A DNA stretch of 64,000 nucleotides. It comes from Lacticaseibacillus mingshuiensis (GTDB lineage Bacteria; Bacillota; Bacilli; Lactobacillales; Lactobacillaceae). Of this stretch, positions 1 to 64,000 are shown piece by piece (positions within the stretch are counted from its first letter, which is position 1; every line of letters starts with the position of its first letter). The position numbers were made by a program, and so were the translations under genes. The DNA lies in assembly GCF_016861785.1 (NCBI RefSeq), contig NZ_BOLS01000001.1, positions 1-64,000 of the forward strand, written 5' to 3'. The notes under the pieces were generated by a model. The model was not told the origin of the DNA. It did no database searches and worked only from the letters and a program-made list of their open reading frames with translations.

Positions 1-85
1 ACAGGATATCTGTTCTTGATGTTTTTTATTGTCCAAAAAATTTTGAGACAGTGGCTAACTTGATTCTAAAATGCGCGGTTTTCTT

Positions 86-94
86 TGCTATACT
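86..94 (+). promoter_or_regulatory. recJ promoter, extended -10
   Basis: TATACT at 89-94 is preceded by TG at 86-87, giving the extended -10 form TGnTATACT. No good -35 lies at the usual distance. Transcription would start near position 101, which excludes the upstream ATG at 51 as the recJ start. Confidence 0.55.
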
Positions 95-119
95 TGTTCA
101 GTTAGAAAGGACGATGGCG

Positions 120-2384
120 ATGGCGACTTTTGATTGGCAATTGCAGGCACGACCCGCAGACGCAGTGAACCAGCTGGCGGCAGACTTAGCGGTCCCGCCT
201 TTTTTAGCGCGACTGTTGCTTGAACGCGGCATCACGACGAAGGAGGCGCTGGATAATTTTTGCAATCCGGACGTGGGCCGGCTGAACGATCCGCTGCTAC
301 TGCATGACATGGATAAGGCCGTCGCCCGCATCACCCAGGCGATCGAGCGCGGTGAGAAGATCACGATCTACGGCGATTATGACGTGGATGGGTTGACCGC
401 GTCGAGCATCATGCTTGAGACCCTGCAAAGCATCGGCGCCGAGCCAGAGGTCTTCATTCCGGACCGATTCACGGATGGCTACGGCCCAAATCAGGACGTC
501 TACGATTATTTGCAAAAAACAGGGACGCAACTGGTCATCACGGTGGATAACGGCGTCGGTGGCGCAGCTGTGATCGACAAGGCAATGGCCAGTGGCATGG
601 ACGTGGTCGTCACGGATCACCACGAACTGCCGGCTGTTTTGCCCAAGGCGGTCGCGGTGGTGCATCCTCGCCATCCAGACGGTCATTATCCGTTTAGCGA
701 TCTTTCAGGGGCCGGCGTCGCGTTCAAAGTTGCGACCGCGCTGCTGGGAGAGCCGCCGCTGGAAAGCATCGACCTCGCCGCCCTTGGAACCATTGCCGAC
801 CTGGTGGGCATGACGGATGAAAATCGGGTGATCGTGCAGCTTGGCTTGCGCATGATCCGCAGCCAGCCGCGCATCGGCTTAGCGGCGCTGCTTCAGGCGT
901 CCGGCATCGATGCCAAGACCGTGGATGAGACCTCGGTCAGTTTTGGCATCGCCCCGCGCCTCAATGCGCTGGGCCGGTTGGGCGAGGCCAAGCCTGGGGT
1001 GACGCTGCTCACGACGTTTGACGAAGATGAAGCCGCGGCCCTGGCCCACACGGTCAACGAATTGAACACCCAGCGGCAGGCGCTGGTCAAACAGATCGCC
1101 GATGAAGCCTTGGCAATGGCGACCACGCCCGCCAATCAGCAGGCAAAAACGTTGGTGTTGGCCAAGACCGGCTGGCATGAAGGGGTGCTCGGCATCGTCG
1201 CCAGCCATGTTGTGGAAGAAACCGGCAAGCCGACTTTGGTCTTGAACATTCAAGAAGATGGGAAAACTGCGAAGGGCTCCGGCCGCTCGATCGAAGCCTA
1301 TCATCTCTTCAATGCGCTGAATGCGGCCAAGGATCAGATGACGCATTTTGGCGGCCATCACATGGCGGTCGGATTGACGGTGCCTGTGGCCAATCTGCCT
1401 GCGCTGCATGACGCGATGGAGCAGGCCGCCGCCACGACCCTCACCGATGTGCCGCGCCCGACCCTGACGCTCGCCGCACAGGTCGATGCGCGTGACCTCA
1501 CGCTTGCCAATTATCAATTGATCCGGCAGCTCGCCCCCTTTGGCCCGGGGAATGAGGAGCCAGTGTTCAGTTTTTTGCCTCATCAACTCGGCGACATTCG
1601 CCAATTGGGCAAAACAGGGGCGCATCTGAAGTTTCAGGCAGATGGGCTTAACGTGATCGCATTTGGCCGCGGCCAAGACGCCAGTGCCCTGAGTCATGCG
1701 GACCAGGCAAAATTGGCGGTCTGTCTTGGCCAAAACACGTGGCAGGGCAATACCACTTTGCAGCTTCAGCTCAAAGACTGGCAGCTATCGGCGCCAAGCG
1801 TGATCGACATGCGCTTGCCCAAGCCAAGTGGGGAGCAGTTCCGCCGGGCGTATACTTATGTCTTTTTTGACGCCAAGCATAAACAGACATTAACGACTCA
1901 ATATTTCTTCGGCGGGCCGGTCGTGATGGCCCAAGATGTGACTGCACCGCTGGCCAATGCGGTGCTGGTGGATCTGCCGGCTTCGGACCAGCAGCTGGCG
2001 ACCCTGGCCGCCAACTTGACCGCCCCAGTGCGGGTGATCTTCACCGCGCCGGCCGCCGAACTCGTGGCCCTGCCAACGCGGCAAGAGTGCGGGCGGGTGC
2101 TGAAGTTTTTGCAAGGCCAGCCGGGATTTGATAAGCACCATCTGCCGGCGCTGGCACGCGAGGTCCATTTGACTGTGCAGCAGGTGATCTTTGCCGTTCA
2201 GGTGTTTTTTGAGCTTGGATTTGTTACAATTGAGGGTGCGCTGATCACGGTGGTGGCAGCGCCCGCCCGCCGCGCGTTGAATACTGCGACTGTGTATCAA
2301 GCGCGCGAGGCCTTTTTGGCGTTAGCGCAGCACCTGCAGACAGATGATCGCGCGAGCCTGGCGAAACGGCTTCTGCTTGAATAA
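120..2384 (+). CDS. recJ: single-stranded-DNA-specific exonuclease RecJ
   Basis: RecJ degrades single-stranded DNA 5' to 3' in recombination and mismatch or base-excision repair. The DHH phosphoesterase motifs are clear: DYDVDG at about residues 86-91 and DHH at about 166-168, followed by the DHHA1 GGHHMAVGL region near residue 420 and an OB-like C-terminal part. The protein is about 754 aa, normal for lactobacillar RecJ. The ATG at 120 has AGGA 8 nt upstream. An in-frame ATG at 114 is too close to that site, and one at 51 lies before the promoter. It ends 20 nt before apt, a conserved pairing. Confidence 0.95.
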
Positions 2385-2404
2385 CGAATGTGAGGAAGAT
2401 TTAT

Positions 2405-2932
2405 ATGAGCATCAATTTTAAGGATTATGTAGCCAGTGTTGATAATTTTCCAGAGCCAGGTATCGTGTTCCGCGATATCTCGCCGCTGATGGCTGATGGC
2501 AAGGCTTATGCCGCCGCGACCGATGAGATCGCCGCATATGCCAAGGACAAAGGCGTCGAAATGATCGTCGGCCCTGAAGCGCGTGGGTTCATCGTTGGCT
2601 GCCCCGTGGCGTATAAGCTCGGCGTTGGGTTCGCCCCGGCACGGAAAAAAGGCAAGCTGCCGCGCCCGACTGTCAGCGCCTCTTACGACCTCGAATATGG
2701 CCAGGCGACCTTGTATCTGCATGAAGATGCCATCAAACCAGGCCAGCGCGTGTTGGTGTGCGATGACCTTCTGGCAACAGGCGGCACGATCGCAGCGACC
2801 ATTGAGCTCGTGGAAAAACTTGGTGGCATTGTCGTCGGCACCGCATTTTTGATCGAACTGTCGGATCTGCACGGCCGCGACCGGATCAAAGATCATGATA
2901 TGTTTACGCTGATGAGTTATACTGGCGCATAA
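2405..2932 (+). CDS. apt: adenine phosphoribosyltransferase
   Basis: This purine salvage enzyme makes AMP from adenine and PRPP in the cytoplasm. The type I phosphoribosyltransferase PRPP loop [13 protein letters not shown] lies near residues 117-129, and the N-terminal [13 protein letters not shown] and GPEARGF segments are typical of Apt. At 175 aa its length is normal. The ATG at 2405 has GAGGAAG 6 nt upstream; an earlier in-frame ATG at 2390 would overlap that site. It is probably co-transcribed with recJ. Confidence 0.95.
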
Positions 2933-2950
2933 CCAGAGGGAGGTCTGCAA

Positions 2951-3463
2951 ATGGCCAAACACAAAAAAGAAGACAAGACACTTGTCGAAAAGATGCTCGA
3001 TAAGGCGAAAATCGCCTATGTCCCATATGAATTTCCCACTCATGAAGCGGGAGATGTCGCCCAGCTGTCGGTCGACCATATCGGCGTTGATGAGCACCGC
3101 ATTTACAAGACGCTTGTGCTGACTGGCAACAAGACCGGTCCCGTGGTCGGGGTCGTGCCACTTGATCGCCACATTGCCTATAAAAAATTGGCGGCTGTTT
3201 CCGGCAACAAAAAAGTCGGCATGGTGCCGCTCAAGGACCTGGTGAAGACCACGGGCTACGAGCATGGCGCCAACACGCCGATCGGGATCCATGCACGGCA
3301 TAACTATCCGATCTATTTGGGCATTGAGGCCCAAGATGAAGCGGAGATCATCGTCTCGGCTGGCAAGATCGGCCGCTCTGTCGGGTTAGCCCCGGCGGAT
3401 CTACTGAAGGTCTGCGACGCCCAGTTCGCTGATTTCACGGCGCTTGAAGAGGAGGATGCCTGA
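2951..3463 (+). CDS. ybaK: Cys-tRNA(Pro)/Cys-tRNA(Cys) deacylase, YbaK/EbsC family
   Basis: The YbaK family hydrolyses Cys-tRNA(Pro) made in error by prolyl-tRNA synthetase. The 170-aa protein shows the family pattern: HRIYKTLVL, the conserved Lys in AVSGNKKVGM, and TGYEHGANTPIG. AGAGGGAGG lies just upstream of the ATG. It sits 18 nt after apt and overlaps the next gene by 1 nt, so it is probably in one operon with recJ and apt. Confidence 0.88.
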   Translation: MAKHKKEDKTLVEKMLDKAKIAYVPYEFPTHEAGDVAQLSVDHIGVDEHRIYKTLVLTGNKTGPVVGVVPLDRHIAYKKLAAVSGNKKVGMVPLKDLVKTTGYEHGANTPIGIHARHNYPIYLGIEAQDEAEIIVSAGKIGRSVGLAPADLLKVCDAQFADFTALEEEDA

Positions 3464-3774
3464 TGTTTTCACGAGATGAAGCACGGTTTGCCACCTATGG
3501 CGTGATCGCCAATCTGCCAGGAGAGATCATCGACAGCGTGTGGATGATCATTGATCAAAATCTGCAAGGGGTCCTACCACTGGGCAATTTGCTCCGGTTT
3601 GACCTACTGAATTCAGACGGCCAGCTGACCATCGGCTTTTCTGAAGAGGGCCAAGACACGCAAATGGCCTTTGACCTGGACTTCACCTATGACGACAGCT
3701 TCCCGGACACGGTGATGGCCTACGATGATGGTGAAAATCAGACGATTTTGTTGCCCGAAGAGACCAATCGTTAA
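3463..3774 (+). CDS. DUF960-type protein of unknown function
   Basis: This small acidic protein of 103 aa begins MFSRDEARFATYGVIANLP and contains WMIIDQNLQGVLPL, which resembles the DUF960 family of Firmicutes. I know of no established function. Its ATG overlaps the ybaK stop as TGATG, so translation is probably coupled. It is the last gene before a strong terminator. The family assignment is from memory of the pattern. Confidence 0.65.
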   Translation: MFSRDEARFATYGVIANLPGEIIDSVWMIIDQNLQGVLPLGNLLRFDLLNSDGQLTIGFSEEGQDTQMAFDLDFTYDDSFPDTVMAYDDGENQTILLPEETNR

Positions 3775-3784
3775 TGAGGTAACT

Positions 3785-3828
3785 CAAATAGCCGCAACGC
3801 ATTTTTAACAGTGCGTTGCGGCTATTTG
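3785..3828 (+). terminator. intrinsic terminator after the recJ-apt-ybaK operon
   Basis: A perfect 17-bp stem (3785-3801 with 3812-3828) closes a 10-nt loop. The T-run after it is short (TTTGTTTG). The next 160 bases, to 3988, show no gene. Confidence 0.75.
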
Positions 3829-3988
3829 TTTGTTGGCATTTGGTACGGGACAGCGGCGGGGGACTCCCATGCCGCGGGCTAACGGCAGACGCATCAGTGG
3901 CGCATGCAGCTGAGACTGGTCGGCGCATTTGCGTGCAGGCTCGCGTTCGTTTTCCCTGGTGACGGACCAAAATGGACCATAGTAAGTG

Positions 3989-4402
3989 TTAAAGCACTGC
4001 CTGCGGTTCGATGCGAGCAAATGCCTCGTTGATCTCGGCGCGAGCTTGCTGCTGCTCTTCGACCCCTTGTTCAAAGCGGGGATGTTCGACGCCGTTGTCG
4101 TGAATCGCAGACAGTGTCATCAAGATCCCCGCGCGGATATCTTCCAATCCGCTGATCAAGGCCTGGTTGAATGCGGCATATCCGCGCGGCGCCTGGAGTT
4201 TTTCGCACTGGGCGACAAAACGATTGAAGCGTAGCACGTTCTTGCTGTAGTAATCCCGCAGCCGGGCCAGGCTTTCACTTGCGTAGCAGTTCCCCTTTTC
4301 GATGTTACGGCAGGTGTGAACGTATTCCTTGAAGACTGTCTCATAGACCAAAAGCCGTTCGAGTTGCTGATTAACAGATGCGACATATTCATCGGTGCTC
4401 AT
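3989..4402 (-). CDS. hypothetical helical protein
   Basis: I do not recognise this 137-aa protein. It reads as mostly alpha-helical and charged, with no signal peptide or membrane segment and a Gln/Glu-rich stretch (VEEQQQARAE) near the C terminus. The ATG at 4402 has AAGGAGG about 8 nt upstream; a longer frame reaching 4438 lacks a ribosome site. It is a single-gene unit convergent with the recJ operon, and the upstream 4440-4520 is AT-rich and probably holds its promoter. Confidence 0.6.
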   Translation of the reverse strand: MSTDEYVASVNQQLERLLVYETVFKEYVHTCRNIEKGNCYASESLARLRDYYSKNVLRFNRFVAQCEKLQAPRGYAAFNQALISGLEDIRAGILMTLSAIHDNGVEHPRFEQGVEEQQQARAEINEAFARIEPQAVL

Positions 4403-4538
4403 AGGAAAGCCTCCTTGCTCAACTATTAACTTACTCACCTAGACTAACACTCGAAAAACTAATTATCAATATAATTTATACACAATAGTTAAAAATCGTT
4501 GGTTATTTATTTTTCCCATTTATGACACCTGTCATGTG

Positions 4539-4550
4539 GCGTGATCACGC
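4539..4550. promoter_or_regulatory. palindromic operator candidate before the acetyltransferase gene
   Basis: GCGTGATCACGC is a perfect 12-bp palindrome, 69 nt before the acetyltransferase start. A second small inverted repeat, TGACA-CC-TGTCA, lies at 4523-4534, and TATCAT at 4559-4564 could be the -10. The arrangement suits a repressor or activator site, but the regulator is unknown. Confidence 0.35.
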
Positions 4551-4619
4551 GAATGAGGTATCATGAAAAAGACAAACAGACGCCGATTTTTCGCGCCAAA
4601 AATTAGAGGAGGCCCATGA

Positions 4620-5234
4620 ATGACCGAAACTGAATATGACCGGATGACCGCGGGTAAACTATATTATTCGCCAGACAAAGACCTGGTGGCGCGGCGTGCG
4701 GCGACTCGCAAACTTGTGACTGCTTATAATCAGACAGACGATGCGGCGGGGCAAAAAGCGCTGTTGGATCAGCTGATCGATTGCCCGAGCCATGATGCTT
4801 ATATTGAACCGACGATTCGGGTGGACTACGCCAAGAATATTCATATTGGCAAACAATTTTATGCCAATTACGACTGCATCTTTTTGGACGTGGCGCCGAT
4901 CACGATCGGGGACAACGTGATGTTCGCGCCGCGGGTCGGCGTGTATACCGCCGGCCACCCGATCAGTTATGACGTGCGCGAACGCGACCTTGAATATGGC
5001 CATCCGATCACGATCGGAAGCCATGTCTGGGTCGGCGGGGATGTGACGATCTGCCCCGGGGTAACGATCGGCAGCGATGTGGTGATCGGCGCGGAAAGTG
5101 TCGTCACCCATGACATTCCGGACCATGTGATCGCGGTGGGCAACCCGGCACGTGTGTTGCGCAAGATCGACGACACAACGCGTGCGACTTGGGCGGCGGA
5201 GGAAGCCGCTTATCACCGGGAAACCGGGCGGTAG
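4620..5234 (+). CDS. maltose/galactoside O-acetyltransferase family, left-handed beta-helix
   Basis: Enzymes of this family transfer acetyl from acetyl-CoA to sugars. The 204-aa protein begins with the Maa domain (TETEYDRMTAGKLYY) and continues with hexapeptide repeats (ITIGDNVMFAP, ITIGSHVWVGG, VTIGSDVVIGA). The catalytic His is in YTAGHP near residue 116, and the GNPARVLRKI tail is typical. AGAGGAGG lies 7 nt before the ATG. An ATG 4 nt upstream opens only a 5-codon frame. The natural acceptor sugar cannot be read from the sequence. Confidence 0.88.
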   Translation: MTETEYDRMTAGKLYYSPDKDLVARRAATRKLVTAYNQTDDAAGQKALLDQLIDCPSHDAYIEPTIRVDYAKNIHIGKQFYANYDCIFLDVAPITIGDNVMFAPRVGVYTAGHPISYDVRERDLEYGHPITIGSHVWVGGDVTICPGVTIGSDVVIGAESVVTHDIPDHVIAVGNPARVLRKIDDTTRATWAAEEAAYHRETGR

Positions 5235-5251
5235 TCTTAGCAGTGAACGCA

Positions 5252-5288
5252 AAAACGCGGAATGCCTGTCGTGGGCGTTCCGCGTTTT
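5252..5288 (+). terminator. intrinsic terminator after the acetyltransferase gene
   Basis: A 15-bp stem with one G-U pair (AAAACGCGGAATGCC with GGCGTTCCGCGTTTT) closes a 7-nt loop; the 3' arm ends in TTTT. Confidence 0.75.
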
Positions 5289-5415
5289 CGATTGTACCTA
5301 GGAAAAGGATATAAATGCTAGAGGATGAAACCGGTGGGCTGACTTCTCAAATGTCTATTGCTCACGATGGCCCCAAAGGTGGTTACTCGTAGCCCGAACT
5401 AAAAGCTCTCGCAAT

Positions 5416-5589
5416 TCATGCATCTGCCATCAACCGCATGGCAAGAGCGACTTGCTCGTCATTTAGCAGCTGGTCAATATTTTTTTCAAATTGTGCAATA
5501 TTCGTTTGGTCAAACATTGGCTCATGCTTTGAATTTTCTTCCAGTCTCGCCAGCAGATCGGCACTTATTTTTGATTCAATGTTTGGCAT
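5416..5589 (-). CDS. small hypothetical protein, 57 aa
   Basis: A short frame on the minus strand starts at an ATG at 5589 preceded by GAGGAGGCC, a strong ribosome site. It encodes a helical, acidic protein beginning MPNIESKISADLLARLEEN and ending LAMRLMADA. I do not recognise it; the composition is like many small soluble Lactobacillus proteins. The plus-strand frame at the same place (5438-5653) is Ser/Phe/Trp-rich and looks like its shadow. The rest of 5290-5808 shows only a terminator and no other gene. Confidence 0.5.
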   Translation of the reverse strand: MPNIESKISADLLARLEENSKHEPMFDQTNIAQFEKNIDQLLNDEQVALAMRLMADA

Positions 5590-5740
5590 GATTTGGCCTC
5601 CTCATGATTTTTCTATTGAGTACGTTCGCTCGGTCTTTTGGTCTCAATCCTAAGCGTCATTAAAATAAGTTGAGAGCGATGCCCTTTTTGTGCCCTTTTT
5701 GTGCACTCCAGTATCGAATTCACTCTAAAACAGTCGAAAA

Positions 5741-5779
5741 CAAAAACCCGGAAACGCTGATTTAACGGCATTTCCGGGT
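5741..5779 (-). terminator. minus-strand terminator downstream of tRNA-Ser
   Basis: Read on the minus strand, ACCCGGAAA pairs with TTTCCGGGT across a 16-nt loop, followed by TTTTTGTTTT. It ends the tRNA-Ser transcript. Confidence 0.7.
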
Positions 5780-5808
5780 CCAACTAAACTCTGAAAAAGG
5801 CACTGAAA

Positions 5809-5894
5809 GGAGAGTACAGGATTTGAACCTGCGCGCCGGTGTTACCGGTTCGACGGATTTCGAGTCCGTTGCATTACCACTCTGCCAACTCTCC
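5809..5894 (-). tRNA. tRNA-Ser (CGA)
   Basis: The minus strand folds as a class II tRNA. The 7-bp acceptor stem is GGAGAGT with ACTCTCC. The anticodon stem ACGGA/TCCGT holds the loop CTCGAAA (anticodon CGA, reading UCG). There is a long variable arm CCGGT-AAC-ACCGG and a T loop TTCAAAT. CCA is not encoded. The base after the acceptor stem reads T, whereas tRNA-Ser normally carries G there. Confidence 0.93.
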
Positions 5895-5950
5895 AGAACG
5901 TTTACCAGTATAGCAAATCATTATTATTTTGCAAAGGGGGCTGAAGAGAT

Positions 5951-5978
5951 TTGTTTTCGCCGCGTAACTCTGTATACT
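5951..5978 (+). promoter_or_regulatory. promoter of the 6.0-7.0 kb operon
   Basis: TTGTTT (5951-5956) and TATACT (5973-5978) are 16 nt apart. The start point near 5985 argues for translation from the GTG at 6013 rather than the ATG at 5980. Confidence 0.55.
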
Positions 5979-6012
5979 TATGTTATTCATTAAAGACATA
6001 GGAAGTGCGAAC

Positions 6013-6390
6013 GTGAAACTCTCGCTGGTAAAACTCCCCGCGCTTTATGGCTTCATGTATGCGGTATTCATCACAGGCGTCATGGTGGCGGCGGCGCTGT
6101 CGCTTGTCGTCCAACATCAATTTTCCCTGCCAGCATGCGGCGACCTGTTGTTCACCTGGACCTTGCAGTGGTGGTGGCTCAACTTGGTCGGCGCGGCGCT
6201 GCACGTGCTCAGTTACGCGAAATCGCTGACGTCGAAACTGGGCATGGTCGCCAACACGCTGGGCGTCTGCGTCTACATCGCGTATGCGTTGATTCCCAAC
6301 TACAGCCCAGTGATCCTGGTCGTGCACCTGCTGGCACTGGCGCTATTGATGCGCAGCACGCGGCGCCGGCTGGTGAGCGTGGAAGGGTGA
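6013..6390 (+). CDS. hypothetical integral membrane protein, four helices
   Basis: I do not recognise the family. The 125-aa product starts MKLSLVKLPALYGFMYAVF and has about four hydrophobic segments, near residues 10-30, 45-65, 72-92 and 97-113, with a basic C-terminal tail MRSTRRRL. The GTG at 6013 has AGGA 9 nt upstream and lies after the promoter. It is the first gene of an operon with a small charged protein and a YxeA-like protein. Confidence 0.6.
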   Translation: MKLSLVKLPALYGFMYAVFITGVMVAAALSLVVQHQFSLPACGDLLFTWTLQWWWLNLVGAALHVLSYAKSLTSKLGMVANTLGVCVYIAYALIPNYSPVILVVHLLALALLMRSTRRRLVSVEG

Positions 6391-6398
6391 AAAATAAA

Positions 6399-6584
6399 AT
6401 GTGGTTCAATAAAAATAAAAGCAATGACGTCGATCCGACCTCGTATGATTTTGCCAAAATGGTCAAGGTGGCGCGCGAAAGTGACCCAAGTCTATTCCAC
6501 CGCTTCCAGACCGCGTTCAAGCAGTCTGCGGCAAGACACGACCCGCGCGATGCGGCGCAACCGAAAGACAAGGAGAAACAATAA
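6399..6584 (+). CDS. small charged hypothetical protein, 61 aa
   Basis: The frame starts MWFNKNKSNDVDPTSYDF and ends in a Lys/Glu-rich tail PKDKEKQ; it looks soluble. The upstream site is weak (GGAAGG about 12 nt before the ATG). Support for a real gene comes from position: it fills the space between two genes of the same operon, and its stop overlaps the next start (TAATG). The function is unknown. Confidence 0.45.
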   Translation: MWFNKNKSNDVDPTSYDFAKMVKVARESDPSLFHRFQTAFKQSAARHDPRDAAQPKDKEKQ

Positions 6585-6976
6585 TGAAAAAAATTGCTGG
6601 GCTGATCGCGGTGATTCTCATCGCTGCCCTCGGATTTGTCGGGTACCGCTACTGGGACACCACGTATCACAGCCATGACGCATACGCCGTGGTGACGGAA
6701 GGCGTCAAGGAAAAATCGAAGACGGCCAAGGGCACCGATTATAAGGTCAATGGGAAGCAATATTATATGATCAAATATACCTTCGACTTTTACGACGCCT
6801 CGGGCAACAAGACCACGCTCACATACGATGGCCCGGAAAGCGCCGACCCAACGCCACTGACGCCGGGCACCTATGTCCGCGCGAAGATCTCGCAAAAACG
6901 GGTGACGAATGGCCCATGGACGATCAGCGAAGGCGATGTCCCAGCCAAAGCCCTCAGCGCGATCAAAAATCAGTGA
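6584..6976 (+). CDS. YxeA family (DUF1093) secreted or membrane-anchored protein
   Basis: The 130-aa product has an N-terminal hydrophobic segment (residues 4-20) after KK, consistent with a signal peptide or anchor, followed by a small beta-rich domain with YYMIKYTFDFYDASG and PGTYVRAKISQKRV, as in the YxeA family. Many family members in lactobacilli occur beside small membrane proteins and respond to envelope stress; no biochemical role is known to me. AAGGAG lies just upstream. It ends its operon. Confidence 0.72.
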   Translation: MKKIAGLIAVILIAALGFVGYRYWDTTYHSHDAYAVVTEGVKEKSKTAKGTDYKVNGKQYYMIKYTFDFYDASGNKTTLTYDGPESADPTPLTPGTYVRAKISQKRVTNGPWTISEGDVPAKALSAIKNQ

Positions 6977-7005
6977 GCGATCAACAAAATAATTGATGAG
7001 ACACG

Positions 7006-7055
7006 AAAGGCCAGTGCGCATGCGGAAATAACATGCGTGTGCACTGGCCTTTTTC
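7006..7055 (+). terminator. intrinsic terminator after the YxeA-like gene
   Basis: AAAGGCCAGTGC pairs with GCACTGGCCTTTT, extended inward by GCATG/CATGC, with the T-run at 7049-7053. The A-run on the other side may also serve the convergent minus-strand genes. Confidence 0.8.
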
Positions 7056-7081
7056 TGTGGGGTGATTCGGACCGCAGCCCA

Positions 7082-7540
7082 TTACCCTAACTGCTTCGCC
7101 AACAGTCGCATCGGCCGGTCAAAAATGTCTTTGCCGACGCCGATCTGCTTGAAGCCGCGATGCTCGTACAGCCCCGTGTGTTGGGTGACGATGTACAGCG
7201 TCGTCGCGCCACCGGCTTGGGCGCGCTGTTCCGCCAGGCCGACGAGGGTCATACTCAGTCCCTGGCCGCGATAAGCAGGGTCCACATAAACAGAGGACAC
7301 AAACGGTGAGTAGCCGGTGTCCAGCACGATGTCTTGGTCAACCAAGGCGCAAAAACCGATCAAGGCGTCATTCTGTAGCAATAGAATGACGCATTCCGTT
7401 TTTTTCAGGCCGGCGCCAGCGAGCAGCTTCGCCAAATGGGGGCCGGCTTGCCAGTGGACCTTATTCAAAAGAGTTGTCGCCCAAGTCACCAGGGCGGGCT
7501 TTTGCCGCAGCAGTTTTGCGGTCAGAACCACGGTCTCCAT
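7082..7540 (-). CDS. GNAT family N-acetyltransferase
   Basis: This is a single GNAT domain, 152 aa. The acetyl-CoA-binding motif A is SSVYVDPAYRGQGLSMTLV (the canonical R/Q-x-x-G-x-G/A), and LYEHRGFKQIG is the usual C-terminal strand. The substrate cannot be told. I start at the Met of METVVLTAK (7540) because longer forms overlap the upstream gene; the ribosome site there is poor. It follows an 82-aa gene by 13 nt on the same strand. Confidence 0.78.
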   Translation of the reverse strand: METVVLTAKLLRQKPALVTWATTLLNKVHWQAGPHLAKLLAGAGLKKTECVILLLQNDALIGFCALVDQDIVLDTGYSPFVSSVYVDPAYRGQGLSMTLVGLAEQRAQAGGATTLYIVTQHTGLYEHRGFKQIGVGKDIFDRPMRLLAKQLG

Positions 7541-7553
7541 GCGGCCCGCCAGC

Positions 7554-7802
7554 TTACGGTTCTTCCGGCGTCTTGAGCAGCCCGTCATCCGCCATCTTGG
7601 CCAGCACGCGATACACGAGTTCTTCGGCGTAGTTGCGGTTTTCCGCCATCAAGTAGGCGTATTGCTCCGCCGCGGACGGATTCGGGGTGCCTTTTTCCCA
7701 GGTCTTGACCCGGTCTTGAACCTTATCGTCGGTGTACAGCTCCGAGGTGAGTTGATCCGCCGCATCTGAGATCAGATGACGCAGTGCATTATTTTCAGCC
7801 AT
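7554..7802 (-). CDS. hypothetical small protein, 82 aa
   Basis: This acidic, helical soluble protein (MAENNALRHLISDAADQL...) has no motif I recognise. The ATG is preceded by GGAGG with correct spacing, and TATAAT on the minus strand at 7843-7838 gives a plausible -10. It forms a two-gene unit with the GNAT enzyme downstream. Confidence 0.65.
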   Translation of the reverse strand: MAENNALRHLISDAADQLTSELYTDDKVQDRVKTWEKGTPNPSAAEQYAYLMAENRNYAEELVYRVLAKMADDGLLKTPEEP

Positions 7803-7961
7803 GATGTTCCTCCTTGCCCGCAGGCGTCTTTTTACCTATTATAGTGATCTTTTGGGCAAAGGACTAGTTTCAACCCCTGGGAAAAATTCGCCGGCGCCGG
7901 CCGCCATCGCGAAATCCGCTTTTCCTGGCCCGGCGCATAGCCTATGATAGAAATTGTGAAA

Positions 7962-8567
7962 ATGACGGTCGAAGATCAATTGCAGAATCAACCGACGATC
8001 ACGTCGGCGAGGGACCTGCTGGGTTGTGTGCTGACAGTGGGCGCTTGCTCAGGGCTGATCGTTGAAACAGAGGCTTACCTTGGCGAAGGCGATCGCGCGG
8101 CGCACGCATTTGGAGGACGGCGCACCCCGCGGAATTCAGCGCTGTATGACGCGGCAGGCACGGTGTATGTCTATCAGATGCGGCAGTATTGCCTCCTAAA
8201 GCTGGTGACCCAGGCAAAGGCGGTGCCGCAATGCGTCCTGATTCGCGCGCTCGAGCCGCTGACCGGCCTGGCTCTCATGGCCCAGCGGCGCGGGGTGAGC
8301 GGGCCGGCGCTGACCAATGGGCCGGGAAAATTGTGCCAGGCGCTGGCCCTCACGCGCGCAGACAATGCCACGTTGCTCAATCGCAACCGGCTGTGTTTGA
8401 GCCTGATGCCGGCGCGCCTGCCGCAAACGATCGGCGTGGCCCCGCGCATCGGGGTGCCGAACAAAGGCGAGGCGACGACCGCGCCACTGCGTTTTTTTGT
8501 GCAAGGCAATCAATATGTATCGGATATGAAACGAGCGTTGGTCGACCAACGAGGAGGATGGCAATGA
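7962..8567 (+). CDS. 3-methyladenine DNA glycosylase, AAG/MPG family
   Basis: It excises alkylated purines from DNA. Family signatures are DLLGCVL, IVETEAYLGEGDRAAHAF (catalytic Glu in ETEAY), RNSALYDAAGTVYVY, RALEPL and GPGKLCQAL. It has 201 aa from the ATG at 7962, near the normal size. TATGAT at 7943-7948 looks like the -10, so an ATG at 7944 would lie inside the promoter. No ribosome site precedes 7962, suggesting a nearly leaderless message. Its stop overlaps the next gene by 4 nt. Confidence 0.85.
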   Translation: MTVEDQLQNQPTITSARDLLGCVLTVGACSGLIVETEAYLGEGDRAAHAFGGRRTPRNSALYDAAGTVYVYQMRQYCLLKLVTQAKAVPQCVLIRALEPLTGLALMAQRRGVSGPALTNGPGKLCQALALTRADNATLLNRNRLCLSLMPARLPQTIGVAPRIGVPNKGEATTAPLRFFVQGNQYVSDMKRALVDQRGGWQ

Positions 8568-9064
8568 GCGAAACAGAAAACATGCTGGATTATATCGGCG
8601 ATAAAATGGATGCCCTGGACTTTGACGGGGACCTTGATCTGAACTGGGACAAAGAGGCTCACGTGATCGAAGTGGAGCTGACGATGTACGTGGAGGCCAA
8701 GGAAGGCTACGAAGTGGAGGACCAAGACGGCCAAACACTTGAAGACGGCGATGAAGTGGATTATGCCGACGCGATTCTGTTTTACGACGCGACGCGCATG
8801 AACGGTCAGGACTATGCCGACAATTACCTGGCTGTCGTGCCGTTTGAAGGTAAAAAAGGCATCAGCCAGGCCGCGGTTGTGGCGCTGTTTGATCAGCTCC
8901 AGACGCTGCTTGATGATGGCGAAAGCGACCTGCTGGACTTTGTCGATGGCACCAGCGACGCCGAAACATTTTCCCTGCAGTTCGACAATGCGGCCTACCA
9001 GGCGGCGGTCGAAGCGCAGCCGGAAGCGGCGAAGCAGACGTTTTACCCGTACCCAAAGTATTAG
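8564..9064 (+). CDS. DUF3013 family protein
   Basis: This very acidic 166-aa protein (DALDFDGDLDLNWDKEAHVIEVEL) has the look of the Lactobacillales-specific DUF3013 family, whose function is unknown to me. GAGGAGG lies 6 nt upstream of the ATG at 8564. The gene overlaps the glycosylase stop and is followed after 9 nt by prmA. The DUF3013-prmA-rsmE order is common in lactobacilli. Confidence 0.75.
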   Translation: MSETENMLDYIGDKMDALDFDGDLDLNWDKEAHVIEVELTMYVEAKEGYEVEDQDGQTLEDGDEVDYADAILFYDATRMNGQDYADNYLAVVPFEGKKGISQAAVVALFDQLQTLLDDGESDLLDFVDGTSDAETFSLQFDNAAYQAAVEAQPEAAKQTFYPYPKY

Positions 9065-9073
9065 GAGGCGCGC

Positions 9074-10021
9074 ATGGCTTGGTTGATGGTTCATGTCACA
9101 ACGAGCACTGAGGCGGTCGACGCGGTCGCCAACATGCTACTTGAGCGCGGCGCAGAAGGCGTGCAGATCGAAGACAGCGCCGATTTTCGCCAGCCGCTCG
9201 TCACAGGCGCCGGCGAGCCGATCGACCCTGCGCTCATTCCGCATCTGACAGAGGGGGCGCGGGTCACCGGCTATTTCAACGACCAGGTCGATGCTCCGGC
9301 GCTTCAAACTGCGGTGCTGGCGCAAGTCGCGCTATTGCCGAGCTTCGGGTTAGCCAAGGGTGCCGGCACGGTGACGACTGCGCTGCTGGCCGATGCCACT
9401 TGGGCTAACACGTGGAAGCAATATTACCGCCCGCTGCGGCTGACCCGTTTTTTGACCGTCGTCCCCGAGTGGCTGGACTATCAGCCGACATGCCCAGATG
9501 AAAAATTGATCCGGCTCGACCCCGACCAGGCATTTGGCACCGGCAGTCATCCCACCACCGCTTTGATCTTGGGTCTTTTGGAACAGAGCCTGCGTGGTGG
9601 GGAGGAGGTGCTGGATGTCGGTACGGGCTCCGGTATTTTGGCCATTGCCGCGCGGATGCTGGGGGCCAAGCACGTCTTGGCCACGGACATCGATGACAAG
9701 GCCGTCGCGAATGCGGAGGCGAACATCGCGCGCAATGCGCTGACGGGCATCGATGTGGTCGTTGCGGACGGACTGACAGCCACCATGCCGCAAGCGGATC
9801 TGGTGCTCGCCAATATTTTGGCGGAGGTGTTGGTGCCGCTGATTCCGCAGGTGCCGGCTGTGCTCAAACCGGACGGCAAACTTCTGCTGTCGGGTATTTT
9901 CCACGACAAGGTGGCAGTGATCACACAGACCCTGCACGAGTCAGGGATGCAGGTCGCGGTCTTGCAGCAGGCCGGTGATTGGACCGCGCTTGTCGCCCAA
10001 CGTATTCCCAAGGAGGCCTGA
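9074..10021 (+). CDS. prmA: ribosomal protein L11 methyltransferase
   Basis: PrmA methylates lysines and the N terminus of ribosomal protein L11 using S-adenosylmethionine. The SAM motif VLDVGTGSGILAIAA (near residues 176-190), the acidic loop ATDIDDKAV and the LVLANILAEVLVPL segment are all present. At 315 aa the length is normal. TAGGAGG precedes the ATG. It is followed at once by rsmE, the standard neighbour. Confidence 0.95.
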   Translation: MAWLMVHVTTSTEAVDAVANMLLERGAEGVQIEDSADFRQPLVTGAGEPIDPALIPHLTEGARVTGYFNDQVDAPALQTAVLAQVALLPSFGLAKGAGTVTTALLADATWANTWKQYYRPLRLTRFLTVVPEWLDYQPTCPDEKLIRLDPDQAFGTGSHPTTALILGLLEQSLRGGEEVLDVGTGSGILAIAARMLGAKHVLATDIDDKAVANAEANIARNALTGIDVVVADGLTATMPQADLVLANILAEVLVPLIPQVPAVLKPDGKLLLSGIFHDKVAVITQTLHESGMQVAVLQQAGDWTALVAQRIPKEA

Positions 10022-10022
10022 C

Positions 10023-10769
10023 ATGCGGCGATTTTTTGTGACGCAGGCGCTGCCTGTTGACGCGACGCTAACGCTGCCAAGTGACGTGGCCGATCATGCC
10101 ATCAAGGTGCTGCGGATGCAGGTCGGTGACGCGCTTGAACTCGCAGATGGCCAAGGTGCCGTGGTTCGGGCGACGATCGTCGATGTGACGCCGCTGACGG
10201 TGCACATTGACGAATCGGTCCCCGGACAAGTAGAATTGCCTTTAAGTGTTCACTTGTTCTGTGGCCTGCCCAAAGGCGACAAGGCCGAGTGGATCGTGCA
10301 AAAAGCCACCGAGCTCGGGGCCAGCACCGTCACTTTTTTCCCGAGCACCCGGGCAACGGCAAAATGGCCGGCTGCAAAGGTCGACCGGAAGCTGGCCCGC
10401 CTTGTCGCGATCGCGCAAGGCGCCGCGGAACAGAGCCACCGGGCCGTGGTGCCGGCGGTGGGCTATGTTGCAGGACTGGCTTCGGTGGCGGCGGCCACCG
10501 AAGAAGCCAAGCTGGTGGCTTATGAAGAAAGTGCCAAGTTGGGGGAACGTGCGGTGCTGGCGACCACGCTGGCCGCGCACCCCAAGTCGCTGGCGGTCGT
10601 TTTTGGGCCAGAAGGTGGGCTGACGCCGGCAGAAGTGGCCACCCTTGGCGAAGCTGGTTTTCTCGCTGCGGGGCTTGGGCCGCGCATTTTACGCACCGAA
10701 ACGGCGCCGCTTTATCTGCTGAGCGCCGTTTCGGCATTGACTGAATTACAGGGAGCGTCTGATGAGTAA
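10023..10769 (+). CDS. rsmE: 16S rRNA (uracil1498-N3)-methyltransferase
   Basis: This SPOUT-class methyltransferase modifies U1498 of 16S rRNA. The N-terminal PUA-like part (DHAIKVLRMQVGD) is followed by the knot region with VFGPEGGLTPAEV and LGPRILRTETAPLYLLSAVSAL. It is 248 aa. The ATG at 10023 has AAGGAGG 7 nt upstream and directly follows the prmA stop. Confidence 0.95.
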   Translation: MRRFFVTQALPVDATLTLPSDVADHAIKVLRMQVGDALELADGQGAVVRATIVDVTPLTVHIDESVPGQVELPLSVHLFCGLPKGDKAEWIVQKATELGASTVTFFPSTRATAKWPAAKVDRKLARLVAIAQGAAEQSHRAVVPAVGYVAGLASVAAATEEAKLVAYEESAKLGERAVLATTLAAHPKSLAVVFGPEGGLTPAEVATLGEAGFLAAGLGPRILRTETAPLYLLSAVSALTELQGASDE

Positions 10770-11085
10770 ATTCGTGAATTGGTGCAAGTCGCCCAGCGGC
10801 CTGCTTGTTTTATTAAGTGTCCTGACCACCGTGATCTTGCCATGGCCGTTTCGCTGGCTCCATATCAGCGTGCCCGAGCGCGTCTTTGTGCTGTTTATTT
10901 TGATCGACATGAGCCTGGCTTTGTGGATCGGCCGCACGATCAAGAAACACAGCCTGAAGCTCTGGTGGGTGCTGCTCATGCCAGTTTTGTTTGCCGGCAT
11001 GGTCTTTTGGCGCTTTGCCCAGTACGATTATTGGTTTGCCGGCATCTACCTGGTCCTCAGCCTGCTTGCTTGGCTGAAGGACTAG
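10762..11085 (+). CDS. hypothetical small membrane protein
   Basis: The 107-aa product contains three to four hydrophobic segments (around residues 12-30, 40-58, 68-85 and 88-104) and no other motif. It overlaps rsmE by 8 nt, so translation is probably coupled; GGGAGCG lies upstream. It lies between rsmE and rel. The function is unknown. Confidence 0.6.
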   Translation: MSKFVNWCKSPSGLLVLLSVLTTVILPWPFRWLHISVPERVFVLFILIDMSLALWIGRTIKKHSLKLWWVLLMPVLFAGMVFWRFAQYDYWFAGIYLVLSLLAWLKD

Positions 11086-11163
11086 CTTTTTTGGCAGATT
11101 TCAGTATAATTTAGCTATCTGAAACCGACGGGAAGGGGCACGCAGACGAACGCGTGCTTTTCT
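11083..11163 (+). promoter_or_regulatory. rel promoter and leader hairpin
   Basis: TATAAT at 11105-11110 is a perfect -10; a weak -35 (TAGCTT) lies 16 nt upstream. In the leader, GCACGC (11138-11143) pairs with GCGTGC (11152-11157) and is followed by TTTTCTT, a short terminator-like hairpin that could attenuate rel. Confidence 0.5.
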
Positions 11164-11182
11164 TGTATCAGGGGGGTCAATC

Positions 11183-13411
11183 ATGGCGGAAGAACAAGAA
11201 TTGAGCCAAGCCCAAGTCATGACCATGTGCGAAGCGTACATGAATGAACAGGATCTGGCTTTTGTGAAAAAGGCGTACGACTTTGCCGCTTATGTGCACA
11301 AAGATCAAAAACGTCAGTCCGGCGAGCCATATATCATTCATCCGGTGCAAGTCGCCGGTATTCTAGCCAATTTGAAAATGGATCCGGTCACCGTGGCGTC
11401 CGGGTATCTTCATGATGTCGTCGAGGACACCAACATTACCCTTGGCGACATCCAGGAAGTTTTCGGCAAAGAGACCGCGGTGATCGTCGACGGCCTGACC
11501 AAGCTCAGCAAGGTCACCTATGTCGCGCACAAAGACGAGCTCGCGGAGAATCACCGGAAAATGTTGTTGGCGATGGCCAAAGACATGCGCGTGATTCTGG
11601 TCAAATTGGCCGACCGCCTGCACAACATGCGCACCTTGATGCACCTGCGCCCCGACAAACAGCGCCGCATCGCCAACGAGACGCTGGAGATCTACGCCCC
11701 ACTAGCCGATCGCTTGGGGATCAGTGCCATCAAATGGGAGCTTGAGGACCTTTCGTTGCGCTACCTCAACCCCCAGCAGTATTACCGCATCGCCCAGTTG
11801 ATGAAGTCAAAACGCGGCGAGCGGGAAGCCTACATTGCCTCGGCCATCGTCGACATCAAACAGGCTCTGGCCGAGCTCAACATCAAATACGAGATCTACG
11901 GCCGGCCAAAGCACATTTACTCCATTTATAAAAAAATGCGCGACAAGCACAAACAGTTTGATGAACTGTATGATCTGTTGGCGGTGCGCGTGATCACCGA
12001 GACCATCAAGGATTGCTATGCGGTGCTGGGCGCGATTCACACCAAGTGGAAGCCGATGCCGGGCCGCTTCAAGGACTACATCGCGATGCCAAAGGCCAAC
12101 ATGTACCAGTCGCTGCACACGACGGTCATCGGGCCAAAAGGCAAACCGCTTGAAGTTCAGATTCGCACCGAAGAAATGCACCACGTCGCCGAATTTGGTG
12201 TCGCGGCGCACTGGGCGTATAAGGAAGGCCAAACGACCGAGGTCCAATACGACAACGCCGGCAACAAGATCGACCTGTTCCGTGAGATCTTGGAGATCCA
12301 AGACGAAAGCACAGACGCCCATGATTTTATGGACAGCGTCAAAGGCGACATTTTCTCCGATCGCGTGTATGTTTTCACGCCGCGCGGGGATGTCTACGAG
12401 CTGCCAAAGGGGTCAGGACCACTGGATTTTGCCTACATGGTCCACACCGAAGTCGGCAACCATTCCGTTGGCGCCAAGGTCAACGGCAAGATCGTCCCGC
12501 TGAATTATCAAATGAAAAACGGCGACATTGTCGAGATGTTGACCAATTCCTCCAGCCGCCCAAGCCGCGACTGGGTCAACCTGGCTTACACCTCTCGCGC
12601 CCGCAACAAGATCCGCCGCTACTTCAAGCTGGAGGATAAGGACGAAAACGCCGATAAGGGCCGCGACGCCCTGGAATCCCAGCTGCAAGACATGGGCTAC
12701 CTGCCGAAGGACTTTTTAAATGGCAAGCCGGCGATGGTCGAGCTGCTCAAGAAGCTCAATTTCAACACTGAACAGGAGCTGATGAGCGCGATCGGTTACG
12801 GCGAATACACCGCGAAGATCGTGGCCAATCGCCTGACCGAAAAGGCGCGGAAGGAAAAAGAGGCCGCCGACCAAAAGGAACGCGAGCAGGCGATGCTCGA
12901 CCAAAACAAAAAGGTCACGACCCTGCAGCGGGAAGGTAAAAAACCAACCAGTCGCACCGACGATGGCGTGGTCATCGAAGGCGTCGACAACCTGCTGGTC
13001 CATCTGGCAAAATGCTGCAGCCCTGTGCCCGGCGATCCGATCGTCGGCTACGTCACCAAGGGCCGCGGGGTCACCATTCACCGCGCCGATTGCCCAAACG
13101 TCCAATCCTCACCAGAAATGGCCGGCCGCCTGATCGACGTCCAGTGGCAGAACATGAACGACCAAACCCAGCTGTTTGACACCGACCTTGAAGTCTACGG
13201 CTACAACCGCGGCGGCTTGCTCAACGACGTGCTCCAGGTCCTCAACCTGCACAGCAAAAACCTCTCCAACGTCAGCGGCCGCGTCGACCACGACAAAATG
13301 GCCGACGTTCACGTCACAGTCGGCATCCGCAATCTCGCCGACCTCGACCACCTCATGGACGCCATCAAAAACGTGCCAGATGTGTATGAAGTGAAAAGGT
13401 CGAAAGGATAG
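11183..13411 (+). CDS. rel: bifunctional (p)ppGpp synthetase/hydrolase Rel
   Basis: Rel makes and degrades the stringent-response alarmone (p)ppGpp on the ribosome. The 742-aa protein has all domains in order: the HD hydrolase with HDVVEDT near residue 77, the synthetase near 240-350 (YDLLAVRVI, KDYIAMPKANMYQSLHTTV), the TGS domain near 390-450 (VYVFTPRGDVYELPKGS), a Cys-containing region AKCCSPVPGDPIVGY, and a C-terminal ACT domain. The hydrolase and synthetase motifs look intact. It is followed by dtd, the usual partner. Confidence 0.96.
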   Translation: MAEEQELSQAQVMTMCEAYMNEQDLAFVKKAYDFAAYVHKDQKRQSGEPYIIHPVQVAGILANLKMDPVTVASGYLHDVVEDTNITLGDIQEVFGKETAVIVDGLTKLSKVTYVAHKDELAENHRKMLLAMAKDMRVILVKLADRLHNMRTLMHLRPDKQRRIANETLEIYAPLADRLGISAIKWELEDLSLRYLNPQQYYRIAQLMKSKRGEREAYIASAIVDIKQALAELNIKYEIYGRPKHIYSIYKKMRDKHKQFDELYDLLAVRVITETIKDCYAVLGAIHTKWKPMPGRFKDYIAMPKANMYQSLHTTVIGPKGKPLEVQIRTEEMHHVAEFGVAAHWAYKEGQTTEVQYDNAGNKIDLFREILEIQDESTDAHDFMDSVKGDIFSDRVYVFTPRGDVYELPKGSGPLDFAYMVHTEVGNHSVGAKVNGKIVPLNYQMKNGDIVEMLTNSSSRPSRDWVNLAYTSRARNKIRRYFKLEDKDENADKGRDALESQLQDMGYLPKDFLNGKPAMVELLKKLNFNTEQELMSAIGYGEYTAKIVANRLTEKARKEKEAADQKEREQAMLDQNKKVTTLQREGKKPTSRTDDGVVIEGVDNLLVHLAKCCSPVPGDPIVGYVTKGRGVTIHRADCPNVQSSPEMAGRLIDVQWQNMNDQTQLFDTDLEVYGYNRGGLLNDVLQVLNLHSKNLSNVSGRVDHDKMADVHVTVGIRNLADLDHLMDAIKNVPDVYEVKRSKG

Positions 13412-13535
13412 GAAAGGCTGCTCGGCGGAGCTCAACTAAGAAAGGATGCGTAGCGGGCCGTTCAGGTCTGAGCAGATAGTTCATTCTAGATTCTCAGCCC
13501 GCAAGTCCAGATTTCTCAGCCAGAAAGGATTCCAC

Positions 13536-13982
13536 ATGCGCGCCATTGTTCAACGAGTTTCATCCGCCAGCGTCACGATCGAGCAGAAAGTCGTGGGTCA
13601 GATCGACCGCGGCTTTTTGGTGTTGCTGGGCGTCGGTCCGCACGATACGGCAGAGGATGCCCAATTCCTCGCCGAGAAGATCAGCAAGCTCCGTGTTTTC
13701 AGCGACGACGCCGGGAAAATGAATCTCGCGCTGGCCGCCGTGAACGGGGCGGTGCTGTCCGTGTCGCAATTCACCCTGTACGCCGAAACGACGCACGGCA
13801 ACCGGCCGAGTTTCACCCAAGCGGCACCGCCTGAATTGGGGGAGGCGCTGTACAAGACCTTCAACGCTGACCTCATTGCGCTGGGCGTGCCTGTTGAGAC
13901 CGGCGAGTTTGGCGGGGACATGCAGGTGGCACTGGTCAACGACGGCCCGGTCACGATCTGTTACGACACGGAGGCGAAATGA
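13536..13982 (+). CDS. dtd: D-aminoacyl-tRNA deacylase
   Basis: Dtd frees tRNAs charged with D-amino acids and Gly-tRNA(Ala). The 148-aa protein begins [15 protein letters not shown] and carries the catalytic SQFTLYA and the cross-subunit motif NDGPVT. AGAAAGGAT precedes the ATG at 13536. The 124-nt gap after rel contains nothing I can identify. Confidence 0.94.
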
Positions 13983-14605
13983 TGCTGGTCAATGCGATCT
14001 GGGATCTGGATGGCACGCTTTACGACACTTATCCCGTGATGATGGCGGCGCTGCATGACGTCCTTCAAGAAGCCGGGCTCACGATTGATTCGGCCGCACT
14101 GTTGCGCGAGGCCAAGGAGACCTCTGTTTTCGCCATCGCCGGCCGCGTGGCACCAGCGCTCGGCACTACCCGCAACCAGCTGCTTGCGACCTATCATGCC
14201 AGGGAAAAACAGCGCCTGCTGGAGGCCAAGCCGTACCCCGAAACAGCCGCTGTGTTGCGGGCCATCATCAAAGCTGGCGGCAACAATCTCCTCATGACGC
14301 ACCGCGATGATAGCGCATGGGCGTTGCTGGCAAAAGACGACCTGCGCGACCTGTTTCTCGGTGGCGTCACCGCGCGCCTTCAGCTGCCCCGCAAGCCAGA
14401 TCCGGCCGCAATCAATTACCTGCTCGCACGGCACCAGCTCAATCCGGACGTTACCGCAATGATCGGGGATCGGCGGCTGGATGTCTTGGCCGGGCAGCGG
14501 GCAGGGGTCCAGACGATCTATTTCAACGTCGATGGGCTCAACGATGCCCCGATGGCGACGCATCAAGTCGAGCATCTGCATGAGATCCCGGCGTTTTTCA
14601 AGTGA
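13979..14605 (+). CDS. HAD family hydrolase, phosphoglycolate phosphatase-like
   Basis: A soluble phosphatase of the haloacid dehalogenase superfamily, 207-208 aa. Motif I is DLDGTLYDT near residue 9, motif II is in MTHRDDSA, the Lys is in RKPDP, and motif IV is [12 protein letters not shown]. The helical cap between motifs I and II indicates subclass I (beta-phosphoglucomutase-like). It overlaps the dtd stop by 4 nt; the second ATG at 13982 has slightly better spacing to GGAGG. The substrate is unknown. Confidence 0.82.
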
Positions 14606-14612
14606 AATAAGC

Positions 14613-14672
14613 GATTCAAAAAAGTCTCAGGTGGCCGCACACATCGCGGTTACCTGAGACTTTTTTTGAATC
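14613..14672. terminator. bidirectional terminator
   Basis: A long stem (GATTCAAAAAAGTCTCAGGT with its complement ending at 14672) has T-runs on both strands and separates the plus-strand HAD gene from the minus-strand amidase gene. Confidence 0.85.
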
Positions 14673-14673
14673 C

Positions 14674-15990
14674 TTATTGATGGTTGCCAGCCTTGAAGTA
14701 GCTGGTCAAGCCGCTGACAATGTCGCTGGCGATCTGTTGCTGATAGGCGGCGGACTTGATCTTGGCGTAATCGGAATCATCGTTGATGTAGCCCATCTCG
14801 AGTAAGACAGCCGGTTGCGTATTTTCCCGAATCACTTCAAAATCGCCGAATTCGACGCCGCGATTGGTCAGGCCCAAGCCTGTGAAGCTCTTGTTCAGGT
14901 AGGTGGCCAGCGTCTTGTCCTTCTTGACGCTGTAATAGTAAGTCGTGAAGCCGCTCGCTGTGTTGGCGTTTGGCGTCGAGTCAAAATGGAAGGAGATGAA
15001 GGCATCCGCGTGGACCTTTTCGGCAACGGCCGGCCGCGGGGCGAGATCGACGAAGCTGTCATCGCTGCGCGTGTAGATCACATTGACGCCTTGTGCCTTG
15101 AGCGCTGCACCGACCTTGTTCGCCAATGCCAGCGTGTACGTCTTTTCCGACCCGCCGCTTGTGGACTGGGCGCCGGAGTCGGTGCCGCCGTGGCCCGGAT
15201 CCAGCACGATCGTCGCCTCGCTCAGGCTGGTTGCGGCCTTGGCCGTCGCGCTGCCCGGCATCGACAAGATCCAGCTGGCGATGTAGCCTTTTTTACCCGT
15301 TGCGGTCTGGACGTAATACCATTCTCCGGATTGTTTTAAAATTGTGACGCTTTGGCCCTTTGTCAGGCGGGTGACGATCGGCGCGTTGATGCCGGCCGCC
15401 TCGCGCACATTGGCCGCGGTCGTGGTGGTGGCCTTGACCACCGTGACAGCAGCTTTCGTCGCGACGGCCGCACTCTGCTTCGGCGCCTCCAACGTGACCG
15501 TTTGATTGGTGATATTGATCAGCTTCGTGTAGACCCAGGCGGCCGTGTTTTGATACGCGATCTCGGTCCAATCGCCTTCCTGATAGATCACCTTCGCGGA
15601 GTCGCCAGGCTCAAGTGTGCCGAGCACCTTCGACGTCGTGGTCGCGTATTGGCGGACATTGACCTGCCCAGCCACCGTCGCGACGCGCGCCGTGGTGGTC
15701 GTTGCTTCGTTTTGATCGACCAGCCAAGAGGCGACCCAGCCAATGCGATTGCCGGCGAGGCGCACCTGGTACCACGAATTCTCCTTATCGATCACCGTCA
15801 GCTGGGTCCCATTTTGCACCTGGCCCATCACACTATAGCCAAGCCCGGGGCCAAGCCGCACGTTGAGCACTGAGGCGCGAACGGTCAGCGTTTGATTGTT
15901 GGCGAGCACCGTGGTCGTCGCCGCCGAGATCGCGACCAGTAGGGAAAAAAGCACGATCAACGGCCATTTTTTGAGTTGTTTGAAACGCAT
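14674..15990 (-). CDS. secreted N-acetylmuramoyl-L-alanine amidase with SH3b repeats
   Basis: This cell-wall hydrolase would cleave the MurNAc-L-Ala bond. The 438-aa protein has a signal peptide (residues 1-30), three bacterial SH3 repeats (about 32-92, 100-160 and 180-245, each with a VNVR or VLNVR start) and a C-terminal Amidase_3 domain from about 255. Zinc ligands lie in VLDPGHGG and SFHFDS, with the catalytic Glu in LLEMGYIN. I start at 15990 because the extended -10 (16022-16030) rules out the longer frame starting at 16071. Confidence 0.9.
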   Translation of the reverse strand: MRFKQLKKWPLIVLFSLLVAISAATTTVLANNQTLTVRASVLNVRLGPGLGYSVMGQVQNGTQLTVIDKENSWYQVRLAGNRIGWVASWLVDQNEATTTTARVATVAGQVNVRQYATTTSKVLGTLEPGDSAKVIYQEGDWTEIAYQNTAAWVYTKLINITNQTVTLEAPKQSAAVATKAAVTVVKATTTTAANVREAAGINAPIVTRLTKGQSVTILKQSGEWYYVQTATGKKGYIASWILSMPGSATAKAATSLSEATIVLDPGHGGTDSGAQSTSGGSEKTYTLALANKVGAALKAQGVNVIYTRSDDSFVDLAPRPAVAEKVHADAFISFHFDSTPNANTASGFTTYYYSVKKDKTLATYLNKSFTGLGLTNRGVEFGDFEVIRENTQPAVLLEMGYINDDSDYAKIKSAAYQQQIASDIVSGLTSYFKAGNHQ

Positions 15991-16021
15991 ATTCGCATCA
16001 GTCCTCATCTGATATACGTCG

Positions 16022-16030
16022 ATTATACCA
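16022..16030 (-). promoter_or_regulatory. amidase promoter, extended -10
   Basis: On the minus strand TGGTATAAT forms an extended -10 about 30 nt before the chosen amidase start region. No clear -35 is seen. Confidence 0.55.
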
Positions 16031-16115
16031 AACCCGCGCCAGATAAGGCAGAGGGACGAGAATTTTGTCACGGTGCGGCTTTCCTAAAATAAATGGTTGA
16101 GTCGATGAAGAAGGC

Positions 16116-16236
16116 GGGCGGGCTTCAGCCAGAAATGGCTGTGCCGCTTGCACCGAAAGTGAGCTTTAAGACCGCGACCTTTGCGGGCTTAAAGTCACTT
16201 GGGAGCGTTCCAGCCATTTCTGGTCGAAGCCCACCC
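16116..16236. repeat. 121-nt three-tier imperfect palindrome
   Basis: Outer arms GGGCGGGCTTC/GAAGCCCACCC, middle arms CCAGAAATGGCTG/CAGCCATTTCTGG and inner arms AAGTGAGCTTTAAG/CTTAAAGTCACTT are nested around a small CCGC/GCGG hairpin. It lies between the divergent amidase and hisS promoters and encodes no credible protein. Two other elements of the same design occur at 26788-26887 and 36368-36479. Confidence 0.8.
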
Positions 16237-16279
16237 GGGGCAACGCCAATGTTTTTGCTGTTGTTTGCCCGATGCATCA

Positions 16280-16308
16280 TTGACAAGTTTTCATTAAAAA
16301 CGTATGCT
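16280..16308 (+). promoter_or_regulatory. hisS-aspS promoter
   Basis: A consensus TTGACA (16280-16285) and TATGCT (16303-16308) are exactly 17 nt apart. They sit immediately upstream of the T-box leader. Confidence 0.8.
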
Positions 16309-16314
16309 GAACCT

Positions 16315-16505
16315 AAATATTGCAGTGCCCAAGACGAAGTAGGATAGACCGCCATAAGCGACCCGGGAATTGGTGAAAGCCGGGATAGGTCGAAAAGACA
16401 CTTCTGAGGCAGATCCGCTCCGGTCGCCGCCGTTATGGCTAAGTGAAACAGTAAGGTGGTACCGTGCAACGCACCCTTCGACAAATCGAGGGGTGCGTTT
16501 TCTTT
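16315..16505 (+). promoter_or_regulatory. T-box riboswitch of the hisS-aspS operon
   Basis: The leader has the T-box sequence AAGGTGGTACCGTGC (16453-16467). It is followed by a terminator with a 14-bp stem (16468-16481 with 16486-16499), a CAAA loop and a TTTTCTTTT tail. Stem I is visible: GAAGT (16336-16340) pairs with ACTTC below the specifier loop, GACC with GGTC above it, and TTGGTGAAAGCC is the distal loop. The specifier position reads GAC (Asp, 16397-16399), overlapping CAC (His, 16399-16401). Uncharged tRNA would favour antitermination. Confidence 0.92.
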
Positions 16506-16534
16506 TGCACCTGCAAATAAATGGAGGAACGACA

Positions 16535-17816
16535 ATGAGTTATCAACGACCAAAAGGCACAGCCGACATTCTGCCTGGCCAAAGTGAGCTGTGGCAGCGG
16601 GCCGAGGCAATCGGCCGGCGCGTGTTTGACGCGTATCGCTACCAGGAAGTACGCACCCCGTTGTTTGAAAATTACGAAGTCTTTTCCCGCTCGTCAGGCG
16701 ACACGTCCGATATCGTGACGAAGGAAATGTATGACTTCGAGGACAAAGGCGGCCGCAAAATGGCGCTGCGTCCAGAAGGCACTGCAGGCGTGGTGCGTGC
16801 CTATGTGGAAAATAAGTTGTACGGGCCGGAGTTCGCCAAGCCATACAAGGTCTATTACATGGGTCCGATGTATCGCTATGAGCGTCCCCAAAGCGGCCGC
16901 CAGCGCGAATTTCACCAATTCGGCGTCGAGGCATTCGGCGTCGATAGCCCGGCGCTGGACGCTGAAGTGATCGCGCTGGGCAGCGACCTTCTCAAGGCAC
17001 TGGGCGCAGGCAACCTCAAAGTGGTGATCAACACGTTGGGCGACCCGGCCACGCGCGAGGCGTACCACGCCGCGTTGATCGCGTACCTGACCCCGTATCA
17101 GGATGAACTGTCCGCCGATTCAAAGGTCCGCCTGGCGAAAAATCCGTTGCGCATCCTCGACAGCAAGGATAAGCGTGACCAGGAGATCGTCGAAGGCGCG
17201 CCGAAAATTCTCGACTATCTGACGCCTGAAGCGGCTGCCCATTTTTCCGCGGTCCGCGGCTTCTTGGATGGCCTCGGCATTCAATACGAGATCGATGCCG
17301 ACATGGTGCGTGGCCTGGATTACTACAACCACACGATCTTCGAGATCATGAGCGATGACCCTGTCTTCGACGGCGGCTTCACCACTGTTTTGGCCGGCGG
17401 GCGCTACAACGGCTTGGTCGAGGAACTCGGCGGGCCTGAGACGCCTGGCATCGGCTTTGGCATGGGCGTTGAGCGCGTGATGCTGCTGATGCAAAAACAG
17501 ACCGTCACGACTAGCTTGCCAGTGTACCTGGTCACCATCGATGATAAGGCCAACGCCGCCGCCTTGCAGCTGGCGCATGCGATTCGCCAGCAGGGCTATG
17601 CCGTTGACATGGATTTTCTCGGCCGCAAAGCCAAGGCCCAGTTCAAGTCCGCAGCCAAGGAAAATGCGCAGCTGACCTTGACCATCGGCGAAGAAGAATT
17701 GGCCAGCGAAACGGTGCAGGTCAAGAACATGGCCACCGGTGCGCAAAAGCCAGTGGCGTTTGCGGAGCTACGCACAAACTTTAAGCAGCTTTATGAGGAA
17801 TTATTGGAGGCAGATC

Positions 17817-17824
<8 letters not shown>
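16535..17824 (+). CDS. hisS: histidyl-tRNA synthetase
   Basis: This class II synthetase charges tRNA-His. The 429-aa protein begins [16 protein letters not shown] and shows motif 2 ([20 protein letters not shown]), the His-specific [14 protein letters not shown] and [14 protein letters not shown], motif 3 ([13 protein letters not shown]) and a C-terminal anticodon-binding domain. GGAGGAA lies 6 nt before the ATG. It is controlled by the upstream T-box and overlaps aspS by 8 nt. Confidence 0.97.
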
Positions 17825-19622
<1,798 letters not shown>

Positions 19623-19721
19623 GCATTGATTTGAAAAAGCGGTGTTGGCTCGCGCAACAGGCGCAGGGTCGGCGCCGTTTTGTTCTCGCCGAAAATGGGC
19701 CGCGGAGGCTGATGGGAAAAG

Positions 19722-19754
19722 CCTGGTGCTCTGGTCAACAAACCTGGTGCTCTG
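19722..19754. promoter_or_regulatory. direct-repeat operator candidate
   Basis: CCTGGTGCTCTG occurs twice, at 19722-19733 and 19743-19754. The copies start 21 nt apart, two helical turns, just before the nucleoside phosphorylase gene. Such spacing suits a dimeric regulator. No clear promoter was identified here. Confidence 0.4.
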
Positions 19755-19776
19755 AATTTGGAAAAGAAGGTGTGAC

Positions 19777-20538
19777 ATGACTGACGATCGATTTTTGCCC
19801 CTGGGGTTTCCGGGCCGCGCCAAAGCGGTGATCGAACCGTTTCGCGATGAAGGATTCAATTTTCCGGCCAAGTTTGTGTTTGCGTTTGTGGGCGAGGACA
19901 CGATCGCGGCCATGTGCCAGCAATATTCTGCCCAGCAGCTGGCGGTGTTTGAGACCGTCAGCAACACCTTCCCCATTTGGGGGCTTGAGGTGGCCGGTGA
20001 GAAAATTGGGCTGTGCCGTGCGCCACTGGGAGCGCCGGCTGCCACGCAATTGCTGGAATTTGTGATTGCGTACGGTGCCCGTGAGATCGTGGCGGTTGGG
20101 TCTTGCGGGACCTTGACTGCGCGCGAGGAGGGGGCCTTACTGCTGGTGAGCGAGGCGCTCCGGGATGAAGGCACCTCCTATCATTATTTGCCGGCTGCGC
20201 CCAGCATTGTGTTTGAGGCAGGCTTTGGCGAGCGCGTGGCGAGCCAACTGCTGGCGCTCGGCAGCCCGGTCGAGCGCGTGAAGACTTGGACCACGGATGC
20301 CTTTTTCCGCGAAACGCCGGCGCAGATCGCGCAGGCGCTGTCGGCAGGGGTCACGGTCGTGGAAATGGAAGCGGCGGCACTGGCGTCGTGTGCGCGGTAT
20401 CGCGACGTGCGGTTCGCCGAGTTGCTGTTCACCGGTGACTCACTGGCGGATCCAAGCCATCATGATGCCCGCACGTTTGGGCTAGGCGCGCGGGAGGTGG
20501 CCACCCGCTTGGCGCTTCAGGCACTGGCCCGTGGCTAG
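19777..20538 (+). CDS. nucleoside phosphorylase, PNP/UDP family
   Basis: Enzymes of this family split nucleosides with phosphate to base plus pentose-1-phosphate. The 253-aa protein has AVGSCGTLTAREEGALLLV (phosphate-binding region) and VVEMEAAALASCARYRDV (ribose-binding Glu-Met-Glu motif), resembling uridine phosphorylases. Whether it uses purine or pyrimidine nucleosides is not clear. GAAGGTG lies before the ATG. It appears to be a single-gene unit. Confidence 0.82.
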   Translation: MTDDRFLPLGFPGRAKAVIEPFRDEGFNFPAKFVFAFVGEDTIAAMCQQYSAQQLAVFETVSNTFPIWGLEVAGEKIGLCRAPLGAPAATQLLEFVIAYGAREIVAVGSCGTLTAREEGALLLVSEALRDEGTSYHYLPAAPSIVFEAGFGERVASQLLALGSPVERVKTWTTDAFFRETPAQIAQALSAGVTVVEMEAAALASCARYRDVRFAELLFTGDSLADPSHHDARTFGLGAREVATRLALQALARG

Positions 20539-20552
20539 CAGACCGCGCAAAT

Positions 20553-20595
20553 AACCAGGAGTCGGCGCACGATGGCCGGTTCCTGGTTTTTTTTT
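20553..20595 (+). terminator. intrinsic terminator after the nucleoside phosphorylase
   Basis: AACCAGGA pairs with TCCTGGTT across a 20-nt loop, followed by a run of nine to eleven T. Confidence 0.8.
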
Positions 20596-20625
20596 GCAAA
20601 CATTAACATATGTACAACTAAATTG

Positions 20626-20654
20626 CTGACAACCGAGACGGGAATTGGTATACT
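20626..20654 (+). promoter_or_regulatory. msrB-msrA promoter
   Basis: CTGACA (20626-20631) and TATACT (20649-20654) are 17 nt apart, and TG at 20646-20647 makes an extended -10. Confidence 0.65.
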
Positions 20655-20672
20655 GGACGCGAGGTGAGGAAG

Positions 20673-21110
20673 ATGAAGCAAACAGATGACGAATTGAAGC
20701 AACGACTGACGCCTGAACAGTATGAAGTCACGCAGCACGCCGCTACGGAGCGGCCATTTTCCGGACGGTATGATGATTTTTATCAAGATGGCATTTATGT
20801 GGATGTGGTCAGCGGCGAGCCCCTGTTTTCCTCGGCGGATAAGTATGATGCGGGGTGTGGGTGGCCGGCGTTCACGAAGCCGATCGGCAAACTGAAGGAA
20901 CACCGCGACCAGAGCTTTGGCATGGAGCGCGTTGAGGTCCGCAGTCAAGACGCCGGCTCGCATCTCGGCCATGTCTTCACGGATGGCCCGCAAGATCAAG
21001 GCGGCCTGCGCTATTGCATCAACTCGGCGGCGTTGCGGTTCATTCCCGTCGCGGATCTGGACAAGGCGGGTTACGGCGAGTACCGCAGTCTTTTCAAGGA
21101 GGCGCGCTGA
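20673..21110 (+). CDS. msrB: peptide-methionine (R)-S-oxide reductase
   Basis: MsrB repairs the R form of oxidised methionine in proteins. The 145-aa protein has [27 protein letters not shown] and the catalytic Cys in RYCINSAAL. The zinc-binding CxxC pairs of many MsrB proteins are absent, as in the zinc-free type. GAGGTGAGG precedes the ATG at 20673. It overlaps msrA by 1 nt. Confidence 0.94.
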
Positions 21111-21631
21111 TGGCAGAAGAGACAGCAATTTTTGCCGGCGGGTGTTTCTGGTGCATGGTCCAGCCGTTTGACCGCCAGCCCGGCATTGTGTCGGTCGTGT
21201 CCGGTTATACCGGCGGGCATGTGGCCAACCCGACGTATCGCGAGGTGGCCAGCGAGACCACCGGCCACACGGAGGCGGTCAAGATCACGTTTGACCCGGC
21301 CGTGATCACCTATGCGCAACTGGTCGAGATCTATTGGCGCCAGACGGATCCCACTGACGCGATGGGCCAGTTCCAGGATCGCGGCGACAGCTACCGGCCG
21401 GTGATCTTCGTGAACTCGCCGGCGCAGCGAGAAGCCGCGGAAGCTTCCAAGGCCAAACTCGAGGCATCTGGGAAATTCGATAAGCCGATCGTCACGACCA
21501 TCGAACCCGCTCAGCCATTTTATCAGGCGGAGAGCTATCACCAGCAGTTTTATAAGAAAAATCCGCTGCGCTATGAGATGGAAGAAGAAGGCGGGCGCGC
21601 GCAGTTCAAACGCGCCCACTGGCATGGCTGA
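21110..21631 (+). CDS. msrA: peptide-methionine (S)-S-oxide reductase
   Basis: MsrA repairs the S form of oxidised methionine. The catalytic motif GGCFWC lies near residues 10-15, and [16 protein letters not shown] and [15 protein letters not shown] are typical. It is 173 aa. The ATG overlaps the msrB stop (TGATG), with AAGGAGG upstream. Together the pair repairs both stereoisomers. Confidence 0.95.
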
Positions 21632-21649
21632 ACAATTCTCGCACAAATA

Positions 21650-21687
21650 ATGGCGAATCGGCAGCGGCTGACTCGCTATTTTTGCGG
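21650..21687 (+). terminator. weak terminator after msrA
   Basis: ATGGCGAATC and GACTCGCTAT form a 10-bp stem with two imperfect pairs, followed by TTTTT. Confidence 0.5.
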
Positions 21688-21705
21688 CTTGAAGTAGTCC
21701 CTGCG

Positions 21706-21714
21706 TGTTATACT
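21706..21714 (+). promoter_or_regulatory. promoter of the YitT-family gene, extended -10
   Basis: TGTTATACT is an extended -10, 31 nt before the ATG. The best -35 candidates (TTGCGG, TTGAAG) are at poor distances. Confidence 0.5.
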
Positions 21715-21745
21715 GAATGCACACTGAATCAGGGAAAGGATAATC

Positions 21746-22666
21746 ATGCAAGAGATCGATCGCTTGATCCGTCGTCATCAAAACTCAAGTCGGCTCACCG
21801 CCGCGTTGTTTTACAGTATCTGTGTGGCGGTGGGACTGAATATGTTCTGGGAGCCCGCCGGCGTTTTCGCCAGCGGCATCACAGGGGCGGCGCAATTGCT
21901 GGCCACCGTGGTCCGCAAGTGGTTCTATTTCAAAGTGGCGACACCGTTTGGCCCAATTGCCAGCACCGATATTTTTTCGACCGGGACCTTGCTGTTTCTG
22001 TTGAACGTGCCGCTGTTTGTTCTGGCATGGAAAAAGATCGGCCACCGCTTCACCATGTTCACGTTCTTGGCGGTCGTCTTTTCGACTGTGATGATTCGCC
22101 TGCTGGGCGGCCTCAAACCGCTGACCACGGACCCGATCGTCTGCGGGATCTTCGGCGCGCTGATCAACGGGATGGGTACTGGATTTGCGCTGCGCAATAA
22201 CTTGTCGACCGGTGGCCTGGATATCATTGGCATCGTGCTGCGCCGCAAGACCGGCACCACCGTGGGCACCGTGAACATCGCCTTCAACATCTTGATCATT
22301 TTCCTGGCCGGCTTCGTCAATGACTGGCCGCACGCGCTTTATTCCGCGATGGCGATCTTCATCAATGGCAAGGTGATCGACTCGCTGTTCACCCGCCAGC
22401 AGCGGATGCAGGTGATGATCGTCACGGAGCACCCCAAGGCCGTCGTCAATGAGATTCAAAACACCCTGCGGCGCGGCATCACCATCGTCCACGATGCAGA
22501 AGGGGCCTTCCGCCACGAGGAAAAGACGATCTTGTTCACGATCATTTCCCGCGCTGAAATGTACGAACTGGAAACGGCGATGCGCAAGGCGGACCCATAT
22601 GCTTTTGTGTCCATCACCGAATCCGTTAAGATCATGGGGCATTTTTACGAGCCAAAAGCGGATTGA
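21746..22666 (+). CDS. YitT family membrane protein (DUF161/DUF2179)
   Basis: The 306-aa protein has five or six hydrophobic segments in residues 20-200 (for example [18 protein letters not shown] and the Gly-rich [16 protein letters not shown]), followed by a soluble C-terminal DUF2179 domain ([16 protein letters not shown]...MKADP). Transport is suspected for the family, but the substrate is not established. GGGAAAGGAT precedes the ATG. Confidence 0.88.
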
Positions 22667-22734
22667 TCTTGCGCTATAAGTGCAGCACGTCTTTAGTCTT
22701 TAGATCAGTTCGACGCGTTCATACAGATCGCACG

Positions 22735-22760
22735 AAAAAGCGGCCAGGTGCCGCTTTTTT
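22735..22760 (+). terminator. intrinsic terminator after the YitT-family gene
   Basis: AAAAAGCGGC and GCCGCTTTTT form a perfect 10-bp stem around CAGGT with six T. The nfo ribosome site begins just after it. Confidence 0.85.
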
Positions 22761-22776
22761 CATCAGGAGGGCAAAC

Positions 22777-23676
22777 ATGGATGACTTGTTGATCGGCGCC
22801 AACGTCAGTATGTCGGGCAAGGGGATGTTTCTGGGCGCCGTCGAGGAAGCTGAAAGTTACGGCGCCACCACCTTGCAGTTTTATACCGGCGCCCCGCAAA
22901 ACACGCGGCGTAAATCCACGGATCAGATGCGGATTCCGGAAGGCCTCGCCGAAATGGCGGCCGGCGGGTTGTCGCACTTGGTGATTCACGCGCCTTACAT
23001 CGTCAATCTCGGCAACACGATCAAGCCCGAGAATTACCCATTTGCGGTGCAGTTCATGCAAGAGGAGGTTGCGCGCGCCGAGGCGCTGCACGCCTACAGC
23101 ATGCCATTTCATCCCGGCGCACATGTTGGCGCCGGCGCCCCGGCTGCCATTGCGCAGATCGCCCGCGGCCTCAACGAAATTATTTCAGCTGACCAGCACG
23201 TCACCATCGCGCTTGAAACGATGGCGGGCAAAGGCACAGAAGTCGGGCGGACGTTTGAGGAGTTGGCCGCGATCATCGACCGAGTCGACCACCAGGACAA
23301 GGTGATGGTGACCATGGATACCTGTCATATTAGCGACGCCGGCTATCCGGTCCGCGATGATTTTGACGGCGTCCTCAACGAATTCGATCACGTGATCGGC
23401 CTCGATAAACTGGCGATCATCCACCTCAACGACTCGAAAAATCCTCAGGGCGCACACAAAGATCGTCACACCAACATCGGGATGGGGTCGATCGGCTTTG
23501 ACGCACTGTATGCCATCGCGCATCACCCCCAGCTCGCACATCTGCCGAAAATTCTTGAGACGCCGTATGTCGGAACCGACCCCAAACACAAACACGCGCC
23601 GTATGCCGTGGAGTTGAACTGGCTGAAAACAGGCGTGTTCCAGCCAGAGGAGTTGACCGCGCTGGCAGAGGCGTAG
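22777..23676 (+). CDS. nfo: endonuclease IV (AP endonuclease)
   Basis: Nfo incises DNA 5' of abasic sites in base-excision repair. The 299-aa TIM-barrel protein carries the zinc ligands in [58 protein letters not shown] and [16 protein letters not shown] precedes the ATG at 22777. It is a single-gene unit ended by a strong hairpin. Confidence 0.95.
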
Positions 23677-23729
23677 TGCCGCATGTTCTTTCGCCAAAGG
23701 TCTAGCTAAAATTGAACAGATGATTGATC

Positions 23730-23757
23730 GGCCCGGTGTTTTTGCCGGGCCTTTTTG
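23730..23757 (+). terminator. intrinsic terminator after nfo
   Basis: GGCCCGG and CCGGGCC form a 7-bp GC stem with an 8-nt loop and five T. Confidence 0.85.
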
Positions 23758-23855
23758 ATTCTGTTGCCGACAGTCGTAGGCCCCATTGATCGTCGCATCT
23801 GATGAGCGCATCTATGTACCCCCGATCCGATCGGGCCTTTGACCAGACCGGGGGC

Positions 23856-23901
23856 CACACAAGTTGCGAACGACAGGCCCTCGCCAGTCGCAACTTGTGT
23901 G
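23856..23901. repeat. perfect 14-bp inverted repeat
   Basis: CACACAAGTTGCGA (23856-23869) and TCGCAACTTGTGTG (23888-23901) flank an 18-nt loop; no T-run follows. It lies 37 nt before the first long direct repeat. Confidence 0.85.
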
Positions 23902-23938
23902 AATACATTGCTCTTTGAAACTTGGTTGGCATCCATGC

Positions 23939-24081
23939 CGCCGCCATATCGATTGCTGGTGCAGTAAGCTTAGGTCATGTAGGCTTAGAATTTCGGTGAC
24001 CTTCCCACTCCCGAAGAAGCAGGCGTCCGGCTCAAGATGGGCCGCATTCCAGTCCTACAAACAAAGGTGGGCTGCACGACA
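23939..24081 (+). repeat. 143-nt direct repeat, copy A
   Basis: It begins CGCCGCCATATCG and ends GGTGGGCTGCACGACA. Copy B, starting 274 nt later, matches over the whole length with scattered differences. GTGCAG near the start is complementary to CTGCAC at the end, so the unit can close on itself as a stem. Confidence 0.8.
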
Positions 24082-24212
24082 TTTGTGTGGATGCCGGTAG
24101 ATCTTATTCAGCTGTCAAAGAGCGTGACAAGGCGTTGCCGCCGGGGACAGAGCAACATTTCTGGCTCGCCGAGGCGAACCGAGCGTCTTTCATCATTGTT
24201 GGATCTTTGAGT

Positions 24213-24354
24213 CGCCGCCATATCGGACGCTGGTGCAGGGGGATAGATATATAGGCTTTGTAGGGTCGATGACCTTCCCTCCTCCGAAGAGTTGGGCGTC
24301 CATGTCACGTTGGGCCGCACTCTGGTCCTGCAAACGAAGGTGGGCTGCACGACA
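24213..24354 (+). repeat. 143-nt direct repeat, copy B
   Basis: This copy has the same ends as copy A, including the self-complementary GTGCAG...CTGCAC. It also contains GGTC-GAT-GACC and a GGACGC/GCGTCC pairing. It is followed 55 nt later by the terminator-like hairpin at 24410-24435 (GCGCGT/ACGCGC then GTTTT). Confidence 0.8.
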
Positions 24355-24568
24355 GTTTGATGAAAGACTATTATGGGAACCCGGGCTCCCGTGGTGCGGG
24401 TGGTGCTGAATGCGCGTTGTACATACGCGCGTTTTGAAGGTGTGTTGTTTCCCCCGACCGCCCATGGAGTCGAATGAATATGCATGCGACAGTCTCCACT
24501 TGGGGCATGCTCATCCGGACGTCGGTAAGGAGCCACCTTCCTTCCCCTTACACTATAGTAAGCGAGTG

Positions 24569-24671
24569 GGCGCCGTAAAATGTGATCGAGATTTTGAGAT
24601 AATTTTTTTTGCACAGGCTAGAAACGCTGACAAGGCAACAATCTCGAGCAAAAAAAATATTTTTCGGCGCC
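24569..24671. ncRNA. nested stem with two competing pairings, candidate RNA switch
   Basis: The outer arms GGCGCCG (24569-24575) and CGGCGCC (24665-24671) enclose ATTTTTTTTGC (24602-24612) paired with GCAAAAAAAAT (24648-24658). Separately, TCGAGATT (24586-24593) pairs with AATCTCGA (24640-24647); the two 3' arms are adjacent, so the pairings compete or form a pseudoknot. Transcription has not been shown. Confidence 0.35.
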
Positions 24672-24925
24672 TTCACTATTTTTACCAAAACAGGTCAACT
24701 TTAAGGTAGCAAATGGGGGACTGACCGAGAGATGTTGAATCCAAAGAATTGAGACTATTTTCAAATAATATGCGAATCGAGCAATCATCTCGTGACGTTG
24801 GGTTGTGCCACCTTTGAAAAAGTCCCCGTGTCGATTCCGTCACCGCTTGACCAAAAGTAACGGCACAAATGGCGCACGCCCGGGATCTCATCCGAAAACT
24901 TTTGGGATGGCGTCACACGGTGTCC

Positions 24926-25006
24926 TCACTGGTTTTTAGGACCATCAAACCGGCAAAAGCTGGCCGCAAATAATAATTTTCGCCAAGAAAAAGGGGCCCT
25001 TCGCAT
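24926..25006 (-). CDS. possible 26-aa small protein downstream of ppsR
   Basis: The minus-strand ATG at 25006 has GGGAGG 6 nt upstream and opens a basic frame starting MRRAPFSWRKLLFAASF. It lies 36 nt after the ppsR stop on the same strand and could be a second cistron. The only support is the ribosome site and position; the first codons overlap a GGGCCC palindrome. Confidence 0.2.
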   Translation of the reverse strand: MRRAPFSWRKLLFAASFCRFDGPKNQ

Positions 25007-25042
25007 GAGGACCTCCCTGGAATGATTTTTATCTAAAGTGAG

Positions 25043-25870
25043 TTACTTGGCGCCGGTCTCGAATTCGTCGATACCCATGTGCTCCAGAATCAGCGTGGCC
25101 GTTTCCTCAATCGAGCGCTGGGCGGTGTTGATCACCATGCAGCCGAGCTTCTGATACAGGCGGTCGGCAAAGGCGAGCTCCTCGCTGACCTGGTCGCGGG
25201 CAGAATAGGCGGTGTCCGGATTGAGCCCATACGCGATCATGCGCTGGCGGCGAAATTCCATGAGGACAGACGCATCGGTGGTCAGGCCGACAATCTTGTG
25301 CGGATCGACTTTGTAGATCTCATCTGGAATGTGAGCGTTTGGCACAAGCGGCAAGTTGGCCACTTTCAGGTTCCGGTTGGCTAAAAACAGCGACAACGGG
25401 GTCTTGCTGGTCCGCGACACGCCAAGCAGGACGATGTCGGCTTCCAAAAAACCCTTCGGATCCTTGCCATCGTCATAAAGCACGGCGAATTCCATGGCTG
25501 AGATGCGATCAAAGTATTTTTCATTTAGGTCGTGCACCGCGCCAGCCACGCCGCTTGGTGCCTCGCCGGTAAGGGTGGTGACGGCATCTAGCATTGGCGT
25601 CATCACGTCGATCAGCGGCACGTCTTGTTGCTTGGCGTAACCGCGGGCGAGCTTGCTGAGGCCAGGAGTGACCAGGGTCGCGATCACAATGCCGCGGTCG
25701 GCTTTGGCCTGCTCGATGGTCTGCATCAATTTTTCCTCGTCGTGACAAAACGGGAAGCGGATGTAGTGCGCCGTGCGATCGCCGTATTGGGCCGCCACAG
25801 CCTGGGCGAGTTTCAGACCGGTCTCGCCGATCGAATCGGAGATGATGTAAAGGTTCAGTTCTTCTGCCAT
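25043..25870 (-). CDS. ppsR: pyruvate, phosphate dikinase regulatory protein (bifunctional kinase/phosphorylase), DUF299
   Basis: In other bacteria this family phosphorylates and dephosphorylates PPDK or PEP synthetase. The 275-aa protein starts LNLYIISDSIGETG and has the P-loop-like VLLGVSRTSKTPLS near residue 150. The target enzyme is not in this window, and in firmicutes lacking it the role is uncertain. GGAGGCACGAG precedes the ATG. It is divergent from rpsU, a common arrangement in lactobacilli. Confidence 0.9.
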   Translation of the reverse strand: MAEELNLYIISDSIGETGLKLAQAVAAQYGDRTAHYIRFPFCHDEEKLMQTIEQAKADRGIVIATLVTPGLSKLARGYAKQQDVPLIDVMTPMLDAVTTLTGEAPSGVAGAVHDLNEKYFDRISAMEFAVLYDDGKDPKGFLEADIVLLGVSRTSKTPLSLFLANRNLKVANLPLVPNAHIPDEIYKVDPHKIVGLTTDASVLMEFRRQRMIAYGLNPDTAYSARDQVSEELAFADRLYQKLGCMVINTAQRSIEETATLILEHMGIDEFETGAK

Positions 25871-25977
25871 CTCGTGCCTCCAAGTGTTAAGATACCGTTA
25901 TCATACCATATTGTGCGCGTCGACCACGTAGGTGAGAAAAATCGTGCACCCGCTCACAAAAAAACGACAATCCAATA

Positions 25978-26006
25978 TTGACGCGGTTTTGCTGTTCATA
26001 TATAAT
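25978..26006 (+). promoter_or_regulatory. rpsU promoter
   Basis: TTGACG (25978-25983) and TATAAT (26001-26006) are 17 nt apart, close to the sigma-A consensus. Confidence 0.85.
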
Positions 26007-26073
26007 GGTCAAGAACTGTTGGCTTTACGATATCTGTCAGTGGTTACACAAGTGTCGGAGGGAGGGATATCAT

Positions 26074-26250
26074 ATGGCAAAGACGGTCGTTAAGAAAAAC
26101 GAATCTCTCGATGATGCTCTTCGGCGCTTCAAGCGCACCGTATCCAAGTCAGGTACCTTAGCCGAATACCGGAAGCGGGAATTCTACGAGAAGCCTAGTG
26201 TGAAGCGGAAGCTCAAGTCTGAAGCTGCACGCAAGCGCAAAAAGTTCTAA
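26074..26250 (+). CDS. rpsU: 30S ribosomal protein bS21
   Basis: This small, very basic protein of 58 aa ([19 protein letters not shown], ending EAARKRKKF) is a component of the small subunit near the anti-Shine-Dalgarno end of 16S rRNA. GGAGGGAGGG lies upstream of the ATG at 26074; the longer frame from 25978 starts inside the promoter. A terminator follows. Confidence 0.97.
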
Positions 26251-26257
26251 TAACCAC

Positions 26258-26288
26258 AAAACGCGGGCCTCTGGGTGCGCGTTTTTTT
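26258..26288 (+). terminator. intrinsic terminator after rpsU
   Basis: AAAACGCG pairs with CGCGTTTT across a 12-nt loop, with a seven-T run. Some read-through into yqeY is likely because no separate promoter is obvious. Confidence 0.8.
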
Positions 26289-26330
26289 GCGAAAAAAACA
26301 GGGGTGGGACCGCCCACCCAAGGAGGAATT

Positions 26331-26774
26331 ATGGCATTAGTTGATCAATTGAATGAGCAGATGAAAACGGCCATGAAGGCGCGCGACAAGGAGACGCTGA
26401 GCACGGTGCGGATGCTCAAGGCCGCCGTGCAAAACAAGCAGATCGAACTTGGCCACGACCTCACCGAAGACGACGAAAAGGCCCTGCTTTCCACTGAGTT
26501 GAAGCAGCGCAAGGAATCCCTTGTCGAATTCCAAAATGCCAATCGTGAGGATCTGGTCAAGCCGCTGGAAAACGAGATCAAGATCGTTGAAAGCTACCTG
26601 CCAGCCCAACTGGATGAAGCGGCTGTCACGGCGCTGGTCGAGGAGACCATTCAAGAAGTCGGCGCAACTGGCAAGAGTGACTTTGGTAAGGTGATGAAGA
26701 CCTTGATGCCAAAAGTCAAAGGCCAAGCAGACGGTGGGCTTGTGAACCGCATCGTCAAAGAAAAACTCGGCTAA
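26331..26774 (+). CDS. yqeY: GatB/YqeY domain protein
   Basis: The 147-aa protein is a free-standing YqeY domain (MALVDQLNEQMKTAMKARDK...IVKEKLG), related to the tRNA-binding tail of GatB. The precise function is unclear. AAGGAGGAATT precedes the ATG at 26331. The rpsU-yqeY-phoH order is standard in this order of bacteria. Confidence 0.9.
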   Translation: MALVDQLNEQMKTAMKARDKETLSTVRMLKAAVQNKQIELGHDLTEDDEKALLSTELKQRKESLVEFQNANREDLVKPLENEIKIVESYLPAQLDEAAVTALVEETIQEVGATGKSDFGKVMKTLMPKVKGQADGGLVNRIVKEKLG

Positions 26775-26787
26775 AAAAGGGTGTGGC

Positions 26788-26887
26788 GGCCCGCGGGATG
26801 GCGGAACAGCTAACTTGGCTCAGGCGAACGATGGCGCACTCGGCCATCGAGCGCATGAGCCAGTTAGATGTTTCCGCCATGCGGGCC
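26788..26887. repeat. 100-nt three-tier imperfect palindrome
   Basis: GGCCCGC plus ATGGCGGAA pair with TTTCCGCCATGCGGGCC (a GGG bulge on the 5' side). Inside are CTAACTTGGCTC/GAGCCAGTTAG and, at the centre, GATGGC/GCCATC. It fills part of the 372-nt gap between yqeY and phoH; no gene is seen in that gap. Confidence 0.8.
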
Positions 26888-27013
26888 GGAACCCGACTAG
26901 GCAGGATGTGGCACGGGGAGGTCTGGTTCACACTGTGCAGCATTGCACAGCGTGGTTGCCTCGTGACCAGTCCATTGCCTTTCCTACTGTCTTTCTTTTT
27001 CACATTCAAAAAG

Positions 27014-27036
27014 AGTCGGCCATGGCCGGCTTTTTT
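27014..27036 (+). terminator. intrinsic terminator before phoH
   Basis: AGTCGGCC and GGCCGGCT form an 8-bp stem followed by six T. It ends the rpsU-yqeY unit. Confidence 0.75.
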
Positions 27037-27105
27037 CGTCCCGCGCCAGCGAAACGTCGAGTGACACCCTCTGCGGCAAGCCGCGCCCCGCGATGCGCGC
27101 GGTTA

Positions 27106-27114
27106 TGGTAAAAT
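27106..27114 (+). promoter_or_regulatory. promoter of the phoH-recO operon, extended -10
   Basis: TGGTAAAAT is an extended -10, 33 nt before the TTG start of phoH. No -35 is evident. Confidence 0.5.
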
Positions 27115-27146
27115 GACGGTAAATGAAACTGAGGAGGCCAGCGTTA

Positions 27147-28106
27147 TTGGCAGAAGAATCCAGTGAAAAAATTTTCCTCCTCGCTGACGCGGATCAAGCG
27201 ATCAGCCTGGCGGGCATCAATGACCAAAACTTTGCACGCATCGAAGAGGGCCTGGGCGTCACGATCGCCCCGACCGCACAAGGCCTGCGCCTGACCGGAC
27301 CGGCGGAAAAAGTCGGTCTCACCTACCAGCTCCTCAGCCAAATGCTGGTGCTGCTGGGGCAAGGCATCCGCTTGTCCGCCCCCGATATTCAAAGCGCGAT
27401 CAAGATGGCGCAACGCGGTACCCTCGATTATTTCACCGATATGTATTCAACGGTGCTGATTCGCGATGCCAAAGGTGGGGCGATTCGGGTCAAGAATTTT
27501 GCCCAACGTCAGTACATCGACATGATCAAGCGCAACGACATTACGTTTGGCATCGGCCCGGCCGGTACCGGGAAGACCTTCCTGGCCGTCGTGATGGCAG
27601 TGGCTGCGATGAAGGCGGGCGAGGTGGAACGCATCATTTTGACTCGGCCGGCGGTTGAAGCGGGCGAGAGCCTCGGCTTTTTGCCTGGCGACTTGAAGGA
27701 AAAAGTGGATCCGTATCTGCGACCTGTCTACGACGCGCTGTATGCGGTCCTCGGCCAGGAGCACACGACGCGCCTGATGGACCGCGGCGTGATCGAGATC
27801 GCGCCGCTTGCGTACATGCGCGGCCGGACGCTCGACAACGCGTTTGCGATCTTGGATGAGGCGCAAAACACGACGCAGATGCAGATGAAAATGTTTTTGA
27901 CCCGCCTCGGGTTTGGCTCCAAGATGATCGTCAATGGCGACATCACCCAGATCGACCTGCCGAACAATGGAAAAAGTGGGCTGATTCAGGCCCAGGCGAT
28001 TCTGCGGGACATTGACCATATTGGCTTCACCGAATTTTCGGCGGCGGATGTGGTCCGTCATCCGGTGGTCGGCAAGATCATCGAGGCATACGGACAAAAG
28101 GCATGA
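27147..28106 (+). CDS. phoH: PhoH-like ATPase
   Basis: This cytoplasmic P-loop NTPase is linked by context to RNA processing and ribosome maturation. Walker A is FGIGPAGTGKTFLAV and Walker B is AFAILDEAQNTT; VNGDITQIDLP is a typical motif III. I choose the TTG at 27147, which has GAGGAGG 9 nt upstream. An ATG at 27123 precedes that ribosome site and lacks one of its own. The product is 319 aa, normal for YqfE/PhoH. Confidence 0.93.
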   Translation: MAEESSEKIFLLADADQAISLAGINDQNFARIEEGLGVTIAPTAQGLRLTGPAEKVGLTYQLLSQMLVLLGQGIRLSAPDIQSAIKMAQRGTLDYFTDMYSTVLIRDAKGGAIRVKNFAQRQYIDMIKRNDITFGIGPAGTGKTFLAVVMAVAAMKAGEVERIILTRPAVEAGESLGFLPGDLKEKVDPYLRPVYDALYAVLGQEHTTRLMDRGVIEIAPLAYMRGRTLDNAFAILDEAQNTTQMQMKMFLTRLGFGSKMIVNGDITQIDLPNNGKSGLIQAQAILRDIDHIGFTEFSAADVVRHPVVGKIIEAYGQKA

Positions 28107-28148
28107 CTGGTCGCGCGGGTGACTCACTTCGCGCAAGGAGGCAAAGGC

Positions 28149-30347
28149 ATGGCGACATTTCGGCAGCATCTTCAGCGGGCGGTGGCCCCAGTCGTGGTCG
28201 CCGCGTTCATCTCGGTGAGTTTTCTGGCGCTTTTTTGGATCGTCTTACCGCGCCCACTCAATGTGAAGGTCAACACCGTGGCGGATCAGACGATCATCGC
28301 GACGCAAACGGTGCAGGACCAGGAGAAGACCAAAGAGGCGCGGACTGCGGCGGCCAAGGCAGCGGAGCCGGTCTACACCTATGACAGCACGATCTCCGGC
28401 AAGCAGCTGGACAAGCTCAGTGCGCTGCAAAAAGCGGTGAGCGCCACCCAAACTGAGGCGGAAAGCGATGCGCAGAAGGATTTTGCGGCTGCGCAAAAGA
28501 AAAATGATCAGGCCGTCTACACGGCGCCGACCGCCAGCGCGCTCCTCAAGGCGTTCAAGACGGCGTATCCCAAAGCCGACAACCCCTTTTTCTATCAATT
28601 CTCCGATCGCTTCTATCGCCAATTATTTGCCCTGGATAAAGATGGGCAAACGGCGTTGTTCAGTGCCGTGTCGCGTACTGTCTCCGCGCAAATGAGCGCC
28701 AAGATCGCCCCGAGTCAGGTCGATGACAGTCGCCGCGCCGCGCGCCTGGCGCTGGATGACGCCGAGCTGGTGGGCGACTCGGTTCAGCTGGCGCATGAAT
28801 TGAGCAACGCGGCCCTGGTGCCGAACGAATTGCTCGATGCCGCACAGACCAAAGCGCGTCAGGCGGAAGCCAGCGCCGCCGTGACGCCGGTATCGATCAT
28901 GCAGGGCCAAGTCATTGTGCAGGAAGGCCACATGATCGATGCCACTGCGATGCATCAGTTGGCGGTGCTTGGCCTGACGAAAAAGAATCAGCGCGGCGGC
29001 TCACTGGTCGCGTTCATTCTTTTTCTGATCATCGAGACCGTGGCGTTGGTCGTGGTGCTCGGCCAATGCGAGCGCAATGTGCGAACCAAAAATGCGGTGC
29101 TATATGGCGCTTTAATGCTGATCATGACGGGGCTGATGCTGGCGATCCGATTTGTCGCAACCACCGGCGGCATCAATTTGGCGCTCTTGTTGCCCGTCGC
29201 GATGGTGCCGCTTTTGCTGCGGTCGTTTGTCGGCCGTCGCATGGCGCTACTGGCGGCGTTGATGCAGACGTTCACCGCCTATTTTGCCTTCTATTCAACC
29301 ACCGGCACGATCTTCACTGGCGGCACCGCCGTCGTTTATCTGGCTACCGGGATCTTGTGCGTGATGATTCCGAAAAAACGGTTGAACGACGTGGCGGCGC
29401 GGACCGCGTTTTGGGTGCTCGGCGTGGATCTTTCGTTGAACTTGGCGCTTCTGTTGCTGCAAGGGGCGGATTTCACCACCTGGTCGACCTGGCGCGCGTT
29501 TTTGTTCGTGCTGGCCGGCCAGCTGCTGGGCTACCTGTTGGCGCTGGGCGCAACGCCTTACCTGGAGCTGGTTTGGCGCGACGATGCGGTATTCAAGCTC
29601 AATCGCTTGAGCAACCCCAACGATCCGCTGCTTCGGCGCCTGCTTGAAGAAGCGCCTGGCACCTATCATCACAGCATGATGGTCGCCAATCTTTCGGCCA
29701 ATGCCGTCGCGCGTATCGGCGGACGGCAGATGCTGACGCGCGTGGCCTGTTATTACCACGATGTCGGCAAGTTGACCCGGCCGCTTTACTTCACCGAGAA
29801 CATGCCGGCCGGCTTCAAGACCCCGCATGCGGACCTGTCGCCTGAGGAAAGCGCGAAGATCATTTTTGCCCATGTCTCGGATGGCGTCGCGATGTTGAAA
29901 AAACGCAACATGCCGCAATTCATCGTGGATGTCTGCGCCCAACATCACGGGACGACGCTCATGAAGTATTTTTACATTGAAGCGAAAAATGCGGATCCGA
30001 ACACCAAAGAATCCGATTACCGCTACCCAGGGCCAAAACCGCAGACGCTCGAGGCGGCCGTGATCAACATCGCGGACACCTGCGAGGCGGCGGTGCGCTC
30101 GATGAAACACCCGACGCCGGCCGGCATTCGCCAATTCGTGCATAACATCACCAATGAACGCATCACCGATGGCCAGTTCGACGAGGCACCGATCACCGTG
30201 GCTCAGCTGCGGGCGGTCGAGCAATCCCTGATCGACGGCTTAGCCAGCACATTTTATAATCGTATCGAATATCCGAAACTCAATGAGGCGGATGGCGAGA
30301 CACAAACAGACAAGGAGAATGAAGATGGATCTAGAACTGATCGATGA
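28149..30347 (+). CDS. pgpH: cyclic-di-AMP phosphodiesterase PgpH (7TMR-HD)
   Basis: PgpH hydrolyses c-di-AMP at the membrane. The 732-aa protein has an N-terminal helix, a large extracytoplasmic 7TMR-HDED domain (about residues 50-275), about seven membrane helices (275-460) and a cytoplasmic HD domain with YYHDVGKLTRP and a later CAQHHGTTLM. AAGGAGG lies before the ATG at 28149. It is flanked by phoH and ybeY, the standard order. Confidence 0.92.
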   Translation: MATFRQHLQRAVAPVVVAAFISVSFLALFWIVLPRPLNVKVNTVADQTIIATQTVQDQEKTKEARTAAAKAAEPVYTYDSTISGKQLDKLSALQKAVSATQTEAESDAQKDFAAAQKKNDQAVYTAPTASALLKAFKTAYPKADNPFFYQFSDRFYRQLFALDKDGQTALFSAVSRTVSAQMSAKIAPSQVDDSRRAARLALDDAELVGDSVQLAHELSNAALVPNELLDAAQTKARQAEASAAVTPVSIMQGQVIVQEGHMIDATAMHQLAVLGLTKKNQRGGSLVAFILFLIIETVALVVVLGQCERNVRTKNAVLYGALMLIMTGLMLAIRFVATTGGINLALLLPVAMVPLLLRSFVGRRMALLAALMQTFTAYFAFYSTTGTIFTGGTAVVYLATGILCVMIPKKRLNDVAARTAFWVLGVDLSLNLALLLLQGADFTTWSTWRAFLFVLAGQLLGYLLALGATPYLELVWRDDAVFKLNRLSNPNDPLLRRLLEEAPGTYHHSMMVANLSANAVARIGGRQMLTRVACYYHDVGKLTRPLYFTENMPAGFKTPHADLSPEESAKIIFAHVSDGVAMLKKRNMPQFIVDVCAQHHGTTLMKYFYIEAKNADPNTKESDYRYPGPKPQTLEAAVINIADTCEAAVRSMKHPTPAGIRQFVHNITNERITDGQFDEAPITVAQLRAVEQSLIDGLASTFYNRIEYPKLNEADGETQTDKENEDGSRTDR

Positions 30348-30783
30348 TGACCACCGCTTGACGGCGGCCCACACAAAACTGGTACGGGAGCTGGTCGCCT
30401 TTGCGGGCAAGCAGCTCAAGTTGAACGAGGACACCGAGATCGCCATCACCATTGTTGACGATGACGAGATCCACCGCATCAACCAGCAGTATCGCAACAC
30501 GGACCGGGTGACGGATGTGATCAGTTTTGCCATCGAAGAAGGCGACGAGGACCTGCACGGCTTTGAGGACATCCCCCGCGACATCGGCGATCTGTTTATC
30601 GACCCCGACCAGGTGGCGCGCCAGGCCGAGGACTACAAGCATTCCTTTGAACGCGAGCTCGGCTACACCGTGGTCCACGGGTTCCTTCATTTGAATGGCT
30701 ACGACCACATCAAACCCGAAGACGAAGCGGTCATGATCCCGCTGCAAGAAAAGATCCTGTCCGCTTATGGCCTCGAGCGATAA
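30325..30783 (+). CDS. ybeY: endoribonuclease YbeY / rRNA maturation factor
   Basis: YbeY is a zinc-dependent RNase involved in 16S rRNA 3'-end maturation and ribosome quality control. The zinc-binding motif HGFLHLNGYDH is near residues 118-128, and YRNTDRVTDVISF is typical. The ATG at 30325 has AAGGAG 7 nt upstream; it overlaps pgpH by 23 nt. It is 152 aa. Confidence 0.95.
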   Translation: MDLELIDDDHRLTAAHTKLVRELVAFAGKQLKLNEDTEIAITIVDDDEIHRINQQYRNTDRVTDVISFAIEEGDEDLHGFEDIPRDIGDLFIDPDQVARQAEDYKHSFERELGYTVVHGFLHLNGYDHIKPEDEAVMIPLQEKILSAYGLER

Positions 30784-31168
30784 GCGAATCCGCAAAAACC
30801 ATTCCTTTTTCCAGGCCTTGCGCCACGCCATCGACGGGTTGTGGGGCGCCTTCATCCACGAAGGCAACCTGCGCCGTGAGTTTATCGCCTCCTTGTTGGT
30901 CGTGATCGGCGGCGCGGTGCTTCGCGTGTCCTGGCAGGAATGGCTGATCTTGATGCTGGCGATCTTAGGCGTGATTCTCGGCGAGCTGATCAACACGATC
31001 GTCGAGCAGGTGGTCGATCTGATCGTCGGCCCGCGCTTTGATCCGCGCGCCAAGAAGATCAAGGACATGGCGGCCGGCGCCGTGCTAGTCACCGCGGGCA
31101 TTTCCGTGGTCTGCGGCATCTATGTCTTTGTGCCGCATCTTGTGGCACTGTTTGGAGGGGCCTTATGA
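30767..31168 (+). CDS. dgkA: undecaprenol kinase / diacylglycerol kinase, DgkA family
   Basis: In Gram-positives this small membrane enzyme phosphorylates undecaprenol. The 133-aa protein has three membrane helices and the family signature GELINTIVEQVVDLIVGP...AKDMAAGAVLV-like segment (here KKIKDMAAGAVLV). It overlaps ybeY by 17 nt, indicating coupled translation. Confidence 0.92.
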   Translation: MASSDKRIRKNHSFFQALRHAIDGLWGAFIHEGNLRREFIASLLVVIGGAVLRVSWQEWLILMLAILGVILGELINTIVEQVVDLIVGPRFDPRAKKIKDMAAGAVLVTAGISVVCGIYVFVPHLVALFGGAL

Positions 31169-31563
31169 AAAATGAGTTGATCGCGGCGGCCACGGCGGCG
31201 CGCCAAAATGCCTATGTGCCGTATTCCCATTTTGCAGTGGGGGCGGCCCTCATCACTGACGATGGCCGCGTGGTCGCCGGCTGCAATGTCGAAAATGCCA
31301 GTTTTGGCTTGACGCTGTGCGCCGAGCGCAACGCGATGTTTGCGGCCGTGGCCGGTGGCAGCACGCATTTTCAGGCGCTGGCGATCATCGCCGACACCCC
31401 AGGCCCTGTTTCGCCATGTGGGGCGTGCCGGCAGGTGATGGCGGAATTCATGGCAAGTGATGCGCCGGTCTATTTGACCAATCTGCACGGCGATACAACG
31501 GAAACGACGGTGGGCGCGCTTTTGCCCGGCGCCTTTGACAAGGAGGATATGACACGTGACTAA
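31165..31563 (+). CDS. cdd: cytidine deaminase
   Basis: It deaminates cytidine and deoxycytidine in pyrimidine salvage. Zinc and catalytic motifs CAERNA and PCGACRQVM are intact; the substrate motif NVENASFG is present. It is 132 aa. GGAGGGG precedes the ATG, which overlaps the dgkA stop by 4 nt. It overlaps era by 8 nt. Confidence 0.95.
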
Positions 31564-32464
31564 AGAACATCACTCAGGTTTTGCGGCGATCATCGGCCGG
31601 CCCAACGTGGGCAAGTCGACCTTTATGAATCGTATTTTGCGGGAAAAAGTGGCGATCATGTCACCCAAGGCGCAGACCACTCGCAATAAGATCAATGGAA
31701 TCTACACCACCGAGGACGCCCAGATCGTCTTCGTCGACACGCCGGGCATCCACAAGCCGAAAAATGCGCTGGACGATTACATGGATACCGCGGCCCTGTC
31801 GACCTTGAACCAAGTCGACGCGGTGCTGTTCATGGTGGCCGCCGATGAGAAAATGGGCCCCGGCGACCAATACATCATCCATCAGCTCGACCAGGTGAAA
31901 AAGCCGGTGTACCTGCTCATCAACAAGATCGACCTCGTCCACCCAGATGACCTCCTGCCACTGATCGCGCAGTACCAGACCGCGTATGAGTTCACCGGGG
32001 TCTATCCGCTGAGCGCCACCATGGGCAACAACGTCGAGGAATTTTTGACCGACCTGAGCGCCGCGTTGCCAGAAGGGCCACAGTATTATCCGGAAGACCA
32101 GCTGACCGACCACCCAGAGTATTTTGTCGTCGGCGAGTTGATTCGGGAAAAAATTCTGGAGCTGACCCGCGACGAGGTGCCCCATAGTGTCGCCGTGGTG
32201 GTCGAGCGCATGAAGGACCGCGACGCCAACGGCAAACTCCAGATCGAAGCCTACATCGTCGTGGAGCGCGACAGCCAAAAGGGCATCGTGATCGGGCGCG
32301 GTGGGGCGATGCTCAAGCAGATCGGCATCCGCGCGCGGCGCGACATCGAGGCCCTGCTTGGCGAAGGCGTCAACCTCAAATTGTGGGTCCGGGTCCAGAA
32401 GAACTGGCGCGACAACAACGCGTATCTGAAGACCCTCGGCTATAACATGAAGGATCTGAAGTAA
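31556..32464 (+). CDS. era: GTPase Era
   Basis: Era is essential for 16S rRNA processing and 30S assembly. The G motifs are G1 GRPNVGKS, G3 DTPGIHKP and G4 NKIDL; the C-terminal KH domain includes [15 protein letters not shown]. It is 302 aa. It starts with GTG at 31556, with AAGGAGG 9 nt upstream inside cdd. Confidence 0.96.
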
Positions 32465-32465
32465 G

Positions 32466-33260
32466 ATGAGTGCGCCGCAGGAATTTTCGGCGCTGGTCTT
32501 GTCGCGGCAGAATTATCGCGAATCCGACATGTTGGTCAAACTCCTGACCGATCGTTTCGGCAAAAAAATGTTCCTGCTGCATCGGGCGCGCAAGCCGGGC
32601 TTTGCCATGGGCGCCGGCATTTTACCCTTCACCTTGGCGCGCTATGTGGGGACGATCTCAGACGGCGGCCTCAGTTACTTGAATACCGTTAAAACGGCGA
32701 CGCAGTATCAGGCAATTGCCCAGGACATCAGTCTGAATGCGTATGCCACCTATGTCCTGTCGCTGATCGACCTCGCCTATCCGGACGGTGAGCCGATTCC
32801 GCACTGGTTTGCGCATGCCCGCGAAAGCCTGCGCCTGATCGATGACGGTTTTGACCCGGCGATCATCGCCAACATCGCGGAGGTCCAGCTGCTGGAAGCG
32901 TTTGGCGTGCAGCCGGAGTGGCGCTGGTGCGTGCTGGATCAGCGCAGCGACCTACCACTGGATTTTTCCGAAAAATTCGGCGGGTTGCTTTGCCAGAATC
33001 ACTGGGATCAGGATCCGTATCGGTATCGGATCCAGCCCAAGGCGATGTACCTCCTGCGCCGCTTTTCCACGCTGGATCTGACCCAGTTGCAGACGATCAA
33101 CGTGAGCGCCGCCACTCGCAACGAGCTGCGGCGCGTGCTGGATCGGATCTACAGCGACATGGTGGGCGTGGTGCCGAAAGCCAAGCGGTTCTTGGACCAA
33201 ATGCATGGCTGGCAAGATCAACTGCCGCCGCTGAAGCCGCGCGGGGAAGATCCGAAATAG
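32466..33260 (+). CDS. recO: DNA repair protein RecO
   Basis: RecO loads RecA with RecR in recombinational repair. The 264-aa protein has the N-terminal OB fold (EFSALVLSRQNYRESDMLVKLLTDRFGK) and a helical C-terminal part. It follows era by 1 nt. In lactobacilli glyQ-glyS commonly comes next; here a terminator and unrelated genes follow. Confidence 0.93.
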   Translation: MSAPQEFSALVLSRQNYRESDMLVKLLTDRFGKKMFLLHRARKPGFAMGAGILPFTLARYVGTISDGGLSYLNTVKTATQYQAIAQDISLNAYATYVLSLIDLAYPDGEPIPHWFAHARESLRLIDDGFDPAIIANIAEVQLLEAFGVQPEWRWCVLDQRSDLPLDFSEKFGGLLCQNHWDQDPYRYRIQPKAMYLLRRFSTLDLTQLQTINVSAATRNELRRVLDRIYSDMVGVVPKAKRFLDQMHGWQDQLPPLKPRGEDPK

Positions 33261-33263
33261 AAG

Positions 33264-33298
33264 AAGGCTGAGGTTGCTTAATGACCTCGGCTTTTTTT
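33264..33298 (+). terminator. intrinsic terminator after recO
   Basis: AAGGCTGAGGT pairs with ACCTCGGCTT (one G-U), followed by seven T. It ends the phoH-recO operon. Confidence 0.85.
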
Positions 33299-33404
33299 GA
33301 TTCCGGGTGCAAAGCGGGCCAGGTTGGTCTGAGCAGTCTTCGCCGAACGCGAGCCAGTTTCTCAAAAAATGCTGGGACACAGGAGTCCTTGTCAAAAACT
33401 ATTC

Positions 33405-33448
33405 AAAACCGCGACCAATTGGATTCGAAAACAATGGTCGCGGTTTTT
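33405..33448. terminator. second, gene-less terminator hairpin
   Basis: AAAACCGCGACCA and TGGTCGCGGTTTT form a perfect 13-bp stem with an 17-nt loop and T5, with A-runs on the 5' side. Only about 105 nt separate it from the recO terminator. That stretch has no gene, so it either ends a short RNA or works on the minus strand. Confidence 0.65.
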
Positions 33449-33479
33449 ACATGTCATTTTCGAAAAGATAACCGACACG

Positions 33480-33495
33480 TGTTCATAAATGAACA
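33480..33495. promoter_or_regulatory. palindromic operator candidate upstream of tetR
   Basis: TGTTCAT-AA-ATGAACA is a perfect 7+7 bp inverted repeat, 86 nt before the TetR start. Autoregulation by the TetR-type protein is a natural guess. TACACT and nearby sequences could be the -10. Confidence 0.4.
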
Positions 33496-33580
33496 GATAC
33501 ATGGCAACGCCGGCCGCTTTCTGCTACACTGTATCTGTCTGTTATTGAACGAATGTCTATTAACGAACGGAGCAAATGCG

Positions 33581-34114
33581 ATGGATCGACGGGTCATGCG
33601 CACACGGCGCGCAATCATGGAAGCTTATGTGGCACTGCGGCGGCAAAAGGTCTCGCTGACGGTCGCCTTGGTCGCGGACCAGGCCGATATTGGGCGGGGG
33701 ACTTTTTACCTGCACTTCAAAGATATTCAGGATCTCGAAGATCAGGTCCTGCGTGAAGCCGCGGATCAGGTGCTCCAGCGGCTCGACCAAACGCCATTGA
33801 CGGCGCGCGGTCAGGCGACGCGTGATTGGGTCGCCAGCTTGATGCTGTTTTTGCGTGATCTTGCGCCGCAGCTGGGGATGCTCGCCGATACCGGGCAGGG
33901 CCTGGTCTTGCGCAAACAGGTCCAGGCAAAACTGGAAAAGTGGCTTCAACCGACTGGCGCCGTCTCGCTTGATACGCGCGGCTATGCGGCTGCGGCGATC
34001 GATGTTGCCATTTCCGGCCTGTTTGGCGACGCCGGCACGACGGACACCGCGACCATCAACGCCTGGCTGGCTGGGGCGCTGGACCGGGCGCGAGAGGGAG
34101 GCACGAAAGCTTGA
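33581..34114 (+). CDS. TetR/AcrR family transcriptional regulator
   Basis: The 177-aa protein starts MDRRVMRTRRAIMEAYVALRR and has the TetR HTH (LTVALVADQADIGRGTFYLHF, residues about 24-45). The C-terminal ligand domain gives no clue to the inducer. GGAG lies 8 nt before the ATG at 33581; longer in-frame starts lie upstream of the probable promoter. It overlaps the next gene by 4 nt and heads an operon with two HAD phosphatases and a LOG-type enzyme. Confidence 0.85.
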   Translation: MDRRVMRTRRAIMEAYVALRRQKVSLTVALVADQADIGRGTFYLHFKDIQDLEDQVLREAADQVLQRLDQTPLTARGQATRDWVASLMLFLRDLAPQLGMLADTGQGLVLRKQVQAKLEKWLQPTGAVSLDTRGYAAAAIDVAISGLFGDAGTTDTATINAWLAGALDRAREGGTKA

Positions 34115-34908
34115 TCAAATTAATTGCGACAGACCTGGATCATACCTTGTTACTTCCGGATGGCAGCTTGCCACCAGACACATTTGCGGTGATTCGCCAG
34201 CTGGCGGCCCGCGGCATCGAATTCGTTGCGGCAAGTGGGCGCAGCATTCCGCGCCTTGACGAAATGTTTCACCCGGTCGCGGATCAAATGAGCCTCGTTA
34301 GCGAAAATGGGGCGGTGGTCCGTCACCGGCAAGACCCCCCAATTTTGCACACCTTGGCCCGCGAGGATTGGCTCGAATTGATCGCGTACACCCGGCGGCA
34401 GGAAGATGGCCTGCCGCTATTGTGCGCGCTGGATGACAGCTGGCTGGCGGCTGCGGATCAAGCTGCGGCCGGCGTGATCGACGGCTTTGTGGCGCGCCAG
34501 GCGATCATCCCCGAACTCGCTGATCTCACCATGCCGATTCTGAAATACACGGTGATCTTCCCGGCCGGCGATGCGCTGGCCCATTTGCCGGAATATCAGC
34601 GGGTCTTTGGCGACCGCTTCACGGTGACTGTGGGCATGGCGACCTTTTTGGACATCACCGCGCCCCACGCCAGCAAGGCCACCGGGTTGGCGACCCTCGG
34701 CGAGCGGCTCGACGTTTCGCTGGCGGACATGGCCGCATTCGGCGATGACGCCAACGACGGCGCGATGATCGAGGCAGTCGGCCACGGCTTCATCATGGCC
34801 AACGCGACGCCTGGGCTGGCTGGCATCAAGGGCACGCGCATCGGCACCAACGCGGAGCAGGCTGTGCTCAATACGATTCGCAAGCTCGCCTTCGAGCAGC
34901 CCTCATGA
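34111..34908 (+). CDS. Cof-type HAD phosphatase
   Basis: The 265-aa protein belongs to HAD subclass IIB (Cof). Motif I is TDLDHTLL near residue 6, motif II ASGR, the Lys is in HASKATGL, and motif IV FGDDANDGAMIEAVG. Enzymes of this group dephosphorylate sugar phosphates and cofactors. It starts with TTG at 34111, overlapping the tetR stop, with GGGAGG upstream. A paralogue follows directly. Confidence 0.85.
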   Translation: MIKLIATDLDHTLLLPDGSLPPDTFAVIRQLAARGIEFVAASGRSIPRLDEMFHPVADQMSLVSENGAVVRHRQDPPILHTLAREDWLELIAYTRRQEDGLPLLCALDDSWLAAADQAAAGVIDGFVARQAIIPELADLTMPILKYTVIFPAGDALAHLPEYQRVFGDRFTVTVGMATFLDITAPHASKATGLATLGERLDVSLADMAAFGDDANDGAMIEAVGHGFIMANATPGLAGIKGTRIGTNAEQAVLNTIRKLAFEQPS

Positions 34909-35732
34909 CAGGCCTGGCCCGCATTCGCCTGATCGCCAGCGACCTGGACCACACGTTGTTAACGCCGGCCGGGGAGCTCGCTGGCCGCACCGTGCACCTG
35001 ATTCGCCGCCTTGGGGAAAATGGCGTGCAGTTTGCCGCCATCAGTGGGCGCGACACCGCTTCGATGCGTGTGCTGTTCAAACCGCTGTTGAAAAATGTCT
35101 GGCTGGCGAGCCACAACGGGGCCGTTATCAGTAAAAATGGCGCGGTGTTGGCCGCACATCCCTTGACTGAAATGCAAGTGGCGGGCTTGCTGACACTTTT
35201 GGCGACCCATTTTCCCGCGCAACCGGTGCTGCCGGTGCTTTGCCGTGAAGATGGCATCTTCGTGGTGGCCCCAAGTGCGGCGTCCGAAGCGCGGCTGCGC
35301 CAATTTTTCACCCAGCTCAAGGTGGTGCCGCGCTTTGACCCGTTTTTGGCTGGAGTCATGAAAGTCACCTGTTGGACCAATGGCCCGGCCGCGCCGGTGG
35401 CCGCCCAGCTGCGCCAAATTTTGCCGGCAGGCTTACAGCTGGCGGTAGGCGAGCGCGACGCGTTTTCCATCACCAGTGCGCAAAGTGACAAGGGGCAGGC
35501 GCTGGCGCGCATTGCCCTGCGGCTGGGCGTGCCGCGCGGGGCGACGCTGGCGCTGGGTGATCAGGGCAACGACTTGATCATGCTGAAATGGGCCGGGACC
35601 GGCGTGGTCATGGCGGACGGGGATCCCGCCTTGATCGCCGCGATCGGCCAGGTGGCGCCGCCCAACGCCAAGCACGGCGCGGACCAGGTCCTGGCGACGG
35701 TGTTACGGGAAAAAATGGAGGGAACACGATGA
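34905..35732 (+). CDS. Cof-type HAD phosphatase, second copy
   Basis: A 275-aa subclass IIB HAD protein: ASDLDHTLLTPAG, AISGRDTASM, SDKGQALARIALRLG and LGDQGNDLIMLKWAG. Its sequence is clearly diverged from the preceding gene, so a different substrate is likely. It overlaps both neighbours by 4 nt, indicating tight translational coupling. Confidence 0.85.
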   Translation: MTGLARIRLIASDLDHTLLTPAGELAGRTVHLIRRLGENGVQFAAISGRDTASMRVLFKPLLKNVWLASHNGAVISKNGAVLAAHPLTEMQVAGLLTLLATHFPAQPVLPVLCREDGIFVVAPSAASEARLRQFFTQLKVVPRFDPFLAGVMKVTCWTNGPAAPVAAQLRQILPAGLQLAVGERDAFSITSAQSDKGQALARIALRLGVPRGATLALGDQGNDLIMLKWAGTGVVMADGDPALIAAIGQVAPPNAKHGADQVLATVLREKMEGTR

Positions 35733-36313
35733 CAGAAACAAAATGGGTCACAGTATTCTGCGGCGCCGCAGCCGGGGTGGATCCACAGTTTGCGGAGGCG
35801 ACTGAAGCGCTGGGCAACTGGCTGGTCGATCATGACTTTGGCCTGCTATACGGCGGCGGCCGGTACGGGCTGATGGGCGTGGTCGCCGAGACTGTGCTGG
35901 CGCGCGGCGGGCAGGTCTATGGCATCGTGCCGCAAGAACTCGCCAACCGCGGCGTGGTGATGCCAGGCTTGTCAAAATTGGCGGTGGTCGCCGACATGAG
36001 CGTCCGTAAAGCGAGGATGATTCAGGAGAGCACGGCGCTGATCGCACTGCCAGGCGGCCCCGGCACGCTGGAGGAGATCAGCCAGGCCTTTTCGTGGGCG
36101 CGCATCGGCGACAATCCGCACCCTTGCGCCTTTTACAATGTGGCGCATTACTACGACGACCTGGCACGCTTCTTTGACGGCATGACCACCAGCGGCTTTT
36201 TGACCGCAACGGATCGGGAGAAACTTCTTTTTAGCGAGGACCTCGACGCGCTCGGCGACTTCATTGCCAGTTACCAGGCGCCGGCGATTCGCACTTATGG
36301 AACCGCCAAGTGA
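35729..36313 (+). CDS. LOG family protein (nucleoside monophosphate phosphoribohydrolase type)
   Basis: The 194-aa Rossmann protein has GGGRYGLMGVVAE and PGGPGTLEEISQ, the LOG/TIGR00730 signature. Family enzymes remove the base from nucleoside 5'-monophosphates; plant homologues make free cytokinins. GGAGGG lies before the ATG at 35729, which overlaps the previous stop (ATGA). It is the last gene of the TetR operon. Confidence 0.87.
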   Translation: MTETKWVTVFCGAAAGVDPQFAEATEALGNWLVDHDFGLLYGGGRYGLMGVVAETVLARGGQVYGIVPQELANRGVVMPGLSKLAVVADMSVRKARMIQESTALIALPGGPGTLEEISQAFSWARIGDNPHPCAFYNVAHYYDDLARFFDGMTTSGFLTATDREKLLFSEDLDALGDFIASYQAPAIRTYGTAK

Positions 36314-36367
36314 GCTGACAGTCGCTGGCGGAAAAATGCCACGCAAAAACACCTTTTAGGTTGGGAA

Positions 36368-36479
36368 GTGGGACAAATGTCGATCTTGGGTCCGACAGGT
36401 AAGTGTTCCAAGCGCCGGGTCCGAACTTTGGACCAGGTGCTTGGAGCCTTAGCTGCTCGGACCCAGACATTTGGCCCAC
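36368..36479. repeat. 112-nt three-tier imperfect palindrome
   Basis: Outer arms GTGGGACAAATGT/ACATTTGGCCCAC, middle arms TGGGTCCGA/TCGGACCCA and inner arms TCCAAGCGCCGGGTCC/GGACCAGGTGCTTGGA. It lies downstream of the LOG gene, where no ordinary terminator is seen. No gene occupies 36314-36670. Confidence 0.8.
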
Positions 36480-36504
36480 GACACTGCTGTAACATTAGTG
36501 CACC

Positions 36505-36545
36505 AAAAAGGACCTGGGACAAAACGTTTGTTTTGTCCCAGGTCC
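36505..36545 (-). terminator. minus-strand terminator after the YolD-like gene
   Basis: A perfect 16-bp stem (36510-36525 with 36530-36545) with a 4-nt loop is followed, on the minus strand, by TTTTT. A fragment of its arm (GGGACAAA) recurs in the adjacent palindrome. Confidence 0.75.
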
Positions 36546-36670
36546 GGCCCAAAAGGCGTTATTTGTGTTACTTGTCGTTGACTGTGCTGGCTCGGCTGGC
36601 CGCGATCAATTTTCGTCAGACTGTTTGGCAGCTGACTCGTTTCGCCAGTCCGGCTGTCTGCGCCCTATTT

Positions 36671-37102
36671 TTACAGGCGCTCTGCGGGCAGGGGCACCAG
36701 ATCCACGTGGCGCATATCCATGATCGAGACCATCTCGCCGGTATCCAGCACCGCCGTATCGGCTCCGGCATATCCGGCGACCTTCCCGCGATAAGGCGCC
36801 TGGTAATTGCCGTCGGTGTTGGTATAGTCGACTTGAATCGACACCGTGTTGCCGTTTTGGTACGCCTGTGCGAGCGTGCTACGAATATCCTCGTCGCTCA
36901 TCATGGGCAGCGGCGGGTAATGCGTCGCCTCCTGAGCAGCCTGTTGCTTCAGCGCCGCCGTGTGATCAGAAAGAAAGTAGCCCTGCCATTTGACCATCCC
37001 GCGATCCTCGTAATCATATAGGAAGAAATTGGTCACCATCTTCATGAAATCTTCCTCGGACCCATGCCACCGCGCGCTCGGCGTAAATTTTGCTTTGGTC
37101 AT
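36671..37102 (-). CDS. YolD-like family protein
   Basis: The 143-aa protein has WQGYFLSDHTAALKQ, PPLPMMSDEDIRSTLAQAYQNG and a C-terminal beta part (VSIQVDYT...VDLV), which I read as a YolD-like domain; relatives often sit beside Y-family polymerase genes, but none is here. AGGAGG lies 7 nt before the ATG at 37102. The assignment is moderate. Confidence 0.5.
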   Translation of the reverse strand: MTKAKFTPSARWHGSEEDFMKMVTNFFLYDYEDRGMVKWQGYFLSDHTAALKQQAAQEATHYPPLPMMSDEDIRSTLAQAYQNGNTVSIQVDYTNTDGNYQAPYRGKVAGYAGADTAVLDTGEMVSIMDMRHVDLVPLPAERL

Positions 37103-37251
37103 CACCGCACCTCCTTGCCATCATTATACGAACAAATGTTTGGAAAAGAAAGAGGGCGGTCTCGACGCCGTTTTCGAGTGGCAAAAGACGGTAGACAACG
37201 CGCAAAAAATTTGGGATATTTGGGCTGCAGCGCCAAAAGGAGGAGACGCAC

Positions 37252-37485
37252 ATGAATGCCGTTTCGTGGTACAGCTTTCGCCACAACCTCAAAGCCTACA
37301 GGAAACAAGTTATTGAAGACGCCGAGCTGCTGATCGTGACAGCCAAGCACCCCGAAGACAATCTCGTGGTTATGAGCCAACAAGAATATGACTTGCTCAA
37401 AGAGACTTCGTACCTATTGTCGAGTCCGGAAAATGCAAAGGCCCTGCGAAAAAGCATCCGCCAGGCGACTGACGAGGCAAACTGA
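37252..37485 (+). CDS. Phd/YefM family antitoxin
   Basis: The 77-aa protein (NAVSWYSFRHNLKAYRKQV... PEDNLVVMSQQEYDLLKETSYLLSS) has the Phd/YefM fold pattern: an N-terminal DNA-binding half and a C-terminal toxin-binding helix. AAGGAGG lies about 10 nt before the ATG. The expected RelE/YoeB-type toxin gene does not follow. Confidence 0.82.
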   Translation: MNAVSWYSFRHNLKAYRKQVIEDAELLIVTAKHPEDNLVVMSQQEYDLLKETSYLLSSPENAKALRKSIRQATDEAN

Positions 37486-37542
37486 CGGGAGAGTCGATCT
37501 TCGCGCTGAGTATTATCAGCACTACAAGGAGGAAGACAACAA
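37486..37542 (+). pseudogene. possible C-terminal remnant of a HigB/RelE-type toxin
   Basis: Between the two antitoxin genes, the plus-one frame reads DGRVDLRAEYYQHYKEEDNK and stops at the TGA that overlaps the next ATG. The next gene's ribosome site (AGGAGG) lies inside this tail, as in many higBA operons. It may be what is left of a deleted toxin gene; it is too short to be certain. Confidence 0.3.
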
Positions 37543-37869
37543 ATGAGCAAAGATCTGAACGAATTCATGATGGAAAACTCCGAGAGTCTCGATGACTTCT
37601 TTTCCGAGATGATGAAGGACTCCTCCTATCGGCAAGCTTACCAAGCCGAAATGAACAGGCTCTCCAGCGCTGCTGCCCTGGTTGAAGCTCGTGAAGCTGC
37701 CGGACTATCTCAGCAGAAACTCGCTGAGAAGGCCGGCGTACCAAAGACAACAGTCTCTCGTATCGAGCGAGGTCAGAACACTTCTATTGATACATTGACC
37801 AAGTTAGCTAACGCACTTGGCCAACCAATCGTCTTAACTATCGGCCCTGTCGCTGCATCGAAGCAGTAG
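37543..37869 (+). CDS. Xre-family HTH protein, HigA-type antitoxin
   Basis: The 108-aa protein has a helical N-terminal part and a C-terminal HTH_3 domain (ALVEAREAAGLSQQKLAEKAGVPKTTVSRIERG, given here as residues about 46-78). This layout is typical of HigA antitoxins encoded after their toxin. No toxin gene is intact upstream. AGGAGG lies 10 nt before the ATG. Confidence 0.78.
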   Translation: MSKDLNEFMMENSESLDDFFSEMMKDSSYRQAYQAEMNRLSSAAALVEAREAAGLSQQKLAEKAGVPKTTVSRIERGQNTSIDTLTKLANALGQPIVLTIGPVAASKQ

Positions 37870-37996
37870 ACCCAGTCTGAATTACCCGGCTCTTTAACGC
37901 AGTGCTACTGCTGGAGATACTGAGCAAACAGTTGAACAAGTGACAACGCCTCATAATCGAGGTTTCTCTGTATGCATACCACTTGTTTCACCAGGT

Positions 37997-38024
37997 TTGA
38001 TTTTGCCCCGGTCGATGCTATAAT
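37997..38024 (+). promoter_or_regulatory. promoter of the glycine T-box leader
   Basis: TTGATT (37997-38002) and TATAAT (38019-38024) are 16 nt apart; TG at 38016-38017 makes the -10 extended. Confidence 0.7.
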
Positions 38025-38030
38025 AATAGT

Positions 38031-38207
38031 CAAAACAGATCGGCGATGAGAAAAAGAGAGATGACCGGCCTCGGCCAGCGAGCGAAGAAAAGGTGGGAGC
38101 TTCGTGCGGGCAGTCAACTCTGGCGTTTTCGAGCCTCGCAATGAAGAGCAGGTCCTCGGACCTGAAATAGGGTGGAACCGCGCGGCTTAGCCAAGTGACG
38201 CCGTTTT
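38031..38207 (+). promoter_or_regulatory. T-box leader, probable Gly specifier, without its gene
   Basis: The T-box sequence AGGGTGGAACCGCG (38169-38182) is canonical. In stem I, GAAAA (38050-38054) pairs with TTTTC (38126-38130), and TGAC (38062-38065) with GTCA (38113-38116). The specifier position, one base before the lower helix, is GGC (38122-38124) followed by G. After the T-box only a terminator 3' arm is clear (AGCCAAGTGACGCCGTTTT); its 5' arm looks lost. No synthetase gene follows. Confidence 0.8.
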
Positions 38208-38229
38208 CATCGCCTAAAGACCGTTAAAT

Positions 38230-38313
38230 CAGGCTATTATAAGCCTGTTTTCACACAATTATCACCTGTTTTCATGACTTTTTTCACGCCGTAGAGGACA
38301 TCGTAGAGGACAT
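38230..38313. other. prophage left-end repeats, candidate attL core and arm sites
   Basis: CAGGCT-ATTATA-AGCCTG (38230-38247) is an inverted repeat of the size of a tyrosine-recombinase core. CCTGTTTTCA follows at 38244 and 38265, with a related ACTTTTTTCA at 38277, then a 12-bp tandem repeat CGTAGAGGACAT at 38290-38313. This is how integrase core and arm sites look, but no integrase gene is visible nearby. Confidence 0.4.
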
Positions 38314-38406
38314 GAAATTAGCATCATAGTAATACAATAAAATAACATTACCGCCAGCAGGATGTACCCCCGTGATGATCCACGTGGGGTACTTTTTGAT
38401 ATACCC

Positions 38407-38459
38407 GCAGTATGCCACGAGTACGCCACGCAGTATGGCCAGCAGTATGCCCGCAGTTA
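38407..38459. repeat. five phased iterons around GCAGTATG
   Basis: GCAGTATG or close variants occur five times, with AGTA/AGTT cores at 38409, 38420, 38432, 38444 and 38455, that is 11-12 nt apart. This helical phasing suggests cooperative protein binding, for example by an excisionase or regulator. The rest of 38314-38504 shows nothing else. Confidence 0.6.
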
Positions 38460-38504
38460 AACGCGCGTATGAGCCTGCTGGTGAGACAAAAGCTTGACGA
38501 CATC

Positions 38505-38539
38505 AAAACCCCCCTGCAGCCTTGGAAACTGTAGGGGGG
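38505..38539 (-). terminator. minus-strand terminator of the 101-aa gene
   Basis: On the minus strand CCCCCCTACAG pairs with CTGCAGGGGGG around a 9-nt loop and is followed by TTTT. Confidence 0.75.
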
Positions 38540-38584
38540 CTAGTTAAAAGAATGCCTTAGGGGCAAGTTTCGGTTTACAGCACT

Positions 38585-38890
38585 TTACTGCACTAATTCC
38601 TTTACTTTAGTAAATAACTTCTGAATAACTTCGTCTGTAGGCGAACCATCAGCGAGACTGAAATCCGTATCATTGTTGATAAACTCTACGATATCGGAAG
38701 CCTTATCAGGTTTAAGAACCATCGCGAGATATAAAAAGATATGAATTGCTTTAAGCGCGTTCGCCGGCGAATCCGTTGTTGTGTCTGTTGACAGTTCAAT
38801 AAAAGTAGTTTTTAAATCATGATTTTTGAAACTAGGGCAGTTACTTCGTATAAAGTTGAACATAAAGGTTTCCATGTCAAAAACTGTCAT
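38585..38890 (-). CDS. hypothetical prophage-end protein, 101 aa
   Basis: I do not recognise this acidic, largely helical protein (MTVFDMETFMFNFIRSN...KLFTKVKELVQ). AGGAGATGATAGCTT precedes the ATG. It is the only minus-strand gene of the prophage seen here and could be a lysogenic-conversion or immunity gene, given its position and own terminator; this is inference only. Confidence 0.55.
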   Translation of the reverse strand: MTVFDMETFMFNFIRSNCPSFKNHDLKTTFIELSTDTTTDSPANALKAIHIFLYLAMVLKPDKASDIVEFINNDTDFSLADGSPTDEVIQKLFTKVKELVQ

Positions 38891-39049
38891 AAGCTATCAT
38901 CTCCTATAAGGTAGAGTATGACAGCAAAAAATCGGAAGAACAAGACGACATAGGTTAAGAAAAGGTTAAGATAGACAAAAAAGGCCCAATTTCGCGCTGA
39001 AAAGGGGTCGTGTGTACTATATTTTACTATGCTTGGGCGCACAAAGGCA

Positions 39050-39088
39050 TTGACATTCATTCTGAGTGTGCTATAATAGAACTATAAC
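39050..39088 (+). promoter_or_regulatory. early phage promoter
   Basis: TTGACA (39050-39055) and an extended TATAAT (39072-39077) are 16 nt apart. The sequence after it, TATAATAGAACTATAA, recurs almost unchanged at 42722-42737. The leader to 39334 holds hairpins (GGAGGG/CCCTCC at about 39225-39242; GCCGGT/ACCGGC at about 39293-39311) and no other gene. Confidence 0.75.
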
Positions 39089-39192
39089 GTTGATGAAAGG
39101 CTAACCGTCCACTACCACATCTATAGCTTAACACACTTTGTGGTCAATGTGCAACTTTTTCCGAAAAAATCGAAGAAAAAGCTGGACAGCGT

Positions 39193-39224
39193 AAAAACGG
39201 ACGCTGCAATACGTTATATCTATG
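39193..39224 (+). promoter_or_regulatory. phage promoter-like element, copy 1
   Basis: AAAAACGGACGC, 5 nt, then TACGTTATA and TATGGAGG. The same boxes with the same spacing occur at 45804-45835 and 48605-48637. It precedes the early gene block. Confidence 0.6.
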
Positions 39225-39334
39225 GAGGGGTGCCACCCTCCGTATAAAAATCATTTTTCCTCTTTTTGTCGATAGTTGACAGGACGCTTGGGCCGGTGCG
39301 GAAAAACCGGCCTAAACGTTTGGAGGAAGAAGGC

Positions 39335-39370
39335 ATGAATGTGTATGGCGGAAAGAAGGTGAAAAAATGA
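39335..39370 (+). CDS. 11-aa leader peptide frame
   Basis: The ATG at 39335 is preceded by GGAGGAAGAAGG and encodes MNVYGGKKVKK. Its stop overlaps the next ATG as ATGA, so it may deliver ribosomes to the HTH gene, which has no strong site of its own. Confidence 0.35.
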   Translation: MNVYGGKKVKK

Positions 39371-39588
39371 GTGTACGACCAAGTAAAATGATTCTGCAAG
39401 ACATCAACAGGTTTGACGTGTTGCTTAAAAAAAGCTACCGATCAAAGGCTGAACTGGCGGAGGCGCTGGGAATTTGCTACTCAAGTGTGACACATCTAAA
39501 CAGCGTCGGAGTAGGATATGGCATTGCCGATCGCGTTGCTGTGGCCTTACGAAGCAGTGTAGACGAATTGTTCATAAAAAAAGCCTAA
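39367..39588 (+). CDS. small phage HTH protein, Cro/regulator type
   Basis: The 73-aa protein (RFDVLLKKSYRSKAELAEALGICYSSVTHLNSVGVGYG) has a helix-turn-helix at about residues 26-46 and a basic start. It lies at the beginning of the early genes, where Cro-like or antirepressor proteins usually sit. No partner CI repressor is in the window. Confidence 0.65.
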   Translation: MSVRPSKMILQDINRFDVLLKKSYRSKAELAEALGICYSSVTHLNSVGVGYGIADRVAVALRSSVDELFIKKA

Positions 39589-39614
39589 TCGGGGGCAACC
39601 GACAGGCGAGGTAA

Positions 39615-39683
39615 ATGAAAAAAAGAGACTGGATTAAATTTATCACAGTCTCTCGCGAATTGCAAAGGGAGACAATAAAATGA
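39615..39683 (+). CDS. 22-aa coupled leader peptide frame
   Basis: The ATG at 39615 (after GAGG) opens MKKRDWIKFITVSRELQRET and its stop overlaps the primase ATG as ATGA. Inside it AGAGACTG and CAGTCTCT form an 8-bp hairpin. It may control primase translation. Confidence 0.3.
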   Translation: MKKRDWIKFITVSRELQRETIK

Positions 39684-42076
39684 TTTTTATTCAAAACGGG
39701 TTCAAGAACAGGGGTATGCAACAGGTGCCATCGACGGTGGACGACTTTAACACGCTCGCAAAGATGGCGGGCAATCCGCAGGAAGCAAATGTTACAAGCA
39801 TCAGCTACGAAACATTTAAGCGAGAAAGCTTACAGTATATCATTGCGGGTGAGCTTGACGGTGAACGACGGAATGAGAATCTGAAAAACATTACGATCGG
39901 CACAATTGATTTTGACGAGATAGAAGACGAGCAAAAGTTTCTACTAGCTGTCTCAAGCAGGCTTGCCAATGTGGCATTCGTTTTGTGGCCAAGCATCAGC
40001 TACGGTTTTAAAGGCGCACGGTATCATCTGGCGGTTGACCTGTCTCGGCCACTGATGAACAAGGATGAGAAAACAGCAGTGATATTAAAGGTCAGCAAGA
40101 TTTTGGGATTTGAAAGCGACCCCGCCATGGAGACATGGGCACAGATGTTCTCTGCCCCTGTAGTAACACCCAGAAACAAAGGCAAGATAGTTGTTCACCA
40201 CGGTGGGAAAATTGACGTGGATACCGCCATTGGTGAGTTTGAACAGGACAAAAACAAGCACAAGTACGTGGCAGAGACAAAACCATTGATTACCAGCAAC
40301 CATACACGCTATAGCGATGACTACGTTCGCGAGCTTGTCAGCGAGTACGCTTTTGAAAATGACATCGATGATGAGAAAAAGTTCGCAAGCCTCATGATCA
40401 TTCTTGTAAGCTACTACCAAAGCGGGGACATCTCGGAAGTGGCACTACGAGATTCCGTGAGGTTACTAGCAGGCAACAATTCGGATTGGGCGAATAACAA
40501 TGAGGCTAAGCTAGACCAGCATATGCGGACAACCTATGCACAAAATGTGGTTAGTCTGCCAAAAATGTTTAAAACGATCGTGCCTGTTCACGAACGTGCC
40601 GATGAAAGTCGGGACTACACGACGCGCGGAATTATCACGGAGCTTGTACAGCGTTCAAGTGCGAGACTGGCGGAAAAGCAGGCGGCGCTTGAAGAGAGCG
40701 ACCCAAAAACTAAGCAACATGCAAAACTAGACTTTGCGGACGCTGCCAGCATAATCTTGGCGTCTGTTCCAATGTGGAAGGACCGCAGCGCCTTCAACTC
40801 GCCCGTGTATATTTATGATGCCGAAAAGGGCATTTATTCAGCGACTGTAAGCTATTTCAACTCATTGGTTCATAAGGTATTACCGGCTGCAACCGAAAAA
40901 GACTGCCAAAACGTCAAGGCAATTCTGGATGACGACGATATGGTCGCCAATGGCAAAGCAATTCATGTTAAAGAATTAGTTGCGTGCAACAACGGAATAG
41001 CAAGGATTGGCGATGGCAAGCTATCATTGATTCAGTTTTCGCCAAAGTATCACTTTTGTGCCAAAGTGGCTACGAATTTGGTGCCAGATGCGGAAAAACC
41101 GATTATCCATTTGGAAAATGGCGGCACATGGGACCCAGTCTCTTGGCTCAGAGAACTGGCGTGCAACGATGACCAGTTGCTGGTCGCCTTGATTCAGGTT
41201 ATTGGCGATGCTGCTCAGTCATCATACAGTCGCAAAAAGGCAATTTGGCTGATTGGTAACCCCAAGAGTTCAAAGGCCAACGGCGCAAATGGCAAAAGCA
41301 CGTATGAAGCGCTGCTCGAGTCTATCATCGGACAGGAAAATACAGCCCACCTAAAAGTAGACCAATTTTCTGAACGCTTTGCGCTTGGAGAAATTTTCCA
41401 AAAATCGCTAGTCATCGGAGACGACGTACAGGCAGGCAAGTACATTGACGACCAGAGCAATTTTAACAGCGCAGTCACAGGGGACACGCTAAGAGCAGAT
41501 GTAAAAAACCAGCAGCCATTCAACTTTACATTCGGTGGGTCAATCGTTCAATCGACCAACCAATTGCCTAAATTTGCTAATCAAACCGGCGGGACAAACA
41601 GACGAATGCTGATTCTTCCATTCATGGCTAACTTCAATGGTAAAAATGCTAATGATAAAATCAAAACCGATTACATTCATCGCCAAAACGTGCGGGAATA
41701 TTTACTCGCTAAAGGCCTTCTAGCAAGTGCGCTGAAAGACGAATTTATGCAGCCACAGGTAAGCCAAAAACTACTTAATGATTTCGAGGTAGGCAATGAC
41801 CAAGTTGCCAACTTTATTGATGAGAACAATTGGACGTCGGAGGTTGTGCCACTGGTGTGGGGCTATTCAAAGTTTGCACAGTTCTGCAAAGATGCTGGGT
41901 TCACTCACCCGCTTACACGTCCTGCGTTTACTCAGCGCATGACAGAATTTGGCTGGGTGAAGAAAAAAGGCAGGGTGACACATGAAAACTTCGTGGAAAC
42001 TAAAGCCTTTAACGATATGTCTGGTGACGAGTTTTTTGGGAAAAATACGTCGTGCTTGGTTAAAAGCAACAATTGA
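39680..42076 (+). CDS. phage primase/helicase, D5/P4 family
   Basis: The 798-aa protein combines an N-terminal primase-like region with a C-terminal SF3 helicase. Walker A is NGANGKST near residue 540, and Walker B-like KSLVIGDDVQAG, then GDTLRADVKNQQPF and the sensor QSTNQLPKF, are the D5/SF3 signature. GGGAG precedes the ATG. It should start phage DNA replication at the repeat-rich region directly downstream. Confidence 0.88.
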   Translation: MIFIQNGFKNRGMQQVPSTVDDFNTLAKMAGNPQEANVTSISYETFKRESLQYIIAGELDGERRNENLKNITIGTIDFDEIEDEQKFLLAVSSRLANVAFVLWPSISYGFKGARYHLAVDLSRPLMNKDEKTAVILKVSKILGFESDPAMETWAQMFSAPVVTPRNKGKIVVHHGGKIDVDTAIGEFEQDKNKHKYVAETKPLITSNHTRYSDDYVRELVSEYAFENDIDDEKKFASLMIILVSYYQSGDISEVALRDSVRLLAGNNSDWANNNEAKLDQHMRTTYAQNVVSLPKMFKTIVPVHERADESRDYTTRGIITELVQRSSARLAEKQAALEESDPKTKQHAKLDFADAASIILASVPMWKDRSAFNSPVYIYDAEKGIYSATVSYFNSLVHKVLPAATEKDCQNVKAILDDDDMVANGKAIHVKELVACNNGIARIGDGKLSLIQFSPKYHFCAKVATNLVPDAEKPIIHLENGGTWDPVSWLRELACNDDQLLVALIQVIGDAAQSSYSRKKAIWLIGNPKSSKANGANGKSTYEALLESIIGQENTAHLKVDQFSERFALGEIFQKSLVIGDDVQAGKYIDDQSNFNSAVTGDTLRADVKNQQPFNFTFGGSIVQSTNQLPKFANQTGGTNRRMLILPFMANFNGKNANDKIKTDYIHRQNVREYLLAKGLLASALKDEFMQPQVSQKLLNDFEVGNDQVANFIDENNWTSEVVPLVWGYSKFAQFCKDAGFTHPLTRPAFTQRMTEFGWVKKKGRVTHENFVETKAFNDMSGDEFFGKNTSCLVKSNN

Positions 42077-42080
42077 GTAT

Positions 42081-42111
42081 AAAGGGCGGCCATCAGAGAC
42101 CGCCCTTTTTT
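42081..42111 (+). terminator. intrinsic terminator after the primase gene
   Basis: AAAGGGCGG and CCGCCCTTT form a 9-bp stem with a 10-nt loop and T6. Confidence 0.85.
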
Positions 42112-42600
42112 GTTGCCAAATTTGTTGCCAGATGTTGCCAAATTTGTTGCTGTTTTTCTGCATGGTGATAATCGCTGTACTCCTACTGCCACAAGGGGTG
42201 CAAGGAATTGGGCGCCCAATTTGTTGCCAGATGTTGCTGGAAGTTAAATCGCTGTACTCATACTGCCACAAGAGATGCAGAGCTTTTGTTGCTGGATTCG
42301 TCTTTTTTTTGAAATTACTCATAGAAAATATTTAGAGGTAAAAAATAATTAAGAAGTAATTTCCCAAAAATACCCAATTTGGCAACAAAAGTGCTATAAA
42401 CCGCGTCACGCAGGCATTCGTTGGCTAAAAAAACAGCAACAATCCAGCAACAGTCAGCAACAAAAGTGCTATAAACCGCGTCACATAGGCATTCGTTGGC
42501 TAAAAAAACAGCAACAAAAAATGGCAACAACCCAAGCCGTGTGACCGATTGTATGCCTCGGTGGTAAGCCAGCTAGTAAGCCAGCTAGTAAGCCAAATGT
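42112..42600. other. candidate phage replication origin with GTTGC boxes
   Basis: Seven direct GTTGC boxes (42112-42292) are followed by an AT-rich centre (about 42300-42380) and six inverted GCAAC boxes (42382-42528). Longer repeats overlie them: a block starting AATCGCTGTACTC twice (from 42170 and 42248), and a roughly 55-bp block with AAAAGTGCTATAAACCGCG twice (from 42382 and 42457). A 12-bp tandem repeat TAAGCCAGCTAG lies at 42565-42588. No gene is seen. The position after the primase supports an origin. Confidence 0.65.
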
Positions 42601-42721
42601 TAAGAAAAGGTTAAGACTTTCGAAAATAGCCTTAAAAGCCACGTGAATGCCATATTACCTTACGTAAAAGCAAAAATACAGCAACGGCGATAGCTTAGCC
42701 AGTTAAACTATTCGAACATTG

Positions 42722-42738
42722 TATAATAGAAGTATAAG
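42722..42738 (+). promoter_or_regulatory. promoter of the HNH gene block
   Basis: TATAAT at 42722-42727 is followed by AGAAGTATAAG, nearly identical to the sequence after the early promoter at 39072. No clear -35 at 17 nt. Confidence 0.55.
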
Positions 42739-42763
42739 GAAGACAAAGAGGAGAAAACACAAA

Positions 42764-43333
42764 ATGACAAACTACACAGAAGCATTAATGACAGCACCAC
42801 AGAAGAGCACAACGACAACATATCTATTCAAATTGGCCCTCAGCCGCGCAGCATGGCGCACTTGCCGAGCACCCTATGGCAACTACATGGCGAGTTATTC
42901 CGGCGTGATCCGGCGAGGTAGCACCGGCAAGGTCTTGACCACACATGTTAATGGTGGGGGTTACATGACTGTTACCGCCATGCGAGACAACGGAACCTAC
43001 ACGACAACCACAGTAAATCACTTGGTCGGACTTGCATGGCTGATTAACCCAATGGAATTGAGCGACATTGACCACAAGGACGCCATCAAGGCTAACAATC
43101 GCGTTTCCAATCTGCAATGGCTATCCCACGCTGACAACTTGCGCAAGCGCAGTATAAAGTCCGGCAAATACCCTGTCATTTCCATTAAGCTTAGCACTGG
43201 TGAACATACAAAGTACCCCAGCGTCAGTGCCGCGGCGAAGGCGACCAAGCTCAGCTATCCTACAGTCCGCGGCATTTGCCACCATGAGTACTCACTGCCG
43301 TCAGCCGGCGGTTATCGCTTTATTTTCGCCTAG
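42764..43333 (+). CDS. phage HNH endonuclease with C-terminal NUMOD-like domain
   Basis: The 189-aa protein has VNHLVGLAWLINP, then IDHKDAIKANNRVSNLQW (HNH core, about residues 107-125) and a C-terminal SVSAAAKATKLSYPTVRGICHH segment typical of NUMOD1-type DNA-binding modules. Such free-standing enzymes are often mobile homing endonucleases. AGAGGAGAAAAC precedes the ATG at 42764. Confidence 0.85.
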   Translation: MTNYTEALMTAPQKSTTTTYLFKLALSRAAWRTCRAPYGNYMASYSGVIRRGSTGKVLTTHVNGGGYMTVTAMRDNGTYTTTTVNHLVGLAWLINPMELSDIDHKDAIKANNRVSNLQWLSHADNLRKRSIKSGKYPVISIKLSTGEHTKYPSVSAAAKATKLSYPTVRGICHHEYSLPSAGGYRFIFA

Positions 43334-43390
43334 AACAAAAATACTAAAATAATCCAAATTTATCATATCATACAATAGAAGGTAAACGCA

Positions 43391-43591
43391 ATGAAAAAAG
43401 TACGAATCGACGTCACTTCTGGCTTGTACAGCGTAGGCATCGTGTTAATGATCCTGACGGCCAGTAACATCCTGCCAATCGCATGGTCTGACCTATGTAC
43501 ATACTGGCTGCTGACGTGCACTTATGGCACCGGCGCGATGCTCACACAAGGCATTATCTCCGAGGTTAAACGCGCAAATGATAAGCGATAA
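43391..43591 (+). CDS. small phage membrane protein, 66 aa
   Basis: It has two hydrophobic segments (about residues 12-30 and 35-55) and a basic tail SEVKRANDKR. AGAAGGTAAACGCA precedes the ATG. It overlaps the next gene by 14 nt. The function is unknown. Confidence 0.55.
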   Translation: MKKVRIDVTSGLYSVGIVLMILTASNILPIAWSDLCTYWLLTCTYGTGAMLTQGIISEVKRANDKR

Positions 43592-44396
43592 GACGATAAC
43601 ACGCCTGACGTCATGGCCGGCGTTCACCAGCAACAGCAAGCAGTTGGCCCGCGAGCTGAACATTAGCCGTGAGAACGGTGCGCATGAACTTTTGCTTGAG
43701 CTGATTGAACATCGGCTTGGCGAAATGACAGACGAAGACATTACCAGCGCTATCACCCGTGACGACATACCGCTAAAAAGTAAGTTAAAGTATGCCAGAA
43801 AGGATATAGCAAGGCGAGTTAGGCATCAGGCAGAAGTTGAAAAAGAAAAGACCCAGCGGTTATCGCAAAAGGTAGACGTCAACGACTATATCCACTTGGA
43901 CCCGTCGCAGCGTTCAGAAGATGACTTACGGCAAGTAATAGCGTTATTGCCGCAGTTGTTCCCCAACGGTCAGACAAGGGCGTGGGTAGCAAGCGTTTTA
44001 TCGGCTGGTAAAGAGCAGACGCAGGCAGACTTTAACCAAAGCGAAAAGCAGTTTACGGCCAAGTTGAGAAAGGTAGTTAGCTATTGCCACTCTCACCCAG
44101 CGAAGACCCAAGGCCTAATGGCGAGCAGGCAAGATGGCAGGCTGGTAAGAGAGCTAGGCATACTGCGCGAGTTTATCACAATGGTCGAAGATGTCGCTAC
44201 TGACAATGAGTTAGCAGCGTGGATATATGACCATAAGGACACAGCCGTGATGAACGCATTGGTTAACTCACCAGAGATATCTTACCAGCGGTGGGTGACT
44301 GAAGACTTTGCCCACGCCGGCAAGGATCGGTACGTGCTGGTGAATAGGGCTTATCAGCGAGCAGACGAGATTAACAAGATTTTAGCAGACAGATAA
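43578..44396 (+). CDS. phage protein of unknown function, possible DNA-binding
   Basis: I do not recognise this 272-aa protein, which starts MISDKTITRLTSWPAFTSN. The stretch SQRSEDDLRQVIALLPQLF followed by NGQTRAWVASVLSAGKEQ, TQADFNQSEKQFTAKLRKV could be a helix-turn-helix like sigma region 4, which makes it a candidate phage transcription factor. The placement before ssb also fits a replication accessory protein. A weak GAGG precedes the ATG. Confidence 0.5.
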   Translation: MISDKTITRLTSWPAFTSNSKQLARELNISRENGAHELLLELIEHRLGEMTDEDITSAITRDDIPLKSKLKYARKDIARRVRHQAEVEKEKTQRLSQKVDVNDYIHLDPSQRSEDDLRQVIALLPQLFPNGQTRAWVASVLSAGKEQTQADFNQSEKQFTAKLRKVVSYCHSHPAKTQGLMASRQDGRLVRELGILREFITMVEDVATDNELAAWIYDHKDTAVMNALVNSPEISYQRWVTEDFAHAGKDRYVLVNRAYQRADEINKILADR

Positions 44397-44433
44397 AACG
44401 CATATATATATATAGGAAGAAAGAAGAAAAAAT

Positions 44434-44874
44434 ATGAACAATGTAAACATGATTGGGCGCTTAGCCATGGACGTAAAAGTCGGTAATAACGTAAGTACTA
44501 GCCTGCTGGCGGTCAAAAGAATCTATAAGTCAGCAGACAGCGAGGACACAGACTTTATTCCGATTAGCACATTTGGGCGCAACGCGGACGTCCTGTCAAA
44601 GTATTGCAAAAAAGGTGACAAAGTTGGGGTAAGCGGGCGAATTAAGACCAGTACATATACAGACAAGCAAGGTGTGGCTCAGCATGGCTTTGAGGTGGTA
44701 GCCGAGCATATTTACTTACTAAGTAATAGCAAGCAGTCTCACAGCCCGTCCCACGAGGATAGTCAGGCACATAACACGCTGACCGACGCTGATGTCAATG
44801 AGTTATCACAGCGGCTACACCAAGCGTCTAAGACGGCGGAGGTGACAGTCGGTGACAGCGACTTACCGTTCTAA
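44434..44874 (+). CDS. ssb: phage single-stranded-DNA-binding protein
   Basis: The 146-aa protein has the SSB OB fold (NNVNMIGRLAMDVKV... DFIPISTFGRNADVLSKYCKKGDKVGVSGRIKT, residues 2-70) and the C-terminal acidic tip DSDLPF used to recruit partners. AGGAAGAAAGAAG precedes the ATG. Its 3' end contains the ribosome site for the following gene. Confidence 0.93.
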   Translation: MNNVNMIGRLAMDVKVGNNVSTSLLAVKRIYKSADSEDTDFIPISTFGRNADVLSKYCKKGDKVGVSGRIKTSTYTDKQGVAQHGFEVVAEHIYLLSNSKQSHSPSHEDSQAHNTLTDADVNELSQRLHQASKTAEVTVGDSDLPF

Positions 44875-45394
44875 ATCTAGGAGGTCTCAACAAGTACACG
44901 AATGCGGTCAGCCGCTATGCCACAAGATTGTGCCAGTCTCACAGCGGTATTGCGACACTCATCAGCAACAGCATGAGGCAGAATGGAAAAGGCAAAAGGA
45001 TGACTACCGGCGTAGCAAGCTGGCCCAAGCGATTAAAGCAAGCAAGGCTAAGGCGTATGACAACAGCGAGAGGAACCCAGAGGCGATAAAATTTTACAAC
45101 AGTAAACAGTGGAAGAGCGTTCGCGATTATATCTATGCGCGTGACGGGGCAGTGTGTCAGTCGTGTAGTAATGTCATTCAAGACAGAAAGGTAATTGACC
45201 ACATAGTTCCACTTCGGCTGTGCCAAGGCGGACAGGCGTTGGATAGTGATAACCTCTGGACGTTATGCTATCGCTGTCACTATCGTAAGACGCTATTAGA
45301 GCAGATTATAGCTAAGCAACCCAACGGCGATAACAAACTCAGACACTTGGATAGACAGTGGTGGACGAAAGTTTTGCGAGAGAAAAAAGAATGA
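44852..45394 (+). CDS. HNH endonuclease, phage packaging-associated type
   Basis: The 180-aa protein has an N-terminal zinc-ribbon-like part (CGQPLCHKI...RYCDTH) and an HNH domain (CQSC...IDHIVPLRLCQGG...NLWTLCYRCH). HNH enzymes beside terminase genes assist cos cleavage in many siphoviruses. It starts with GTG at 44852, with GGAGG 9 nt upstream inside ssb. Confidence 0.88.
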   Translation: MTATYRSKSRRSQQVHECGQPLCHKIVPVSQRYCDTHQQQHEAEWKRQKDDYRRSKLAQAIKASKAKAYDNSERNPEAIKFYNSKQWKSVRDYIYARDGAVCQSCSNVIQDRKVIDHIVPLRLCQGGQALDSDNLWTLCYRCHYRKTLLEQIIAKQPNGDNKLRHLDRQWWTKVLREKKE

Positions 45395-45492
45395 CAAAGA
45401 AAAGCGAACAAGATTATTTATTGCTGTTGTCAATTTGGCTAGGAATATTGCACGAGTTAGATAAAGGAGACTTAACAAATGAAAGCAAGTGA
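45391..45492 (+). CDS. 33-aa phage small protein
   Basis: MTKKSEQDYLLLLSIWLGI... overlaps the HNH stop as ATGA and the next start by 14 nt, so it fits an operon of coupled genes. One hydrophobic stretch (LLLLSIWLGIL) could insert in a membrane. The function is unknown. Confidence 0.45.
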   Translation: MTKKSEQDYLLLLSIWLGILHELDKGDLTNESK

Positions 45493-45739
45493 GATTATAG
45501 ACAGTGAAGAGTATACGGCAGGGGTCAAATGGCAAGTCGAAAGCATCGAGCACGTAATAGACGAAGGTGTAAGCGAGGGTGACTACGGCGACGTCATGTG
45601 GCGGGTAGACAAGCCAATAGCCATTCAGGTTCTGGCGGCGCTATACGACGATGGGTGGCAGGGTCAGCTGCAAGAACGTCATGGCGATAGTGTAATGCTA
45701 ATCGTTCATGTGGCGGATAGCATGATGGCAGAAGAGTAA
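45479..45739 (+). CDS. hypothetical phage protein, 86 aa
   Basis: This acidic soluble protein (MKASEIIDSEEYTAGVKWQV) is preceded by AAAGGAGACTTAACAA. No motif is recognised. It is the last gene before a terminator and the packaging region. Confidence 0.55.
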   Translation: MKASEIIDSEEYTAGVKWQVESIEHVIDEGVSEGDYGDVMWRVDKPIAIQVLAALYDDGWQGQLQERHGDSVMLIVHVADSMMAEE

Positions 45740-45747
45740 CACCAGCG

Positions 45748-45775
45748 GGGGCTAGTCATTTGGCTAGTCCTTTTG
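45748..45775 (+). terminator. terminator before the packaging genes
   Basis: GGGCTAG pairs with CTAGTCC (one G-U) around an 8-nt loop, followed by TTTTG. Confidence 0.65.
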
Positions 45776-45803
45776 TGTTACCACGGCAGTCATTGGCCAT
45801 GAC

Positions 45804-45835
45804 AAAAACGGACGCACGCTTACGTTATACTTATG
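45804..45835 (+). promoter_or_regulatory. phage promoter-like element, copy 2
   Basis: AAAAACGGACGC, 5 nt, TACGTTATA, then CTTATGAAGG. It lies just after the terminator and 360 nt before terS, where a late promoter is expected. Confidence 0.65.
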
Positions 45836-45955
45836 AAGGATATAGGCCAAGACTATCACATAAGATATAACTAATACTTTATGCATAAATATTTAGAGCG
45901 AGCTTATGGATAATGCTATAAAAATAACGAAAATAGCAACGGCAATACCGTTGTA

Positions 45956-45969
45956 ACCCCCGCCCCCGT
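45956..45969. other. possible cos region
   Basis: ACCCCCGCCCCCGT follows a CAACGG/CCGTTG hairpin (about 45937-45953) between the HNH and terS genes, where cos sites of HNH-encoding siphoviruses lie. The rest of 45836-46196 shows no convincing gene. Support is by position and C-rich sequence only. Confidence 0.25.
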
Positions 45970-46196
45970 AAGTGAGAGCAGAACCGCACATAACAAAATG
46001 GCTTATCGCCAAAAAATGTGTAGTTATCAAAATGTTTTAATAGGCCTACCCAGCGGGTTACAAACGTTGATATACTGGTGTTTATAGCACTTACTAAAGT
46101 ACAGCAAGTGAACACGCGTGTTATCAAAATGGGGTAAGCAACGGGTGATATAGCAAGGCTGACGGTGGATTAAGCAGAAATGGAGGTACAGCCAAA

Positions 46197-46673
46197 ATGG
46201 GTAGAAAGATGAAAATAACAACAGACATGGGCGATAGAGCCGACCAACGACGCAGGACGGAAGAGTTGATGAACCAAACGAAGGATTGGCAGACGTTGCA
46301 GCCAACACCACCGCGATACATGAGTGGCATTGCCTACGCAGCATGGCATGAGCTAGTACCAATCCTAAATCAAACAGGGCTAGTCAAGCAGGGTGACAAG
46401 CAGATTGTAAGCGCGCTGTGTGAACAAATAGCTGTTCGCCGTCAGGCATATACCGAGGTCATGATGAACGGCATAGTCTTGGCCAATGGTCGTAAGAATC
46501 CAGCATGTCAGGTGTTAGATTCAGCTACATCAAAGGTTAAGAGCTTGGCAGAATCATTAGGCCTATCGCCACAGGCGCGTGCAAGCCTAATGAATGTACA
46601 GTCAGATAACGCCGATGAGGACACCGAGGATATTGTCGCAAAGTTACGGCAGGAGGGAAGTAAGCAATTTTGA
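46197..46673 (+). CDS. terminase small subunit, P27 family
   Basis: The 158-aa protein recognises phage DNA for packaging. The pattern PPRYMSGIAYAAWHELVPILNQTGLV, CEQIAVRRQAYTEV and a C-terminal NPACQVLDSATSKVKSL matches the P27 family. TGGAGG precedes the ATG. It overlaps terL by 4 nt. Confidence 0.9.
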   Translation: MGRKMKITTDMGDRADQRRRTEELMNQTKDWQTLQPTPPRYMSGIAYAAWHELVPILNQTGLVKQGDKQIVSALCEQIAVRRQAYTEVMMNGIVLANGRKNPACQVLDSATSKVKSLAESLGLSPQARASLMNVQSDNADEDTEDIVAKLRQEGSKQF

Positions 46674-48568
46674 TAAGACAGTTTGACCTCACATTGCCCA
46701 ATACTGACGTTGATGAGGCATACAGCCAGCAGCGGAATAGTGGTGTTTACGATGCTGTTGCTGGAAAGTATGCTGACCCAGGGACTAAATATGCCTTTCA
46801 GGTGTTGGAAGGTAGTGTCATTGCTGGTCAAGACGTAAAATTGGCGGCGTTTAGACACTTGCAAGACTTAGCTAGAAGCGAGGACAAGCAGCACGACTTT
46901 GCCTATCACTACGACCTTGACGCATGTAGGACAGTGCTCGCTTTCGCGTCATTATGCCCTGACCCGTCAGCTGGGGTGCCGCTTCCATTGGCTATGTGGC
47001 AGAAGGCGTTACTCTGCTGGTCACAGGGCTGGCGTAATGAGGCTGGCGAGCGACGCTTTCACCGCGTTGTGTTTAGTGTTGGCAGAACTAATGGTAAGAC
47101 TTACCTTACGGTTATACTTCTGTGCTACCAATACCTCATTGCCAGTGCTGGACGAAGTAACCAAGACATGGCATATATAGCGCCAGTTTCACAACAGTCT
47201 AAAAAAGGCTGGCGTTACGTTAAGAGCACGTTTAATCGGTTACGCCGTGAAGGCTTTGGCGACCAAATGCGCCAAATGAAAGTTAAGGTGGGGGAAGATG
47301 CTGCTAAGTCTAATGCTAATCAAAACCAGCTGTTACGACTAAGTGATGAGTCAGGGCAATTTGACAGCTATCACTTGGCATTTTCAGTCCATGATGAGGT
47401 CGGCGACGATGGGCGTATTGGCCTGATTAAGCAAAACAACGGCAAAATTACCTCAGGCCAAGTACAGACATTTGACAGTCAGAGCTGGGACATTAGCACG
47501 GCTTACCCAGACAGTACGTCATCGCTTTATCTCACTGAAAAGCTAATTCGTGAGGCAATGCTACACGATGACAAGCGGAAACTAGACGACAATCTGATGG
47601 TGAATTACACGCAAGACTCAGAAGACGAAGTCGATGACCCGACAGCATGGGTAAAGTCTAACCCGTTGCTTCCAACGGCGGGCCAGACGATGCTCGACAG
47701 TATGATAAGCGAGAGAGACACAAAAAAAGCTGACGGAAGTATTAGCGAGTTCATCAACAAAAATCTCAACATGTGGTTGCAGGTCAGGGAGAACCGTTAT
47801 CTAAACCCTCATGACATCAAAAATGCGGTTGTTGACACGCCGCCAATCGACGTCACAGGTCACATCTGCTACATCGGTATTGACCTATCCAAGCTGAGTG
47901 ATGACACGGCGGTAGCGTTCGTTTACCCCTACAAAGTAAGCGGTGAGACGCACTATTACATCGAACAGCATTCTTGGATTCCGTTAAACCATACAGGTGG
48001 TAATATCGGTCAGAAAGAAAAGCAGGACGGCATAAACTACCGCGGGGCAGAGCAACAAGGCTATTGTGATATTGCGCGCAATCGCTGGGGTTATATCGAC
48101 GACGACGCTGTTGTCACGTGGTTGGCAGACTACATCGAGCGTAATCGCCTTGACGTCAAATTTGTTTGTTATGACCCTTGGTCCAGCTCTGACATATTAG
48201 ACAAACTTGTGCAGATAGATAAGTGGCCGATGATGCCTTTGCGGCAAACAGCACATGACCTCGACCGCCCAACGGCAGAATTTGGTAAAGCAATGAGGCA
48301 GGGACGCGTGCACTATCAAGATGACCAAATTGTCCAATACTCGCTGACCAACGCTATCCTAGTTGGTAACGCCAACGGGTTGAAAGTTGATAAAGAGCGT
48401 TACACGTCAAAAATTGATTGTGTAGACGCCATCATCGACGCCATGTCACGCGCAATTTATGAATTTTCAGACATTGACCCCGACTTTGCCAGCGACAAGC
48501 AGAAGTCACCACTCTCAGGTATGAGCGACGCCGACCGTCACGCCTTTTTGATGAACGTGGGCTTTTAG
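46670..48568 (+). CDS. terminase large subunit
   Basis: The ATP-driven packaging motor and nuclease, 632 aa. Walker A is FSVGRTNGKTYL near residue 140, Walker B is in LAFSVHDEVGDDG, and the nuclease acidic residues are in YIGIDLSKLSDD and CVDAIIDAMSRA. The start is TTG at 46670, overlapping the terS stop, with AGGAGGG 12 nt upstream. Confidence 0.93.
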   Translation: MIRQFDLTLPNTDVDEAYSQQRNSGVYDAVAGKYADPGTKYAFQVLEGSVIAGQDVKLAAFRHLQDLARSEDKQHDFAYHYDLDACRTVLAFASLCPDPSAGVPLPLAMWQKALLCWSQGWRNEAGERRFHRVVFSVGRTNGKTYLTVILLCYQYLIASAGRSNQDMAYIAPVSQQSKKGWRYVKSTFNRLRREGFGDQMRQMKVKVGEDAAKSNANQNQLLRLSDESGQFDSYHLAFSVHDEVGDDGRIGLIKQNNGKITSGQVQTFDSQSWDISTAYPDSTSSLYLTEKLIREAMLHDDKRKLDDNLMVNYTQDSEDEVDDPTAWVKSNPLLPTAGQTMLDSMISERDTKKADGSISEFINKNLNMWLQVRENRYLNPHDIKNAVVDTPPIDVTGHICYIGIDLSKLSDDTAVAFVYPYKVSGETHYYIEQHSWIPLNHTGGNIGQKEKQDGINYRGAEQQGYCDIARNRWGYIDDDAVVTWLADYIERNRLDVKFVCYDPWSSSDILDKLVQIDKWPMMPLRQTAHDLDRPTAEFGKAMRQGRVHYQDDQIVQYSLTNAILVGNANGLKVDKERYTSKIDCVDAIIDAMSRAIYEFSDIDPDFASDKQKSPLSGMSDADRHAFLMNVGF

Positions 48569-48604
48569 CCTACATATTTTTTCGCTGAAAGGTCAAAAAA
48601 GGTC

Positions 48605-48637
48605 AAAAAACGGACGCCAACTTACGTTATATATATG
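48605..48637 (+). promoter_or_regulatory. phage promoter-like element, copy 3
   Basis: AAAAAACGGACGC, 5 nt, TACGTTATA, then TATATGAGAGG. It lies between terL and the portal block and would drive the head and tail genes. Confidence 0.65.
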
Positions 48638-48687
48638 AGAGGTAAAAAGCTAATGAAAACAATAAGTAAACAGAAGGGGGCGGGCGC

Positions 48688-48870
48688 GTGGAAAAGCTAG
48701 AAACATTACGCCAGTGGTTACCAATGCTGTTATTCGCCGCGGGTATAGTCGCGATTGTGACAAGTCTCTACCTATTTAATACGATTATTGGGACACTTGG
48801 CTTAGGCCTTGCGCTGTTATTCACAGGCTGGCTAACCACGCCTACACCCTCAAAAGGTGGTGGTAGATAG
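48688..48870 (+). CDS. small membrane protein of the head region, DUF1056-like
   Basis: This 60-aa protein has two hydrophobic helices (about residues 11-29 and 31-50) and a basic end. Proteins of this type (DUF1056) lie between terL and portal in lactobacillar phages; the role is unknown. It starts with GTG after AAGGGGGCGGGC. Its stop overlaps the portal GTG. Confidence 0.65.
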   Translation: MEKLETLRQWLPMLLFAAGIVAIVTSLYLFNTIIGTLGLGLALLFTGWLTTPTPSKGGGR

Positions 48871-49979
48871 TGGCAATATTTAATCCTTACTTGAGATTAC
48901 AGCAGACTAGGTCAATGACCATTCCCAGCACAAACATGAGTAGCTTTATCATAAGTGGCGGGCAAGTCTTGCCGAATCATTTGGTTGACGCCAGCACAGC
49001 GCTACGCAACAGCGATTTATACGCGGTTATAAACTTGCTTAGCTCAGACGTTGCGTCAGCTAACTTTTCAGTGCCTACGCCGTTTGACAAAGCTGTAGCT
49101 AATCCAAACAATCTCACCTCTGGCTTCAACTTTTGGCAATCAGCTGTAGTTCAGATGTTGCTTACGGGTAACGCCTATATCGCCATTACAAGAGATAGCA
49201 ACAACGTTCCTACACGGCTAGAGATGGCACCGGCGGCACAGGTAGTAGTCACTTTGGCTGACCGTTCCGCTGACATTTCGTATAGCGTCAACTGGGGCGA
49301 TGAACGAGGCACCATTAATTATCCTAGTGCCAACATGTTACATTTTCGGCTAATGACAAGCGGCAGTAACGGCCTGCAATACATTGGGCAAAGCCCACTA
49401 GAATCAATTGCCGCCCAAGTCAACATTCAGGACTATGCCAACCGGCTAACGCTTAGCACAATCAAGAATGCTATCAATCCGTCAACTGTTATTAAAGTTG
49501 CCGAGGGTGCTTTGTCACTAGAAGAAAAAGAAGCAACACGAAAAGCGTTTGAATCCGCCAACATGGGCGACAATGCTGGCCGACCTCTCGTGCTTGACCA
49601 ACTGTACGACGTCCAAAATTTAGCAATTAATGCTGACGTCGCCAAGTTTTTGACGGCTGGCAATTGGTCAAAGACAGAAATTGCAAAAGCATTTGGCGTC
49701 CCAGATTCCTATTTAAACGGCACAGGTGACCAGCAGAGCTCACTAGACCAAACAAAGTCGCTTTATGCTAACACGCTAAGACGTTATGTAAAGCCAATTG
49801 AGAGCGAAATGAGTGCTAAATTTGGTGTTCAAGTCAACATTAACGAGGCACAGGCGGTTGATGCAGACAATAGCTTGCTGATTGACCAAGTGCAGAAGTT
49901 GTTAAGCGGCACGAACCCGGCGATAACGCTAGAACAAGCGCAAGCGATGTTGGCGAAAAGGGGTGTAATCAATGGCTAG
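48870..49979 (+). CDS. phage portal protein, HK97 family
   Basis: This 369-aa protein forms the DNA entry ring of the capsid. Typical segments are ALRNSDLYAVINLLSSDVAS, LLTGNAYIAITRD, GQSPLESIAAQVN and FGVPDSYLNGTGDQQSS. It starts with GTG at 48870 after AAAAGGTGGTGG and overlaps the next gene by 8 nt. Confidence 0.92.
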   Translation: MAIFNPYLRLQQTRSMTIPSTNMSSFIISGGQVLPNHLVDASTALRNSDLYAVINLLSSDVASANFSVPTPFDKAVANPNNLTSGFNFWQSAVVQMLLTGNAYIAITRDSNNVPTRLEMAPAAQVVVTLADRSADISYSVNWGDERGTINYPSANMLHFRLMTSGSNGLQYIGQSPLESIAAQVNIQDYANRLTLSTIKNAINPSTVIKVAEGALSLEEKEATRKAFESANMGDNAGRPLVLDQLYDVQNLAINADVAKFLTAGNWSKTEIAKAFGVPDSYLNGTGDQQSSLDQTKSLYANTLRRYVKPIESEMSAKFGVQVNINEAQAVDADNSLLIDQVQKLLSGTNPAITLEQAQAMLAKRGVING

Positions 49980-51723
49980 CAACACAGATATTCGCACGTA
50001 TGACACTGAGTTAACACGCGATGACACCACTGGGCAGATGAAATTGTCAGGTTATGGCGCCGTGTGGAACCAGCCGTCACTGAAAGGCGACTTCATCGAG
50101 TATATCTCGCCAAGTGCTTTATCCGGCGTTGACCTAAGCAGTGTATTGCTGTTGTATGCACATGACTTTAATAACATTCTCGCAAGGGTAGACGCAAAAA
50201 CATTGACCCTAAAAGTTGACCAAAAAGGCCTATACTTCGAGGCTACATTGCCTGATACCACACTGGCACATGATGTATACAATAACATTGTCGCTGGTAA
50301 CGTCAAGGGTGTAAGCATTGGGTTCAACATCGCTTCTGGCGGTGATTCTTGGGACTATAGCGATGGCGATACCATTCATATGATAACGCAGATTGAGCGG
50401 TTGAACGAGCTATCACTGACGCCAATTCCGGCGTACACGCAGACGTCAGTTGAGGTACAGCGAGATTATAAAGCATTAAAGAATAACGGAGGTAAGAACA
50501 TGGCAGATAAGCCAGAAGATAAAGAAGAAGACAAGCAGGTTGACCCAAAGGTTGACCAGAAGGTTGACCCGAAGGCAGACCAAAAGGTTGAACCTGACAA
50601 GGCTACGCCAGCGGATAAGTCTGATGATAAGCAAGGCGCTGACAATGGCGACGCTATTAAGACGCTGACGGACATGGTATCGCATTTGACTGAGCAGGTC
50701 GAAGCGCTGACCGCCGTACCCGCTCCGGTGGCAGAGGTAGTCGCCGAAGACGATGAAGAAAAAGACAAAGAAAAGCCGGCAGAAGACGCGGCTGATAAAG
50801 GAGATAAAAAAGACATGGCTAAGAATTTGACAGAAGACAGCGTAAAGACTGAGGAACAGCGTGACTTTGAACAGTTCTTGCGGACTGGTGAGATTAAGCG
50901 TGACGCTACGGGCTTTGATTCCGCCGCCGGTGAAGCTGTAATCCCGTCTCAGGTGCTAGACGTACTCAAGCAACCGGCCGACCCAACGCAGTTATCCGGA
51001 TTGGTAAATAAGGTTGCGGTAAGTGCACCAGTTGGCAAATTGCCTGTTATGGCCAAGGCCAGTGCACAGCTTGCAACTGCGGCTGAATTGGCTGAAAACC
51101 CAGCGATTGCTAACGCGGCTATCACGCCAGTAAGTTATGACGTAAAGACTTACCGTGGTCAATTGCCAATCAGCATGGAAATGGCGCAAGACTACCCAGA
51201 AATTTCTTCCCTTCTAGCAACCTATGTGGCAGACGTTACCGGCCAGACTGAACAGCATGCCATTGGGAAGGTGTTGCAGACCGCCACAGCCGTAGCAGCT
51301 ACCTCCGTTGATGATATGAAGGACGCTTACAACATTGGCTTGTCAAACTATGGCGACCGCGTTTGGGTTCTGTCCGAATCCATGTTCGCCGAAGTTGACA
51401 AGCTCAAGGACGGGAACGGTCGCTACTTGCTTCAAGATTCCATTGCCAGTGCTACTGGCAAAACGTTCCTTGGCGCGCCACTTTACATCGTTGATGACAC
51501 TGTGCTGGGCGTTAAGGGCGATAAAAAAGCATTTGTCGGCTCGCTCAAGTCGTTTGTGCTAGAAGCGATTCGTAACAATGTGTCTGTCCAGTGGGTTCGG
51601 AACGAAAACTTTGAAAACGTGCTCGGTGTCGCTCTCCGTGCTGACTTTAAGGCCGCTGACACGCAAGCTGGTAAGTTTATCACTTATACCCCAGCTTCTG
51701 CCACCCCTGCATCCGGCAAGTAA
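49972..51723 (+). CDS. fused prohead protease and HK97-fold major capsid protein
   Basis: The 583-aa protein begins with a U35-type prohead protease (residues about 1-170; YAHDFNNILAR, VKGVSIGF, LSLTPIPAYTQT). An acidic linker follows with a KVDQKVDPKADQKVEP repeat and a predicted coiled coil (about 235-255) that could be the scaffold, then the HK97 capsid domain from about residue 290. In-frame ATGs at 50500 (M177, GGAGG upstream) and 50815 (M282, AAGGAG upstream) could make shorter capsid products. Protease and capsid are usually separate genes. Confidence 0.9.
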   Translation: MASNTDIRTYDTELTRDDTTGQMKLSGYGAVWNQPSLKGDFIEYISPSALSGVDLSSVLLLYAHDFNNILARVDAKTLTLKVDQKGLYFEATLPDTTLAHDVYNNIVAGNVKGVSIGFNIASGGDSWDYSDGDTIHMITQIERLNELSLTPIPAYTQTSVEVQRDYKALKNNGGKNMADKPEDKEEDKQVDPKVDQKVDPKADQKVEPDKATPADKSDDKQGADNGDAIKTLTDMVSHLTEQVEALTAVPAPVAEVVAEDDEEKDKEKPAEDAADKGDKKDMAKNLTEDSVKTEEQRDFEQFLRTGEIKRDATGFDSAAGEAVIPSQVLDVLKQPADPTQLSGLVNKVAVSAPVGKLPVMAKASAQLATAAELAENPAIANAAITPVSYDVKTYRGQLPISMEMAQDYPEISSLLATYVADVTGQTEQHAIGKVLQTATAVAATSVDDMKDAYNIGLSNYGDRVWVLSESMFAEVDKLKDGNGRYLLQDSIASATGKTFLGAPLYIVDDTVLGVKGDKKAFVGSLKSFVLEAIRNNVSVQWVRNENFENVLGVALRADFKAADTQAGKFITYTPASATPASGK

Positions 51724-51810
51724 TACCAACAATAAGTAAGCAAATGGTCGCCTTGAAATAACGTAATTCGGCTGAATAATTAGCCGGGCGGCCTTACAGG
51801 AGGTGTAGGC

Positions 51811-52104
51811 ATGGTAGAAGCAACAGTAGACCCAAGCAAGATTGCTAGTGACCTAATGGCCGAGTTAAACCTTGATGATGCCGAACTGACAACTATCACA
51901 ACGCTGGTCAACACCGCCGTTGAGATTGTCAAGCGTTCAACTGACGCCCCAGCTGATGATGCCTTGACGGTGCCAGCGATAAAAACTATGGCGCAGGCAA
52001 TGTACTATGACCGTAACCTATCTGATGGTATGCCCAGGGGTTTGCTTATGATGCTAACTCACCTGCAAGCTGTTGACACAGGTGGTGATAATGATGGCAA
52101 ATAG
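51811..52104 (+). CDS. head-tail connector, HK97 gp6-like
   Basis: The 97-aa helical protein (ASDLMAELNLDDAELTTIT... MAQAMYYDRNLSDG) matches gp6-type adaptor proteins that bind the portal. AGGAGG lies 9 nt upstream. It overlaps the next gene. The 87-nt gap before it holds a CGGCT/AGCCG hairpin. Confidence 0.85.
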   Translation: MVEATVDPSKIASDLMAELNLDDAELTTITTLVNTAVEIVKRSTDAPADDALTVPAIKTMAQAMYYDRNLSDGMPRGLLMMLTHLQAVDTGGDNDGK

Positions 52105-52438
52105 ATTTAAGCCAAGCGATTTCAGCCAAACGGTTGAGCTAGGCAAGCCACAGTCGCATGTGACAAAGGCTGGACTGAATGTCTCTAGCTTTGTCGCGGC
52201 ATACTCATTGCATTACCGACAGCAGCACCGCACGCTAACCCAAACGTATAGCTTGATTGGCACAAGGCTTGATAACAGCATAACAATCATCACACGACAT
52301 GACGCCCGCAACGTAAGCCAACAACAAGCAAGAATAGATGGCATTGTGTATGACATCAAAGACATTAGCCCGGATGATTCAAACGATGCTATCCGCTATG
52401 ACTACCTGACCTTAGTCAAAACGACTAAGGGGGCGTAA
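52091..52438 (+). CDS. head closure protein, SPP1 gp16-like
   Basis: The 115-aa protein (MMANRFKPSDFSQTVELGKPQ... SNDAIRYDYLTLV) is in the position and has the size of phage head-tail joining proteins. GGTGG precedes two adjacent ATGs (52091 and 52094); either may be used. It overlaps the connector gene by 14 nt. Confidence 0.75.
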   Translation: MMANRFKPSDFSQTVELGKPQSHVTKAGLNVSSFVAAYSLHYRQQHRTLTQTYSLIGTRLDNSITIITRHDARNVSQQQARIDGIVYDIKDISPDDSNDAIRYDYLTLVKTTKGA

Positions 52439-52440
52439 CC

Positions 52441-52854
52441 ATGGACTTGAACGAGGCGCTAGAGCAATGGCAAAAGCAGGTTGAACAGGCGGCTAAGCTG
52501 ACAGCTAAACAGCAGGAAAAGATAACTAAAGCCGGAGCCGACGTTATGGCAAAAAAGCTGACAGAAGCCACCAAGGCAAAGCACCCAAACACCAAAGGCA
52601 GTGGCGGTAGCTACGGTCACTTGTCTGATGACATCGCGTCGGCAACTGGTGACGTTGACGGCAGGCACGACGGTAAGTCGATGGCCGGGTTCACCAAAAA
52701 AGAGTTCGTCGCTAGATTCTTGAATGACGGCACTAAACACATTCGCGGTGACCACTTTGTTGATAACGCCCGTGATGATGCCGAAAATGAGGCTTTGCAA
52801 GCTGAATTCGAGGAATATCAGAAGATAATCAAGAAGATAGGCGGCGGTGACTAA
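52441..52854 (+). CDS. HK97 gp10-like tail component
   Basis: The 137-aa protein has ATKAKHPNTKGSG, GHLSDDIASATGDVDG and FVARFLNDGTKHIRGDHF, the pattern of HK97 gp10-type tail completion proteins. Its stop overlaps the next ATG (TAATG). Confidence 0.82.
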   Translation: MDLNEALEQWQKQVEQAAKLTAKQQEKITKAGADVMAKKLTEATKAKHPNTKGSGGSYGHLSDDIASATGDVDGRHDGKSMAGFTKKEFVARFLNDGTKHIRGDHFVDNARDDAENEALQAEFEEYQKIIKKIGGGD

Positions 52855-53231
52855 TGACGGCAATAGATGACGCAATCGCAATCGTCAGTTCCGCTGGGTT
52901 ATCCATCGACAAAGTTTATGGCAACAACTTACCACAAGAGGTTGCAGACAGCCTAGATAAGACGGTGGTGTTGGTGACTGATGCCGGCAATAGTCCTGAT
53001 GGATATGGCAACGGTGACTTCTGGCGGCTTTACCAGGAAGTTGAAGTCCAGATATGGTACTCACAGGAATTCGGCGGCGACCCAGAGACGCTTGAAGTAG
53101 CGCTAATGAAGGCGTTTGTTCACGCGGGTTGGCAAGTAGCGGCAGTACGCCAGCGAACGTTAGATCCTGACACACAGCAATTGATGAACACATTTTATTT
53201 TTCACGCAAAAAGAACATTGGAGGTAATTAA
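52854..53231 (+). CDS. tail terminator-type protein, DUF806
   Basis: The 125-aa protein (SIDKVYGNNLPQEVADSL, RLYQEVEVQIWYSQEF, ALMKAFVHAGW) matches DUF806 proteins of lactobacillar phages, found in the slot of the tail terminator that caps the tail tube. Confidence 0.78.
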   Translation: MTAIDDAIAIVSSAGLSIDKVYGNNLPQEVADSLDKTVVLVTDAGNSPDGYGNGDFWRLYQEVEVQIWYSQEFGGDPETLEVALMKAFVHAGWQVAAVRQRTLDPDTQQLMNTFYFSRKKNIGGN

Positions 53232-53233
53232 AT

Positions 53234-53857
53234 ATGGCATTAGTAGGTCTAAACATGGTGTCGTTTGCATTGATTGACCCAACCACTCAGCAGATTTTGA
53301 AGGGTGATGAAGGACTTAGCGCAGACGGCATCTACAAAGTAGATACAAAAGACCTTGGGAGTAAAACGGCCAACATCACTGGTCTTACTGGCTCTAGCAC
53401 TAAGCGCTATGGTAACAACGTAGCTCAAATGGTGACCTATGGGGCCGCGGCTCCACAGATTGCTTGGGATGGGCTCAACTTAGACTTTGACACAAAGCAA
53501 AAGATTAAAGGTTTTACTCCTGACAGTAAAGGTGGTTGGCTTCCGGCCGATGAACCTGCTCATATCGCTGTTTTGATTGAATCGGGTAGCCTATCGGGCG
53601 GCAGCATTTACTTCGGGTTCGGTAACGCCACAGCCGTTGAAAGTGAAGCCAACGTACAGACTAATGATGATAATAAGCAGATTGTCGATGATGCGCTTAC
53701 CATTTCCGCCTTGGATACAATCGCGTTCGGTCACAAGCCATTTAAGCTGTATAACTCTGCCGATACTGGCTTCGATGAACCAACGATGCTTAAGGAAGTC
53801 TTCGGTGGGTATGTAGCGGGTACTGGCACGGGTACTAGCACTGGTACTGGAGATTAA
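53234..53857 (+). CDS. major tail tube protein, phi13 family
   Basis: The 207-aa protein (LVGLNMVSFALIDPTTQQIL... GFTPDSKGGWLPADEPAHIAVLIES... FGHKPFKL) has the pattern of phi13-type major tail proteins. It ends in a Gly/Thr repeat (GTGTGTSTGTG), a likely flexible tail where other phages carry an Ig-like domain. GGAGG precedes the ATG. The 169 nt after it show nothing. Confidence 0.85.
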   Translation: MALVGLNMVSFALIDPTTQQILKGDEGLSADGIYKVDTKDLGSKTANITGLTGSSTKRYGNNVAQMVTYGAAAPQIAWDGLNLDFDTKQKIKGFTPDSKGGWLPADEPAHIAVLIESGSLSGGSIYFGFGNATAVESEANVQTNDDNKQIVDDALTISALDTIAFGHKPFKLYNSADTGFDEPTMLKEVFGGYVAGTGTGTSTGTGD

Positions 53858-54026
53858 ACGTGCTCTCACACGCGATTCTGACGCGAGTTAGAACAGAAAG
53901 ATAGACAATCATACGCTGCCGTGCAACTGGTGGCCTGTGAGCCGACGCAAGCGCCTAGTGTACCTGCAATGGTATGGCCGGCATAGAAACGATACTACAT
54001 AGGGTATAAACGAAGGGGTATAAATA

Positions 54027-54407
54027 ATGAAAATTAAAGAAGCTAAGCTAAGCAACCGTGAGCATATCGTCAAGGTGACCAACCGCGTTATGAAGGCCAC
54101 GTTGGCATTGCAGCTGATGATGGCAGAGATTGATGACGTTGAAGATGCGGACCTAACGCCGGTGGAACAGCTTAAACAGCAGCAGAAACTGATTGATGAC
54201 GTGATGAATTACATTACTGACACGCTCAAGCTGAACGAGAAAGAACAAGAAAAGCTAGACGACTTAGAGTTTAGTGAGACCGTGGAGATTGCTAACAATG
54301 TTATTCTACGCGTGCAAGGCTTATCCGATGAAGATATTGCCAAGTTGACTAAAGAGGCGGAAGAGGCGGAACAGGCGGACGACAAAAGCGAAGCCAAACA
54401 AGCGTAA
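54027..54407 (+). CDS. tail assembly chaperone, gpG-like
   Basis: The 126-aa acidic helical protein occupies the position of lambda gpG between tail tube and tape measure. The next reading frame (54412-54603) is in the plus-one frame, and that frame stays open back through the end of this gene. A gpGT fusion by programmed frameshift is therefore possible. AAGGGGTATAAATA precedes the ATG. Confidence 0.78.
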   Translation: MKIKEAKLSNREHIVKVTNRVMKATLALQLMMAEIDDVEDADLTPVEQLKQQQKLIDDVMNYITDTLKLNEKEQEKLDDLEFSETVEIANNVILRVQGLSDEDIAKLTKEAEEAEQADDKSEAKQA

Positions 54408-54411
54408 AACG

Positions 54412-54603
54412 GTGTTTGAGCTGAAAAACAAGCTGGAAGATTTGAAGCTATCAGGGCAAGACACGCTGGTGTATCTGCATTGGACGCCTGAGCAATGGTT
54501 GGATAGTGATTTTTATGACCTGCTGGAGCTTCAAACAGCAAAGAAGCCCGAGGACCGCGAGCAAGACCCCGAACAAATGCTCAAGGGTATGGGCTTGATA
54601 TAG
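54412..54603 (+). CDS. tail assembly chaperone, gpT-like second frame
   Basis: This 63-aa frame (LVYLHWTPEQWLDSDFYDLLELQ) looks like the GT extension of siphovirus chaperones. The only start nearby is a GTG without ribosome site, which favours production by frameshifting from the preceding gene. Confidence 0.65.
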   Translation: MFELKNKLEDLKLSGQDTLVYLHWTPEQWLDSDFYDLLELQTAKKPEDREQDPEQMLKGMGLI

Positions 54604-54674
54604 CATGGCATGACACATGGGATAGTTGGCTTACCTAGCCTCCTATCCCTTTTTTGATAAAGGGAAGTGTAAGT

Positions 54675-57600
54675 ATGCAAAAAGTTCAAGCTGAAATGTC
54701 GACGCAGATAGCATTAGATACGCTAAAAGCCGAGACGTCTTTGAAGTCACTAAATGCCGTTATCGTCTCAACCAAAAATGGATGGAAAAGCCAAGAAGTC
54801 GCCCTCAAGTCAACTGGCCAGTATCTAAAAGCCGCCGAAACAAGATATAAAGGTCTTGGCGATAGCATCAAGGCGCAAGAAAGCAAGATTGAGAGTCTGC
54901 GGGACAAGCAAAAGGGCCTAGACGTTACAACTAAAGATGGCGCGGCGAGCTATCTCAAGTATCAAAAAGACATTGACGCCGCTACTACCCAATTGAAGTC
55001 GTTGGAAGCACAGCAGGCGCGGGCAAAGCGCGCGCTAGACTTGCAGAAGACTGGCATAATTGACCTCAACAAGTCGATTGAAAATTCGGCTAAGGTCAGC
55101 AATTCATATATCAGCGTGCTGAAAGCTGAGGGGAAAGCACATGAGGCGAACATCGAAAAGTACCGCTCGATGCGTTCGGCTTATACCCAACAGGCAGTGC
55201 TATACCAAAAAGAAGTCGACTATCTAAAGAAGATTGAGGCAGAGTCTGGTAAGACCAGCGATGACTATGCCAAGCAAGCTGTTAAGGTAAACGAGTTAGG
55301 CGCCAAGATGGCGACTGCCAAGACCGAAATGCTCAAAATGGCAACTTCTAGCAATGTGACCAGTCGGGCATTTAGCAAAGTTCAGGACGCTGGCGCAAAG
55401 GCGGGTTCTGTTATCCGAGCTGGATGGGAAAAGGCAAAGGGGGCAATCACTGCCGTTGGTATGGGCGTCGGCGCGGCTGGCATGGACCTGATTGCTGGAG
55501 CTAAGCAAGCATCAGCATTGCAAAAAGTGTACGTCGAAACTAACAACTTGCTTGTTTCTGGTGGCGAAAAGCAGGCGGAAGTCACTAAGAACGTCAACAA
55601 GATGCAGGAAGACGGCGCCAACCTGTCAATGAAGTATGGCAAGTCACAAAAGGCCATTGCGGAGGCCTATGAAGATTTGGTCAAGCGTGGCTATACGTCT
55701 TCACAAGCACTTGGCGTCATGGAAACGGAACTTCAAGGCTCAGTGGCAAGTGGCGATGAATTTAGTGATGTTGTAACTGTCGCAAGTACGACCTTGGAAG
55801 GTTTCGGACTCCGGGCTAAGACCACCGCGCAAATGACTGCTAACACAAAACAGGTTGTAAACGCACTCGCTTACGCTGCGGATATGACCGCTAGCGGCTT
55901 TAGCGATATGGGTTTGGCCATGAGCTATGTCAGCGCCACGGCCAAGTCGTTGCATATGGACGTTAGCCAAACGGCTTCCGCCATTGGTATTTTGAGCAAC
56001 AACGGCGTGGAAGCGGACAAGGCGGGCACTGGTCTAAGAAAGGTGTTAAATTCGCTCGCTGACCCAGCATCAAAGACAATGAAACTGATTGGACTGAACA
56101 GCAAGTCGTTTCGAGATGCTCATGGCAATTTGCTGCCGCTGACAGATTCCATGAAGCTTCTATATGAGCATACTAAGAATCTATCGACTGGCGACAAGGC
56201 TGTTGTTTTCAAAAGCTTGTTCGGAACTACGGGCATGCAAGCAGGGCAAATCCTTGCAGAACAGTATAAGTCGCTGGATCAAGTCACAAAAGCGACCGAA
56301 AAGGCTGCAAAGTCCGGCACTTATGTGCAAAAAATTGCTGACAAGAACAACGGTTCAGCGCAACAGTCTTTAGCACGCTTCAAACAGTCTTATGCAAACT
56401 TGCAGATTATGCTTTCGTCCAAACTTTTGCCGGTTCTCAGTGATGCTGCTGACGCGTTGAGCAAAGGTCTGGCTAACAAGTCTAACCAAAAGATGATTAA
56501 GCAGCTTGCGGTATACATCAGTGATGCGGCAAAAGGTGTACTGAACTTCGCAAAATATTGTGTTGACCACAAGGATGACGTCAAGAAATTTGCTGAAGTT
56601 GTCGCTGGTATCTGGGTGGTTGGCAAGGTAAGCAAGTTCATTGGCGTTGTTGGTCAGGCAATTGGACTGTTAAGCAAGCTTGGCGCGGCCAAAAAAGCTG
56701 CATCAGCTGTTTCTGCCAGCCTTGACACTTCTAGCCTAATAACCGGTAGTGGTCTGCGCAATGCGGTTAAGCAGTTTGGCGCAACAAAACTCGGAAAAAT
56801 TACCGCCACAGTTGCCATTGCTTATGACGTTATCAGCGACATTAAAGACGTCACTAAAGCTTTTGGCAAAGGTGGGACAGTTCACCAAAAGTTTGAAGCC
56901 GTGGGTGAAACCGCTGGCACTGCGGTTGGGGGCGGTATTGGCTTCGCAATTGCAGGCCCAGCAGGGGCAGCGGTCGGAGCTACGATTGGTAAGACTGCCG
57001 GTAAGTGGGGTGGTGACGCAGCTGAAAAGATGACCAAAGGCTGGAACGCCAAGAAGCGTCCGGCCTCTGATTGGTTAGCTCAGATTGGCTTTGATGCTCA
57101 CAAGGGCGCCACCGGCATTGCAAAGTGGTGGAAAGGTATTCAGACGCAGAATGGCAAAGACAATGCCAAGATGGAGAAGCAGCAAGCCGCAGCCAACAAA
57201 AAAATGAAAAAGGACTGGGACAGTTTCTGGGGCCACGTCAGCGATAAAACTAAAACGACTTGGAGTGGCATCAAGGGGCATGTTAGCGACGGCTTTAACA
57301 CGCTCAAGACTAATTCTAAGAGCGGTATGGCGACAGTTAAGTCTCACATTTCTGACGCGTGGGATGGCATAAGGTCTAAAACGAGTAGCGCGTGGTCGGG
57401 AATAAAGAAGCATGCCGGCAATGGAATTGACTGGGTAGCAAGTCACGTTAAAGGCGGCTGGAGCGGTCTAGGCGGAGTGGTCGGCGACATCTTTGGCGGA
57501 GTTAAGAATGCTATTCTGCATCCAATCCAGACAGCTAAGTCTCTGCTTGCTGGCCTTGTGGATGGCATCAAGGGACTATTCAACTTCCGCATAAGCCTTC

Positions 57601-58064
57601 CACACATTCCGATGCCACATTTTAACATTTCTGGCAGCATGAATCCGCTAGACTGGATCGAGCATCACACTCTACCGCACATTAGCGTTGACTGGAAGGC
57701 CAATGGTGGCCTTATCAACACGCCAACTTTGTTATCTGCGGCTGGTAACCGCTTGACTATCGGCGGTGAGGCCGGCCCGGAGATGGTTGTGCCGTTGTCA
57801 GCATCAAAGGCTAGTCGCGCTTGGCAACTGCTGGGACAAGCTGTTCAGCAGATTAACGCCAGTCAAGCCTCGGCGCAGACACAGCTACCTGCACAGGCTG
57901 ATAACTCAGACGTTATCGCCGCTATTAATGCTCTGGGCGTGCTGCTGACGAAGCTATCATTCAATGTACAAATCGGCGATGACCAGTTCTATCCGAAAGT
58001 AGCACCAAAGGTAAAGGCGTATAACGACCGTCAGAATAGCTTCCGAACGGCATGGCAGGATTAG
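54675..58064 (+). CDS. tail tape measure protein, TP901 type
   Basis: This 1129-aa protein sets tail length. It has long coiled-coil stretches at the start (residues 10-230), the TP901 core (about 270-590; FSDVVTVASTTLEGFGL, GFSDMGLAMSYVSATAKSLHM, GTTGMQAGQIL), hydrophobic helices near 620-640 and 745-790, and a C-terminal Gly-rich repeat region with TWSGIKGHVSDGF-type units. GGGAAG lies before the ATG at 54675. Confidence 0.92.
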   Translation: MQKVQAEMSTQIALDTLKAETSLKSLNAVIVSTKNGWKSQEVALKSTGQYLKAAETRYKGLGDSIKAQESKIESLRDKQKGLDVTTKDGAASYLKYQKDIDAATTQLKSLEAQQARAKRALDLQKTGIIDLNKSIENSAKVSNSYISVLKAEGKAHEANIEKYRSMRSAYTQQAVLYQKEVDYLKKIEAESGKTSDDYAKQAVKVNELGAKMATAKTEMLKMATSSNVTSRAFSKVQDAGAKAGSVIRAGWEKAKGAITAVGMGVGAAGMDLIAGAKQASALQKVYVETNNLLVSGGEKQAEVTKNVNKMQEDGANLSMKYGKSQKAIAEAYEDLVKRGYTSSQALGVMETELQGSVASGDEFSDVVTVASTTLEGFGLRAKTTAQMTANTKQVVNALAYAADMTASGFSDMGLAMSYVSATAKSLHMDVSQTASAIGILSNNGVEADKAGTGLRKVLNSLADPASKTMKLIGLNSKSFRDAHGNLLPLTDSMKLLYEHTKNLSTGDKAVVFKSLFGTTGMQAGQILAEQYKSLDQVTKATEKAAKSGTYVQKIADKNNGSAQQSLARFKQSYANLQIMLSSKLLPVLSDAADALSKGLANKSNQKMIKQLAVYISDAAKGVLNFAKYCVDHKDDVKKFAEVVAGIWVVGKVSKFIGVVGQAIGLLSKLGAAKKAASAVSASLDTSSLITGSGLRNAVKQFGATKLGKITATVAIAYDVISDIKDVTKAFGKGGTVHQKFEAVGETAGTAVGGGIGFAIAGPAGAAVGATIGKTAGKWGGDAAEKMTKGWNAKKRPASDWLAQIGFDAHKGATGIAKWWKGIQTQNGKDNAKMEKQQAAANKKMKKDWDSFWGHVSDKTKTTWSGIKGHVSDGFNTLKTNSKSGMATVKSHISDAWDGIRSKTSSAWSGIKKHAGNGIDWVASHVKGGWSGLGGVVGDIFGGVKNAILHPIQTAKSLLAGLVDGIKGLFNFRISLPHIPMPHFNISGSMNPLDWIEHHTLPHISVDWKANGGLINTPTLLSAAGNRLTIGGEAGPEMVVPLSASKASRAWQLLGQAVQQINASQASAQTQLPAQADNSDVIAAINALGVLLTKLSFNVQIGDDQFYPKVAPKVKAYNDRQNSFRTAWQD

Positions 58065-58079
58065 ATTTAGGAGGTAATT

Positions 58080-59571
58080 ATGACAGGAATAAGTTTAATC
58101 TATAACGACGTCGAGTTAAGCCGCTGGGTCGATGTCATTGGACGTACAGCGCAATTTAGGGACTGCTCACAGCAACGCCATGGTCAAGGTCGGACAGTCA
58201 GACGGTCAGCTGTGGCAGTATATGTCACGTGACGCCAAGACTATTGTAATCACGGGCATTATCACAAACGCTAACTTGGCTAATTTACGCCGTGAGTTAG
58301 GCGCCGCGCTCGACACTGACGAACCAAAGCAACTTATCATTGGTGATGATAGCGATGTATACTACCTCGCGATTTATGACGGTCAGCCAACGTTAGCTGA
58401 GGATTGGCGTGCGGGTACCATCAGCTTGTCATTCATTGTCCCTGACGGTATCGCCCACAGCCTCACCACGACCACAGCCACAAACACTGATGGAACGGAC
58501 GCCGTCAGCTTTAATAACGCTGGCAGCTACAAGTCTTACCCCGTCATTACAGCCACAATGAGCGGTGACAATGGATTTTTGGGCCTTGCAAGCTCAAGCG
58601 GCGGCTACCTTCAGTTCGGAGATGCTGAATCGCCTGACAAAATATATGGCACTAAGTCTGACCGAGCACTGTGGTGGAGCTACAAGAGTTCGCCGGCTGG
58701 CGCCGAGATAAATAAAAGCTGTGTGACGTCTTACCCGTACAGATTAGGTGACAGCAAGTATCCAAACGCGTTCGACGGGTTATTTAAGTTTGGTCAAGGG
58801 TCAAGCAAAGAAGTGGCTACGCCGGTTTGGGCGTCAAACTCGGCCAATGTTTGGCATGGCCCAGCTATCCACGGGGATATTGCGGCTAATATCAATGGCA
58901 TTAGAACCGGGTACTTTACCTTTGCTAACCGCGTTGACTTTCAGCCAACGACAAGGGGCTTCGGCCGCGTCGAGTTTAATCTTGAAAATAACGGTCAAAG
59001 CGGTATCGCCGCGATCTTGCGCGATTCTGGTGACAAGTCAGCAAGTCGCAATTTTGACTGCGTTGTAGGGACGCTTAGCGACACCGTACACTCGCTTAAA
59101 TCCTATGTGATTCCAGCCAGTTGGAAGACATTCATTGAGGCTAAGATAACACGCAGGGGTAACACAATAACTTGGCAATTGAGCGAGATAAATGGTAAAC
59201 ACAGCTGGCGCTGGTCAACAACTATGGCCGAACTTGGCGCAATGGAAATTACTGGTGTGACAATCTGGCAACAGAAGTATTCAAACAATGCCGACCTAGA
59301 CATTGAGCTGACGGACTCTAAGTTCACTTGGGAAAACGAAACAGTAGTGACTGACATTCCAAACCTATTTGCTGACGGTGATGTGGTCACGATTGATACA
59401 GTCAGCAAAAAGATTTTAGTGAACGGCGTTGAGGACAGAGGTCTGCAAGAAATTGGTAACCACTGGGACGAATTCTTCCTGACGCCGGGCAATAACACCA
59501 TTACAGTCGATGGCAGCAGCTGGGCGACCCAACCAGCTATCACGGTCGATTATCAGGAGGCGTATGTATAA
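58080..59571 (+). pseudogene. distal tail protein (Dit), apparent frameshift near the N terminus
   Basis: The ATG at 58080 has AGGAGG in ideal position and reads MTGISLIYNDVELSRWVDV, then runs out of frame and stops near 58230. The remaining 479 codons are open in the next frame, continuing LDVQRNLGTAHSN... to 59571. Removing one base near 58135 (GATGTC-A-TTGGAC) joins the two into one normal Dit. The internal ATG at 58132 has no ribosome site. This may be a real inactivating mutation, a sequencing error or, less likely, programmed. Confidence 0.75.
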
Positions 59572-59572
59572 A

Positions 59573-61924
59573 ATGGATTTTTACTTTACTGATAGACAAT
59601 ACAATATGTTAGGTATTGCTTCGACTGAACGCGGACAGTTCCGCATGGCCGGAGAGATTGAAGCGCAAAGCACCACAGCAAGTACTGTTGCGCTGACCGG
59701 CAATATCTACTTTGCCAAGGGCGACCTGGACGATGCTATTGCCATGGTTGTTGGTGATGGCGGCAACTATATACTTTACCAAGATGACCGTGGCATTGGT
59801 CATTTTATGACAATTCAAAACACACAGGTGGACAACACTGGGTGCTCAATCAACTTTCAGGCGGATGACGCTGGCGATGATTTAAAAAATGAAATCGTTG
59901 GTGAATATGCGGCGAATAAAGCGATGACTTTTGCACAATACTTTTCTACGTTCTGTGCAGATTCTGGTTGGGAAATTGGTCTGAACGAAATCCCTGCCAA
60001 TACTCGTACGTTGGAGTTTACCAGTGAGCAAAGCAGCTATGACCGCATGTTGGAAGTTGCAAATGACTTTGGAGTAAGCCTCTATTATACATTTACGATA
60101 GAGGGTATGACCGTTACAAACCGCTATCTAAACGTGGTTAATGAGCTGGGTAGTACCACCGGTATCACTTTGCGTCAAGGGACTGACATTAGCCAGATTG
60201 TGAGTGAGACCAGCACGGCCAATCTTCATACGTCAATTAAGGCTTACGGCGCAACTCCAGATGGTGCCAGTCATCCGATTAACCTCGCGGGATACAAGTG
60301 GACAGATAGCACAGGCCAGTTTGCGCTCGGCAGCGACGGCGTGCTTCGCGACACTATCGCAATTCGCACGTGGTCTCGCCTGCGGAGTAACACCAATCCA
60401 ACGCCAGAATCTAGCCATCTACAAATGGTGAAGACTTATGAATCTACGACGCAAGCTACCCTATTGCAGTCTGCACTGGCTGACTTAAAGCAGTATAACC
60501 ATCCGGCTGTAAACTACACCGTCGCAATGGTAAGGGTGCCATCTGAGCTAAGCAAGGGTGACGTGGTGAACGTTGAAGATGAAGCACAGAACTTATATCT
60601 ATCAGCGACCGTCCTTGAGGTTGACAAGTGTTACTCCATGCCCAGCAGCAGCACGTTGACCCTTGGCGACTTTAAAATTGAGCATGACCAGACCTCCGCA
60701 CAGATTAAACAAGCTGCTAAATCCGCTGAAGATGCAGTCAGCAAGGCCACAACAGCATTTAGCTACGCGGCTACGGTTGATGAGAAAGCAGATAATGCAC
60801 AGACAATTGCCACTGACGCGGCTACTACTGCGGAAAACGCAAAAGATACCGCTGCAGCCGCGCAAACAATGGCCAACACTGCACAAACGACAGCTAACAC
60901 TGCTCAAGACACAGCAACGACCGCCGCTCAATCCGCTAATACTGCGCAGACACTGGCAAAAGCCAATCGCACGTTTATCAAGTCCGCTGATGAGCCTGAC
61001 ACGACCGACTTACCAGTCAACGCCGTGTGGTTACAGCCCGCGACTACTGACGCCGATGGTAACACCGTGGCGGCATCTGCTAAGACTTGGAGCGGGGCAG
61101 CTTGGCAAGACACGCACATCGAGAGCAGCTTAATTGCACAGAATATTATCGGCAAGAATATCACTGGGTTAACCTTTGGCAATGCCAATGGCACATTCAG
61201 CATTGATGAGAACGGGAACATCGCCGGCGGTGTAATCACCGGCAGTACATTCAACACGGCGACCACTGATAATTCCTACATGACTCAGCAAGGAAAAATG
61301 ACGCCGAATGGGCTAGGCTTTACAACAACATATAAAAACGTGACAGGAAGCGATGTTCAGCTTGAGGAAGCCAGCGTGGATTGGGCAGGACCAAGGCTTA
61401 AGACTACCTATGCCGATGGCACAAGCGAAACGGCTGGCTTAGGCACGACCGGGTATGCTGGCGCCAATGTTTACGCATGGTCACAAGCCGCAAATGGTGA
61501 CATTACCGGAGAGATATACCTGAGCGGAAACGGCCTAACAATTCTTCACAATTCCCAATTTGTCACGCTGACAAATGACCAGTTAGTTCAGATGAGCAAC
61601 AGCGGCAAAGTTCTCTGGAGCGGAGCACTTTATCCCAACGCGTCAACGGTAATACAACCCTCAACGCCTATCAATGACTGCTTAAATGGCTGGGTGCTTG
61701 TCTGGTCTGGATTTACTGATGGAGCGGCTCAAGATTATAACTTTAATTTTACTTTCATTCCGAAAGCGTATGTTAACGCCTTTTCGGGGAAAGGTGTTTC
61801 TGCGGTATTGACGAATCAGACGGCACTTATAGCGTCGAAATACGTGTATGTCACCAACACGGATATCACGGGTAATGACAACAACCGTAACGCCTATGTA
61901 CTAAGGCAGGTGATCGCATGGTAA
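59573..61924 (+). CDS. tail-associated protein / tail fibre (Tal family)
   Basis: The 783-aa protein sits at the tail tip. The N-terminal part (YFTDRQYNMLGIAST, about 1-370) matches siphovirus prophage tail proteins. Residues about 385-465 form an Ala/Thr-rich coiled coil (DTAAAAQTMANTAQTTANT), and the rest looks like a receptor-binding or base-plate stalk (LTFGNANGTFSIDENGNIAG). An ATG at 59564 is an alternative start; AGGAGG is 3 nt from it and 12 nt from 59573. Confidence 0.82.
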   Translation: MDFYFTDRQYNMLGIASTERGQFRMAGEIEAQSTTASTVALTGNIYFAKGDLDDAIAMVVGDGGNYILYQDDRGIGHFMTIQNTQVDNTGCSINFQADDAGDDLKNEIVGEYAANKAMTFAQYFSTFCADSGWEIGLNEIPANTRTLEFTSEQSSYDRMLEVANDFGVSLYYTFTIEGMTVTNRYLNVVNELGSTTGITLRQGTDISQIVSETSTANLHTSIKAYGATPDGASHPINLAGYKWTDSTGQFALGSDGVLRDTIAIRTWSRLRSNTNPTPESSHLQMVKTYESTTQATLLQSALADLKQYNHPAVNYTVAMVRVPSELSKGDVVNVEDEAQNLYLSATVLEVDKCYSMPSSSTLTLGDFKIEHDQTSAQIKQAAKSAEDAVSKATTAFSYAATVDEKADNAQTIATDAATTAENAKDTAAAAQTMANTAQTTANTAQDTATTAAQSANTAQTLAKANRTFIKSADEPDTTDLPVNAVWLQPATTDADGNTVAASAKTWSGAAWQDTHIESSLIAQNIIGKNITGLTFGNANGTFSIDENGNIAGGVITGSTFNTATTDNSYMTQQGKMTPNGLGFTTTYKNVTGSDVQLEEASVDWAGPRLKTTYADGTSETAGLGTTGYAGANVYAWSQAANGDITGEIYLSGNGLTILHNSQFVTLTNDQLVQMSNSGKVLWSGALYPNASTVIQPSTPINDCLNGWVLVWSGFTDGAAQDYNFNFTFIPKAYVNAFSGKGVSAVLTNQTALIASKYVYVTNTDITGNDNNRNAYVLRQVIAW

Positions 61925-62175
61925 AGGTGGAATTGAACTATAACAGCGACGGCTATATCGACGGATGGACTGACGAGGCCTATGCTGCGCCTAGCGCAAC
62001 GATTGTTGATGTTGACACGTCTATGATTGTGCTTGGCGCAACAAAGCTGGTCGATGGGACGCTGAAGATAGATGAGGCTAAGAAAGCTGAGTTATACGCG
62101 CCAAAGCCGACTACTGAGCAGCAATTGATTGCCTCACTAAGCCTACGACTAGCGCAATTGGAGGCGAAAGCATGA
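61918..62175 (+). CDS. small base-plate-region phage protein, 85 aa
   Basis: This acidic protein (MVKVELNYNSDGYIDGWTDEAY... LGATKLVDGTLKIDEAK) resembles DUF2977-type phage proteins found after tail fibre genes. The function is unknown. It overlaps the tail gene by 7 nt and the XkdX gene by 4 nt. Confidence 0.65.
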   Translation: MVKVELNYNSDGYIDGWTDEAYAAPSATIVDVDTSMIVLGATKLVDGTLKIDEAKKAELYAPKPTTEQQLIASLSLRLAQLEAKA

Positions 62176-62315
62176 GCAACTATGACCAGTGTGTACTGTT
62201 TTACAGCTGGGGGATTGACCTCGCGCCATATGTGCCAGCGATGATAACCGCTGATGAGTACAAACAGATTACCGGTAATGATTATGTCGCCAGCAAACAA
62301 ATAACAATGGAGTGA
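62172..62315 (+). CDS. XkdX family protein, 47 aa
   Basis: MSNYDQCVLFYSWGIDLAPY is followed by the conserved ITADEYKQITGNDY. This is the XkdX family, found between tail fibre and lysis genes of siphoviruses; no function is established. The start overlaps the previous stop and its stop overlaps the next GTG. Confidence 0.8.
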   Translation: MSNYDQCVLFYSWGIDLAPYVPAMITADEYKQITGNDYVASKQITME

Positions 62316-62554
62316 CCATCGTGGACGAGCAAACAAAAATGCTAATGGAGATTAAAGAGGATATTGCGCAGATAAAGCAACAGCTGACCTCTTTGCCTAC
62401 CACAGACGAAAAGGCTGAAAAGGCTTATACCGTCGGGCTTGATAACGCGCGAGACATAAGTAGCTTAAAGAAGATGGTGTGGACGATCTGGGGGGTCATT
62501 GGCGGCACAATTGGCCTAACCATCTTCATTTACATACTTGAAAAGTTCATGTAA
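62312..62554 (+). CDS. XhlA-like haemolysin/holin accessory protein
   Basis: The 80-aa protein has an N-terminal coiled coil (MLMEIKEDIAQIKQQL) and one C-terminal membrane helix (WTIWGVIGGTIGLTIFIYIL), as in XhlA proteins that act with holins. It starts with GTG at 62312 or 62321. Confidence 0.82.
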   Translation: MTIVDEQTKMLMEIKEDIAQIKQQLTSLPTTDEKAEKAYTVGLDNARDISSLKKMVWTIWGVIGGTIGLTIFIYILEKFM

Positions 62555-62572
62555 ATAACAGGAGGTAAGCGC

Positions 62573-62905
62573 ATGAAAAACTTAATCATGCAGATAGCTA
62601 TTGCAGTTGTACCAATTGTGTTCGCCTACTTTGGCAACGCCATCGTTAAGAATAGGCAAGCGGTAAGCCTTATTCAGATTATACAGCCGTTGGCGGAAGC
62701 GGCGGTAGTAGCCGCTGAGCAATTAGGCGTGACCGAAGCAGTGACCGGGGTTGCAAAGAAGTCTAAGGCGGTGGCAGACGTACAAGCCGGATTAGCTAAG
62801 CTAGGGTTCACCGCCGTTGACGAAAAGACGGTAGCGAACGCCGTTGAATCAGCTTATGCAAGCATGAAGGAATTTATCGAAAGTAAATACACGAAGGGGG
62901 CGTAG
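62573..62905 (+). CDS. phage holin, LLH family
   Basis: The 110-aa protein has one N-terminal membrane helix (residues 4-22), then a soluble helical part with GVTEAVTGVAKKSKAVADVQ, the LLH (Lactobacillus phage) holin pattern. AGGAGG precedes the ATG. It lies directly before the endolysin. Confidence 0.85.
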   Translation: MKNLIMQIAIAVVPIVFAYFGNAIVKNRQAVSLIQIIQPLAEAAVVAAEQLGVTEAVTGVAKKSKAVADVQAGLAKLGFTAVDEKTVANAVESAYASMKEFIESKYTKGA

Positions 62906-62907
62906 CA

Positions 62908-64000
62908 TTGAGGCTAAAAGCTAAACTAATCGCGGTCTGGGTCGCATTCCTTGCGGCCTTTTCGTTTGCCAGTGTGACTACAGTATCCGCCGCCAAGGGA
63001 GATACTGGTGTTGACTGGAGTGTATACCAAGGCGCAAATGGGAAGTTTGGCTATTCTGGCGATAAGTTTGTGATAGCACAGATTGGTGGCACCTACAATG
63101 GTGCTTTTATCAATCAGTCAACGTATAAGACACAGGTAGCCTCGGCGATAGCAGCAGGCAAGCGTGCGCACACATACATCTGGTATCAGGTTGGCGGTAG
63201 CACCTCGGTTGCCAAGACTGCGTTAGACCACTTTTTGCCAATGGTACAGACGCCAAAAGGGTCAATTGTGGCATTGGATTATGAAGCGGGTGCATCTAGC
63301 AGTAAGCAAGCTAACACTAATGCGATACTGTATGGACTACGACGGGTAAAGGCCGCGGGGTACACGCCAATGCTATACGGCTATAAGAGCTATCTAGTCT
63401 CGCACACTGATTTGGCAACAATTGCTAAAGACTACCAGTTATGGCTTGCGGAGTATCCTGACTACAATGTTACTACCGCGCCGAATTATGGCTACTTCCC
63501 AAGCTTTGATAACGTTGGTATCTTCCAGTTCACTTCTACCTATCGTGCTGGCGGCCTTGATGGCAACGTTGACTTAACCGGCATCACTGACAATGGCTAT
63601 GGCAAGGCCACAACCAATGACAAGGGGAAGGTCACAGTAAAGCCTAAGACGTCTACACCAGCGACTAAGGCTGGGGCAACCGCCAACAAGGCGACCAAGA
63701 CATCAATCACTAGGGGTACTAAGGTAAAGGTCAACCTAAGCGCTAGGGCATGGGCTAACGGCGTGGCAATACCTCGATGGGTCCGTGGGCGTACTTACAC
63801 CGTCCAACAGACTAGTGGAAACAGGGTATTACTCGCTGGCATACTGAGCTGGATTAGCAAGAGAGACGTTGTAGTAGCGGTTAAAGCTACTAGCACAGCT
63901 ACTGCTAATAGCCGCGGCACGTACACCGTCAGGTATGGTGACAGCTGGTGGAGCATTGCTTACAAGTATGGCATGAGCATGTACACCCTTGCTTCCCGCA
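62908..64000 (+). CDS. endolysin, GH25 muramidase with signal peptide, cut by window end
   Basis: The TTG at 62908 (AAGGGGG upstream) opens a frame still open at 64000, 364 codons. A signal peptide or signal-anchor (MRLKAKLIAVWVAFLAAF...SVSAA) precedes a GH25 domain (about residues 30-220; GVDWSVYQG, IVALDYEAG, LWLAEYPDY, IFQFTS). A Lys/Thr-rich linker, an SH3-like wall-binding part (about 255-325) and the start of a LysM motif (GTYTVRYGDSWWSIAYKYGM) follow. Sec export would make holin a trigger rather than a channel. Confidence 0.92.
   Translation, partial: MRLKAKLIAVWVAFLAAFSFASVTTVSAAKGDTGVDWSVYQGANGKFGYSGDKFVIAQIGGTYNGAFINQSTYKTQVASAIAAGKRAHTYIWYQVGGSTSVAKTALDHFLPMVQTPKGSIVALDYEAGASSSKQANTNAILYGLRRVKAAGYTPMLYGYKSYLVSHTDLATIAKDYQLWLAEYPDYNVTTAPNYGYFPSFDNVGIFQFTSTYRAGGLDGNVDLTGITDNGYGKATTNDKGKVTVKPKTSTPATKAGATANKATKTSITRGTKVKVNLSARAWANGVAIPRWVRGRTYTVQQTSGNRVLLAGILSWISKRDVVVAVKATSTATANSRGTYTVRYGDSWWSIAYKYGMSMYTLASR

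Follow-up and report, generated by a model that had tools for sequence, protein, structure and literature searches.

A glyQS T-box leader as the probable attachment site of a Lacticaseibacillus prophage whose end appears to rebuild the riboswitch

The stretch analysed here, called the window, comprises bases 1−64,000 of a 367-kb contig (C1; NZ_BOLS01000001.1, assembly GCF_016861785.1, hereafter G000) of Lacticaseibacillus mingshuiensis. On its forward strand, positions 38031−38185 form a T-box leader that serves as the left attachment site (attL) of a 28.6-kb prophage. Upstream of it, at 37997−38024, lies TTGATT-16-TATAAT (10/12 consensus, TG preceding the second hexamer), the predicted host promoter of the glyQS leader, now stranded at attL. 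The leader contains a GGC specifier (38122−38124), a stem III hairpin formed by the inverted repeat CAGGTCC and GGACCTG around a TC loop (38149−38164), also seen when the attR copy described below was folded, and the T-box motif TAGGGTGGAACCGCG (38168−38182). The specifier and the UGGA sequence fit the two tRNA-Gly(GCC) genes of the host, whose last base is U. Host sequence ends at 38185. The terminator, described in the original prediction as half-missing, was wholly absent, as was the antiterminator 3′ strand (the 60 nt that follow contain no CCCTA), and foreign DNA started at 38186, right behind the leader as had been proposed.

The attL leader scored only 20.9 bits (E of 0.026 in 901 nt) against the Rfam T-box model RF00230, below the gathering score of 93, which was likewise unreached by 20 of the 23 T-box matches in the source genome. 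Since this cut-off misses the attL leader and most of the G000 T-boxes, we built a covariance model for the genus, trained on 17 glyQS leaders from other members; of the 30 genus genomes used as its source, G000, the sister genome G027 and the prophage-linked G005 and G016 were deliberately excluded, and 9 yielded no leader. With this model, whose E-values are rough, the attL leader reached 94.6 bits (E of 2.9e-24 in 158 kb) over 38036−38189, bearing out the T-box leader of the original prediction. A second T-box (42.3 bits, also below gathering) was found at 16322−16481, directly before hisS (16535−17824). A repeat of about 100 bp is interspersed along the contig, at 16137−16237 in the window and at C1:80353, 80900 and 95965, these four contig copies being 92−94% identical to a copy in G027.

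The prophage body occupies the window from 38186, a boundary set by the repeat, to 64000 on the forward strand and runs on to C1:66609, with PHROG matches to primase, terminase, portal, head, tape measure and tail fibre proteins; an endolysin is also coded between the repeats. Past the right end of the window, C1:66610−66764 repeats the 155 bp of the leader in direct orientation with zero mismatches, and the prophage plus one repeat measures 28,579 bp. A tyrosine integrase gene (C1:65307−66473; Pfam Phage_integrase, with the Arm-DNA-bind_4 domain present in this and the related integrases described below) ends 136 bp before the right-hand repeat. The identical repeats flanking phage genes, together with the adjoining integrase, indicated that they are attL and attR of the prophage. 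With a terminal integrase, a direct repeat at both ends and an unoccupied site in a relative (see below), the element has the make-up of a site-specific tyrosine-integrase prophage. ARAGORN detected no tRNA in the part of the prophage up to position 64000; the only tRNA in the window is a tRNA-Ser (CGA) on the minus strand (5808−5894). Another integrase, 45% identical to that of the prophage and perhaps belonging to another prophage, is coded at G000:C5:24643−25791.

The attR copy, unlike that at attL, continues into the CCCTA antiterminator partner and a terminator, followed by glyQ (from C1:66833) and glyS, so that the phage does lie between the leader and glyQS, with attR and the two genes beyond 64 kb where the original prediction had sought them. 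The core ends 69 bp before glyQ, whose codons are those of the host and which is single in the assembly. This copy scored 131.1 bits with the genus model and 41.2 bits with RF00230 (again under 93), and its fold through the terminator (−75.6 kcal/mol, z of −3.10) was matched by 0/200 shuffled sequences; the corresponding values for the attL copy were z of −1.38 and 16/200. At both ends stem I, stem III and the T-box follow one another in the order of the genus glyQS leaders. In front of attR stands a promoter-like site in element DNA, TTGACG-16-TATACT (C1:66574−66601; 10/12). The promoter before glyQS is thus a predicted one belonging to phage DNA, and the phage promoter is probably used at attR. 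The original prediction that glyQS may be driven by phage or attR sequence therefore holds for the promoter but not for a loss of the T-box, because a full leader with the native terminator is present. A glyQS operon with a complete T-box of its own, which had been named as counter-evidence, exists to the letter, but as a phage/host chimera at attR.

The assignment of the two promoters rests on the sister genome G027, which carries the unoccupied site: promoter, leader, terminator and glyQS are contiguous with no prophage, and the matching pieces of the region show 93 to 97% identity. On the attL side, identity to G027 spans the upstream host DNA, including the attL promoter (97% over query positions 1−236), and ends 18 bases past the start of the T-box motif. 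On the attR side it starts at about the expected transcription start and extends into glyQS. Where the identity stops and starts at the two junctions marks the attL promoter as the host's and the attR promoter as element DNA. The gene recO (32466−33260; Pfam RecO_N and RecO_C) lies about 4.7 kb from the leader. Its expected neighbour glyQS had been thought absent because of phage insertion; the phage does intervene, but prophage-free G027 matches most of that 4.7 kb, so the gap is not due to the phage alone. Upstream of the leader, about 510 bp present in G027 are absent at window 37486−37542. The gene missing there codes for a Gp49-like (PF05973) toxin (L049:7055−7360) directly before an HTH antitoxin, and the window retains the HTH antitoxin gene (37543−37869) without the toxin gene. 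A PhdYefM-type antitoxin gene at 37252−37485 likewise has no evident toxin gene adjoining.

An orphan leader in prophage-free relatives would have spoken against phage insertion. In G027 the leader is joined to glyQS. G019, which served as one of the relatives free of the prophage, contains two leaders, one intact and, about 4 kb upstream of it, one decayed, the latter after recO and without this phage (L150, G019:C1:1540000−1547000); unlike attL, the decayed leader ends in a terminator-like stretch, and the other DNA of about 4 kb contains ABC transporter-like and transposase-like frames by eye. The decayed copy may stem from an earlier duplication or be left over from a different insertion.

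We searched 397 genomes of the family for relatives of the integrase and found three further elements at the same place, two prophages and one remnant, in two genera, each species being represented by one genome. The close relatives were 73% (G005) and 70% (G115, from another genus) identical, and G016, the remnant, has a broken gene with pieces of 62−80%. In each of the three, the integrase is followed by a T-box leader and glyQ, and the left junction lies 36.7 kb (G005), 7.2 kb (G016) or about 31 kb (G115) away. The G000, G005 and G115 prophages have many proteins in common in kept order (e.g., TerL, 78−81%). The other integrase matches listed were at most 45% identical, and 0/26 such loci had glyQ in their 1.5-kb flanks; an Rfam scan of 20 of these 26 returned three tRNAs and no T-box at the gathering score, which also misses the leader of the window. 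Among 395 genomes of the order, integrase matches with E up to 1e-105 came from the source genome and G006 only.

The T-box 15-mer was surveyed in the same 397 genomes. Of the 26 genus genomes among the matches listed, 22 had one copy, three (G000, G005 and G016) had two, and G013 had none; doubles also occurred, among the matches listed, in genera g18 and g19, in G279 and as mixed-strand pairs. A double motif in G055 was rejected as a second attachment because it is an overlap of contig ends. That case could suggest that our repeat, too, is one leader placed twice by assembly error or chance, an explanation we regard as having next to no probability, because both copies lie within one 367-kb contig with different flanks, the layout recurs in G005, G016 and G115, and the G005 copies differ.

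What the phage contributes to attR was decided by G005. Over the core, G000 attL, G000 attR and the G027 leader are alike, and G000 alone therefore cannot tell which copy is the phage's. Such likeness would be expected if the phage brought a short core only, the long identity in G000 having arisen later, when the host leader was duplicated or copied by gene conversion, with the attR sensor being the host's and nothing rebuilt. In G005, however, the sensors at attL and attR share only 81.2% identity. That at attL represents the host allele, being 99.3% identical to the sensor of G028, the nearest of the relatives compared (glyQ, 94.5%), whereas that at attR is 98.5% identical to the attR sensor and 97.7% to the attL sensor of G016, even though glyQ is only 83.2% identical between G005 and G016. 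Downstream of attR the host match resumes. Long repeats with phage promoters were found again in G016 (117 bp) and G115 (165 bp; attR promoter weaker by eye, 9/12). We therefore consider a short core with a host sensor at attR improbable. Judged from these alleles, the phage exchanges the promoter and sensor that belong to the glycyl-tRNA synthetase switch for its own, which in G005 amount to the allele of another species, and this argument is independent of G019. The two G005 junctions have only 22 bp, TGAAGTAGGGTGGAACCGCGCA, in common around the T-box motif, placing the crossover there.

The attR leaders of G005 and G016 and the prophage-free leaders of G019 and G028 share one T-box fold, in which 6 of 47 pairs show kept double changes and one pair is broken in one sequence; four sequences being few, these data support rather than prove selection on the phage-borne RNA. 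In each of the 21 other T-box loci of G000, even the best match to a 23-mer at the crossover differed at 5 or more positions, which would favour glyQS over other T-boxes as the target.

A phage-borne promoter and sensor could also serve the phage itself, since in the excised circle they would stand directly before the left arm and tie a phage function to glycine supply. The left arms argue against this use. A CCCTA partner within 60 nt was present in 7/7 attR or unoccupied (attB) leaders but in 0/4 attL leaders, and, counted from where the T-box motif starts, a terminator stem begins at 193−200 nt in 4/4 left arms (38368−38389 on the forward strand in the window, at 200 nt). With a terminator and no CCCTA partner, transcription seems to end ahead of the early genes, and no antiterminator for the left-arm terminator was seen by eye. 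We accordingly give service to the phage very little probability and favour service to the host operon, i.e., the phage presumably carries the sensor in order to keep glyQS expressed. The left arm also carries two copies of AGAGGACAT 12 bp apart (38293−38313, forward strand), putative arm-type integrase sites, with two more, equally spaced, at C1:66513−66533; in G005 and G115, similar repeats, which may have the same role, number three at 12-bp spacing in the right arm and two, 9−10 bp apart, in the left. The G000 left arm can also pair over 11 bp with the base of stem I, which was thought fortuitous because GTTTTCA is a repeated left-arm motif.

Searches of phage collections did not reveal the free phage. 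No free phage or attP was found in INPHARED or IMG/VR; the leader, whether its own or that of the relatives, had no match in INPHARED (distant mode), and an exact 26-mer had none in IMG/VR. The 15-mer of the T-box motif occurred in eight IMG/VR contigs. One of them, L105, of the G115 phage type, carries an integrase and the T-box at its end, and four (L103, L104, L109 and L110) were rejected as attachment sites, being coding-like DNA without a leader. In prophages of the G115 type (L105:1952−3025; L052), a gene of at least 358 aa on the opposite strand, with a signal-peptide-like start, adjoins the integrase and is possibly cargo. INPHARED returned 1965 records with integrase matches, every one below 60% identity, the best being Lacticaseibacillus rhamnosus phage JB1P3 (44.6%). 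In the viral-contig collection, 8 prophages had integrases of 72−73% identity, and the G005 attL region was unmatched in all 8, whose records are perhaps trimmed; a lone match of 24% in the genome-contig collection was unrelated.

Taken together, the repeats, the unoccupied site, the four elements at one site, the chimeric leader and the replaced sensor of G005, all read from DNA sequence, suggest that the leader at 38031−38185 is attL of a temperate phage whose integrase recombines in the T-box motif of the glyQS leader and whose end rebuilds the whole switch at attR, a reading to which we assign a probability of roughly 0.88. The tyrosine integrase would recombine inside the motif, and the crossover would sever the host promoter and tRNA-sensing domain from glyQS; because of this separation, the phage attachment site would carry a promoter and complete sensor of its own. 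The phage-carried part would comprise the promoter, stem I with the GGC specifier, stem III and the T-box up to CGCG. Integration would join this phage sensor to the antiterminator 3′ strand, terminator and glyQS of the host, yielding a whole glycine T-box riboswitch at attR, and the old host promoter and sensor would remain at attL, directed at the phage terminator about 200 nt downstream. The rebuilt attR switch probably responds to tRNA-Gly charging, and the prophage is probably still able to excise.

A literature search, mostly without subscription papers, returned no report of a T-box or riboswitch as an attachment site. The T-box motif, by our reading, can act as a recombination core, and in G005 two species would have exchanged regulatory RNA domains naturally. 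More speculatively, and with low probability, T-box leaders might, as tRNA genes do, form a class of phage attachment sites in which integrases take the conserved T-box motif as crossover core and through which phages shuttle sensors and promoters of essential aminoacyl-tRNA synthetase operons between species, and the attL sensor may be made as an orphan tRNA-Gly-binding RNA. If so, lysogeny would reset the response to amino-acid starvation, and the orphan attL RNA would measure a few hundred nt. The system offers a clean way to find out whether riboswitch sensors carried by a phage keep their function.

Mobile elements are known to spare their hosts by restoring tRNA genes or protein ends on insertion; in the present case, what is restored seems to be a riboswitch sensor and promoter controlling an essential operon. 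At tRNA genes, the phage usually supplies the 3′ part, and the glyQS leader would be the mirror image, with the phage supplying the 5′ part. Compared with the glycine T-box (RF00230) of glyQS operons, attR has stem I, GGC, stem III, T-box, antiterminator and terminator; unlike in the ordinary glycine T-box, its promoter and sensor are phage-derived, and the attL copy has neither antiterminator partner nor terminator. According to one report (PMC8409611), IMEVchUSA3-like elements at the dusA 5′ end and SXT at prfC are tyrosine-integrase elements that supply a new promoter, the gene staying expressed. Insertion on the 5′ side and an element-supplied promoter, in our case predicted from sequence, are common to both, but those elements replace the N-terminal coding end, whereas here the coding DNA is intact, the riboswitch sensor is rebuilt and the crossover falls in an RNA motif. 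In tRNA-dependent lysogeny (PMC10865867), complementation comes from a tRNA gene that the phage carries separately, and the core in common is about 10 bp. There, as at tRNA-gene sites, the phage attaches within an RNA-coding element on which the host depends and repairs the damage, which is also the likeness to our case. Our site is a T-box leader and not a tRNA gene, however, and instead of a complementing tRNA as in those phages, the leader would be rebuilt at attR from a phage-supplied 5′ part and promoter.
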